Origin: Candidatus Meridianibacter frigidus
Lineage (GTDB): Bacteria > Vulcanimicrobiota > Vulcanimicrobiia > Vulcanimicrobiales > Vulcanimicrobiaceae
Assembly (NCBI GenBank): GCA_003243975.1
Contig: QHBJ01000027.1
Coordinates: forward strand, 1-44,014
DNA length: 44,014 bases
Direction: 5' to 3'
Part shown: positions 1 to 44,014 of the stretch, in pieces
How positions within the stretch are numbered: the first letter of the stretch is position 1
Layout of the letters: every line of letters starts with the position of its first letter
Translations under genes and position numbers: made by a program
The notes under the pieces: generated by a model
Databases searched by the model: none
The model's input: the letters and a program-made list of their open reading frames with translations, nothing else
Told to the model about the DNA's origin: nothing

Positions 1-320
1 ACCACGCCCGGGGACACGATCCTTATTTCACGGACACTGTCGACTCGACATCCCTGACCCAACGGCTCGGGGACGACAAGTGCCCGGTAAAAGTTCGCAT
101 TAGAGGCGCGGCCAGGGGAGCCCGTAGAGAGTCACCAGGATCTGTTCGGATCGACGTACAACTGACAGCGCGACTGTGTTCGTATGCTCAGCCCGAGCAG
201 AGCCTTGTTTCAAACGTGGTCGCGGAATTGTGCGTTGGCAAAGGTCTGAGATTCCAAGATCGGGGCGATGTCATCCTCAAGGGTTTTGACAGCGCGATCC
301 GCGTTCACGCCGTTCAATAG
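1..320 (+). pseudogene. Class III adenylate cyclase remnant (3' end, internal deletion)
   Basis: The third frame is open from base 3 to a TAG at 318-320, without a usable start inside the window. Its first part reads YFTDTVDSTSLTQRLGDDK, the usual first metal-site motif of class III cyclases (FTDxVxST). Its last part reads LTARLCSYAQPEQSLVSNVV, then FQDRG and LKGF, the usual C-terminal end of the same catalytic domain. Between them only about 30 residues remain, where an intact domain has roughly twice to three times as many, and the second metal motif (GDxxxxxF) is absent. I infer a gene that lost its middle by deletion. The 5' end may extend beyond the window. It overlaps the convergent PH-like gene by 44 bp. 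Confidence 0.6.
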
Positions 321-678
321 CGCCCCCGTGTAACGCGGCTTGGACGGCGGCGATCGAAGACTCGGGATCTTCGACTTCAATGATCAGTTTCGCGTAACGG
401 TCGTCCCGTAAGTGCAGCACGATCGCACGATTTGGATCGTGCACGTCCCAAAAAACACGACCCTCACTTCCATAGAAAGTACCGGCAGTCACCAAGCCGG
501 GGAGTTGCGTTCCGGGTGCCCTCCAGCCATGCCACCATCGGCGCGCCTCCTCGTCGGCACGTTCAACGTTCACGATATGAGCGAGCGGTACGCGAACTTC
601 GCTTTTAAAGGCCAAAAGGCGGTCGAGGCCCTGCACGGTCATAACGAGATTTGGTCCTTCGAATTCAATGCTGGTCAT
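277..678 (-). CDS. Bacterial PH-like domain protein
   Basis: This 133-residue soluble protein has no signal peptide or membrane segment. Residues 1 to about 115 match my recollection of a small family of bacterial pleckstrin-homology-like proteins: alternating strands, a central APGTQLPGLVTAGTFY stretch, then VFWDVHDPNRAIVLHL and a closing helix starting near PESSIAAVQ. The last 15 residues (RRERGSRCQNP) are charged and look like non-homologous tail; they lie where the gene overlaps the convergent cyclase remnant. The function of the family is unknown to me; PH folds often bind ligands or peptides, which is only a possibility here. ATG at 678 is chosen because the conserved part begins there at once. 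A TATAGT hexamer lies five bases upstream, so the mRNA may lack a leader. Confidence 0.75.
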   Translation of the reverse strand: MTSIEFEGPNLVMTVQGLDRLLAFKSEVRVPLAHIVNVERADEEARRWWHGWRAPGTQLPGLVTAGTFYGSEGRVFWDVHDPNRAIVLHLRDDRYAKLIIEVEDPESSIAAVQAALHGGAIERRERGSRCQNP

Positions 679-683
679 GCGAA

Positions 684-689
684 ACTATA
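684..689 (-). promoter_or_regulatory. Possible -10 element of a leaderless transcript
   Basis: On the minus strand TATAGT ends five bases before the ATG at 678. A -10 box normally ends about seven bases before the first transcribed base, so transcription would begin at or beside the start codon. I see no convincing -35 hexamer 16-18 bases further upstream. The call rests on one hexamer and its position. Confidence 0.3.
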
Positions 690-819
690 CTGCAAATGGT
701 CGGCTAAGGTTCCTTCATCGTTTCGTCGCGCGACAAGCCGTGGCAAGGAGTTTCGCCCAATGCGTCCTATCTATCCGAGTCGTCGGCGTGTGCGGCGGTT
801 GTAGGCGCCGAGACTCCGG

Positions 820-901
820 GGGCATGTGGCGGAACCGGTAGACGCGCTGGACTTAGAATCCAGTGGGGCAACCCGTCAGAGTTCGAGTCTCTGCGTGCCC
901 A
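820..901 (+). tRNA. tRNA-Leu (anticodon UAG)
   Basis: A full cloverleaf can be drawn. GGGCATG (820-826) pairs with CGTGCCC (894-900), with discriminator A at 901. The anticodon stem CTGGA/TCCAG encloses the loop CTTAGAA with anticodon TAG. There is an extended variable arm typical of class II tRNAs and a GTTCGAGTC T-loop. The 3' CCA is not encoded, so it must be added by the CCA enzyme. The tRNA reads CUA codons and some other CUN codons. Confidence 0.96.
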
Positions 902-941
902 AGAGAGCGGCGACCTGCCTTTCTCGCCCGTCCCACGAAGT

Positions 942-1013
942 GCGGAAGTAGCTCAGTGGTAGAGCATCGCCTTGCCAAGGCGAGGGTCGCGAGTTCGAAT
1001 CTCGTCTTCCGCT
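942..1013 (+). tRNA. tRNA-Gly (anticodon GCC)
   Basis: GCGGAAG (942-948) pairs with CTTCCGC (1006-1012), and the discriminator is T at 1013. The anticodon stem TCGCC/GGCGA encloses TTGCCAA with anticodon GCC. The T arm carries GTTCGAATC. CCA is not encoded. Only 14 bases separate the tRNA from the GTG of tig, so tig may be transcribed together with it and released by tRNA processing. Confidence 0.97.
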
Positions 1014-1027
1014 AACCTCATATTGGA

Positions 1028-2341
1028 GTGCATCCCCTGAGTTCAACGGTTCAGAAGCTGGGCCCGACGGAAGTCGAGCTCCAAATTCGGCTCTCGCAGG
1101 AAGAAATATCCTCAGCGGAAGAGCGCGCGTTTAAGAAGCTTTCGCGCAACGCAAAAGTACCCGGTTTTCGCCCGGGAAAACTTCCGCGGAAAATCTTCGA
1201 GCAGCAGTACGGCACCAGCATTATTAACTCGCGCGCGATGGAAGAGGTCGTGCCCGACGCCTATAGGCGCGCGATTCGCGAGCATAACTTGGAACCCGTC
1301 GAACGCCCCCAAATGGAACTGGTCCCAGCGGAAGACGGCAACCCCGTTACCATCAAAGCAAAAGTAAGTGTGCGCCCCACGATAAGCCTAGGCGAATACC
1401 GGGGCTTGGCGACTCCGGCTGAGCCGCAAGCGATAAGCGATCAGGAAGTCGAGCGCAGCTTGAGGGCGCTGGCGCACGAGCGGGCGACGCTCGTACCGGT
1501 GGACCGCCCGGCGAAAGTGGGCGATTACGTAGTCGTCGATTATGTCGGAAGTATCGACGGCGTTCCGTTTGATGGTGGGAAGGCCGAAGGCCAAACCACC
1601 GAACTCTCGGAGGACAGATTTATTCCGGGATTTGCCAGGGGTATCACCGGAATGTCAAGCGGACAGAGCAAAGACGTGCACGCGCACTTTCCGCCGGACT
1701 ATTCGAAACAAGAACTGGCGGATAAGAAAGCCATCTTCGCCGTGACCCTGCACGAAGTCAAAGAGGTAGAGCTGCCGCCCATCGATGACGAATTTGCCAA
1801 GGCCGTTTCCGGCAGCGAGAGCGTATGGGCGCTAAAAGACGATATCCGGCGGCGCCTCGCTGCGGTCGCGCGGTCGAAGGCGCGCAAAGCGCTCGGCGAT
1901 CAGATCATGGATAAGCTCCTTGAAACCCACGAGTTCGCGCTGCCTACCGCCATGGTCGATCGTGAAATTGAGAGCATGCTGGGCGACGCTCGCAGCTTTG
2001 CCGGGCGCATGGGTGTTGGCTGGGATGACTATCTGAATTCCATTCATAAAACCGAAGCGGAGTTGCGCGCCGACTTTCGGCCGGATGCCGAGAAGCGCGT
2101 TAAAGGGACGCTTTTAATTGAAGCGATCGGCAAAGCGGAGAACATTCACGCCACGCCGGCCGACGTCGCGGCCGAACTCCAGAGTTTGGCAGAGCAGTAT
2201 GGGCAGCCATCGGATCGCATCCGCCAAGCACTGGGCAATAATGTGCTCTCGCTCATGGATGGAATCGTGCGAAGCAAGACGATGGACTGGCTCATCGAAC
2301 AAAGTGAGGTCGGGGCGGCAACCTCGGCACCCGTGGAGTAG
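1028..2341 (+). CDS. tig: Trigger factor, ribosome-associated chaperone
   Basis: Trigger factor binds the ribosome near the exit tunnel and shelters nascent chains; it is a cytosolic peptidyl-prolyl isomerase. The 437-residue length fits the family. The ribosome-binding domain carries the signature [17 protein letters not shown] near residues 46-62. An FKBP-like PPIase domain follows at about 155-245 ([15 protein letters not shown], later [17 protein letters not shown]), then the helical C-terminal chaperone domain. Start choice is uncertain: GTG at 1028 overlaps its own GGAG (1025-1028), whereas the in-frame CTG at 1037 stands eight bases after that GGAG. It precedes clpP-clpX, a widespread arrangement that links folding with proteolysis. 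Confidence 0.95.
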
Positions 2342-2394
2342 TTATTAGCGGCACTGGGCGGACGTCGCTCGGGATTCGGAGGAGAGAGCACCGC

Positions 2395-3015
2395 ATGGGC
2401 CACCTGGTACCGATGGTTGTCGAACAAAGCGCTCGGGGCGAGCGTGCATTCGACATATACTCACGGCTCCTCAAAGATCGCATCGTTTTCGTGGGTGGTC
2501 CGATGGACGACCACCTGGCCAACCTGGTAATCGCGCAGTTGCTCTTTCTGGAGCGCGAAGATCCGGACAAGGATATCGACATGTACATCAACAGCCCGGG
2601 CGGAAGCGTTACCGCGGGCCTGGCGATTTACGACACGATGCAGTACATCAAGCCGGACGTGGCTACGATTTGTGCCGGCATGGCGGCATCGATGGCCTCG
2701 ATTCTGCTTACAGGCGGCGCGGCTACGAAGCGCTTCGCACTCCCTTTCGCAAAGATTCTCATTCACCAACCATGGGTTCAGCAGGTCGGCGGCCAGGCCA
2801 CCGACATCGAAATCCATGCGCGCGACCTCATCGCCACCCGCCGCATGCTCGCGGGCATCTATGAGGAAACGACCAAGAAGCCGATCGAGCAGATCCTCAA
2901 AGATATCGAGCGGGATTTCTATATGACCGCCCAAGAAGCCGCCGAATACGGTATTATAGATAGCGTGATCCGAAAGGATACCCGCAACATACCGGCGCCG
3001 GCGACAACGGGGTAA
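2395..3015 (+). CDS. clpP: ATP-dependent Clp protease proteolytic subunit
   Basis: ClpP is the serine protease that forms the double heptameric chamber of ClpXP; substrates are unfolded and fed in by the ClpX encoded next. The 206-residue protein has the full catalytic triad: Ser99 in GMAASMAS, His124 in ILIHQPW and Asp174 in ERDFYM. The substrate-chamber motif [17 protein letters not shown] (64-80) is intact. The start is ATG at 2395, with a good GGAGGAGAG ribosome-binding site at 2378-2386. The 53-bp gap after tig holds that site and nothing else I recognise. The stop codon lies one base before the clpX start, so the two are almost certainly cotranscribed. Confidence 0.97.
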
Positions 3016-3016
3016 G

Positions 3017-4276
3017 ATGTTCCGTTTTGGAGACGAGAAGGGTCAGCTGAAGTGCAGCTTCTGCGGAAAATCGCAGGAGCAGGTACGCAAATTGATCGCC
3101 GGTCCCGGCGTGTACATCTGCGATGAGTGTATCGAGCTGTGCAACGAAATCATCGAAGAAGAGCTCTACAAGAACGTCGATGAGAATCTGCGCTTGCGCA
3201 ACATACCTAAGCCCAAAGAGATCAATCACATCCTCAACCAATACGTGATCGGTCAAGAGCGAGCCAAGAAATCACTGGCCGTGGCGGTTTACAATCACTA
3301 CAAGCGCGTAAATATGGGCAGCGCCGCAGACGAAGTCGAACTGCAGAAATCCAACATCTTGCTGGTCGGGCCGACCGGCTCCGGGAAGACGTATCTAGCG
3401 CAAACCCTGGCGAAAATTCTGGACGTACCGCTTGCGATGGCCGACGCTACCTCTCTTACGGAAGCCGGCTACGTGGGCGAAGATGTCGAGAATATCTTGC
3501 TTAAGCTCATTCAAGCCGCGGACTATGACGTCAAGCGCGCCGAGAAGGGCATCGTCTATATTGACGAGATCGACAAGATCGCGCGTAAGAGTGAGAATCC
3601 ATCCATCACCCGCGACGTGTCGGGCGAGGGTGTGCAGCAAGCGCTCCTCAAGATCCTGGAGGGCACCACGGCCAACGTCCCGCCGCAGGGTGGCCGCAAG
3701 CATCCGCATCAAGAGTTTATCCAAATCGACACCACGAACGTGCTCTTTATCTGCGGTGGCGCATTCGACGGGCTCGATCGGATTATCGAATCGCGCGTAG
3801 CCAGCAACAGCATGGGTTTCCGCGCGAAGCCCGAGAGTCGCAAAGAGCAGCGCGTGGGGCGCCTGCTGGAACAGCTGATGCCGGAGGACTTGCTCAAATT
3901 CGGACTGATTCCGGAATTTATCGGCCGGTTGCCCATCGTCGTTACGCTCGACGCGCTCGACGAATTGGCGCTACGCCGCATTTTAGTAGAACCCCGCAAT
4001 GCTCTGGTTCGTCAGTTCCAAAAAATCCTGGGGATGGACGGCGTCGAGTTAACCTTCACCAAGGAAGCGCTCATCGCAATCGCCATCAAGGCACAGAGCC
4101 GCAAGACGGGCGCGCGTGGCCTCCGCTCGATCTTGGAAGAGGTGATGCTCGACGTCATGTACGACCTTCCATCACTCTCGGGCGTTAAGAAGTGTATCGT
4201 GAATAAAGAAGTGATCGAGAAGAAGGAGCAGCCGACGCTCATTCACACCGAACGCCAAAAGGATATGCCCGCCTGA
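3017..4276 (+). CDS. clpX: ClpX unfoldase, ATPase subunit of ClpXP
   Basis: ClpX is the AAA+ hexamer that recognises, unfolds and translocates proteins into ClpP. The N-terminal zinc-binding domain has Cys13, Cys16, Cys35 and Cys38. The Walker A motif GPTGSGKT is at 118-125, Walker B is in VYIDEIDKI, the pore-1 loop is GYVGED and the RKH loop is in GGRKHPHQE. The ClpP-docking IGF-type loop is less obvious; LNALLV-like variation around the arginine-rich segment prevents a firm call. At 419 residues it has the usual length. It starts two bases after the clpP stop. Confidence 0.97.
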
Positions 4277-4680
4277 GTTGTCGGTTTGCGGGGCTTGCTT
4301 TAGCGCTGGCGCTCGCGCTTCCGGCGGCCGCCGCTCCAGTTGCCGGCGGGTCGCCGACGACGGTATTCGACAATGTGCCTGTCGCGCCACGCAGCTTTCC
4401 AGACTACTCTCCCAACGAGCTGGGCATTCGCGGTAACCCGAAGGTGATGCCGCAAGCGTTCAATTACGGCAACCGTGCGGATGCAAAATCTATGCTGGTT
4501 TGGTACCGTGGGCATCTACCGCACTACGGCTGGCACGTCCAGCAAGAGCGCATCAATTATCCCGGTCCGGGCGACCGCTCGATTATCGGGACGCGGTCGG
4601 GACAAGCGGTTACCATCGTCATCGACACGACCCGCTATGGTTGCCGCGTAAGCGTCATCAAACTTAACGCTTCCAAGTAG
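4273..4680 (+). CDS. Small secreted protein of unknown function
   Basis: The frame between clpX and valS is open from 4207 to the TAG at 4678-4680. If translation starts at the CTG at 4273, overlapping the clpX stop as CTGA, the protein has 135 residues and begins with a clear signal peptide: SCRFAG, an Ala/Leu-rich core, then [10 protein letters not shown] as cleavage region. AAAGGA lies about nine bases before this CTG. The first GTG (4375) would give only 101 residues and lose the signal peptide, so I prefer the longer form. The mature part contains [11 protein letters not shown] and [19 protein letters not shown], a compact alpha/beta pattern I cannot assign. It is probably exported; the role is unknown. 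Confidence 0.65.
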
Positions 4681-7292
4681 TGGCCGGCCCCTACGACCCG
4701 CACGCCGTCGAATCGCGGCTCTACGAGCGCTGGAGAAGCGCCGGCTACTTCCACGAGGAGCCGGACCCAGCCCGGCCCCCGTTCGTCGTCTGCATGCCGC
4801 CACCCAACGTCACCGCGCGCGCTCACCTTGGGCACGGCTCGACCTATACGCCGATGGATGTGCTTACGCGCTATCACCGCATGCGCGGGGAGAACGCCGA
4901 GTGGCTGCCTGGCACCGATCATGCTGCGATCGCAACCGAAGCGGTGCTGGTCCGCCAACTCAAGGATAAGGGCACGTCCCGCGATGCGCTAGGACGCGAG
5001 AAGTACACGGAACTGGCATGGCAGTGGTCGCGCGAAACCGGCGGCGCGATCAACGAGCAGTTTGCGCGGCTGGGATTCGGCCCGGATTGGGAACGCGCCC
5101 GTTTCACGATGGACCCCGGCATGTCGGCGGCGGTCACCAAGGTCTTCGTCGAGCTTTATCGCGCAGGGCTGATCTACCGCGGCAAGCGGTTGATCAATTG
5201 GGACCCCGGATCGCAGTCGACGGTCTCCGACGCCGAGATCGAACACGTCGAGCGAGAAACGTTTCTGTGGCGTGTCCGCTACCCATTCGCAGCTTCGGGT
5301 TCCGCGAGGGCCGGGGACCAGCAGGGCATCGATGTCGCAACGACGCGCCCGGAAACCATTTTGGCGGACGTTGCGATTGCAGTGCACCCGAATGATGAGC
5401 GCTATGGCAATCTTGTCGGCAAGACCGTTCTCGTGCCCCCCCTCTTGAAGCGCGAGATTCCGATCATTGCGGACCGCAACGTCGAACCAGAATTCGGGAC
5501 CGGAGCCGTCAAAGTGACTCCCGCGCACGATGTCAACGACTACGAAATCGGGATAAGACACGAGCTTGCTATGCCGGCGGTTATCGACGCCGCGGCTTGC
5601 ATAACCGGTTCGGAGCTTGACGTAGGGCGTTTTGCCGGGATGCGAATCGTAGAAGCGCGCGCCGCGATCGTCGCCGATATCGAAAGAGCCGGCCTGCTGG
5701 TTGCGAAGGCGCCGTATCGCCACAGCGTCGGCATCAGCGAGCGCTCGGGGGCCGTTATCGAGCCGATGCTCTCGCTCCAATGGTTCGTAAACATGAAGCC
5801 ACTGGCGCAAGGCGCGCTTGCGGCGTACCACGACGGACGCTTGCGATTTGTACCGCAGCGTTACGGTCGCACCTATGAGCAGTGGCTGGAAAACATTCGC
5901 GACTGGAACATCTCTCGCCAGATTTGGTGGGGCCACCAACTTCCGGTATGGTATGCCCCCGACGACTCGGTCGTTGTGGCGCATACCGAAGAGGAAGCGC
6001 GTGGCATTGCGCGTGGTACATTGGGAACGGAGCAATTGCGCCGCGATCCGGACACCTTGGACACATGGTTTTCGAGCGCGCTATGGCCGTTCTCCATCTT
6101 GGGCTGGCCGCAAAAGACGCCTGAACTCGAACACTGGTACCCTTCCCAGGTATTGATCACCGGCTGGGAGATCATATTTTTATGGGTTGCGCGCATGGTA
6201 ATGCTCGGCTTGAGGTTCATGGGCCAGATTCCGTTCCGCGACGTCTTCATCGCACCGCTGGTCTTCGATGCGCAAGGGCGCAAGATGAGCAAGTCGTTGG
6301 GAAACGCCATCGACCCGCTGGAAATGGTCGAACGGTATGGCGCCGACGCTTTTCGCATGGGCATGATGCGCCAAATGCGACTCGAAGGTCAGGAAGTGCG
6401 CTTTCATGAGAAGCGCTGTGAAGAAGCGCGCAACTTCAACAACAAGATCTGGAACGCTACGCGTTATATGCTGGGTTTGTCCGAAGGATTGCCGCACGCG
6501 ATGTCGCTGCCAGCAGCTTCGAAACTCTCAATTGCCGACAAATGGATACTCACTCGGCTGCACGACACCGTCGCGGCGGTAAGTCGCGCTTTCGACGAAT
6601 ACGACTTCGGCGCGGCGGCCGAGACCATCTACGCGTTTGTTTGGTACGAGTTCTGTGACTGGTACCTCGAGGCGAGCAAAACCGAGAACGATTCCCGCGC
6701 GGGGGTGCTCTCCTTCGTTTGGAACAATGCGATGCGGCTTCTGCACCCGATCGAGCCATTTATCAGCGAGGAGGTTTGGATGATGCTCCCACACGATGGG
6801 CCGAGCATCATGACCGCAAATTGGCCCGATCTCGCAGAAATCCCCGTAGATCGTCAGGCCGCTGCAGACTTTGAGGCCTTGCGAAGTGCCGTCGAGCGCA
6901 TTCGTAATCTTAAAGCGGACATGAAGATGGGTCCGCGCGCGCCGATTGACATCCTCACGCCGCAAAACCTGCCCGATTTTCCGGCCCAGATTTTGGCTGG
7001 GTACGTAGCCGGCACGGTCGAGCGCGTGCAAGCTACGGGCGCGAGTTTTTCCGATGCCGCCGCGGCCGTCACGGCTCGTGCGCCGCGCGAGCTGGTAATC
7101 TTGCGTCGTCGCAGAGAGCTCGAACGGCTCGTCACAGATATCGAACGCGCGCGGCGCAAACTATCCGATGCGGGCTTTGTCGAAAAAGCGCCGCAGGGCG
7201 TGGTGAGCAAAGAACGGGAGAAGTTGGCAGGGTTCGAACGTGAGCTTGAGCGCATCAAGGCCTCAATGGAGGAGTTGGAAGAGCCCGTATGA
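4680..7292 (+). CDS. valS: Valyl-tRNA synthetase
   Basis: ValRS charges tRNA-Val and edits misactivated threonine. The 870-residue class I enzyme has the HIGH-type motif HLGH at 49-52 in PPNVTARAHLGHG, the CP1 editing domain (ATTRPETILADVAIAVHPND), and KMSKS at 535-539 followed by LGNAIDP. The anticodon-binding region has FVWYEFCDWYLE, and the last 60 residues form the tRNA-binding coiled coil typical of ValRS (LVTDIERARRKLSD). The small change in the HIGH context (ARAH where GxLH is usual) is the only oddity. The GTG start at 4680 shares a base with the preceding TAG. The gene ends in an ATGA overlap with pyrR. Confidence 0.96.
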   Translation: MAGPYDPHAVESRLYERWRSAGYFHEEPDPARPPFVVCMPPPNVTARAHLGHGSTYTPMDVLTRYHRMRGENAEWLPGTDHAAIATEAVLVRQLKDKGTSRDALGREKYTELAWQWSRETGGAINEQFARLGFGPDWERARFTMDPGMSAAVTKVFVELYRAGLIYRGKRLINWDPGSQSTVSDAEIEHVERETFLWRVRYPFAASGSARAGDQQGIDVATTRPETILADVAIAVHPNDERYGNLVGKTVLVPPLLKREIPIIADRNVEPEFGTGAVKVTPAHDVNDYEIGIRHELAMPAVIDAAACITGSELDVGRFAGMRIVEARAAIVADIERAGLLVAKAPYRHSVGISERSGAVIEPMLSLQWFVNMKPLAQGALAAYHDGRLRFVPQRYGRTYEQWLENIRDWNISRQIWWGHQLPVWYAPDDSVVVAHTEEEARGIARGTLGTEQLRRDPDTLDTWFSSALWPFSILGWPQKTPELEHWYPSQVLITGWEIIFLWVARMVMLGLRFMGQIPFRDVFIAPLVFDAQGRKMSKSLGNAIDPLEMVERYGADAFRMGMMRQMRLEGQEVRFHEKRCEEARNFNNKIWNATRYMLGLSEGLPHAMSLPAASKLSIADKWILTRLHDTVAAVSRAFDEYDFGAAAETIYAFVWYEFCDWYLEASKTENDSRAGVLSFVWNNAMRLLHPIEPFISEEVWMMLPHDGPSIMTANWPDLAEIPVDRQAAADFEALRSAVERIRNLKADMKMGPRAPIDILTPQNLPDFPAQILAGYVAGTVERVQATGASFSDAAAAVTARAPRELVILRRRRELERLVTDIERARRKLSDAGFVEKAPQGVVSKEREKLAGFERELERIKASMEELEEPV

Positions 7293-7831
7293 GCCGGCTT
7301 GCCGAAGTTCGAACCTTGCTGGGCGCCCCGGAGATCGAGCGGATTATCGCACGACTGGCTCATCAGATTATGGAGCCCGACGACGCCCAGGACGGGCTTT
7401 TCATCATCGGCCTGCGGCGCGGGGGCGTTGCCCTGGCGCAGCGCATCGCCTCCAAGATCGAGGGCATCGCAGGACGCCACCCGGCAATCGGATTCTTGAA
7501 CATAAATCTCTACCGTGACGACGAGATCTCACGCGAGCTTCCGGATTCATCGATTCCGGCCGAGGTAGACGAAAAAACCGTGGTCATCGTGGACGATGTC
7601 CTTTTTACGGGCCGCACGGTGCGCGCCGCCCTGGATGCCGTCATCGACTTGGGACGCCCTTCGAGGATTCGCCTGTGCGTGCTCATCGACCGTGGCCTGC
7701 GCGAGTTGCCCGTGCAGGCGGATTATGTCGGGCGCTTTATTCCGAGCGGCCGCAGCGAGCGAATCGTCGTGAAGCTCGGGATGGAAGAATCCGCTGAAGA
7801 TAGGGTGAGTATCCATGCGGGCCCGCCGTAG
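7289..7831 (+). CDS. pyrR: PyrR bifunctional pyr regulator / uracil phosphoribosyltransferase
   Basis: PyrR binds pyr leader RNA in response to UMP in many Gram-positive bacteria and also converts uracil plus PRPP to UMP. The 180-residue length fits. The PRPP-binding loop VVIVDDVLFTGRTVRAALDA is intact, and FIIGLRRGG and LIDRGLRELPVQADYVG are typical of PyrR. It opens the pyr cluster but overlaps valS by four bases and pyrB by 17, so no pyr leader stands next to it. Regulation by attenuation would need a binding loop inside valS or at the operon front; otherwise it may act mainly as an enzyme. AGGGTGAG near its end serves pyrB. Confidence 0.93.
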   Translation: MSRLAEVRTLLGAPEIERIIARLAHQIMEPDDAQDGLFIIGLRRGGVALAQRIASKIEGIAGRHPAIGFLNINLYRDDEISRELPDSSIPAEVDEKTVVIVDDVLFTGRTVRAALDAVIDLGRPSRIRLCVLIDRGLRELPVQADYVGRFIPSGRSERIVVKLGMEESAEDRVSIHAGPP

Positions 7832-8738
7832 CCTTATCGACCTCGATGACCTGGAGCCGGCTGAGGTTGACTACATCTTCAAGCGCACGGAATCGTTCGA
7901 AGAGAAGCTGCCGCCACGCCGGGCTCTGGCCGGAATAGCGTGCGTCAACCTCTTCTTCGAGCAGAGCACGCGCACGATCACGTCATTCATGCTGGCCGAG
8001 CAACGCCTGGGTGCCGACATCATTACGCTTACTCCGAAGGACACTAGTCTGGGCAAAGGCGAGAGCATTGAGGACAGCGCCATCACGCTGGCGGCAATGG
8101 GAGTAAAGTTGCTGGTCATACGCCACAGCGAGGCGGGCTTCCCACGACGCGTCGCCATGGCTTTTGACGGCCACGTCGTCAATGCGGGGGACGGCCCGCA
8201 CGCCCATCCGACTCAGGCGTTGCTGGATGTGTATACGCTGCGCAAGGAGTTTGGCGAGCTTACTGGACGTCGGATTGCTATCGTCGGCGATATTCTTCAT
8301 AGTCGCGTAGCGCATTCCAACATCCAGGGACTAAAGAATTTAGGCGCGCAAATCACCCTCTGCGGCCCACCGGTATTCTTGCCGGACTCTTTTGAGGAAG
8401 AGGGCGTGCGCGTCGAACGCGATTTCGACAGCGTCCTGCCTGAAGCGGATGCAATCATTTTGCTGAGAATCCAGCGCGAGCGCTTCACGCACGCGCCCGG
8501 TATCATTTCGGACGACGAGTACATCCGCGGCTATCGCCTGGATGCCGCGCGCCTGGCGCGCCTCAGGGAAGAAACCATCATCATGCATCCCGGTCCGTAC
8601 AATAGGGGCGTAGAGCTCGAAGACGACGTTCTGCAGTACGCGGGGTGGCGTTACGCCAACCAGGTTCGACACGGTGTTTTCGTGCGCATGGCGATCCTCG
8701 ACTTTCTGGTGAACGGGCAGCAGAAGACAAAGGCGTGA
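7815..8738 (+). CDS. pyrB: Aspartate carbamoyltransferase catalytic subunit
   Basis: PyrB joins carbamoyl phosphate and aspartate, the committed step of pyrimidine synthesis. The 307-residue protein has the carbamoyl-phosphate loop Ser51-Thr52-Arg53-Thr54 in FFEQSTRT, the 80s-loop motif LGKGESIED, HAHPTQALLD and LRIQRER. No regulatory PyrI gene is nearby, so the enzyme is probably the catalytic trimer alone or, as in some bacteria, complexed with the dihydroorotase encoded next. The ATG at 7815 has AGGGTGAG just upstream inside pyrR. It ends in a GTGA overlap with pyrC. Confidence 0.96.
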   Translation: MRARRSLIDLDDLEPAEVDYIFKRTESFEEKLPPRRALAGIACVNLFFEQSTRTITSFMLAEQRLGADIITLTPKDTSLGKGESIEDSAITLAAMGVKLLVIRHSEAGFPRRVAMAFDGHVVNAGDGPHAHPTQALLDVYTLRKEFGELTGRRIAIVGDILHSRVAHSNIQGLKNLGAQITLCGPPVFLPDSFEEEGVRVERDFDSVLPEADAIILLRIQRERFTHAPGIISDDEYIRGYRLDAARLARLREETIIMHPGPYNRGVELEDDVLQYAGWRYANQVRHGVFVRMAILDFLVNGQQKTKA

Positions 8739-10024
8739 TCATTCAAGGTGGCCGCATCGTCGATCCGGCGCAAGCGCTGGACGAAGTATTCGACCTGCGC
8801 GTGAGCGGAGGCCGGATTGCCGAAATTGGCAAGCACCTCGAGCGCGCGCAAGACGAGCCGATTTTTGATGCACGCAACTGCTATGTCGCGCCGGGATTTA
8901 TCGATATGCACGTGCATCTGCGGGAACCGGGCGCACCGGAGAAAGAAACGATTCAAACCGGCACGGCCGCCGCGCTGGCCGGAGGCTTCACCGCCGTCGC
9001 ATGCATGCCGAACACGGTGCCCGCGCTGGATACTCCTGAGCTGATTCACGAGGTGCGGAGCGTTGCCGCGAGCGCTGGCAATGCGCGCGTGTATCCGGTC
9101 GGCGCCCTCACGATTGGGCGGGCCGGAGCCCGATCCGTTGACTTCGCTGCGCTGCTTGCTGCGGGTGCGATCGCTTTTAGCGACGATGGAAGCGCAACGC
9201 GCTCCGCCCGCGTGTTGTGGGATGCGGCCATGAAGGCGCGCGATCTGCCGGGACGCTTCATCTCGCACTGCGAGGATTCCGACCTAAAAGGCGATAGCGT
9301 CATGACGCTCGGGGCGGTTTCACGCGAGCTCGAGGCTTCGGGGGCGCCGGCTGTTTGTGAAGACCTTGTCGCCGCCCGCGACCTGCTCATCGCAATGGAG
9401 TGTGTTAAAACATGGCATCTCGCGCACGTTTCCACTGCCAACTCGGTGGATCTGGTTCGCTGGGCAAAGAGCAGGTCCGCACCGCGCCTCATCTCATGCG
9501 AAGTGACGCCACACCACCTCCTCTTCTCGGACGAATTGGTTGCGGCAAGGGGCGCACGCGCAAAAGTGAATCCGCCGCTACGCGATCAGAGTGACGTGTC
9601 GGCCCTCGTCGCGGCTGTGCGAGAGGGTACTATCGACGCATTTGCCAGCGACCACGCCCCGCACACCACTGCTGAAAAATCGGGAAGCCTTGAAGAAGGC
9701 GCGGTCGGATTTTCAGGATTGGAGATTGCCGTGGGCGCCTACGCGCTAGCGGTACCGTCGCTGTCGGTTTCGCGCTACGTCGCGCTGCTTTCCACCAACC
9801 CGGCGGCTCTGCTGGGAATCGCCGGCGGGACACTAGCCACCGGCAACGTCGCGGATATCACGATCTTCGCAGACCGCGAATGGACCGTGGATGTTGGACG
9901 CTTCCGCTCGAAAGGCACGTGCACGCCATTCGAGGGGATGAAGCTGCCTCGCAAGGCCGTCGCCACACTGGTCGATGGTAGATTGACGCTGTGCGACGAC
10001 GATCGCGCCGAGAATCGGCGATAA
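8735..10024 (+). CDS. pyrC: Dihydroorotase
   Basis: Dihydroorotase closes carbamoyl aspartate to dihydroorotate. I set the start at GTG 8735, which overlaps the pyrB stop as GTGA and gives a typical N-terminus (VIIQGGRIVDP); an earlier start would add about 30 residues out of pyrB and is not family-like. The 429-residue protein has the metal ligands His59 and His61 in DMHVHLREPG, later SHCED, LAHVST and FASDHAPH. FSDDG stands where class I dihydroorotases carry the bridging aspartate, so this looks like a class I enzyme that may pair with PyrB. Confidence 0.95.
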   Translation: MIIQGGRIVDPAQALDEVFDLRVSGGRIAEIGKHLERAQDEPIFDARNCYVAPGFIDMHVHLREPGAPEKETIQTGTAAALAGGFTAVACMPNTVPALDTPELIHEVRSVAASAGNARVYPVGALTIGRAGARSVDFAALLAAGAIAFSDDGSATRSARVLWDAAMKARDLPGRFISHCEDSDLKGDSVMTLGAVSRELEASGAPAVCEDLVAARDLLIAMECVKTWHLAHVSTANSVDLVRWAKSRSAPRLISCEVTPHHLLFSDELVAARGARAKVNPPLRDQSDVSALVAAVREGTIDAFASDHAPHTTAEKSGSLEEGAVGFSGLEIAVGAYALAVPSLSVSRYVALLSTNPAALLGIAGGTLATGNVADITIFADREWTVDVGRFRSKGTCTPFEGMKLPRKAVATLVDGRLTLCDDDRAENRR

Positions 10025-10026
10025 CC

Positions 10027-11121
10027 TTGGCACGGAAAGCATCGCTCTTTCTAGCCGACGGCACCCGGTTTGATGGAGAGGGCCTAAACCATGAGGGGCT
10101 AGCGCTCGGTGAGGCCGTGTTCTACACCGGAATGACCGGGTATGAAGAGGCGTTAACGGACCCGTCGTACGCCGGCCAAATTCTGACATTCACCTACCCG
10201 ATGATCGGCAACTACGGCATTTCGGGAACCGTCGCTCAGTACTCGCGCGCGTGCGTCAGCGCCGCAGTAATGAAGCGGATCAGCCGCCATCCATCCCATC
10301 ACGATATGAAAACGGATTTGCCGGCGTGGTTGGATGCACAAGCAATTCCCACGATGACGGGGGCCGATACGCGTTCGATTACAATCGCCCTGCGCGAGCA
10401 CGGTTCGATTTGGGCTGCCCTCGCCGTGGGAGAAGAAGCGCTGGCGCATGCGGAAGCCAGACTCGTGGCGTTTGCCCGCACGGCAACGACCAAGGAATTG
10501 GTGCCGAGCGTAGCCACGCGGCAAACGCATGCCGCCGGTCACCCGCACGGACCACGCGTTGTCGTGCTAGATTGCGGCGTAAAGCGAGCGATCATCCGGG
10601 ACCTGGCCTCACTGGGCGCCGCGATAACCGTGTTGCCGTACGATGCAACGGCCGAAGAGATCTTCCGGTCTGACCCGCAAGCCATCGTTATTTCGCCCGG
10701 GCCGGGAGATCCGGCCGACTTGCCGCAGACGGTCGAAATGCTCAAGGGCATTTTGGGAGAGCGCCCACTTTTCGGCGTCTGCTTGGGGCACCAATTACTC
10801 GCGCTCGCGTGCGGGGCCAAAACGTTCAAACTACCCTACGGACATCGCGGCGGCAATCAGCCTGTAAAGGACTTGTTGCGTAATGAAGTGATGGTTACCG
10901 CGCACAATCACGGATATGCAGTCGATGGCGACTCGCTGCCGGCCGGCCTGCAAGCCACGATGGTGAACTTGAACGATGGAACCAACGAGGGCTTCCGGCA
11001 TCGTGATCTACCCGTTGCGGCGGTGCAGTTCCACCCCGAAGCTTCTCCCGGCCCCTACGACGCGCGCCACCTGTTTGCGGAATGGCTTCGCGAAGCCGGC
11101 GTCTTAAAGGCTCGGTCATAA
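10027..11121 (+). CDS. carA: Carbamoyl phosphate synthase small subunit
   Basis: CarA is the glutaminase that supplies ammonia to CarB. I chose TTG at 10027, two bases after the pyrC stop, because it gives MARKASLFLADGTRFDGEG, the normal start of the family; a GTG at 9991 would add twelve basic residues encoded within pyrC. With this start the nucleophile is Cys252 in GVCLGHQ, and His336 and Glu338 are in FHPE. The N-terminal docking domain has FYTGMTGYEEALTDPSY. The length, 364 residues, is usual. carB is not adjacent: two genes separate the subunits. Confidence 0.95.
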   Translation: MARKASLFLADGTRFDGEGLNHEGLALGEAVFYTGMTGYEEALTDPSYAGQILTFTYPMIGNYGISGTVAQYSRACVSAAVMKRISRHPSHHDMKTDLPAWLDAQAIPTMTGADTRSITIALREHGSIWAALAVGEEALAHAEARLVAFARTATTKELVPSVATRQTHAAGHPHGPRVVVLDCGVKRAIIRDLASLGAAITVLPYDATAEEIFRSDPQAIVISPGPGDPADLPQTVEMLKGILGERPLFGVCLGHQLLALACGAKTFKLPYGHRGGNQPVKDLLRNEVMVTAHNHGYAVDGDSLPAGLQATMVNLNDGTNEGFRHRDLPVAAVQFHPEASPGPYDARHLFAEWLREAGVLKARS

Positions 11122-11124
11122 GGG

Positions 11125-11691
11125 GTGCGGACGGCCGTGCTCCTTGTGCTAGCTTCACTTTGGCTGCCTGCGACGGTGACCTTCGCGCAACAACTCCCGA
11201 AACTTCATGTCGCTTCAGTGAGTCTGCGCTCGGACGTTTCACATCCGCGAGTTGGGCAACTTTTCCATTTGATCATCACAGCGCGCTTCAGGGAACAACT
11301 TTCAAGCGCCGACTTCCTGGTGCTCCCAGTGCTGAGCGGTCTGGAGAATCTAGGTGACGAGCGTCACGTTCTCGCTGGGTCCTGGGGTACGTACTTCACC
11401 GAAATAATGACCGTCGTTGCCCATCGCGCCGGGGCTATTCATGTGGGGTCGGCATATCTGGATGCCATTGACGCGCGCGACGGAAAATCAAAACGCTTCT
11501 ACTCCAACGATCTTACGCTGAATGTGGCCGGAGCACCGCCGGAAGCAGCCGGTGGCCTGCGTGCACTTACGCGCACACTGCTGCGTTTGGTGCTCGTCTT
11601 GTTGGCAATCTTCGCAGCGGCGTTGCTGCTCCTTCGCCGCGGCCGCCCTGGTGAGTCCAAGCCAGGGCCCGCTTCTCAAAGGTTTCCATGA
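11125..11691 (+). CDS. BatD-like membrane-anchored beta-sandwich protein
   Basis: The 188-residue protein has an N-terminal signal peptide (VLLVLASLWLPATVTFAQQ), one extracytoplasmic beta-rich domain of about 110 residues, a transmembrane helix near 150-172 (LLRLVLVLLAIFAAALLLL) and a short basic tail (RRGRPGESK). The pattern of the domain (VGQLFHLIITARF, FLVLPVLSGLENLG, AGAIHVGSAYL, FYSNDLTLNVAG) resembles one repeat of BatD/oxygen-tolerance proteins, which work with MoxR ATPases and VWA proteins; no such partner is in the window. The assignment is structural inference only. The start is GTG at 11125, preceded by AAGGGG. It ends in an ATGA overlap with pdxH. Confidence 0.6.
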   Translation: MRTAVLLVLASLWLPATVTFAQQLPKLHVASVSLRSDVSHPRVGQLFHLIITARFREQLSSADFLVLPVLSGLENLGDERHVLAGSWGTYFTEIMTVVAHRAGAIHVGSAYLDAIDARDGKSKRFYSNDLTLNVAGAPPEAAGGLRALTRTLLRLVLVLLAIFAAALLLLRRGRPGESKPGPASQRFP

Positions 11692-12323
11692 GCACTTCGG
11701 AGCCCACGCGCAGCCCTTATGAAGGCGTAGCGCTCTCAGAAGAAGATCTTAATTCGGATCCACTGGCGGAGCTTCGCGCCTGGATCGAACGCGCGCGTAA
11801 CGACGGACTGCCTGAACCCGGCGCGATGTGCTTGGCAACGGTCGGCGGCGAAGCGCAACCGTCGGCGCGCATGGTGCTGCTGCGGGGTCTGGATTCGGGA
11901 CTAGTTTTTTTCACCAGCTATGGAAGCCGCAAGGGGAGAGACCTCGCGGCCAATCCAAGAGCAGCGGCCGTTTTCTACTGGCCGCAGATTCAGCGCCAGA
12001 TTCGTATCGAGGGAAGAATCGAGCAAGTCGCGGAGTCGGAATCGGATGCGTACTTCGCATCGCGGCCGCGCGGGCACCAACTTTCGGCCTGGGCATCCGA
12101 GCAGAGCGATATCTTGGATTCACGCGAGATTTTGGAGCGCCGTCTCGAGGATTTCGACCTTCGCTTCGGCGGTCAGAGTGTTCCGCGGCCGCATTCGTGG
12201 GGCGGTTATCGATTGATTCCGCATCGGATCGAGTTCTGGCAAGGCAGAGTGAATCGAATGCACGACCGCCTCGAATTCACGCGCACCGGCGCTGAATGGC
12301 AGCTTCACCGGCTATCGCCTTGA
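11688..12323 (+). CDS. pdxH: Pyridoxamine/pyridoxine 5'-phosphate oxidase
   Basis: PdxH makes pyridoxal 5'-phosphate from PNP or PMP with FMN as cofactor. At 211 residues it has the usual length. Recognisable segments are PSARMVLLRGLD and FFTSYGSRKG (FMN phosphate site), FYWPQIQRQIRIEG, the substrate loop SRPRGHQLSAWAS, and the C-terminal dimerisation part HRIEFWQGRVNRMHDR, ending with the typical basic-aromatic WQLHRLSP. No other vitamin B6 gene is near. Its position between carA and carB seems to reflect operon packing rather than pathway logic. Confidence 0.95.
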   Translation: MSTSEPTRSPYEGVALSEEDLNSDPLAELRAWIERARNDGLPEPGAMCLATVGGEAQPSARMVLLRGLDSGLVFFTSYGSRKGRDLAANPRAAAVFYWPQIQRQIRIEGRIEQVAESESDAYFASRPRGHQLSAWASEQSDILDSREILERRLEDFDLRFGGQSVPRPHSWGGYRLIPHRIEFWQGRVNRMHDRLEFTRTGAEWQLHRLSP

Positions 12324-12373
12324 TCATGTAGAATCCGAGGACATGCGTGGCATGCGGCAAAGGTAGAAGCTCG

Positions 12374-15300
12374 ATGGCCCCGCGGAGTGTCCTCGTCATC
12401 GGCTCGGGCCCGATCATCATCGGGCAAGCCGCAGAGTTTGATTACGCTGGGGTTCAGGCTTGCCGCTCGTTGCGCGAAGAAGGCCGGCGTGTCGTGCTCG
12501 TAAACTCCAATCCCGCCACGATCATGACGGATCCCGAAGTGGCCGAGGCAGTTTACCTTGAGCCATTGACGCTGCCTTCCGTGAGGTCGATCATCGAGCG
12601 TGAACGTCCGGACGCACTCTTGCCGACGCTCGGCGGCCAAACGGGACTCAACCTCGCCGTCGAGCTGAGCGACGCAGGCGTCCTCGAAGAATTCCGAGTC
12701 GAACTCTTAGGAACGCCGGTCGAAACGATTAAACTCGCCGAAGACCGCAATCTTTTTAAGACGAAGATGATTGAAATCGGCGAACCCGTCCCGGACAGCA
12801 CGATCGTCACCGACGTTAAATCGGGTGTCGCATTCGCGCAAGCTCGCGGGTACCCGCTGGTCGTGCGTCCGGCTTACACTTTAGGCGGAACCGGCGGCGG
12901 AATCGTCCATACCGAACAACAGCTACGCGAGACATTGGAGAGCGGACTGGCTGCCAGCATCATCCATCAGGTCTTGTTGGAGACATCGCTGCTGGGTTGG
13001 AAAGAGATCGAGTACGAAGTGCTGCGCGACCGCGCCAACAATTGCATTATTGTCTGCAACATGGAAAACATCGACCCGGTCGGGGTGCATACCGGCGACT
13101 CCATTGTTGTAGCGCCGTCGCAGACGCTCTCCGATCTCGAGTACCAAATGCTTCGCACCTCCAGCTTAAACGTCATCCGCGCGCTCAACGTGCAAGGCGG
13201 TTGCAACATTCAGTTTGCCTTGCACCCGGAACGGACCGAATACCGGATCATCGAAGTCAACCCGCGTGTTTCGCGCAGTTCGGCGCTCGCATCGAAAGCC
13301 ACCGGATATCCGATTGCGAAGATCGCTACGAAGATCGCGCTGGGACAAACCCTGGATGAGATTCCGAATCCGGTGACCGGCGTGACGCGGGCCGCATACG
13401 AGCCGGCGCTCGACTACGTCGTCGTGAAGATTCCGCGCTGGCCGTTTGACAAGTTTCCCCTAGCAGACACACGGCTCGGGACCCAAATGAAGTCCACCGG
13501 CGAGGCGATGGGGATCGGACGCACTTTTGGCGCTGCGTTGCTCAAAGCCGTACGTGGCCTGGACCTTCAGCGCGAAACGTTGAGCGGCAACGGCTTGTCC
13601 GCGTGGAGGGATGAAGAGATTGAAGCCGTCATCGCCCAGCCCAATCACGACCGCCTCTTTGCGGTAGCCGAAGCGCTGCGCCGTGGGATTGCGATAGCGC
13701 GAGTGTGTGAACTCAGTGCGATCGATCCGTTTTGGCTTCACGAAATCCTGGAGTTGGTGGAGTTGGAAGAGCGCCTCCGCAACGGAGCGGCGCGCGCGGA
13801 CGTGGCCGTTGCGCGCGAATGCGGCTATTCCAGCGCCGGCATCAATGGATTGGTGGGCGAACGCGCCGACAAAGGAAGCAACGGCGCGGCGTTTCGGATG
13901 GTAGATACCGCGGCCGCCGAGTTTCCGGCAAAGTCACCGTACTACTACATCGCACATGGCGAGGCCGACGAAATGCGCCTCCCGGCCCGCGACGCGGTTG
14001 TCGTCGTCGGGAGCGGGCCGATCCGGATCGGCCAAGGCATCGAGTTTGATTACTCTTCGGTGCACGCCGCCTGGGCACTACGCGCTGCGGGTTGTGCCTC
14101 CGTTGTCGTCAACAACAATCCCGAGACCGTTTCGACCGATTTCGACATCAGCGATACGCTCGTATTCGAACCACCAGGCGCCGACGAAGTCCACGCCGCC
14201 TACAACGCCACGCACGCTAAGGGCGTTTTGCTAGCGTTCGGTGGCCAGACGGCAATCAATTTGGCGCACGAACTCGCTCAGCGCGGCGTGCGCATTATCG
14301 GCAGCGACCGCGCGACATTGGACATGGCGGAGGACCGGCGAAAGTTTGACGATGCCTTGCACCGCTTGGGCGTGGCCCGTCCGTCCGGCATCGCGGCTGC
14401 TTCCTTCCGCGAAGCGCGTGCGGCTGCGCGGGAATTGGGCTTTCCAGTGTTGGTTCGGCCGTCATACGTGCTCGGTGGGCGCGGAATGGAGATTGTCTAC
14501 AACGAGGGCCAGTTGGCGTCTTACGCCGAGGCCGCGCCGCCGATCCTGCCGAACGCGCCCCTGCTGGTCGACAAGTACTTGCGGGGCTTGGAAGTGGAAG
14601 TCGACGCCGCCTTCGATGGGCGGGACATTCTTATCCCGGGAATCTTCGAGCACGTCGAACGCGCCGGCATCCATTCCGGAGATTCGATCAGCGTTTACCC
14701 AACGCAGACCGTTTCCCCGGACATGGAATCACGCATCGTCGAGGTTACCACTGCGGTTGCACGCGAGCTACAGATTCGCGGCTTGATCAACATCCAGTTC
14801 GTCATTCACGAAGGCGCGCTGTTCATCATCGAGGCCAACCCGCGCGCCAGCCGCACGGTACCGATCATCTCGAAGGCAACGGGTATTAATCTGGTGGCCG
14901 CGGCGACACGAATCGCGCTCGGTCAGAAGCTGAGCCACATGGAGTACGGCACCGGCCTGCTCCCCAAAGCTCCATTTACCGTGGTCAAAGTTCCGGTCTT
15001 CTCGTTTGCGAAGATGCGAGGAGTCGAGACCATCTTAGGGCCGGAGATGAAGTCGACGGGCGAGGTGCTCGGGATCGATTATTCGTTCGCGGGGGCTCTG
15101 CGCAAAGGATTTATCGCGGCCGGCATCCGACTGCCCGAGGCCGGCGGTAGACTGCTGGCTACGATCGCGGACCAATCGAAGGACGAGGCAATTCCGGTGC
15201 TGCGACGCTACGCAAATCTAGGTTTTACGATCGTTGCCACGCAAGGCACCCGCAAGGCGTTGCAAGCCGCCGGTATTCACGCGCATGGCATCAACAAGAT

Positions 15301-15553
15301 CCAGGATGGGTCGCCCCACACCCTGGATATTATCACCGGGCACAAGGTCGATTTGGTCATCAACGATGCAACGGGTCCGAAGGAACTCAACGATAGCTAT
15401 CGCATCCGCCGGGCAGCGGTGGAGGCTAACGTAGCCTGCCTGACCAGCCTGGACACGGCACGCGCGCTGGCGGAGGCGTTGGAGAGCATCGCGGGACCTC
15501 CGCGCACGTTGCAAGAGTACCGCGCGGCGGCCGTGCTGCCGGCCGTTTCGTGA
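12374..15553 (+). CDS. carB: Carbamoyl phosphate synthase large subunit
   Basis: CarB makes carbamoyl phosphate from bicarbonate, ATP and the ammonia channelled from CarA. The 1059-residue protein shows the two homologous ATP-grasp halves: [17 protein letters not shown] and [12 protein letters not shown] in the first, [17 protein letters not shown] and [12 protein letters not shown] in the second. An MGS-like allosteric domain closes the protein ([13 protein letters not shown]). ATG at 12374 is preferred to GTG 12347 because AAAGG stands ten bases before it and [13 protein letters not shown] is the usual beginning. The 50-bp gap after pdxH is the longest inside this part of the run. The gene ends in a GTGA overlap with the PBP gene. 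Confidence 0.96.
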
Positions 15554-16953
15554 AGAATAAATCGATCGCGCAACTGGGGACGCTTTTCGTCATACTTTTC
15601 GCCATTCTTTTTGCCCGTCAGATCTACGTTCAAGTTCTTGCCGGCCCGGCGATTGCGGCACGTGGGCAGAATCCTCGGCATGCGCTGCTCGATCAGTACC
15701 GCGGCCGCATCCTTGCCGGCGATGGAACCGTGCTGGCGCTCACGGTGAAGAACAAGCGCGTCTATCCGTTTGGTGCATCGCTCGCGCACACGGTGGGCTA
15801 CACGTCGCAGCGCTACGGCACCGCGGGAATCGAGGATTCCTACGACAGCGCGCTGACCCCGCCCGATACGACCGGTGATCCAATCGCCCAACTGTTCGAG
15901 ATTGCCGCCGCCGTAACCGGAAAGTCGGCGCAGCCGCGCGGAGCGGACGTGATCACCACGCTGAACCCCAGCATCCAGGCGGAGCTTAGCGTCCGGATGC
16001 AAGCAGAACTACGCGGGGCGGGAATCGTACTGGACCCGCGCACTGGGGCCGTGCTGGCCATGAGCAGCGTTCCGTCATTCGACCCAAACGAAATCGACGC
16101 ACTCTTTCCCGCGTTGAGCATCGCTTCGGGAAGCCCCCTGCTTAATCGCGCGACTAGCGGCCTTTACGCCCCCGGATCGACCTTCAAGATCGTGACTGCC
16201 GCCGACGGTCTCGAAAGCGGCATCATCAACATGCAGAGCACGTTCGAAGATCCGGGGTACTTTGTCATCGGGAATTACACCGTGCACGACGATGAGGGCG
16301 AGGTACCGGGATTCTTGGATCTGACGGGCGCTTTTGCACGGTCGAGCAACGTTGATTTCGCGCAGATCGCGCTGAAAATAGGGGTGGCCACGTGGTACGA
16401 GTACGTGGCCAAATGGGGCTTAGGCGAGTCGCTGGATTTTCAGCTGTCGGCCGAGCGCGATCGTATACCACGCAGAGATGACGTTTTTCCCGGCGTACTC
16501 GCACAGCTGGGTTTCGGTCAAGCAAGTCTGCTCGTCTCCCCGCTGCGAATGGCGCTCGTCGCGTCAACCATTGCGAACCGCGGCATCACCCCGCGGCCGT
16601 ACATCGTGCGGCAGATCAAGCGTGACGGCGCCCGCAGTTCCTTCGGAGCCGCGACGCTGGCTCAGCCGATTTCACCGGAGACTGCGCAAAACGTGAAGAA
16701 GATGATGGTCGCGGTGGTACAAGCAGGTACCGGCACGGCGGCGGCGCTCCCCGGCGTAACGGTGGCCGGGAAGACCGGCACAGCAACCAATCCGGCCGGG
16801 AAGTCACACTCCTGGTTTGTTTGTTTTGCACCGGCGCAGGCACCGCGGGTCGCCGTTGCCATCATCGTTGAGAATGCCGGTTATGGCGCTGCCGTTGCGG
16901 CGCCAATTGCCAGGAACGTGTTGCGCGTTGCCCTTCAAGCGGTCCGCGATTGA
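15550..16953 (+). CDS. Class B penicillin-binding protein (PbpA/FtsI-like)
   Basis: This is a D,D-transpeptidase that cross-links peptidoglycan on the outer face of the inner membrane. The 467-residue protein has a short cytoplasmic start, one transmembrane anchor near 8-29 ([19 protein letters not shown]), a small dimerisation region, and a full transpeptidase domain with SxxK at Ser210-Lys213 (GSTFK), SxN at Ser265-Asn267 and KTG starting at Lys408. Length and layout resemble the PbpA proteins that accompany PASTA kinases in Actinobacteria rather than long FtsI. The FtsW/RodA partner usual in such clusters is missing here. The GTG start overlaps carB, and the gene ends in a TTGA overlap with the kinase gene. 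Confidence 0.92.
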
Positions 16954-19022
16954 TCTCGCAAACATTCAATAACCGCTACCGCCTCGACGAGCGCCTGGGT
17001 GAAGGGGGCATGGCTATGGTGTACTGCGGCACCGATACGCTGCTGCGCAGGCGCGTGGCCGTTAAAGTCTTACGCGCTCAGTATGCCGCCGATGATGAGT
17101 TCGTCCGCCGCTTCTATCAGGAAGCCGAATCTGCGGCCCGCTTGCAGCACCCCAACATCGTAAATACTTACGACGTTGGGCGTGAGGGTGACACGTACTA
17201 CATAGTTATGGAGCTAGTTGAAGGACCGTCGCTCGCCGAAATGATCGCGGCCGACGGAAGGATTCCAGAACCGGTGGCAATCGATTACGCAACCCAAATC
17301 TGCAACGGCCTGGCATTCGCGCACCGCCAGGGACTGCTGCATCGCGACATCAAGCCGGCCAACATACTCGTCACCAAAGACGATGTGGTCAAGCTGTCCG
17401 ACTTCGGCATCGCGCGCGCGGTGTCTCAACAAACCATGGCGATGACAAAGCCCGGAATGGTAATGGGGAGCGTCTACTATCTCTCCCCCGAGCAAGCGCA
17501 GGGGCACGAACTGCACGAGACTTCCGATCTCTACAGCTTGGGCATCGTCGTCTTTCAAATGCTAACCGGGAAGCTGCCGTATAGCGGAGAGTCGCCGGTC
17601 ACCGTCGCTCTCAAACACATCAGCGATCCGGTTCCGACGATCCCAACCGCAGAGTTGGGTGTTAGCCCCGCCCTGGCGGCGATCGTCAACAAGCTCTTGC
17701 AGAAGAATCCGGCCGGCCGCTTTCACTCCGCCAGCGACGTCGCCACGGCGCTGCGCGAAGCGCGTGAACGGCCCTCGCACGCCGCCTTTACCCTCTCAAA
17801 TGATGCGCCCACGACATCGTATGCGATTTTTGAGAAGCCGCCGCCGCGGCCCTCGCGATTTCCCGATTACGCGCTTCCCTACACGAGTGTCAGCGATGAC
17901 GAAGCGCGGGGCGAGCGTTCGCGCACGGGCTTGCTCGTGGCGCTGGTCGCGCTTTTGGTGATCGCCGCCGTTGCCGGGTACTTCTTCGTGGGTCGTGGCG
18001 GGTTACAGAAAATCATTGCGCCGTCGGTGAAGGTGGGCAACTACGTCACAATGGGCGATGCGCAGGCCCAACAGCGCATCGTCAACGCCGGTTTGAGCGC
18101 GCGCATCAGCTTGACGGCAAGCGAAACAATCTCCGCGAATCATGTGATATCGCAGCACCCGGCAGCGGGCAGCAGCATCCCAAAGTCTTCGGTGGTGGAA
18201 TTGCTCGTAAGCAGCGGCCTGCCGACCATCGGCCTACGCGACGTCCGCGGATTCTCCGCGCAAGACGCCACGCGCTTGCTCGAAGAGGATAAGTTTATAT
18301 CCCAGACGGTCCTGAAATTTTCGAAGGCGGCAAAAGATAGCGTCATCGATCAGGATCCCCAACCCGGTACGCACGTGCGCGAAGGCTCGAAGGTCACGCT
18401 GATCGTCTCGCAAGGCCCGGCGCCGATTGCGGTGCCGAACCTCATATCGCAAGACTTCACGAAGGCCGCGGCGTTGCTGGCGAAACTCAATCTCAAGCTC
18501 CACGTCGCCAATAAGGTGGCAAGCGACACGGTGGCGACCGGAAAGATTACCGAACAGGATATTCTGCCACAAACCAACGTAGATGCGGGAACGGTCGTTA
18601 ACGTCGTTGTCAGTTTGGGGCCCGCGGCCTCCTCCGTGCCCAGTATCAGCACGTTAAACTACAAGGATGCGGTCAGCACGCTCACGCAAGCCGGCTTCAA
18701 AGTTGCGGTTCAGTACAGCGTTCAGCAAGACGCAAACGGCATGATCATTCAACAGACACCTGATCCTGGGACGCAGCTGCCGCGTGGATCAACGGTGACG
18801 GTTCTGCTTTCAGTTCCGGGAGCGGTGCCGGATACGCAAGGCATGACTTCCAACGATGCAAAGGCCACCCTCGAGGCGGCGGGCTACACGGTCGGAAATA
18901 TCGCCTTCACAAAAGAAGGTGCGGACGGCAAGGTCGTGCGCACGGAGCCTGAGGCCGGCACGGTAAAACGCCCCGGTGAAGCGGTGACCGTCTATGTCAA
19001 CGGCGATTCAAAATCCCCGTGA
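16950..19022 (+). CDS. PASTA-domain Ser/Thr protein kinase (PknB/PrkC type)
   Basis: The 690-residue protein is a membrane kinase of the type that senses muropeptides or lipid II and controls wall growth. The kinase domain (about 10-275) has the glycine loop GEGGMA, catalytic Lys39, HRD Asp133 and DFG Asp151; Thr162 and Thr166 in the activation loop are candidate autophosphorylation sites. A juxtamembrane linker leads to one transmembrane helix (LLVALVALLVIAAVAGYFF, about 327-346). Outside are five PASTA repeats of about 66 residues up to the C-terminus, more than the three or four usual in many homologues. TTG 16950 overlaps the PBP stop, which couples their translation and fits a shared task. 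No PP2C phosphatase gene is in the window. Confidence 0.93.
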   Translation: MISQTFNNRYRLDERLGEGGMAMVYCGTDTLLRRRVAVKVLRAQYAADDEFVRRFYQEAESAARLQHPNIVNTYDVGREGDTYYIVMELVEGPSLAEMIAADGRIPEPVAIDYATQICNGLAFAHRQGLLHRDIKPANILVTKDDVVKLSDFGIARAVSQQTMAMTKPGMVMGSVYYLSPEQAQGHELHETSDLYSLGIVVFQMLTGKLPYSGESPVTVALKHISDPVPTIPTAELGVSPALAAIVNKLLQKNPAGRFHSASDVATALREARERPSHAAFTLSNDAPTTSYAIFEKPPPRPSRFPDYALPYTSVSDDEARGERSRTGLLVALVALLVIAAVAGYFFVGRGGLQKIIAPSVKVGNYVTMGDAQAQQRIVNAGLSARISLTASETISANHVISQHPAAGSSIPKSSVVELLVSSGLPTIGLRDVRGFSAQDATRLLEEDKFISQTVLKFSKAAKDSVIDQDPQPGTHVREGSKVTLIVSQGPAPIAVPNLISQDFTKAAALLAKLNLKLHVANKVASDTVATGKITEQDILPQTNVDAGTVVNVVVSLGPAASSVPSISTLNYKDAVSTLTQAGFKVAVQYSVQQDANGMIIQQTPDPGTQLPRGSTVTVLLSVPGAVPDTQGMTSNDAKATLEAAGYTVGNIAFTKEGADGKVVRTEPEAGTVKRPGEAVTVYVNGDSKSP

Positions 19023-19534
19023 GTTGCATTCTCGGGATCGATCCGGGGCTGCGAACCACTGGCTACGGCGCGATAGAATCGAACGGCGAGCGCTGGCAAC
19101 TAGTTGAAGCCGGAGTTATCGCTCCGGATGTAAGTGCACCGCTCGAAACCCGCCTACGCACCTTGCATCAAGGCATCACCGACGTAATCAGTAGCATCGC
19201 TCCGCACGATGTCGTTATCGAAGAACTCTTCAGCATTTACAAGAATCCCTTCACCGCCGTCTTAATGGGACACGCGCGCGGGATTTTTTGTTTGGCGGCA
19301 GCGCAACACAGCGTGCCCGTGCAAACGGTCGGCCACTCGACCGTGAAGCGCGCGCTGACCGGCAACGGAGCAGCACGCAAAGAACAGGTCCGTTCGATGG
19401 TCGTGCATCTCCTGAGGCTCTCGAGCGTTCCCGAGCCGACGGACATCTCGGATGCACTGGCGTTGGCGCTGACATATGCGAATATCCGCGACCACGAACG
19501 GCGGCTGCCGAAGATTGCCAAACTGCGGCGGTGA
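19019..19534 (+). CDS. ruvC: Crossover junction endodeoxyribonuclease RuvC
   Basis: RuvC cuts Holliday junctions symmetrically with RuvAB. The 171-residue protein has all four acidic metal ligands: Asp8 in GIDPG, Glu68 in VVIEELF, and Asp142 and Asp145 in DISDALALAL. GNGAARKEQVRSMV is the conserved DNA-binding stretch. The GTG start overlaps the kinase stop as GTGA, which joins the recombination genes to the wall genes in one transcript. ruvA and ruvB follow directly in the usual order. Confidence 0.96.
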   Translation: MSCILGIDPGLRTTGYGAIESNGERWQLVEAGVIAPDVSAPLETRLRTLHQGITDVISSIAPHDVVIEELFSIYKNPFTAVLMGHARGIFCLAAAQHSVPVQTVGHSTVKRALTGNGAARKEQVRSMVVHLLRLSSVPEPTDISDALALALTYANIRDHERRLPKIAKLRR

Positions 19535-19546
19535 AGAAGAAGCGCC

Positions 19547-20170
19547 GTGTTCTCTAAGATCCGAGGCAAGATCGTCGAGCGAGGCGAGTCCTCTGTTTTG
19601 CTCGAAGCGGGCGGTTTGGCGTACGAAATAACACTGCCGCCGTGCATCATCGACAAGGTCTTCCAAGCGGATCAAAACGACGTATCTTTAGAAGTACACT
19701 CCGTGTTAAACATGGAAGGCAACAGCGGCAAATTTTCATTCTACGGTTTCACCAACGCAATCGAGCGGGAGTTCTTCGAGGCCCTGCTAAGCGTTGCCAG
19801 TATCGGTCCGAAGTCCGCGGCGCGCGCGTTCTCTCTTCCCATGGCCCGTATCGCGGCGGCGATCGATGAAGGCGATCACGCCTTCTTGCGCACGTTGCCG
19901 GGGATCGGCCAGCAGAAGGCACGGGACATTGTTGCCAAACTGCAGGGCAAGGTTGCGCGTTTCTTGCTGATCCGGGAGGCGCAAGCCACCCCCGGGCCGG
20001 CTATTCCCGACTTCGCGGGTGAGGCGCTGGCGGTGCTGTTGCAGCTCGAATACAAACGAGCCGAAGCTGAAGCGATGATTCGACAGACGATCGACGCGGC
20101 GCCGAAGATCGACAATGCAGAGGCACTGTTAGCGGAAATCTACCGGCGGAAGGCCCTAGCGAGTGCCTGA
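19547..20170 (+). CDS. ruvA: Holliday junction DNA helicase RuvA
   Basis: RuvA forms the tetramer that holds the four-way junction and positions the RuvB motors. The 207-residue protein has the N-terminal OB fold (FSKIRGKIVERGESSVLLEA), two helix-hairpin-helix elements (LLSVASIGPKSAARAF and LRTLPGIGQQKARDIV) and a C-terminal three-helix domain (EALAVLLQLEYKRAEAEAMI) that contacts RuvB. The start is GTG at 19547, with a purine-rich GAAGAAG just upstream. It overlaps ruvB by eight bases. Confidence 0.95.
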   Translation: MFSKIRGKIVERGESSVLLEAGGLAYEITLPPCIIDKVFQADQNDVSLEVHSVLNMEGNSGKFSFYGFTNAIEREFFEALLSVASIGPKSAARAFSLPMARIAAAIDEGDHAFLRTLPGIGQQKARDIVAKLQGKVARFLLIREAQATPGPAIPDFAGEALAVLLQLEYKRAEAEAMIRQTIDAAPKIDNAEALLAEIYRRKALASA

Positions 20171-21230
20171 GGATGCCCGCAAGAAGATGCTGGGGCCGGA
20201 AGATGTTTCACCGGAGCGCGTGATTGATCCGCAAGTTTCGCTGGAGGACGAAGTATACGTCGCTTCGCTGCGCCCACGCTCGTTCGACGAGTACGTCGGA
20301 CAGACGACCGTCGTCGAGAATCTAAAGATTGCTATCGACGCGGCGCGCCGGCGCGGCGAACCGCTCGACCACATTCTTTTCTACGGGCCGCCGGGTCTAG
20401 GCAAAACCACCCTGGCCTCCTTGATCGCGCGCGACATGGGTCAAGCGTTGCGCCCCACGTCCGGGCCGACGCTCGAGAAGCCGAAGGATCTAGTCGGCAT
20501 CCTCACGGCGCTCGAAGAGGGCGATATTCTCTTCATCGATGAGATCCACCGGTTAGGGCGCGTGGTCGAAGAGTTTCTCTATCCCGCCATGGAGGATTAT
20601 CAGATCGACTTTATCGTCGACCGGGGCGCCTACGCGAAAACGCTCAAGCTCCCGTTGAAACGATTCACGCTGGTGGGCGCGACAACGCGCGCCGGCATGC
20701 TCTCCGGTCCGCTACGCGAGCGTTTCGGGATTACTTACCACCTCGATTACTACTCGGCCGCAGAACTTACGCGCATTGTCGTACGGTCGGCCGGCGTCTT
20801 GGGCGTCCCGATCGATGAAACCGGCGCGCACATGATTGCCGCGCGCAGCCGGGGCACTCCCCGCATCGCAAACCGTTTGTTGCGCCGGGTGCGCGATTTT
20901 GCCCAGGTGCGCGCCAAGGGCCACGTTGATGGGCCGGTGGCTGACGAGGCACTAAAACGAGAAGGCGTCGACAATCTGGGACTGGACCGTCTGGACCGCG
21001 CTTTTCTGCGTACGATCATCGAGCACTACGGCGGCGGCCCTGTCGGCATGGCTGCCATTGCGGCCACTCTGACCGAGGACGCCGAAACGCTCGAAGATGT
21101 TGTGGAGCCCTACCTCTTAAAGGAAGGCTTCGTTGCGCGCACCGCCAGCGGGCGAAGGGCTACGGCGGCAGCCTACGCGCACTTTGGCCGACAACCCGCA
21201 GGCGGAGCCATGCAGGAGCGGTTGTTGTGA
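20163..21230 (+). CDS. ruvB: Holliday junction DNA helicase RuvB
   Basis: RuvB is the AAA+ motor for branch migration. The 355-residue protein has Walker A GPPGLGKTT, Walker B LFIDEIHRL, the sensor/arginine-finger stretch GATTRAGMLSGPLRERFG and the C-terminal winged-helix domain (GPVGMAAIAATLTED). LRPRSFDEYVGQ is the typical N-terminal signature. The GTG start at 20163 lies within the end of ruvA, and the stop overlaps the next gene's GTG. Confidence 0.97.
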   Translation: MPEDARKKMLGPEDVSPERVIDPQVSLEDEVYVASLRPRSFDEYVGQTTVVENLKIAIDAARRRGEPLDHILFYGPPGLGKTTLASLIARDMGQALRPTSGPTLEKPKDLVGILTALEEGDILFIDEIHRLGRVVEEFLYPAMEDYQIDFIVDRGAYAKTLKLPLKRFTLVGATTRAGMLSGPLRERFGITYHLDYYSAAELTRIVVRSAGVLGVPIDETGAHMIAARSRGTPRIANRLLRRVRDFAQVRAKGHVDGPVADEALKREGVDNLGLDRLDRAFLRTIIEHYGGGPVGMAAIAATLTEDAETLEDVVEPYLLKEGFVARTASGRRATAAAYAHFGRQPAGGAMQERLL

Positions 21231-22216
21231 GGCGCTCGCAATTCTTGCTGGCGACCGGCGCTGCGCTGGGGTGTTTGCCGCGCATGGCGCGCGCGGGTGC
21301 CTGCTCGGAGGATTCGGGCGCATCCATCCGAGTGCTGCTGGGGCGAGGAATGGCCAATCGGATGGACGATTGCTCATTTTCATTCGGTACGCGCACGTAC
21401 CGCGGGACCTTCGCAAGCACGGCGGATGGTGAAATTGTAAACACAATTCCGCTTGAGGAGTATCTCTACGGCGTTGTGCCGATGGAGGTGCCCCACAGTT
21501 GGCCGCAAGCCACGCTGCAGTCCCAAGCCATCCTCTCGCGCACCTTTGCGCTTGCGCGCACGAACCCAGCGCGCTACTACGACGTCGTCGCATCGCAGGG
21601 CGACCAGGCCTACGGCGGTTTGGATGCGGAGCACCCGGAAACCAGCGCTGCGGTTTCCGCCACCGGGGGACAGGTACTGACGTTTGACGGCGACCAGGCC
21701 ACGGTCGCGTATATGTCGTGTTGCGGCGGCCATACCGAGTCGGCGGCCGAGGCGTGGATCGGCGGAAGTTCTGCGCCCTACTTGCGTGGCGTGGTCTGCG
21801 CATACTGCGCCGATGCCCCAGATTTTCAGTGGCAGAGAGACATCCCGCTTGGGAGCGCGCGAAATGCCTTCAGTGATCTTTGGAGCATCGCAAACGAGGA
21901 TTTACGATCGGTGCAGATCATGTCGGCCGATCCAAGCGGTCGCGCGCGCACGATTCGCTTTAGCAGCTCGGCCGGCGGCTTTGAGGTCAGCGGACGCGAA
22001 TTCCGCCGCCGCTTAGGCGCGGTTGCGGTTCGCAGTCTCCTCATCCATTCGATTCAGGTCGATGCGGCCGCGGCATCCTTAACCATCGAAGGTTCCGGCC
22101 GCGGCCACGGAGTCGGTCTGTGCCAGTGGGGCGCGCGGGCTCTGGGGGCGGCCGGACATCGGGTCCCCGACATTCTGAACTTTTACTTTCCGGGCACGGC
22201 GCTGCGAAATGGCTAA
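21227..22216 (+). CDS. SpoIID/LytB-domain protein, probable peptidoglycan glycosidase
   Basis: SpoIID proteins are lytic transglycosylases acting on peptidoglycan. The 329-residue protein begins MRRSQFLLATGAAL, a twin-arginine-like signal peptide ending near ARAG. The catalytic domain follows: LEEYLYGVVPMEVP contains the expected catalytic glutamate in PMEV, then QSQAILSRTFAL. CCGGHTES and VVCAYCADAP resemble the cysteine/histidine region that binds zinc in some SpoIID proteins. GRGHGVGLCQWGARALG closes the domain. No sporulation gene is in the window, so a general wall-remodelling role is more likely. It is translationally coupled to ruvB (GTGA). Confidence 0.88.
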   Translation: MRRSQFLLATGAALGCLPRMARAGACSEDSGASIRVLLGRGMANRMDDCSFSFGTRTYRGTFASTADGEIVNTIPLEEYLYGVVPMEVPHSWPQATLQSQAILSRTFALARTNPARYYDVVASQGDQAYGGLDAEHPETSAAVSATGGQVLTFDGDQATVAYMSCCGGHTESAAEAWIGGSSAPYLRGVVCAYCADAPDFQWQRDIPLGSARNAFSDLWSIANEDLRSVQIMSADPSGRARTIRFSSSAGGFEVSGREFRRRLGAVAVRSLLIHSIQVDAAAASLTIEGSGRGHGVGLCQWGARALGAAGHRVPDILNFYFPGTALRNG

Positions 22217-22228
22217 GCTGCGGCGTCT

Positions 22229-23278
22229 ATGACCGGCCGGCGCGCCGGTGATTACGATTTCGAGCTTCCGGCGGACCTTATCGCGCAAGACCACGCGCAT
22301 CCGCGCGACGCTTCCCGCTTGCTGATCATGCGGGGCAGCGAATTGGTTGATGCGTGCTTCGCCGATCTGCCGGAGTTCTTGCAGTCAGGGGATGCGCTCG
22401 TGCTCAATGAGACGCGGGTCATACCGGCGCGGCTGGTCGGGGAGCTCGCGAGCCACACTAAAATCGAGATCCTCTTGCTGCATCCGGCACGGTTGCCGCG
22501 TTACGACGGCCGCGCATCGCGCTGGCGCGCGCTGGTTAAGCCGGCCCGGCGAGCGCGAATGAATCAAGAAATCTACTTTGGCCAAGTCGGATCCGCACGC
22601 GTGATCGGAGTGCAAGAAAATGGAATGCGCGAGATCGAGTTTTCCTTAGAAGTTCCGTTCGCCCGCTTCTTGGAGGAGTGGGGGCAAGTGCCGTTGCCAC
22701 CTTATATTCGAAATGACTCGCGGCAAGCTCGTCAGGATTATCAAACTGTGTTCGCCCGCGTCCCGGGCAGCGTGGCCGCGCCGACGGCGGGTCTGCATTT
22801 CACCGCGGGGCTCTTAGAGCGTTTGAGCGCGCGAGGAGTTGATATCCTGAAAATCGTTCTGGACGTCGGACTTGGCACGTTCCGGCCGATGCGAACCGAA
22901 TCACTTGACGACCACGTGATGCACGCCGAGAGTTACGCGATTCCCGCCGAAACGGCGGTCGCGCTGCATCGTGTCAAATCCGAAGGACGACGCGTCATCG
23001 CCGTCGGCACGACGGTGGTGCGCGCGCTGGAAGGATGCATCTCCGAATGTGGGGAGCTGAAGGCGGGCCCGGGCATCACGAATCTTTTCATCACTCCCGG
23101 CTTCCGTTTTCGCATGGTCGACGCGCTGATTACGAACTTCCACCTGCCCCGCTCGACGCTGCTGGTTTTGGTTTCGGCCTTTGCGGGAGGCGCGCGTGTG
23201 GTGCGCGCTTACCGGCATGCGGTCACGCGGCGGTACCGGTTCTTCTCATTTGGCGATGCAATGCTGATCTTTCCATGA
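22229..23278 (+). CDS. queA: S-adenosylmethionine:tRNA ribosyltransferase-isomerase
   Basis: QueA moves the ribosyl part of SAM to preQ1 at tRNA position 34, forming epoxyqueuosine. The 349-residue protein has the usual N-terminus (YDFELPADLIAQDHAHPRD), LVLNETRVIPARL, VAAPTAGLHFTAGLLERL and LDVGLGTFRPMR, and ends with TNFHLPRSTLLVLVSAFAG. queA next to ruv genes is a common arrangement; tgt is not here. It ends in an ATGA overlap with the cyclase gene. Confidence 0.96.
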   Translation: MTGRRAGDYDFELPADLIAQDHAHPRDASRLLIMRGSELVDACFADLPEFLQSGDALVLNETRVIPARLVGELASHTKIEILLLHPARLPRYDGRASRWRALVKPARRARMNQEIYFGQVGSARVIGVQENGMREIEFSLEVPFARFLEEWGQVPLPPYIRNDSRQARQDYQTVFARVPGSVAAPTAGLHFTAGLLERLSARGVDILKIVLDVGLGTFRPMRTESLDDHVMHAESYAIPAETAVALHRVKSEGRRVIAVGTTVVRALEGCISECGELKAGPGITNLFITPGFRFRMVDALITNFHLPRSTLLVLVSAFAGGARVVRAYRHAVTRRYRFFSFGDAMLIFP

Positions 23279-25062
23279 CGGGCGCCTACCGTTGGCGGTG
23301 GTGGTTTCCGTGTTCGCGCGACTTGCTATGGCCGCACGTTTCTGATACGGATTCGATGAATCGCCAAGCTGGGTTGCCGCCAGTAAATTACGAGTATCAG
23401 CCGCTGGTGGAAGGCGGAAGCCGCACGCGGGCGAGCATTCGCTACGGACCGGTGCGGGTCGAATGGTTCGAACCGGCGTTTGAATGGACGGCGCCGCAGA
23501 GTTACGCGATCGAGCGCCATTACGTGAGCGGGCCGCTCCGAGTCTTCAAGAGCCGCACAGTCTTGCTCGAGGAGCTCCAAGGAACGGCGGTCGAGATGAA
23601 CGTGGAGATGCAGGCGCGCAACCTGCTGGGGGCGATGGCCTTGCCCGTCTTGGCACAGATCGGACGACGCGGCGCCGACCGCGCTTTGCGTTCTGCCTTC
23701 CGGCAGACGCAGAAAGCGAAGCCCGAGCCTACAAGCGTTCCCCGGCTCTTCGGGCGCGAACAACTGCGCGCCGCCGGCTTCGGCACGCAATTGTTGGACA
23801 AGCTCGCGCGGTTTGCCGATGACTCCGACGATCGTGACCTCGCCAAGATACGCGCGTACGAAGTCGCCGACAAGTGGGTTGAAAGCCGCCAGACGGTTTT
23901 GCGGCTTTTCTTACACGCGACGCGCGTGGGCATCTTCAACCTGTCATGGGATGTCCTGTGTCCCAGTTGTCGCGGCACGAAGCAATCGGTCGATACGCTG
24001 AGTAAATTGGGCCCGGCGGTTCATTGCGATGCCTGTAATATTCAGTTCGGCCCGCAGTTCGACCGCTCGGTTGAGGTAACGTTCAACGCGCACCCCTTGG
24101 GCAAGGGCGTGGAGACGCCCACCTACTGTTTGGCAGGTCCGCACATGAGCCGTTACGTCGCCGCACAGGTTCCGGTTGCGGCTCACGGCGCGAGCGACAT
24201 GTCGGTGCGCGTTCTGCCCGGCCACTATGCGGCCAACGCGCTAGCACTTTCACAACAAGCGTTCGAAGTGCGCTCCGGCGCGCCGGTGCAACCACTGCAC
24301 GTACAGCTCGGTGCGCGCGGCGTCCTGGACATTCCGCCCGTGATTGCCGGCGAATTGCTGCAAATGCAGATTGAAAACACATTGGATCACGAACTACTCT
24401 TCCGTATCGAGCGCCTGGAGTGGCCCGACACGATCGTCACCGCCGCCGACATCACGGCCATGCAAGAGTTTCGCTCTCTGTTTTCCAGCGAAGTCCTGGC
24501 GCCAGGGCTGCAGCTGAGCATCCGGCAGATGAGCGTGCTGTTTACCGATCTCGTCGGTTCGACGGAGCTTTACTCAAAGACGGGGGACGCGCCGGCATTT
24601 CGCCTCGTCACCGACCATTTCGAGCAGCTACGCGAGGTCATCGCACGCTATGACGGGGCCATCGTAAAGACCATTGGCGATGCAGTTATGGCCGTCTTCC
24701 GCGATTCCGGACAGTGCTTGGAAGCGGCGCTGCGCCTTCCGGCCGCGGTGGGATCCGTGCTGTCGGAGACGGCTGCTTTAGTGCTCCGGGTTGGTTTTCA
24801 CTCCGGCCCGTGCATTGCGATGCAGGCAAACGGCCGCCTCGACTACTTCGGGACGACGGTAAACTTAGCTTCGCGGCTCGAGCATGAAGCTGGCCCCAGC
24901 GAAGTCGCGTTCTCGGCAGCAACGGGGACGTTTCCCCATCTGGAGGCCGTCATCCAGAAGTATTCACTTCAACCGCGCCGGGAGCGGGCCGTTATCAAGG
25001 GGTTCGCGGAGCCGGTCGGCGTGCTGAAGGTACCGGCATTTAAAGCCAGCCCCACCGGCTAA
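23275..25062 (+). CDS. Class III adenylate cyclase with SRPBCC/DUF5939-like N-terminus
   Basis: The predicted soluble enzyme makes cAMP from ATP. With ATG 23275, which overlaps queA as ATGA, it has 595 residues. The catalytic domain occupies about 418-585: metal ligands Asp425 (LFTDLVGST) and Asp469 (IGDAVMAVF), adenine-selecting Lys465 and Asp523 (DYFG), and transition-state residues Asn530 and Arg534 (VNLASRLE). All are present, so it should be active as an adenylate cyclase. The first 400 residues include a START/SRPBCC-like part and a four-cysteine element (Cys229, Cys232, Cys251, Cys254) that looks like a zinc ribbon; I recall this layout as DUF5939-type cyclases. What the front half senses is unknown. 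Confidence 0.85.
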   Translation: MTGAYRWRWWFPCSRDLLWPHVSDTDSMNRQAGLPPVNYEYQPLVEGGSRTRASIRYGPVRVEWFEPAFEWTAPQSYAIERHYVSGPLRVFKSRTVLLEELQGTAVEMNVEMQARNLLGAMALPVLAQIGRRGADRALRSAFRQTQKAKPEPTSVPRLFGREQLRAAGFGTQLLDKLARFADDSDDRDLAKIRAYEVADKWVESRQTVLRLFLHATRVGIFNLSWDVLCPSCRGTKQSVDTLSKLGPAVHCDACNIQFGPQFDRSVEVTFNAHPLGKGVETPTYCLAGPHMSRYVAAQVPVAAHGASDMSVRVLPGHYAANALALSQQAFEVRSGAPVQPLHVQLGARGVLDIPPVIAGELLQMQIENTLDHELLFRIERLEWPDTIVTAADITAMQEFRSLFSSEVLAPGLQLSIRQMSVLFTDLVGSTELYSKTGDAPAFRLVTDHFEQLREVIARYDGAIVKTIGDAVMAVFRDSGQCLEAALRLPAAVGSVLSETAALVLRVGFHSGPCIAMQANGRLDYFGTTVNLASRLEHEAGPSEVAFSAATGTFPHLEAVIQKYSLQPRRERAVIKGFAEPVGVLKVPAFKASPTG

Positions 25063-25092
25063 AGGAGTCCACACTGCCTGGAAGGAGCCCTC

Positions 25093-25452
25093 GTGCGCGA
25101 ACAGTTCACCGCCTTTGCTCGAGCTATGTACCGCTTCGCTTCAAGTCCCTTGGCCACTAGCGCGGCGTTCGTCGTCGTGCTCGTTTGGCTGCTGGCGGGA
25201 CCACGCTTGAGCTATTCAACCACGTGGCAACTCGTGATGACCACGGTCTCGAGCATCGTAACCTTCCTTATGGTGTTCGTCCTCAACCACGCACAGAATC
25301 GCGACACGCTGGCAGTAAACGCAAAGCTGGATGCCCTGATTATGGCGCTCGAATCTGCCGATAACCGAATGGTCGGGTTGGAGCACCGGGACACCAAGGA
25401 AGCCAGTGCCATCCATGAAGAGATCAAGAGCGCGATTGAGGGAGAATTGTAG
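25093..25452 (+). CDS. Small membrane protein, low-affinity iron permease family
   Basis: The 119-residue protein has two transmembrane helices (about 20-37 and 47-65) and a cytoplasmic C-terminal helix. The segment FLMVFVLNHAQNRDTLAVNAKLDALI and the following helix match the PF04120-type family named low-affinity iron permease, although true iron transport by bacterial members is not established as far as I know. The GTG start at 25093 has AAGGAG six bases upstream. The stop TAG shares a base with the GTG of the next frame, so they were probably coupled. Confidence 0.75.
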   Translation: MREQFTAFARAMYRFASSPLATSAAFVVVLVWLLAGPRLSYSTTWQLVMTTVSSIVTFLMVFVLNHAQNRDTLAVNAKLDALIMALESADNRMVGLEHRDTKEASAIHEEIKSAIEGEL

Positions 25453-25940
25453 TGCCGGCAAGCGACATACCGAACTTCGCCTGGTTTACTCCGTGACTCG
25501 CTCGCGGCGGGCAGCCGGGCGACACGCAGTATGCGCAATTGGAGGCACTAGGCGTGCGAACCATCGTTAACTTGCGCACGGATCCAAAAGCCAAGAACCT
25601 CAGCGATCCCGGAGGGACGTTACGCCCCGTGCACCTGCCGGTCCGCGACGGCCACGCCCCGACGAAAGAACAAGCGCTCGAGTGGCTCAACCTCTGCGTA
25701 TCCGCGGCGCGGCCGATGTTCATACACTGCCACGAGGGCCGCGGACGAACCGGCACGTTCTGCGCGCTCGTGCGGTTGGCGCAGGGCTGGGATATTGAGC
25801 GCGCGATTGCAGAAGAGATCCAGTTGTACGAGTTCGAGGCCGAAAAGGACTGGCGCCAATTAGACTTCCTGCGCGATTTTGCAAGCGAAGTTGCCCGCGG
25901 ACTTAGGATTCCGCATCTAGACGGCGCGGCGCAACCGTGA
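25452..25940 (+). pseudogene. Dual-specificity-type phosphatase gene interrupted by TGA
   Basis: The C-terminal part (TTG 25539 onward) contains the protein-tyrosine/dual-specificity phosphatase loop HCHEGRGRTG, with nucleophile Cys at 25728-25730 and Arg at 25746-25748, and GVRTIVNLRTD. In the same frame a natural N-terminus exists upstream: GTG 25452 gives PASDIPNFAWFTP, then TGA at 25494-25496, then LARGGQPGDTQYAQLEALG. RGGQP is the conserved early motif of these enzymes, and homologues read xxRxxRGGQP there, so the TGA very likely replaced CGA (Arg) by one base change. Reinitiation at 25539 would yield a protein lacking the first strand and RGGQ region. A base-calling error is the alternative. 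It overlaps rqcH convergently by 38 bp. Confidence 0.65.
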
Positions 25941-27408
25941 GCGAGCGCGAATTGGTGTAGAAGACCAAACCTGGAGCGGCGCGTGGGCGCTTGCGTACGT
26001 ATTTGCGCGGCGCGTAGTCGACGGTGACCTTTGAGATTTCGCGGCCTTTGGAGTAACCGGCTGCCAGCGCTGCGGCTAATGCGATATCTTGGTCGGGCGG
26101 GACGTTCCTGTCGTCGCGTTGCAGGATGACGTGCGCCCCGGGCATGCCACGCACGTGAAACCAGAGGTCGTTCGGCCGCGCTATACCAAAGGTCAGCTCC
26201 GCGTTCTCCAAAGGCGAGCGTCCGATCAGAATGCGGGATCCGGCTGGGGAGCGGTGCAGCAGGCGCGTGCGCTTTCTCCGCAACGGGTCGCGATTCGCCG
26301 TACGCCGCGCGGGTGACATTGCTTGTGCAACGTCGTCAATATCCTCATCGCGCGCTCGCTCCACTTCCCATTCGAGGGTTTCGAGGCCCGCCAGGGTTTC
26401 GTCGAGTGCGGCAATACGGGTTCGTACGTGTGGGAAAGAACTCGCGATTTTGCGATACTTTGCAAACACTTCGACCGCTCGTTGCTTTTGCGGCTCCCGT
26501 TCTGCTTCAGGGATGGCGTGCAACGAAGCAAAAATGGCGTCGCCCTCTGCACGCAACGAATCGCGCTGCGCCGAGTCCGCCAGTTTCGCGCGCAACGCCG
26601 TTCGCTCGGCCGTGGCTCGCTCTCTTCGCAGTGCAAGTGCGGCGGCAAGTTGACGACGGCGGACGGTCGCACCATCGTGGCTGGATTTTGCCAGAGTTTG
26701 GCGGCGCATCTCACCGAGCAGCGGCAGGAGGCGCGGCGCGGTTTCGTGCCTTTCCGGCACGTTCGGGAGCGGCACTACATGCGCTTGCACGAGCGCGCCG
26801 ATCGCATCGCGATAGACGTGCAGAGGGGCCAACGCATCCTGGGCGGCTGCAATGTCCGTGATAACGGCCGGATCGTCCGTAAGTCCCCGCAGAAGCGGCG
26901 GAATCGCTTGCGCGCGCAGCGGCGGCGGTTCGTAAAGCTCGCCCGCCGTTATCGTGCGTGCGCCATCGGCCGCGCCGGAAAACTCTTTTAAGGCGCTTAC
27001 GACGACGTTGTCTTTCAATAGAATCGCGTTGCCGTATCTTGGCACCAGTTCGGCGACCAACGCCAACTCGGCGGCAATACCAAAACGCGACCGCGCCGCG
27101 AAGAGAAAACGGATTAGGCGGTCTCCATCGCGCGACTGCACGTCACTTAGCGTCATACCGTGCAGCGCGTCGCCCGCCGCACGGGCGAAGCCGAAACCCC
27201 GCCCCAGCGATGCGAGGCCGTCTTCGAGCGTAACGAGCGGCGTGGGAGCGAAGAGATCGAAAGCCAGCGTGAAGCTGCGGTTGCCTCTGCGCAGCGCGAT
27301 GGCGAAACGGCCATCGGAATGAAGGCCCGCAGCATGAACCCGCGTTCCCCGGCACTCCTCTCGCAGCTCGAGCGCGAGGCGCCGGATGAGGACCCAGTCC
27401 GTGTACAC
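25903..27408 (-). CDS. rqcH: NFACT-domain ribosome quality control protein (RqcH-like)
   Basis: RqcH binds obstructed 50S subunits and adds alanine tails to stalled chains. I set the start at GTG 27408 because YTDWVLIRRLALELREECRG is the normal beginning of NFACT-N; the frame continues upstream but that part would run into gmk. The protein then has 501 residues, shorter than typical 560-580. The NFACT-N Asp96-Arg97 pair (DGDRLIRF) needed for tRNA binding in RqcH is present. A charged helical middle (about 250-370) forms the coiled coil, and the NFACT-R part has LWFHVRGMPGAHVIL. Start position is moderately uncertain: the DNA before 27408 shows no clear ribosome-binding site. Confidence 0.88.
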   Translation of the reverse strand: MYTDWVLIRRLALELREECRGTRVHAAGLHSDGRFAIALRRGNRSFTLAFDLFAPTPLVTLEDGLASLGRGFGFARAAGDALHGMTLSDVQSRDGDRLIRFLFAARSRFGIAAELALVAELVPRYGNAILLKDNVVVSALKEFSGAADGARTITAGELYEPPPLRAQAIPPLLRGLTDDPAVITDIAAAQDALAPLHVYRDAIGALVQAHVVPLPNVPERHETAPRLLPLLGEMRRQTLAKSSHDGATVRRRQLAAALALRRERATAERTALRAKLADSAQRDSLRAEGDAIFASLHAIPEAEREPQKQRAVEVFAKYRKIASSFPHVRTRIAALDETLAGLETLEWEVERARDEDIDDVAQAMSPARRTANRDPLRRKRTRLLHRSPAGSRILIGRSPLENAELTFGIARPNDLWFHVRGMPGAHVILQRDDRNVPPDQDIALAAALAAGYSKGREISKVTVDYAPRKYVRKRPRAAPGLVFYTNSRSLTVAPRRLDAES

Positions 27409-27473
27409 AAAGAGGGCGGATTCGAGGCGGGTGGGAATGCCACTTGTTTCCACTCTGCAGTTTGGAGAATCTC

Positions 27474-28091
27474 GTGTTCGGCCCGGGTCTGCTTTTCGTC
27501 GTCTCGGGGCCTTCAGGGGCCGGCAAAGACACACTGGTTGGCGCCCTGCGGGCCCGGATGCCGCGCCTGAAGTACTCCGTTTCGGCCACGACGCGGGAAC
27601 CGCGGGCCGAAGAATCCGACGGCGAAGACTATTTCTTTCTTTCGCACGGTGAGTTCAAGCGGCGGCAAGCGGCCAATGAATTCTTGGAATATCGCGAGTA
27701 CAACGGCCACCTGTACGGAACGCCGCGCGATTTTGTCGAGAAGATGCTGATGGAAGGCTACGACCTGATTATGAAGCCCGAGGTGAACGGCGCGCTCTCG
27801 ATCAAGTCGACTTTCCCCGATGCGGCCCTGATCTTCTTGCTTCCGGACAAGTTCTCGCACCTGCGGGGCCGCCTACTGGCGCGTAGGACGGAAACGAATG
27901 ACGAGATCGCCCGGCGTCTGGAGATTGCGCACGAGGAGATGAAACATATCGGGCAGTTCGATTACCTGCTCATCAACGAAGATCGGCGCTCGGACGAGGC
28001 GGTTAGCGATCTGGAAGCCATCGTCCGGGCAGAACGCTTTCGCATCCACCGTTGGGGCGAAGATTCAATAAGAAAGTTGGAACACTCATGA
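27474..28091 (+). CDS. gmk: Guanylate kinase
   Basis: Gmk phosphorylates GMP to GDP. The start GTG 27474 follows TTGGAGAA at a good distance and gives VFGPGLLFVVSGPSGAGKD, placing the P-loop GPSGAGK at 12-18. SATTREPRAEESDGEDYFF and FLEYREYNGHLYGTP are the GMP-binding segments; RRTETNDEIARRLEIA is the lid. The length is 205 residues. It is divergent from rqcH with 65 bp between starts and overlaps rpoZ as ATGA, an arrangement common in several phyla. Confidence 0.95.
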   Translation: MFGPGLLFVVSGPSGAGKDTLVGALRARMPRLKYSVSATTREPRAEESDGEDYFFLSHGEFKRRQAANEFLEYREYNGHLYGTPRDFVEKMLMEGYDLIMKPEVNGALSIKSTFPDAALIFLLPDKFSHLRGRLLARRTETNDEIARRLEIAHEEMKHIGQFDYLLINEDRRSDEAVSDLEAIVRAERFRIHRWGEDSIRKLEHS

Positions 28092-28309
28092 GCGACTCAG
28101 TTTTCGGCGATTTGGACGAGATGCTAACCCACGTAGACTCGAAGTTTACACTGGTGAACGTGGCGACCAAGCGCGCGAAACAACTCAACAACAATCCGGA
28201 TGCCGCGCTGACCGACGTGCGCAATCCCAATAAGCCTATTTCCACCGCGTTGAACGAAATCGCAGCTGGAAAAATCGACTACACGCGCGTTAAGGACGGC
28301 ATTAAGTAA
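28088..28309 (+). CDS. rpoZ: RNA polymerase omega subunit
   Basis: Omega helps assemble the beta' subunit. The start ATG 28088 overlaps the gmk stop. The 73-residue protein has KFTLVNVATKRAKQL, corresponding to the conserved (K/R)YxLVxxAxKRAR helix, and KPISTALNEIAAGKI, the second conserved helix. The length is at the short end of the family. Confidence 0.92.
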   Translation: MSDSVFGDLDEMLTHVDSKFTLVNVATKRAKQLNNNPDAALTDVRNPNKPISTALNEIAAGKIDYTRVKDGIK

Positions 28310-28330
28310 GCCGGGTATCGTAAGGCATAT

Positions 28331-30169
28331 ATGTGCGGAATCGTCGGCTACATCGGCGAGCGCGACAGCGTCCCGATTATCATGGAATCCCTCCAGCGGC
28401 TCGAATACCGCGGTTACGATAGCGCCGGCATTGCGGTAATCAATTCCAGCGGAGAACTATCCGGCAGCAAGGCCGAGGGGAAGCTCTCGCGCCTGGCTGA
28501 ACGGTTGCGCAACGGGGAGCGCCTTACGGGCAAAGTTGGTATCGGGCATACCCGATGGGCAACGCACGGACGCCCTTCCGATGCAAACGCGCACCCGCAC
28601 CTGGATTGCACCGGACGAATCGGTGTCGTTCACAACGGCATCATCGAAAACTACGCCTTGCTGCGTGCGGGCCTGCTGGAACGCGGGCACGCCTTTCGCA
28701 GCGAAACCGATACCGAGGTCCTTGCGCACCTCATCGAAACGCACTACACCGGGAATATCGAAGACGCGGTGCGGCGAACGCTGCGCGAAGTACGCGGCGC
28801 CTACGCGCTCGGCGTGATCTCTTCCGACGACCCAGAGCACTTGATCTTTGCGCGCAACGGCGCCAGCCCGCTGGTGGTGGGCATCGGCGAGGGCGAAATG
28901 TTTGTCGCTTCCGATACGCCTGCAATTCTACAGTACACGCGCAAAGAGATCATCTTGCAGGAAGGGGAGATGGTTGTCGTCGGCCGCGATGCCTACCGGC
29001 TCATGGATTATGCCGGCGAGCCGGTCGAACGCGAAGTCCTACAGATTACCTGGGACGCCGCTCAAGCCGAAAAAGCCGGCTTCAAGCATTTCATGCTCAA
29101 AGAGATCTACGAACAACCCAATGTGATCAAGGAAACGTTGGCAGGCAGGATCGATGAGAGCAATGACGTCCAGCTCGGCACGGAAATCGGGTGGGACAAA
29201 AAACTGCCGGAAGCGATCACAAAAATTGCGATCACCGGCTGCGGCACCGCTTACCATGCCGGCCTCGTCGGACAGTATCTCCTACGCTCGCTCGTACATT
29301 TGCCAGTGGAAATGGAATTGGCCAGCGAGTTTCGGTATGGAGACCCGGTTATCGATCCGTCCGCCCTGACCATCGCCATGTCGCAGTCGGGGGAAACGGC
29401 CGATACCGTCGAGGCCGTCAAGATCGCCAAAGCGCAGCGCTCAACGGTGCTTGGAATTTGCAACGTGGTGGGATCGCACCTTACCCGCTTGGCGGACGGC
29501 ACGCTCTTCACGCGGGGAGGCCCCGAGATTGGGGTAGCCGCTACCAAGACTTACGTTTCTCAAGTGACCGCCATGACGCTCCTTGCGCTCTATTTGGCGC
29601 GCCTGCGAAAAACCGCTCCCCTCGAGCGCTTGCGCCAAATCGCCGACAACACGAAGCTTCTTCCGGCGGCGATCGACGTCGTGCTCAACTCCTCCGACAG
29701 TATCAAAGCGGTTGCAAAGAAGATTCGCAAAGCTGACTCGATGCTGTTCATCGGACGGTACATAAACTTCCCTACCGCCTTGGAGGGCGCGCTCAAGCTG
29801 AAAGAGATCTCCTACATTCACGCCGAGGGCTACGCCGCAGGCGAAATGAAACACGGACCGATCGCGCTGCTGGACGCGCGGGTGCCGGTCGTGGGGATCA
29901 TGACCGAAGGTCGGGTGCGCGAAAAAATTCTCTCGAACATTGCGGAATCGCGGGCTCGCGAAGCGCCGATCGTGGTTGTCGCGAACTATGGGGACGAAGA
30001 GGCCAAGGCGATCGCCGACCACGTTTTTTGGGTGCCCACCGTCGATGAGTTACTATCGCCGATCGTCAACGTCATTCCGTTGCAATTGCTCGCCTATCAC
30101 ATCGCCGATATTGAAGGCAAGGATGTCGATCAGCCCCGCAACTTAGCGAAAACCGTGACGGTTGAATAA
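28331..30169 (+). CDS. glmS: Glutamine:fructose-6-phosphate aminotransferase
   Basis: GlmS makes glucosamine 6-phosphate, the first step towards UDP-GlcNAc for peptidoglycan and outer-membrane glycans. The 612-residue protein starts MCGIVGYIG with the N-terminal nucleophile Cys2 after methionine removal. The glutaminase domain includes GHTRWATHG and HNGIIEN. Two SIS domains follow (GCGTAYHAG with SQSGETADT, and FIGRYINFPTALEGALKLKE). The C-terminus DQPRNLAKTVTVE is the conserved end. No glmS ribozyme can fit in the 21 bp between rpoZ and the start. Confidence 0.97.
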   Translation: MCGIVGYIGERDSVPIIMESLQRLEYRGYDSAGIAVINSSGELSGSKAEGKLSRLAERLRNGERLTGKVGIGHTRWATHGRPSDANAHPHLDCTGRIGVVHNGIIENYALLRAGLLERGHAFRSETDTEVLAHLIETHYTGNIEDAVRRTLREVRGAYALGVISSDDPEHLIFARNGASPLVVGIGEGEMFVASDTPAILQYTRKEIILQEGEMVVVGRDAYRLMDYAGEPVEREVLQITWDAAQAEKAGFKHFMLKEIYEQPNVIKETLAGRIDESNDVQLGTEIGWDKKLPEAITKIAITGCGTAYHAGLVGQYLLRSLVHLPVEMELASEFRYGDPVIDPSALTIAMSQSGETADTVEAVKIAKAQRSTVLGICNVVGSHLTRLADGTLFTRGGPEIGVAATKTYVSQVTAMTLLALYLARLRKTAPLERLRQIADNTKLLPAAIDVVLNSSDSIKAVAKKIRKADSMLFIGRYINFPTALEGALKLKEISYIHAEGYAAGEMKHGPIALLDARVPVVGIMTEGRVREKILSNIAESRAREAPIVVVANYGDEEAKAIADHVFWVPTVDELLSPIVNVIPLQLLAYHIADIEGKDVDQPRNLAKTVTVE

Positions 30170-30194
30170 TGCTTGATGGAAGAAGGATGAACGA

Positions 30195-30710
30195 ATGACC
30201 TACGCCTTGGGACTGCTGCTGGTCCGCCTCATCATTGGGCTTGGCATCGCCATCCATGGCTCGCAGAAGTTGTTTGGATGGTTTGGGGGCTATGGGATCA
30301 CGGGCACGGGCGGCTTCATGGAGTCCCTGGGATTTCGGCCCGGCCACATCTTTGCGATGGCTGCCGGCTTCGGTGAATTCGTCGGCGGAATACTGACGCT
30401 ACTCGGTTTTCTCGGTCCGGTCGGACCGGCGCTCATCATCGCCACCATGCTGGTGGCAATCTTCACGGTCCACATCAAGAATGGTTTTCTGGCCGAACAT
30501 AAGGGGTTTGAAATGCCCCTGCTCTACATCGCGGGCGCGTTGGCGGCCGCGTTCACTCCGGGCAACACGCTGAGTCTCGACAGCGCCATGGGAATTGCGC
30601 CGTTCCACGATGGCACGTCGATTTGGATCGTTGTTGCAGCCGCCGTCGTGGCGGCTGTCGCAAACTTTCTGCTACGCCGTACTGGCCCGGCCCAAGGCGC
30701 CCCCACCTAA
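30195..30710 (+). CDS. DoxX-family membrane protein
   Basis: The 171-residue inner-membrane protein has four predicted helices, with LLVRLIIGLGIAIHGSQKLFGWFGG as the first, typical of DoxX/YphA proteins, and GFGEFVGGILTLLGFLGPVGPALI as the second. Substrate and role are not established for most of this family; some members take part in thiosulfate oxidation or redox defence. ATG 30195 has GAAGAAGGATG upstream. It is the last gene before a 920-bp stretch without intact genes. Confidence 0.85.
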   Translation: MTYALGLLLVRLIIGLGIAIHGSQKLFGWFGGYGITGTGGFMESLGFRPGHIFAMAAGFGEFVGGILTLLGFLGPVGPALIIATMLVAIFTVHIKNGFLAEHKGFEMPLLYIAGALAAAFTPGNTLSLDSAMGIAPFHDGTSIWIVVAAAVVAAVANFLLRRTGPAQGAPT

Positions 30711-31107
30711 GAGCGGCTTAAGAAGGGGCCGCGGCGCGTCCACGGTCCGCAGTCCCTTGCGAGCCCACCCTTTGGCCCACACCTGGGGCAGGGCAGGGTC
30801 ATTCCCTCTTTGGGTGTGCCTGTACATCGTCGAGCGGTTGCGACCGGTATGAGCCGAGTCCGTGCCGGCCTGCACCAAGCCGCCCCGGGCAGAACAAGCA
30901 ACTAGCGCAGCGAGCGAAAGGCCCAAGATCAGCTATGCTACGAGTGCGCGGGTCCATAAATGCCCTGTTTCCAATAAGAGAGCTAAGCATAAGGCACGGC
31001 GCGCCCGCTCGTAGCCAATTTTTGGTGGGTTTTTTGGGCCGAGGTTGACGTGTGAGGCGGAAAGGCTAGCCCGTTATACTTGCCTCGCGCGCGTAGTTTA
31101 GGGCAGC
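30711..31107. other. Intergenic stretch without recognised gene
   Basis: After doxX no reading frame in this stretch shows recognisable protein features. The minus strand has open frames up to about 85 codons between 30672 and 30926, but their residues (many Arg, Gly and Pro) look like chance translation of GC-rich DNA. Small dyads occur, such as CGGT-TGCG-ACCG near 30835. The right half holds the inverted repeat with T-runs listed separately and a TATACT hexamer at 31075-31080 with no -35 at normal spacing. Confidence 0.5.
30937..31038 (+). ncRNA. Candidate structured RNA or long terminator hairpin
   Basis: GCTACGAG (30937-30944) and CTCGTAGC (31008-31015) form a perfect eight-base stem around 63 bases. 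The enclosed part holds a further possible stem (TGCC at 30961-30964 with GGCA at 30993-30996). CAATTTTT and then a six-T run near 31031-31036 follow the closing arm on the plus strand. This may be an intrinsic terminator for the glmS-doxX transcript or the 3' end of a small RNA. I recognise no known RNA family (not tmRNA, RNase P, SRP or 6S by eye). Confidence 0.35.
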
Positions 31108-31397
31108 TTAACGCGAGGAAATCACCCATTTCATGCGCTGGGCCGGTCTATCGATGAACCGGACAGCGGTTTGCTGGTTCTCGCGTCCTTCGCGGCGGCT
31201 ATGTGAAAATCGTCGATCGCGACGGTCCCTGCGAACTTGCGCAGCTGGTTGTCAAACCACGCGCATAGATCGTTTTCGGGAAGTTGCGATTTATGCGCCG
31301 CATTGATCGCGGTCGCAGCCGATCTTTCGCTTAACCGCAGCGCGCCGGCCATTCCGCGGGCGAATTCGAAGATGCCGATACAATCCTCGCGCACTGC
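31108..31397 (-). pseudogene. Fragment of a STAND/LuxR-type ATPase gene, frameshifted
   Basis: On the minus strand, from about 31397 down, the frame reads CIGIFEFARGMAGALRL, then LCAWFDNQLRKFAGTVAIDD and FHIAAA. AIDDFH has the look of the Walker B motif (hhhhDDxH) of STAND/MalT-LuxR-type regulators, and the preceding W(F)..L..(F/Y)AGT pattern is usual there. The frame ends at TGA 31131-31133, but in the shifted frame the DNA continues with AQRMKWVISSR, the next conserved strand (hxWhhxSR), to TAA at 31108-31110. Both flanks of the domain, including the P-loop, are missing. I infer the remnant of a large regulator gene. Confidence 0.45.
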
Positions 31398-31631
31398 GCC
31401 GCGTCCAGCAGGCTGGGGATGCGCCCCGCGATGATGAGGACGAAAGGCGATCTGCGTCCGGTCGGGGAGCCAGGCTCCCGGGAATAAGGGTCGGGCGCAT
31501 TTTGAAAAGGTTAATCCTGCCTGGCGGGCGGGTCCTACCGCACGCGTAAGCAGTATCGTGCCTGTGATACAATGGAGCAACGCCAACCGTTTACGGGTGG
31601 CGCAACCTTCACATAGCGACCTGCGGAAGCG
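31398..31631. other. Intergenic stretch upstream of the STAS gene
   Basis: No gene is recognisable here. The minus-strand frame continues from the ATPase fragment but loses family resemblance. GGGAGCC-A-GGCTCCC at 31465-31479 is a near-perfect palindrome of unknown meaning. The right end holds a possible -10 hexamer for the STAS gene. Confidence 0.4.
31568..31573 (+). promoter_or_regulatory. Possible -10 element upstream of the STAS gene
   Basis: TACAAT, preceded by TGTGA in an extended -10-like context, lies 58 bases before the ATG at 31632. A -35 match at normal distance is poor. A promoter is expected here because this is the first gene after the degenerate stretch. Confidence 0.3.
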
Positions 31632-31955
31632 ATGACGGAAAAACGAACCGGCAACACGATCGAAGTTATCGGCCTGGGCGGCGAACTTGACGTCACGCAA
31701 AAGCAGGCGCTTACAGCGCGCTTGAGTGGGGCCGGCAATGCCGAGATCACGATCGTGGATCTCTCAGCCGTGACCTATATCGATTCGGCGGCACTCACCG
31801 TATTTATCGAACACTTGAAAGAGGCGCAGCGCAGCAGCCGCGACTTGCGCTTCATCGTTGCGCGTGCCCAGCCGATCCACCGCATCTTTGAAGTCACCGG
31901 GCTTACCCGGCTCTTTAAGCTTTACGAGAACCAGGAGCAGGCCAAACGCGGCTAG
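31632..31955 (+). CDS. STAS-domain anti-anti-sigma-like protein
   Basis: The 107-residue protein is a single STAS domain of the SpoIIAA/RsbV type, which binds an anti-sigma kinase when its serine is unphosphorylated. [18 protein letters not shown] carries the phospho-acceptor site Asp51-Ser52. No RsbW-like kinase, phosphatase or sigma factor gene is near, so the partner is unknown. It is followed at 19 bp by rph. A second STAS gene lies at the right end of the window. Confidence 0.85.
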
Positions 31956-31974
31956 GGCCAAGAAAGCGCTTCCG

Positions 31975-32724
31975 ATGACTCGCGCCGACGGCCGCGCTCC
32001 CGAAGAGTTGCGGCCCATAACCATCGAACCCGAATTCTTGAAGTTCGCCGAAGGCAGTGCGCTCATCAGCGTCGGTAACACGCGCGTGCTTTGTGCCGCG
32101 AGCCTCGACCAAAAGGTGCCCCCATGGATGAAAGGGCGCGGCACGGGATGGGTAACTGCGGAGTACTCGATGCTCCCCCGCGCTACGCAGGACCGTACCG
32201 TGCGCGAGGTAGCCAAGGGGCGTATTGGAGGCCGCACGCATGAGATCCAGCGGATCATCGGACGCGCGCTCCGCGCCGTTACCGATATGAGACGCCTTGG
32301 CGAACGCACGATTTGGCTGGATTGTGACGTGCTGCAAGCCGACGGCGGGACGCGCACGGCAGCGGTGACGGGCGCGTACGTCGCGCTCGCGCTCGCGCTA
32401 ATGAAATCGTTCGACGTGCGAGATGCCGGTACGTGGCCCTTACGCTGTCAGATTTCGGCGACAAGCGTTGGCTTCGTGGACGGAGTTGCCGTCCTAGATC
32501 TTCCCTACGAAGAGGACAGCCGGGCAGAAGTGGATATGAACGTCGCCATGACGGACACGGGCAAATTCGTGGAGATTCAGGGAACCGCCGAGACGCTGGC
32601 CTTCGATCGCTCGCAGCTCGACGAGATGCTCGCACTCGCCCAAAGCGGCGCCGCGCAGCTCTTTACGCTGCAACGCAAGACGCTCGAGCCATTCGGCTTC
32701 GGAACCTTGGTGCATGCCGGTTGA
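31975..32724 (+). CDS. rph: Ribonuclease PH
   Basis: RNase PH trims the 3' ends of tRNA precursors by phosphorolysis. I chose ATG 31975, after AAGAAAG, because [19 protein letters not shown] is the typical start; the frame is open further upstream inside the STAS gene but that part is not RNase PH. The 249-residue protein has [48 protein letters not shown] and the catalytic-site region [20 protein letters not shown]. Both tRNAs in the window lack an encoded CCA, so 3' maturation enzymes are needed. It overlaps the next gene by 11 bp. Confidence 0.96.
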
Positions 32725-33064
32725 CGCCGCATTACGCGCCTTCGTCGCGATCGTGGGCGGATTCTACATTACCGAGAAACGCGCTAAGCATGCACAACGA
32801 CAGATGGAAACGGCGCTGCAAAACGGACAACCGGATGCAGGCACGGTACGGCAATACTTTGAGACGATGGACCGGTACTTCAGCGGTTTCGAAGCCGAAG
32901 CGCGTGGACATCTCCGTGCGGTTGACCGCCGCCTGGAGAATGTAAACCAAATGCATTTCAATCTCGCTGCCGAACGCGCCGTTGCGGTCAAGCGCATTGA
33001 GCTAACCCAAAACGTCCTCGGCCAACTCAAAGGGCTTGCGTCATCCGAGCGCCTTCTAAAATGA
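32714..33064 (+). CDS. Small helical protein of unknown function
   Basis: The 116-residue protein is predicted to be almost wholly alpha-helical, with heptad-like patterns in about 20-60 and 65-110 and no signal peptide; [11 protein letters not shown] near the start is hydrophobic but short. I recognise no family. ATG 32714 lies inside the end of rph, so translation is probably coupled. Downstream is the 200-bp block in front of mlaE, so it may close this transcript. Confidence 0.6.
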
Positions 33065-33284
33065 ACATGCAACTTCTCGCGCCCACGCGGCATCGTGCTA
33101 ATTTCGAAATGATGAGCGCGCGTTCTGTTCTGGCGTCTGCGCCGAAGCGTCCGTCGGGGAATCGTAGCGTGTGCAAAATGATGCCGCGCTCCGTGGTTTG
33201 GGGGCCCCAGCTCGGCTGGGGAGCGCCCCTCGACAAACTCGGGAAAAGCTGCGCCGGGCGAAGCGCCTTCTAGAATGAAAATGC
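33047..33284. repeat. Imperfect direct repeats bounding a 200-bp intergenic block
   Basis: GCGCCTTCTAAAATGAACATGC (split here as GCGCCTTCTAAAATG plus AACATGC, 33049-33070) recurs as GCGCCTTCTAGAATG plus AAAATGC at 33263-33284; 20 of 22 positions agree. The second copy contains the mlaE start, the first the end of the preceding gene. The DNA between them has no gene I recognise. It contains a strong hairpin (33205-33221) and CCCCTCGACAAACTCGGG, which resembles, from memory, a widespread intergenic repeat with a core CTTCGACAAGCTCAGG. An insertion that duplicated its target is one reading; a local duplication is another. Confidence 0.55.
33205..33221. other. Hairpin upstream of mlaE
   Basis: CCCCAGC-TCG-GCTGGGG is a perfect seven-base stem with a three-base loop. 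GGGG (33201-33204) and CCCC (33226-33229) can extend it with a bulge. There is no T-run after it on either strand, so an intrinsic terminator is unlikely; a REP-like element or an mRNA-stabilising hairpin is possible. Confidence 0.5.
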
Positions 33285-34054
33285 TTGAAGATTTCGGCAA
33301 GGGCACGACGCAGTTTTTCGAATATGCGGGCGGCTTAACCGAACTGGGCGGCGAGTCGCTCTCATTCATTGGCAAGCTGAAGATCCGCGTTACGGAAACC
33401 ATCAAGCAGTGCTATCTTCTCGGCTTGCAATCCCTGATCATCGTGATTCTTACCTCGCTCTTCACTGGAATGGTTTTCTCTTTAGAGTCCGCGCAGCAAG
33501 CAGTGTCGTACGGATTCGGAAATCTCGTTGGAAGCGCCGTGGCTTACACCTCAGCTCGGGAATTGGGCCCGATGCTTTCGGCGGTGGTGGTTGCGGGCCG
33601 GGTCGGGGCCGCAATCGCCGCCGAGATCGGCTCGATGGTGGTAACGGAGCAGATCGAAGCCCTTCAGTCGCTCGGTCTTGCGCCCGCGCGCTTCCTGGTC
33701 GTTCCGCGACTGCTGGCTCTCATCATCATGTTGCCACTTCTGGCAGTCTTCGCGGATGTCGTTTCAATCGGCGGTGGCGCGTGGATTGCGAACACGTACG
33801 CACACATCAGCTACGATTCTTTCATGTCGTCGGCGCGCCAGACCGTTGGGTTTCAGGACATCCTCAAAGGGCTCTCCAAGTCGGTCGTTTTCGGCATTAT
33901 CATCGCGCTGGTTGGAGCATACCAGGGGCTCGGAACCCGCGGCGGGGCGGCCGGCGTTGGGAAAGCGACCACCGGTGCGGTTGTCATCTCGATCATCTTA
34001 ATTTTCGTTTCTAACTTCATTCTGTCGTACATTTTGTTCGGTAACAGCCATTGA
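33275..34054 (+). CDS. mlaE: MlaE-type lipid ABC transporter permease
   Basis: MlaE-type permeases sit in the inner membrane with MlaF ATPase and MCE (MlaD) protein and move phospholipids to or from the outer membrane. The 259-residue protein has the family signature ELGPMLSAVVVAGRVGAAIAAEIGSM, GLQSLIIVILTSLFTGMVFS as first core helix, and RLLALIIMLPLLAVFADVVS. The start ATG 33275 (or 33281) falls in one copy of the direct repeat. It overlaps the ATPase gene as TTGA. The system implies an outer membrane. Confidence 0.93.
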   Translation: MKMLEDFGKGTTQFFEYAGGLTELGGESLSFIGKLKIRVTETIKQCYLLGLQSLIIVILTSLFTGMVFSLESAQQAVSYGFGNLVGSAVAYTSARELGPMLSAVVVAGRVGAAIAAEIGSMVVTEQIEALQSLGLAPARFLVVPRLLALIIMLPLLAVFADVVSIGGGAWIANTYAHISYDSFMSSARQTVGFQDILKGLSKSVVFGIIIALVGAYQGLGTRGGAAGVGKATTGAVVISIILIFVSNFILSYILFGNSH

Positions 34055-34806
34055 GCAACGTCATCGCGCGCCTCGACGACGTCTCGATGAATTACGGCGA
34101 GCGTGTCGTGTTGCAAAACTGTTCGCTGGACGTGGTCGAAGGTGCCATTACGTGCATCATCGGGCTATCGGGCGCGGGCAAGTCGACGATCCTGCGCCTG
34201 CTCAACGGGTTGCGAAAGCCCGAGAGCGGACACGTCTACGTCAAAGGCACCGATATCTGCCATATGCCCGAGCACGAGCTCATCAATTTTCGCAGCGCGA
34301 TCGGCTTTGCTTTTCAGTTTGCCGCACTCTTCGACAGCATGACGATCGGCGAGAACGTTGCGCTTCCGTTGCGCGAGAACACTTCGATGTCCGAAAGTGA
34401 GATCGAAAAGACAGCCCGGGGCACCCTCGAGAGCGTCGGGCTGGAGAACAACTATGACAACTTCCCTAGCGAGCTCTCAGGCGGAATGCTCAAGCGCGCG
34501 GGCTTTGCCCGCGCCGTGGTGACGAATCCGGCGATCGTGCTTTACGACGAGCCGACCACGGGCCTGGATCCCATCATCACGCACCTTCTGACAGATACCA
34601 TCAAGCGCTTGCGCGCCCAGCTTAACGGCACCGCGGTGGTGATCTCACACGACCTTCAGAGCATCTTCATGATGGCCGACTATGTGGCGATGCTCTTCGA
34701 GGGCGCGATCATCGCCTACGATTCCGTTACGAAAATCCGAGCGTCGATGAATCCGATCGTCCAGCAGTTTCTCCAGGGCAGCGAGGTAGGCCCGATACCC
34801 TTATGA
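34051..34806 (+). CDS. mlaF: MlaF-type lipid ABC transporter ATPase
   Basis: This 251-residue ABC ATPase powers the MlaE permease. Walker A GLSGAGKST is at 38-46; the Q-loop is in FAFQFAALFDSMTIGENV, the signature is LSGGMLKRAGFARA, Walker B is IVLYDEPTTGLDP and the switch is VISHDL. FQFAALFDSMT and DEPTTGLDPI are typical of the Mla subfamily. TTG 34051 overlaps the permease stop. GAAAGGT lies before the following mce gene. Confidence 0.94.
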   Translation: MSNVIARLDDVSMNYGERVVLQNCSLDVVEGAITCIIGLSGAGKSTILRLLNGLRKPESGHVYVKGTDICHMPEHELINFRSAIGFAFQFAALFDSMTIGENVALPLRENTSMSESEIEKTARGTLESVGLENNYDNFPSELSGGMLKRAGFARAVVTNPAIVLYDEPTTGLDPIITHLLTDTIKRLRAQLNGTAVVISHDLQSIFMMADYVAMLFEGAIIAYDSVTKIRASMNPIVQQFLQGSEVGPIPL

Positions 34807-34819
34807 AAGGTACATTTGC

Positions 34820-36430
34820 ATGACACGACAGGCCCAGGTCGGCATCTTTGCAATCCTCGCGCTGCTCCTGCTGTTCGGGGTTTTCTTCGTGATCACCGAC
34901 TTTGCGACGCGCCACACCGGCTATCGGGTCGGCATCCATTTCAACTCAGCAGCCGGCTTGCACTCGGGCGCCCTCGTGTACTTTAGCGGCGTTACCGTCG
35001 GCACGGTCGATTCGATTGCGCTCCTGGGCGATAACACCGTAGACGTCATCTTGGCGATCAACCGAGACGTCGACATCCCGCGCGACTCCAAATTTCTGAT
35101 TCAAGCGCCCCTGACGGGAGATCCGAGTTTGGTGATCGTGCCGCCATTGCCGAAGGCACGGCCGGTCGGCATGCTTGGACCCACGCCAGCGCCCGCGGCC
35201 GTTCCTGTTTTGGAACGGCGCGTGTTGCCGGTGGAAGAGCAACCGCAAGGGACGAACACCGCCACCATTGCCGATCTGCTCGAACAGGGTCAAGGCGAGG
35301 TCAAACGGCTCGATTCGATGCTCGCAGAACTCTCACGCCGCGAACCGGCGCTACTCAACACCATGCAATCCGCTCTGACCAACGCCAACGACTTAACGAT
35401 CACGGCCAATCGGTCGGTCCAGCAGCTTTCGGCGCAGGCGCTTCAGATCGCCGACACCATGCAGACTAGTTTGGGTCAAGCCAGCGCGAACGTTGTGGCG
35501 TTAACCGGCACGTTGAATTCAACCGTTTCCTCCAATTCCGGTAAAGTGGACGCGTTACTGACCACACTCAACCATACGGCCACATCGCTCAATTCGTCGG
35601 TCGATTCGCTCAAGACCTTAGCCACCAACCCCACGCTCAAACAGAATATCGTTGCAACCACGCAAAACATCGCGGATACGACCAAGACCATCGCGTATCT
35701 CACCAATGATCTGCGCCAAATTACGGGCAATCCGCAAACCCAAGGTCAGTTGCGCGACACGGTGGCGCAAATCGATGCCGCGTCGCAGAAAGCAAACTCC
35801 TTGCTCGCCAGTCTCGGCGGCACCAGCAGCGTTCCCGGCATAGACGCAAATGCGACACCGTATCCGGTCATCTATCCGCCGGGCAAGCCGGGCGCTCCCT
35901 ATCCCAGCGCGGCTCCCATCCCGCCATCCAAGGGCACGACGGCGAGCAACGTGCCGGGAAACTTCAAGAACAAACTCGGTAGTCTGGTGAAGAATCTCTA
36001 CGCAGTGCAAATTCGCGTCGGGGAACTGAACCCCGAGAGCGTGCGCACCGGGAACCTCAACCCGCTGCTGTCGGCGGATCGTGGCCCGCAAACGGATTTT
36101 AACGTCATCCTGCTGCCCAAAGGTAACACCAGTTTCATGGCTGGGGTCAACGACATCGGGGCGCGAACGACGTACAACCTAGCGGCAATCGGCAGTTTGG
36201 GAAATGGCATTCGCGTGGGCGGGGGCATTCTCTATTCGCGTTTGGGAGTGCTCGGCTCGTTCGAGCACAACCATCTTGGGCTCGAAGGACGGCTCTACGA
36301 TCTGCGCCGGCCGACGCTGGACGCCTATCTCAATGCCGATGTGGCACCGTCGGCGCGTTTATTCTTTGGTGAACGCGACGTGACGCGCGCCGTGCGTCGT
36401 ACGGTTTTTGGATTGCAGTTGCAGTTCTAA
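34820..36430 (+). CDS. mlaD: MCE/MlaD-family protein with barrel-like C-terminus
   Basis: MCE proteins form the periplasmic ring or tunnel through which lipids pass. The 536-residue protein has a transmembrane anchor (about 7-28), one MCE domain (about 35-115: GIHFNSAAGLHSGALVYFSG, VGTVDSIAL), a long Ser/Thr/Asn-rich helical part (about 135-325) and a Pro-rich linker (about 330-375). From about 385 the pattern changes to short amphipathic strands with turns (FNVILLPKGNTSFMAGVNDI, IRVGGGILYSRLGVLGSF) and ends GLQLQF with a terminal aromatic, like an outer-membrane beta-barrel. It may thus span from inner to outer membrane by itself. The start is ATG at 34820. Confidence 0.88.
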   Translation: MTRQAQVGIFAILALLLLFGVFFVITDFATRHTGYRVGIHFNSAAGLHSGALVYFSGVTVGTVDSIALLGDNTVDVILAINRDVDIPRDSKFLIQAPLTGDPSLVIVPPLPKARPVGMLGPTPAPAAVPVLERRVLPVEEQPQGTNTATIADLLEQGQGEVKRLDSMLAELSRREPALLNTMQSALTNANDLTITANRSVQQLSAQALQIADTMQTSLGQASANVVALTGTLNSTVSSNSGKVDALLTTLNHTATSLNSSVDSLKTLATNPTLKQNIVATTQNIADTTKTIAYLTNDLRQITGNPQTQGQLRDTVAQIDAASQKANSLLASLGGTSSVPGIDANATPYPVIYPPGKPGAPYPSAAPIPPSKGTTASNVPGNFKNKLGSLVKNLYAVQIRVGELNPESVRTGNLNPLLSADRGPQTDFNVILLPKGNTSFMAGVNDIGARTTYNLAAIGSLGNGIRVGGGILYSRLGVLGSFEHNHLGLEGRLYDLRRPTLDAYLNADVAPSARLFFGERDVTRAVRRTVFGLQLQF

Positions 36431-36443
36431 ACGCACCAAACAC

Positions 36444-37391
36444 ATGAGCTCCAGCTCTCCTCCAAGGGTCGGCATAATCGGGGCCGGAGCCATGGGCACG
36501 CTCTTTGGTTACCACCTAGCTAGTCGCTGCACGGTAACGATGATGGACCGCAATACGGCGGTACTCGACGCGATTGCGCACAGCGGCCTTTCCATAAACG
36601 ACGGTGAGTCGCAAGCGGTCGCTACTTCTCGCTCCTCCTCTGCGCTGTATAACTCGTCGGTATTGTTTCTGTTCGTTAAGGCCGTGGATACGCTACAGGC
36701 ACTGCGCCCATTTGCAGGAGAACTCAATCCTTCAACGCCCGTGGTGTCGTTGCAAAACGGGGTTGGCAACGAAGATGCAATCAAGACCGCGCTGGGCGGT
36801 GCCGTCCCCGTTGTGCTGGGCATAACGACCGAGTCCGCCTTTAGTCTCTCGGCCGGGCACGTACGCAACTCGAAGAGCGGGGCAACCATTTTAGGCTCCG
36901 GAGGCGCCTCGCCCGAAACCTCGCGCTGGGTCGCCGAACTGCTTTCCACCAGTGGATTACAAACCTCGGTGGTCTACGACATCCGGCCGCACTTATGGGG
37001 GAAACTTGTCGCCAACGCCGCGATCAATGCCGTGAGCGCACTTCTCGATTGCGAGGTAGGCGCGATTCCCGCCAACTCGGACGCAGCACGGCTCTCCCAA
37101 GCGATTGCACGCGAGGCGGCGCAAGTGGCCGCGGCCCTGCATATTAATCTGCCGTTCTCGGATCCGTGGTCGTACATAACCGAGATCATCGCGATCGGGG
37201 CCGCCGACAAGAGTTCGATGGCTCTTGATTTAGAGTCCGGGCACCGCTCCGAAATCGACCACATAAACGGGGCGGTCCTGGCGGCCGGACGCCGGGTCGG
37301 CATACCGACACCATACAACGAGGCGGTCGCGCGTTTGATCAAGGCCAAGGAGACGCTCCGCCACGCTGCGTTCGCTACATCTGCGGGGTGA
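36444..37391 (+). CDS. panE: Ketopantoate reductase family protein
   Basis: PanE reduces 2-dehydropantoate to pantoate with NADPH for coenzyme A synthesis. ATG 36444 gives MSSSSPPRVGIIGAGAMG, with the Rossmann motif GAGAMG at 13-18; earlier starts would add residues from the overlap with mlaD. FLFVKAVDT and VSLQNGVGNED are usual, HLWGKLVANAAINAVSALL holds the catalytic lysine and LDLESGHRSEIDHINGAVL the substrate site. The length is 315 residues. Other reductases of this family act on other substrates, so the exact reaction is likely but not certain. It overlaps the convergent lipoprotein gene by 17 bp. Confidence 0.88.
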   Translation: MSSSSPPRVGIIGAGAMGTLFGYHLASRCTVTMMDRNTAVLDAIAHSGLSINDGESQAVATSRSSSALYNSSVLFLFVKAVDTLQALRPFAGELNPSTPVVSLQNGVGNEDAIKTALGGAVPVVLGITTESAFSLSAGHVRNSKSGATILGSGGASPETSRWVAELLSTSGLQTSVVYDIRPHLWGKLVANAAINAVSALLDCEVGAIPANSDAARLSQAIAREAAQVAAALHINLPFSDPWSYITEIIAIGAADKSSMALDLESGHRSEIDHINGAVLAAGRRVGIPTPYNEAVARLIKAKETLRHAAFATSAG

Positions 37392-38139
37392 GCTTGAGCA
37401 ACCGGATGTCTCCGTCGAGCACGTGAACGACGATGGACCGGGCGCCACCACCGTTGATCGGCGCAGCGATGGTCTCCGAGTTCCCATTGGATGTGCCGCG
37501 TAGTTCGAAGTCCGTAAAGATGGTTCCGCGGCCGGTATGTAAGCGCACGTGTGCGCGCGCTTGCGCCGGCACGTACACCTCGACATTTCCGCGCACGGCC
37601 GAGAATGCGAGCGTGCCCGGCCATTGTGCATCGCCGAAAGTGGCTGAAATATTCCCGCTGCCGGTCGAGGCTTGCGCGTAGCCGGGAACTTGAATCTTGA
37701 TGTCCCCTTCCTGATTGACGGCCTCAATCGAACCGTCGATATCTGAGACATGAAGCGTCCCGTGGCTTGTTTCGATGATTGCGCGCACGCCGTGCGGCAC
37801 GCGAACGATGTAGTCTGCGCGTACGTCGGCCGAAGGCGGGCAGGCTGCGGTCTGCGGCGCTGCGCGGCGCTCTGGGCAGACGGTAAGAACCTTTTTCTTG
37901 GCGTTCCATCGAATGCGCGTTTGGACGTCCGGTTGCGTCGTCGTTTCGGTCACCGTGTATTGGTCCCGCGCTTGGCCGAAGGCCGGCGGATATGCTTCAA
38001 CGTTCCCGTTGCTGTTCATCACGACCATGGTCCCGCCGGTGAGCTTCCCGGTTTGAATGCTGGCCGGCTTATCGCCGCAGGCGGCCGTGAGAAGAAGGAG
38101 GAGCGCGCCCGAAAGTCCTTTGGAAGCTTGGCGGAACAC
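37375..38139 (-). CDS. DUF4097-like beta-helix lipoprotein
   Basis: The 254-residue protein has a lipoprotein signal (LLLLLTAAC, lipidated Cys21), so it should be membrane-anchored outside the cytoplasm. From about 110 the sequence is a series of short beta rungs with Gly/Asn turns (GTLHVSDIDGSIEAVNQEGD, GSGNISATFGD, FSAVRGNVEVYVP), the DUF4097/putative-adhesin pattern. Three cysteines beyond the lipid site occur near 88-99. The function is unknown. GTG 38139 shares a base with the xerC stop (TAGTG), so it is coupled to the recombinase gene, an unusual pairing. Confidence 0.75.
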   Translation of the reverse strand: MFRQASKGLSGALLLLLTAACGDKPASIQTGKLTGGTMVVMNSNGNVEAYPPAFGQARDQYTVTETTTQPDVQTRIRWNAKKKVLTVCPERRAAPQTAACPPSADVRADYIVRVPHGVRAIIETSHGTLHVSDIDGSIEAVNQEGDIKIQVPGYAQASTGSGNISATFGDAQWPGTLAFSAVRGNVEVYVPAQARAHVRLHTGRGTIFTDFELRGTSNGNSETIAAPINGGGARSIVVHVLDGDIRLLKLTPQM

Positions 38140-39197
38140 TACGGACGTTTGCCTGACCGCGCGCGCGATACCGCATCGTCGGCCCGGTCACGGGGATGGT
38201 GCTGGTCGTAGCTGCGGCGTACGTGATCCATTGTCATTTTTGCATAGATTTGCGTGGTCTGAACGCTTTCGTGCCCCAGAAACTCTTTGATGGTCATCAG
38301 ATCGACACCGCTCTTATGAAGATGGGTAGCAACCGAGTGGCGCATCGTGTGCGGCGTGATCTTGCCTTCCAGACCGCTGATGCGCACGTAAGCTGAAAAA
38401 ACGCGGCCGATCTGCTGGTAGCTTAGCCGCCGGCCCTGTTTGCTTACGAAAAGCGCCCCATCTTTACAGCGGGGTCGAACTTTTAGGTAGGATTGCAGCG
38501 CGTCGGCTGTTGCACGGTTAAAGAACGTAAGCCGCTCCTTGTTGCCCTTGCCGATAACCCGAATGGTTTGGCTTTCAAAGTTCACGTCAGTCGCGTTGAT
38601 CGCAACGAGCTCCGCACGCCGCATTCCGCTGGCGTATAGCAGCTCCAGAATCGCAATGTCGCGGCGCCAGCGCAACTCAGGTTCGCCGGCGGGTGGTCGC
38701 GTACCGATAAGTTTCAGAACGTCCGCGACCTCCAGCGCCTTAGGTAGTCGCATCGGAAGTTTAATGTTTGGAATATCAAGCGCCGGGTTGTCGGCACGCC
38801 GGCCCTCGCGCTTGAGGAAGGCAAAAAAGCGCCGCAGAACCGCCAGCTTGCGGCGAATGCCTGCCGCGCTGTACTGCATGCGCCCCAGCTGCATGACGAA
38901 CTGCCGCACGGATGAGGCGGTTGCCTCGACAAGCACGGTCCCGAAGGGGCCCCGATAGGGTTCGCCATCGGCACTCGTGTGAGGGCGTCCTTGCAGATAA
39001 GCGCCGAATACCTCGACATCGCGCGCGTACTCCGTTGCCGTGCGGGGCGCACGCTTCAATTCCAGCTCCAGGTACTGAAAGAAATCTACGACGAGCGGAT
39101 CCTGCGGGCGCGAATCGTGGCAGCGCGCATCCGGCTTGCCGGTGTAGCGGTTGATTTCGCGGTCAGGCGACGCCTCGGGCCGGGCGCGTTTCGGCAA
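38139..39197 (-). CDS. xerC: XerC/XerD-type tyrosine recombinase
   Basis: Xer recombinases resolve chromosome dimers at dif. The 352-residue protein has a SAM-like DNA-binding domain (about 35-135: FFQYLELELKRAPRTATEYA) and the full catalytic set: Arg193 (GMRRAEL), Lys217 (GKGNKER), His283 and Arg286 (HTMRH), His309 (LGHESV) and Tyr318 (TTQIYAKM). It is about 50 residues longer than usual XerC/D because of a polar N-terminal tail and a basic C-terminal tail. TTG 39197 is preceded by GGAAGAGGGAG; an internal start near residue 35 cannot be excluded. An 11-bp inverted repeat lies 17-48 bases upstream. Whether it is the housekeeping Xer protein or an element integrase cannot be settled here. Confidence 0.88.
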   Translation of the reverse strand: MPKRARPEASPDREINRYTGKPDARCHDSRPQDPLVVDFFQYLELELKRAPRTATEYARDVEVFGAYLQGRPHTSADGEPYRGPFGTVLVEATASSVRQFVMQLGRMQYSAAGIRRKLAVLRRFFAFLKREGRRADNPALDIPNIKLPMRLPKALEVADVLKLIGTRPPAGEPELRWRRDIAILELLYASGMRRAELVAINATDVNFESQTIRVIGKGNKERLTFFNRATADALQSYLKVRPRCKDGALFVSKQGRRLSYQQIGRVFSAYVRISGLEGKITPHTMRHSVATHLHKSGVDLMTIKEFLGHESVQTTQIYAKMTMDHVRRSYDQHHPRDRADDAVSRARSGKRP

Positions 39198-39213
39198 ATT
39201 CTCCCTCTTCCTG

Positions 39214-39245
39214 TAATTAGCGCAAATATTGGTTTGTACTAATTA
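39214..39245. promoter_or_regulatory. Inverted repeat upstream of xerC
   Basis: TAATTAGCGCA (39214-39224) and TGTACTAATTA (39235-39245) are inverted repeats agreeing at 9 of 11 positions, separated by ten bases (AATATTGGTT). TAATTAGCG also occurs as a direct repeat at 39214 and 39240. The stretch is strikingly AT-rich against its surroundings and lies just before the xerC start. An operator for xerC or a recombinase-binding site is plausible; the ten-base spacer is longer than the six to eight of a standard dif. Confidence 0.5.
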
Positions 39246-39283
39246 GCGAGAAGCTCTAATGTTTCCTCTGGGTGCGCGCCTGT

Positions 39284-39712
39284 TCAGCTTACGTACGAAA
39301 CATTCACCGGGAAGCCGGCGGCCTCGGCCTGCTGCAGGACGCCGAAGACTTGGTCGAGTTCTTCCTCGATCGTGACGATTTCGCCGGCGGTGACGCCTAC
39401 GGGCGCGGCATTCTCCCAAAGAATGCGGCGGGCGGTTTGGAGTGCCGAGCGCAGGCGCTGCGGGGTGGCCTGCATGACGGGCCAATCCTCCATCGATATC
39501 GGCGGGACGATCCGCCACCCGTTGCCGGAGGTAATGCCGTCGTCGAAAAATGCGTGCGGGATGCTGGCCAGCATCTCGACCGACTCGCGCTCGGAGGCAC
39601 GCAGCGTCAGCCCCATCTCGGCCAGGCGTACGATGTAGCGAAAAAACGAGGTGTTGCCCACCGTGTAGGAGCCCGCGGGCGATTCCACGCTCACGTGGAC
39701 CTTATCGTTCAT
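39284..39712 (-). CDS. Uncharacterised 142-residue protein
   Basis: The soluble protein shows a beta-rich beginning (VHVSVESPAGSYTVGNTSFF), a middle with HAFFDDGITSGNGWRIVPPI and a helical C-terminal half (LRSALQTARRILWENA, IEEELDQVFGVLQQAEAAG). I recognise no family. ATG 39712 is preceded by AGAAGG, which overlaps the end of the dehydrogenase gene eight bases away, so the two are probably cotranscribed. A link to the dehydrogenase is conjecture. Confidence 0.6.
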   Translation of the reverse strand: MNDKVHVSVESPAGSYTVGNTSFFRYIVRLAEMGLTLRASERESVEMLASIPHAFFDDGITSGNGWRIVPPISMEDWPVMQATPQRLRSALQTARRILWENAAPVGVTAGEIVTIEEELDQVFGVLQQAEAAGFPVNVSYVS

Positions 39713-39720
39713 GGGCCCTT

Positions 39721-40821
39721 CTACTTCTGCAAAGCGAACGGAATTTCAAGTTCGCCCGCCAGTTTTTGCAGCCCGGCCCATACTTTGTGATGGACCGGCA
39801 CGCCGTTTTCTCGATGGTAGAACGTTTTTTCGTGCTCGATTTCGCCCGCGACGTAAATGCGCGTCTGCCCGGGTACTTTCGAGCTTTGCTTAAACGCGCG
39901 CAGCTCGCGATCCATATCTGCCTTGAACTCCGCAACGTCGCGAAATCCATCCACGCGGAACGCGCCGAACCAATGCGAGATGGCACCAGCCTCCGGTCCG
40001 CTGCTTGGGAGGGGCAGGATATTTCCAAACGCGCCACCGCTTAAAACGCCGCACAGGATATCCACCAGCATTCCAAGGCCGTAGCCCTTGTGACCACCAT
40101 GCTCCACTCCAAAACCGCCGAGCGGCAGGAGCGCGCCCTTTAGTGCTTCCGCCGGTTCGGTCGTCGGGTGCCCTTGCGCATCGATGGCCCAGCCGTCTTC
40201 GAGCGGCTTCTCCTTGCGCTGGTACACTTCAAGCTTTCCACGAGGCACCGTCGTCGTCGCAAAGTCCAGAACGAACGCAGGCTCCTTAGCGGTGGGGACG
40301 GCGAATGCAAGCGGATTTGTTCCGAGCATGATGTCCCGGCCGTACGTCGGCGCGCCGTAGCGAACAGAATTCGTTGAAGCCAGGCCGATCATATCGTGGT
40401 CGAGTGCGAGCATCGCGTAGTATCCGGCGATTCCAAAATGGTTCGAATTGCGCACGGCACCGAATGCGGCGCCCTGCGCGCGCGCCTTTTCGATGACCTT
40501 CTGCATCGCCATCTTGGCAACCGGGTGGCCCAGGCCATTATCGGCGTCGTACACGACGGACGTGCCGGTCTCGCGAACGATCCGGTAGGCGGGATTGGCG
40601 TTTAGCTTGCCCGCCCGAATCCGGCTCACGTAGTACGATTCCAAGCGCGCAACGCCATGCGATTCGATGCCCCGCAAATCCGATGCCACCAAGACTTCGG
40701 CGACGACACGTGAATCGTCCGGCGCAACGCCCACTGTTTTCAATACCGTTGCAACGAAGGTCTCAAGCTTCGGCTGCGTGCTAAGAACGTACTCGCTGGT
40801 TGCCAGTTCGGCCAAAAGCAT
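39721..40821 (-). CDS. LDH2-family malate/lactate/ureidoglycolate dehydrogenase
   Basis: LDH2-family enzymes are NAD(P)-dependent 2-hydroxyacid dehydrogenases with their own fold. The 366-residue protein shows the family motifs DLRGIESHGVARLESY (active-site histidine), RNSNHFGIAGYYA, LGTNPLAFAVP, VLDFATT and GGHKGYGLGMLVDILCGVLSG. The substrate cannot be told: malate, lactate, ureidoglycolate and sulfolactate enzymes share these. ATG 40821 stands only two bases after AGGAGG; the TTG at 40815, eight bases after it, may be the true start. The gene is divergent from a GlcF-like gene, which fits hydroxyacid metabolism. Confidence 0.88.
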   Translation of the reverse strand: MLLAELATSEYVLSTQPKLETFVATVLKTVGVAPDDSRVVAEVLVASDLRGIESHGVARLESYYVSRIRAGKLNANPAYRIVRETGTSVVYDADNGLGHPVAKMAMQKVIEKARAQGAAFGAVRNSNHFGIAGYYAMLALDHDMIGLASTNSVRYGAPTYGRDIMLGTNPLAFAVPTAKEPAFVLDFATTTVPRGKLEVYQRKEKPLEDGWAIDAQGHPTTEPAEALKGALLPLGGFGVEHGGHKGYGLGMLVDILCGVLSGGAFGNILPLPSSGPEAGAISHWFGAFRVDGFRDVAEFKADMDRELRAFKQSSKVPGQTRIYVAGEIEHEKTFYHRENGVPVHHKVWAGLQKLAGELEIPFALQK

Positions 40822-40889
40822 ATCCTCCTGCTGTGACTTCCTTCTCCCGGCAGAACTTCAAGTCATTGAAGGAGAAAGCGCTTCCTGAA

Positions 40890-42182
40890 ATGACCTCAGC
40901 CGGGGTGCGCGGCTATACCGAGCACGATGCGCCCGCAGATTCGATCTACAATCAATGCGTACGCTGCGGCTTGTGCCTGCCGAGCTGCCCAACCTATCTG
41001 GAAACGCTTACGGAAACTTCGGGTCCGCGCGGTCGCATTAGTCTGATCAAGGCCGTCGGCGAGGGCGAGCTCGATCTGCGGAGCGCGGGATTCGTGCATC
41101 AGATGTCCGAGTGCCTCGATTGCCGGGCGTGCGAGGCGGTTTGTCCATCGGGCGTTCACTACGGCCAGCTCGTCGAAACCGCTCGGGCCCAGCTTCAGCA
41201 AGCAGCTCCGGCGCGTAGCCCCGGCGCGCTCATGGCGCGCTATTTCGGCTTGCGGCTGCTCTTTTCACGCCTTGGCTTTCTACGCTTTGCAGCGCGGCTG
41301 CTGCGATTTTACCAACGCTCCGGTTTGCAAACCTTAGCGCGCCGCAGCGGCCTGCTGGGAGCGCTGGGCCTCTCGAAAATCGAGAGCGCCGCACCCCGCA
41401 TCTCCGAGCGGTTCTTCATCCCCGCCGGACAGCATTATACGGCATCCGCTTCGCGCATGTCGGTCATGCTGCATGCCGGATGCATCATGCAGGTTGCCTT
41501 TTCCGAGGTTCATGAGGCGACGGTCGAGATGCTGCAGCGAAGTAGGTGCAACGTGGTCGTACCCGCCGCTCAAGGTTGTTGCGGAGCTATCGCGGTGCAT
41601 GCCGGTGAAATTGATCTAGCTCGCGAACTCGCCAAACGCAACATCGAGACGTTTGAAAAATCGAGCGCCGACCTTTACGTGGTCAATGCTGCCGGTTGCG
41701 GATCCGCACTGAAAGAGTATGGCGAGCTATTCCACGATGATCCCGTTTGGGCGCGGCGAGGGCACGATTTTTCAGCCGAGGTGCGTGACATCTGCGAATT
41801 ACTCTGGGAAATAGGCATCCCTTCCCCAACTCGTGCAGTTATCGCGCGCGCAACCTATCAGGACGCATGTCACTTGGCCCATGCCCAGCGCATCACGGCG
41901 CAACCGCGCGCGTTGCTAGCCGGCATCTCCGGGCTCGAACTCATCGATCTGCCGGAAAGCTCGGTGTGTTGCGGCTCGGCCGGAATCTACAATCTCACCG
42001 AACCCGCGATGGCGGCTCGCCTGCAGAAAAGAAAGATCGACAACCTGCTCACCACTGGGGCGGACCTCGTGATAACCGCAAACCCCGGCTGCGCGATGCA
42101 ACTCCGCGCGGGCCTTAAGGCCGCCGGCAGCAGCATGCGGGTCGAGCACGTCGTGGAGGTTTTGAACCAGGCCTACGCCTAG
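40890..42182 (+). CDS. GlcF-like (Fe-S)-binding protein with CCG domains
   Basis: GlcF-type subunits pass electrons from a flavin hydroxyacid oxidase (glycolate or lactate) to the quinone pool. With ATG 40890 the protein has 430 residues. Two [4Fe-4S] motifs are complete: Cys23, 26, 29, 33 (CVRCGLCLPSCP) and Cys75, 78, 81, 85 (CLDCRACEAVCP). Two CCG domains follow (AAQGCCGAIAVHAG and SVCCGSAGIYN). GlcD and GlcE partners are not in the window. The start is uncertain: GTG 40833 would add 19 residues but lie 12 bases from the divergent ATG; AAGGAG stands 15 bases before 40890. Its TAG shares CTAG with the convergent STAS gene. Confidence 0.85.
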   Translation: MTSAGVRGYTEHDAPADSIYNQCVRCGLCLPSCPTYLETLTETSGPRGRISLIKAVGEGELDLRSAGFVHQMSECLDCRACEAVCPSGVHYGQLVETARAQLQQAAPARSPGALMARYFGLRLLFSRLGFLRFAARLLRFYQRSGLQTLARRSGLLGALGLSKIESAAPRISERFFIPAGQHYTASASRMSVMLHAGCIMQVAFSEVHEATVEMLQRSRCNVVVPAAQGCCGAIAVHAGEIDLARELAKRNIETFEKSSADLYVVNAAGCGSALKEYGELFHDDPVWARRGHDFSAEVRDICELLWEIGIPSPTRAVIARATYQDACHLAHAQRITAQPRALLAGISGLELIDLPESSVCCGSAGIYNLTEPAMAARLQKRKIDNLLTTGADLVITANPGCAMQLRAGLKAAGSSMRVEHVVEVLNQAYA

Positions 42183-42553
42183 ATTGTCTGCGCCAAGCGG
42201 TTGCGGTCCTCAAGGGCTTCGTCGAGCGTCGGATAGACGTTCAACACGCGGATCAGCCCGGTAATATCGAGCAGCCTCGCAATAGGTCCGGCATTGACGA
42301 CTAAGCGAACTCGACCGCCATTCTCCATTGCGCTCCGGTGCGCACCGACCAGCGCGCCTAGTCCGGTGGAATCCAGGAAGGCAACGCGCGACAACTCTAC
42401 GATGATCTCGCGCTTACCCTCTTCTACCGCTGCGAGCAACGCCGCGCGAACGCTCGGGGCCGTGGCTAGATCAAGCGCGCCCTGCAAGCGAAAGATAAGC
42501 GCTGCACCATTGTGTTCCGTCTTGATATCGATAGAGAGCTCGTCGTGAGCCAT
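42179..42553 (-). CDS. STAS-domain anti-anti-sigma-like protein
   Basis: The 124-residue protein is a STAS domain of the RsbV/SpoIIAA class; IVELSRVAFLDSTGLGALVG carries the phospho-acceptor site Asp61-Ser62. ATG 42553 gives MAHDELSIDIKTEHNG, a natural start; an upstream ATG at 42637 would add 28 residues of low-complexity basic sequence. No kinase or sigma factor is adjacent. It differs clearly from the STAS protein at 31632, so the two are old paralogues rather than a recent duplication. Confidence 0.82.
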   Translation of the reverse strand: MAHDELSIDIKTEHNGAALIFRLQGALDLATAPSVRAALLAAVEEGKREIIVELSRVAFLDSTGLGALVGAHRSAMENGGRVRLVVNAGPIARLLDITGLIRVLNVYPTLDEALEDRNRLAQTI

Positions 42554-42682
42554 AGCGGGACGTTCTAGGAGCGCATGCCCCGCGCCTCGCTGCGACCGCG
42601 CCGCCCGCGTTCCTGTTTGCGTTGAAAATGGTAACATAATGCCAACATTTCACCTTTCCAAAGAACGGAGAGAAGCGATCCT

Positions 42683-43000
42683 ATGGCAGCCCGTGCAAAA
42701 AAGTCGTCGTCCGGAGGACGGAAGAAGTCGACCGGGCGCAAGAAGTCAACGAGTGCGAAGAAATCGAGTGGCGCTCGCAAAGGTGGTCGCAAGAAAACCG
42801 GGCGGCGCAAGTACGGCAAGAAAGCGGGCAAGAAGGTCGAGCGCGCGATGCACGAGATGAAGCGCGAAAAACTGAAGTCAGGCCGGTCCGGAAAGCCCGT
42901 TAAGAGCCGCAAACAAGCCATCGCCATCGGGCTCTCGGAGGCACGCGAGGAAGGCGCTAAAGCTCCGAGCCGCAAGCGCGGCGGTCGCAAGAAATCGTAG
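42683..43000 (+). CDS. Very basic DUF6496-like / histone-like protein
   Basis: The 105-residue protein is extremely rich in Lys, Arg, Ser and Gly. Residues 1-45 are a low-complexity tail of KKS/RKK repeats resembling histone H1 tails. Residues 46-100 contain KKVERAMHEMKREKLKSGRS and KSRKQAIAIGLSEAREEGAK, which I recall as the DUF6496 domain found after such tails. DNA or RNA binding is likely from the charge, but no function is proven. The ATG 42683 is preceded by GGAGAGAAG. It is convergent with the glutamate dehydrogenase gene, four bases away. Confidence 0.8.
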   Translation: MAARAKKSSSGGRKKSTGRKKSTSAKKSSGARKGGRKKTGRRKYGKKAGKKVERAMHEMKREKLKSGRSGKPVKSRKQAIAIGLSEAREEGAKAPSRKRGGRKKS

Positions 43001-43004
43001 CGAT

Positions 43005-44014
43005 CTAGGGATAGAGCCCGCGGACCATCGTGGCTTCTGCGACGCGTGCGACCGCCACAGCGTACGCGCCCCGGCGCATATCCACCTTATGTTTCTGCGC
43101 AGCTTCGTGCGTTTCGCGAAATGCGCGCGTCATTTTCTGTCGTAGCCGTTCGTCAATCTCCGCTTCTTCCCAAAAGTTGGCTTGCAGATCCTGAACCCAC
43201 TCAAAGTAAGAGACCGTTACCCCTCCGGCATTGGCGAGAATATCGGGCAAGACCATGATGCCGCGATCGTGCAGGATGGCATCCGCTTCCGGCAGCGTCG
43301 GTCCGTTGGCCGCCTCCGCCACTATTTTGGCCTTTATGTTGCCTGCGTTCTGGTCAGTGATTACTTTCTCAAGGGCAGCCGGAACCAGCACCTCGCAATC
43401 GCACTCCAGAAGGTCCTTATTGATCATGGGTTCTCCCTCTTTGAAGCCCTCCAAGGCACCGGTTGCGCGTTTGTAGTCAATGAGCTTGCGCACGTCCAGT
43501 CCTTTATCGTTGGCGATGCCGCCGCGAGAGTCGGAAACGGCGACAATGGTGTATCCTCGCTCCGCCATGAGTTGCGCCGCATATAAGCCGGCGTTTCCAA
43601 AACCTTGAATAGCGACGCGGGCACCACCTACGGTGAGTCCGAGAGCAACCATCGCTTCGTCTACGACGAAGAGGCAGCCGCGCGCTGTCGCTTTGTCGCG
43701 CCCAAGGGAACCGCCGATGGAGATCGGCTTTCCGGTTACCACGCCGGAAATCGAAAAGCCGTGCTGCATCGAGAATGTGTCCATAATCCAGGCCATGATC
43801 TGCGGCGTGGTATAGACGTCGGGGGCCGGAATGTCTTTTTCGGGTCCAATGATAATCGAGATCTCACTGGTAAAGCGGCGCGTCAGATTCTCCAGCTCCT
43901 GCATCGACATCGCCTTGGGATCGCAGATGACGCCGCCTTTTGAACCCCCGAACGGAATGTTTACCAGCGCACATTTCCAGGTCATCCACATTGCCAGCGC
44001 CTTGACTTCGTCCA
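43005..44014 (-). CDS. gdhA: Glutamate dehydrogenase, C-terminal part (runs off the window)
   Basis: The enzyme interconverts glutamate and 2-oxoglutarate plus ammonia with NAD(P). The frame is open to the window end, where it reads DEVKALAMWMTWKCALVNIP, so about 90 N-terminal residues are missing and the internal ATG at 43991 is not the start. FGGSKGG carries a conserved active-site lysine region, IPAPDVYTTPQIMAWIMD is typical, and VAIQGFGNAG is the nucleotide-binding glycine motif. Length and motifs fit the hexameric GudB/RocG type. Coenzyme preference cannot be told. TAG at 43005-43007 is close to the convergent gene's stop. Confidence 0.94.
   Translation of the reverse strand, partial: DEVKALAMWMTWKCALVNIPFGGSKGGVICDPKAMSMQELENLTRRFTSEISIIIGPEKDIPAPDVYTTPQIMAWIMDTFSMQHGFSISGVVTGKPISIGGSLGRDKATARGCLFVVDEAMVALGLTVGGARVAIQGFGNAGLYAAQLMAERGYTIVAVSDSRGGIANDKGLDVRKLIDYKRATGALEGFKEGEPMINKDLLECDCEVLVPAALEKVITDQNAGNIKAKIVAEAANGPTLPEADAILHDRGIMVLPDILANAGGVTVSYFEWVQDLQANFWEEAEIDERLRQKMTRAFRETHEAAQKHKVDMRRGAYAVAVARVAEATMVRGLYP

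Follow-up and report, generated by a model that had tools for sequence, protein, structure and literature searches.

A lone XerC-like recombinase gene and its probable dif site form a linked pair in the Vulcanimicrobiota

The dif sites of bacterial chromosomes are AT-rich and consist of two inverted arms, each about 11 bases long, that flank a centre of 6–8 bases, and each chromosome carries a single one at the terminus, opposite oriC. Xer systems with a single recombinase have already been described in streptococci and lactococci, in some epsilonproteobacteria, in archaea and in the Legionellales; the system considered here appears to span a whole class of another phylum. The sections of two papers drawn on here (PMC5357621, PMC2731167) describe the XerS/difSL system of streptococci and lactococci as one 356-aa recombinase and a linked site, forming a module at the terminus. 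In the same sections, XerH/difH of Campylobacter and Helicobacter is one recombinase of 354–362 aa whose site is linked to the gene in most species, with conserved inverted repeats around a central hexanucleotide. Lactobacillus helveticus carries xerC, xerD and xerS together, and the part of the report cited here (PMC3025954) suggests that it is an intermediate with a horizontally acquired second Xer system. In the open-licence literature, no report of a single-recombinase Xer-dif module was found for the Eremiobacterota or Vulcanimicrobiota.

A comparable arrangement can be recognised in a contig of Candidatus Meridianibacter frigidus, where an AT-rich inverted repeat precedes a gene for a Xer-type recombinase. 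In light of the sequence comparisons given below, the repeat is very probably the chromosomal dif and the adjacent gene the only Xer of its genome, the two being a linked module that appears to have been exchanged between lineages. The features concerned are listed here by their positions in the window, that is, the whole stretch of 44,014 nucleotides that was analysed, which makes up one complete contig.

39214..39245, minus strand: dif-like site, TAATTAGTACAAA-CCAATA-TTTGCGCTAATTA read in the xer direction (from repeat geometry, relatives and covariance model)
39233..39245, minus strand: left 13-base arm, TAATTAGTACAAA (from covariation of the arms)
39227..39232, minus strand: centre of 6 bases, CCAATA, where strands are presumed to be exchanged (from the covariation register)
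39214..39226, minus strand: right 13-base arm, TTTGCGCTAATTA (from covariation of the arms)
38139..39197, minus strand: xer, gene for the one Xer-type tyrosine recombinase, with a TTG start and 352 aa long (from Pfam, NCBIfam and XerD alignment)
37375..38139, minus strand: DUF4097 gene 3′ of xer, a neighbour in several relatives also, outside the module

The repeat lies 17–48 bases 5′ of the TTG start of the 352-aa open reading frame (38139–39197), just where an earlier note on this DNA had placed it. That note had described 11-base arms, matched at 9 of 11 positions, around a 10-base spacer; this is correct, but the arms extend inward by two further matched bases. The 11/10/11 geometry was accordingly dropped for 13/6/13, since the two inner bases pair too and covariation among relatives backs the latter register. 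Thus defined, the site (39214–39245, minus strand) has 13-base arms matched at 11 of 13 positions and a 6-base spacer, which is the geometry of a dif site. It is also AT-rich in the manner of dif, with 8 G/C among its 32 bases (25%) against about 60% GC in the window. The centre, CCAATA, is presumed by analogy with the Xer/dif family to be the region of strand exchange, and in most relatives the first base of the centre is C and the last A. Across the whole window, 13 repeats fit the 11/10/9 definition, compared with 6–14 in ten Markov shuffles, and 2 fit the 13/6/11 definition, compared with 0–3. Within the 100 bases upstream of xer, a qualifying repeat (11-base arms, at least 9 matched, any spacer of 4–12) arose in 3.8% of 500 local shuffles. 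Judged on the window alone the repeat is only suggestive, and because these window counts lie so near to those of the shuffles, the case rests on conservation in relatives.

The protein encoded next to the repeat has a Phage_integrase domain (PF00589, 2.4e-39) and an N-terminal SAM-like domain (PF02899, 1.3e-14) in Pfam. Against the curated NCBIfam models it scores 262.7 bits for XerC (TIGR02224, cut-off 335.15), 234.2 for XerD (TIGR02225, cut-off 329.6), 115.4 for XerS (NF003462, cut-off 267) and 209.5 for archaeal XerA (NF040815, cut-off 220). It is thus a member of the Xer family and XerC-like, yet it lies below the cut-offs of all four, including both equivalogs; the name XerC, given to it before, holds only in this looser sense. 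It had also been called longer than usual at both ends, and indeed TIGR02224 matches residues 52–351 of the 366-residue reading (P0001). In the numbering of that reading (subtract 14 for the TTG start), the alignment with XerD places R207, K231, H297, R300, H323 and Y332 in the catalytic set R-K-H-R-H-Y of Xer tyrosine recombinases, and all six are present. Among proteins of known structure, XerD (1a0p, E 4e-39) is matched more strongly than XerH (5jjv, E 7e-11). A scan of named genomes returned two Candidatus Eremiobacterota MAGs at 67–68%, both labelled Vulcanimicrobiota by the tree tool, and one distant Saccharibacteria match. On the far side of xer, window positions 36408–38139 hold the DUF4097 gene and a convergent ApbA gene; the same surroundings recur in several relatives, whose Xer types differ.

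Most members of the phylum seem to have one such enzyme. With the cut-off set at E 1e-30, where a second Xer would escape notice if it had diverged strongly, 132 of 149 phylum genomes (the window's own included) match the window's Xer, and 125 of these 132 have exactly one. The source genome (43 contigs, 96% complete) is among them: its five other Phage_integrase matches reach 23–87 bits against 137 for xer and are short or broken, and the one of these that was scored against NCBIfam fell far below XerC. The near-symmetric arms of the site agree with a single Xer acting on both. Of 60 genomes, 57 encode an FtsK gamma domain, a presence that allows FtsK control of Xer.

Conservation of the site was found among the relatives. 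The regions 5′ of 52 xer hits, that of the window among them, were oriented to xer, and a de novo motif search recovered the window repeat in an estimated 78% of them, with a log-likelihood of 368 compared with 103–135 in three Markov controls. Leaving out L057, the second xer of G041, a site scoring at least 14 was present at 44 of 51 loci, and 43 of the 44 were distinct; these kept sites take in weak ones of distant families (L053–L056), three of them on the opposite strand. The seven loci scoring below 14 were L016, L017, L019, L025, L028, L040 and L043: sites were recovered farther upstream at the first three and on other contigs for L025 and L040, L043 (G021) is the distant case described below, and L028 (G015) has no supported site. 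Across the 43 distinct sites, the two arms form 369 Watson-Crick cells, compared with a mean of 261 and a maximum of 291 in 2000 shuffles, none of which reached the observed value, a statistic that is inflated by relatedness of the sequences. When the right arm was slid inward by 1–3 bases (inward slides only), the paired cells fell to 152–195. Since the search motif covered only four right-arm bases, it cannot account for the pairing seen at the nine outer pairs.

The site sequence itself varies widely among relatives, with examples such as CCCCAAA-CAATCA-TTTGGGG and ATCATGAAA-CTACGA-TTCTAGGAT, and the left and right arms change together. The comparison of repeats upstream of xer proposed in the earlier note has thus found a conserved site with covarying arms. 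At one locus (L018, G027:C106), the right half of the site recurs inverted about 50 bases downstream. In G013 and G016, hairpins that take in the left arm adjoin the sites.

Copy number and linkage were followed with a covariance model, R1, built from 36 of the 44 sites and run on 60 genomes, the source genome included. In the source genome (1.95 Mb) the site is the sole match at E 1, and it is also unique at up to three mismatches of its inner 26 bases; the genome-wide search suggested earlier thus returned one copy. Among class-level relatives, 44 of 54 match R1 at E 1 or better. By hand comparison, 41 of the 44 matches share a contig with xer (the gene is split in G043, and it is the N-terminal piece that shares the contig), and those of G001, G015 and G018 lie on contigs without xer, the G015 match (E 0.456, other contig) being counted as unsupported. 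Except in G021, every one of the 41 same-contig sites shares the strand of xer and precedes the gene by no more than 5.2 kb. Measured to the start of the search hit and not to the start codon, 32 sites lie within about 150 bases of xer and 5 more within 1 kb, and the longer distances are 3.7 kb (G032), 5.0 kb (G012), 5.1 kb (G036) and 42.6 kb (G021). In G036 (contig C8, L164:4039–9146), the dif-like site is separated from xer by two GGDEF-EAL genes. In G021 (L162:4001–4032; C69:76216–76247), the dif-like sequence, separated from xer by 42.6 kb and lying on the opposite strand, reads ATATCACCAAA-CTCCTA-TTTGGTGATAT.

A single R1 match was found in 40 of the 44 matching class-level relatives, and second matches in G012, G035, G041 and G047. 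The two copies at contig ends in G035 and G012 had been considered as an element inserted at dif, an idea given up when their flanks proved homologous, as in variants of one locus. The second match in G041 (C12:36640, E 0.0039) lies inside a 448-aa open reading frame with both DnaB domains and is taken as chance; that in G047 has E 0.053.

Similar results came from 40 further genomes, 30 of which match R1. Two of the 40 (G080 and G082, judged to be the genomes of L075 and L074) had been used in the model, and among the 38 outside it 28 match. In every one of the 30 matching genomes, the best site shares the strand of xer and precedes the gene by no more than 2.4 kb. For both sets together, a hand count places the best match on a contig with xer in 71 of the 74 genomes with an R1 match. 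No R1 match at E 1 was found in 10 of the 54 class-level relatives and 10 of the 40 further genomes. Six of the ten class-level relatives (G028, G031, G033, G040, G052 and G053) are also without a strong xer match, and in G007 and G046 the site is given by a weight matrix. In G007 it is this weaker matrix, together with likeness to congeners, that reveals the site 1.7 kb upstream of xer. Five of the ten non-matching further genomes (G120, G121, G123, G126 and G129) belong to one genus, that of G007; the site of this genus (AGTAACGGAAATACCGATTATCGT with its variants) can be made out in the sequence but has diverged too far for R1. In the distant families (G055–G059), R1 matches are weak or several, and G056 has a nearby match in the opposite orientation.

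Two possibilities had been raised for the repeat from the outset, a recombination site kept with its enzyme and an operator for autoregulation. The first is strongly supported by conservation, linkage, copy number and arm covariation. According to the second, Xer would repress its own gene by way of the repeat, which would serve as operator and play no part in recombination. The 17–48 bases that separate the repeat from the start codon in the window would suit such a function, as would the close spacing in class-level relatives, 32 of whose 44 sites are no more than about 150 bases away from the xer hit. The distance is variable among relatives, and thus the site is not simply an operator: it lies 0.4–5.1 kb from the xer hit in G005, G007, G010, G012, G019, G024, G032, G034, G036 (with the two GGDEF-EAL genes between), G087, G101, G104, G105 and G108, and in G021 it is 42.6 kb off and on the opposite strand. 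The comparison thus speaks against autoregulation as the chief role, and a 6-base centre with 13-base arms, together with a place opposite dnaA in two genomes, is what would be expected of dif instead. A sigma-70 scan of window positions 37900–39900 found no promoter-like site, a result that says little about an operator. Overall, a purely regulatory repeat is very improbable, and the repeat may have an additional regulatory effect on xer.

The position opposite dnaA fits the reading of the repeat as dif. Because the source genome is too fragmented (43 contigs), the terminal position was assessed in relatives only. Of the 19 genomes searched, 18 yielded dnaA, and in two (G007 and G075) dnaA and xer share a contig. 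In G007 (complete, one contig of 3,508,363 bp), dnaA is at 443 and xer at 1,693,795 with the site 1.7 kb before it, or 48% of the way around. For G075 (contig C1, 2,792,500 bp in a genome of about 2.8 Mb), the corresponding positions are 1,447,372 for dnaA and 43,797 for the site, or 50%, using the full-strength DnaA match and not a weaker DnaA-domain match (1.2e-8) also present. These positions are good evidence that the site lies opposite dnaA in the two relatives. Skew and coding strand, compared on either side of the site in twenty 20-kb samples per genome (one-sided p), give only mild support for a terminus. The halves of G075 differ in GC skew (p 0.026) and coding strand (p 0.040), the coding contrast peaking at 0.50 but the skew contrast being higher again at 0.75. 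The halves of G007 differ in coding strand (p 0.011), with a contrast that is not largest at the site, but not significantly in GC skew (p 0.272). GC skew was set aside as a terminus test, being almost flat both in G007 and in the window, where no clear switch was seen.

Several observations suggest that xer and its site have moved between lineages together. Xers of the window type are found in G000, G008, G029, G080 and G082 of family f1 and in G041 and G049 of family f3, the families being the tree tool's labels and the DnaA AAA-domain identities being too even to settle how f1 and f3 are related. These Xers are 70–77% identical among genomes (95% between G080 and G082), compared with 38–57% between the window's Xer and the other f1 Xers. 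The tree joins the seven at 100/99, and several of its other forks are open. One case is that of G080 and G082 and their congeners G083 and G075, which have ApbA, DUF4097 and adjoining genes in common, with xer reversed in the latter two. Their ApbA neighbours are 84–89% identical and their Xers only 45–46%, and the Xers of G080 and G082 are 70–73% identical to window-type Xers, two of family f3 among them. The type of site tracks the Xer: G080 and G082 have AAATAGCACAAA-centre-TTTGCGC, and G083 and G075 have arms GAATGCGATAAAA or GAATGCGATGAAA with TTATGTCGCAT. The window-type Xer and site are scattered over two families, while the relationships of the flanking gene are those of the genus, which suggests that Xer and site were swapped as a module; on present comparisons the simplest reading would be that enzyme and site replaced the residents together.

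In G041, a window-type xer and its site stand before an f3-type xer closest to that of G042 (100/96). The f3-type xer has a branch of 0.49, compared with 0.15 for its sister, and its motifs around the catalytic residues are altered, the catalytic residues themselves being kept. No site of its own was recognised by the weight matrix or R1. At this locus (L057:4667–7332, contig C14), the window-type xer with its site, a 215-aa open reading frame and the f3 xer run head to tail with overlaps of 1–4 bases, and the 215-aa frame has no Pfam match. It is somewhat more probable than otherwise that the xer-dif pair, about 1.1 kb in length, is an exchangeable cassette that passes between families and displaces the resident pair, site as well as enzyme, near the terminus, with G041 looking as if caught in mid-replacement.

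A rival reading takes the site as the attachment site of a mobile element and the Xer as its integrase, the true dif lying elsewhere. The scatter of window-type Xers across genera and two families would fit, and so would the presence in G041 of a window-type Xer beside a second, resident-type one. Such an element would leave the source genome without a Xer, since its other five Phage_integrase matches are weaker, short or broken. The site is moreover mostly single (the copies in G035 and G012 being one locus, and the second G041 match lying in a dnaB gene), and a place opposite dnaA would be unexpected for an attachment site. This explanation, too, has very little chance of being right. The earlier note had held that a standard dif elsewhere with unrelated arms, the repeat being unconserved, would count against its reading; in the source genome nothing else matched the site model, a search that covers sites resembling this one, and the repeat is conserved among relatives. 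Finally, the repeat might be an AT-rich inverted repeat that arose by chance, or a common transcription terminator or promoter element. The window counts near those of shuffles agree with this, but it is next to inconceivable now that the site has proved conserved, with arms that covary in one register, and linked to xer in most of the genomes examined.

If the repeat is dif and its neighbour the sole Xer, its action can be outlined from the Xer family. Two Xer monomers would bind the two arms, and in a chromosome dimer four would join its two dif copies. Strands would then be exchanged across the 6-base centre, with cleavage at its edges, to give two monomer chromosomes, and FtsK at the septum would probably control the exchange. 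Binding, cleavage, strand exchange, dimer resolution and control by FtsK are all attributed to this Xer by family likeness.

Such a function would be ordinary, and what is new is its occurrence in this phylum, with an XerC-like enzyme and good signs of cassette exchange. The combination of an XerC-like enzyme with a classical 6-base centre implies that the plan of one Xer with a linked site is not tied to XerS or XerH proteins. The many natural enzyme-site pairs with differing arms should be useful for work on Xer DNA specificity, and the apparent swaps would be cases in which a whole dimer-resolution system has been exchanged. The site may also serve to mark the terminus in fragmented Eremiobacterota genomes with little GC skew.

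Among known systems, XerCD/dif is similar in protein family, 6-base centre, near-terminus position and the FtsK gamma domain. It differs in that the genomes studied here mostly have one Xer, which lies below both equivalog cut-offs, and in that the site adjoins the gene instead of being scattered. The archaeal XerA/dif and the XerL/dif of Legionellales are, in the parts of the sources used (PMC5357621, PMC9765430), also single-recombinase systems. The window's Xer stays below the XerA cut-off (209.5 against 220), and the dif and xerL of L. pneumophila are placed more than 400 kb apart in the part of PMC9765430 used. L. helveticus resembles G041 in having a second Xer system beside the resident one, as far as the cited part of PMC3025954 describes it; no site was found there for its XerS, whereas the window-type Xer of G041 sits with its site. 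XerS/difSL, as outlined in the sections cited above, shares with the present system a single recombinase genetically linked to its site, but the difSL centre is 11 bases long (PMC5357621), compared with 6 here, and the window's Xer scores only about 115 bits where the XerS model requires 267, being much closer to XerC and XerD. XerH/difH shares the single recombinase, the linked site and, in the same sections, the 6-base centre; the relation of the window's Xer to XerH is nonetheless weak (5jjv, E 7e-11) compared with that to XerD (1a0p, E 4e-39). The best reading, then, is of a system that follows the plan of XerS/difSL and XerH/difH but uses an XerC-like enzyme.
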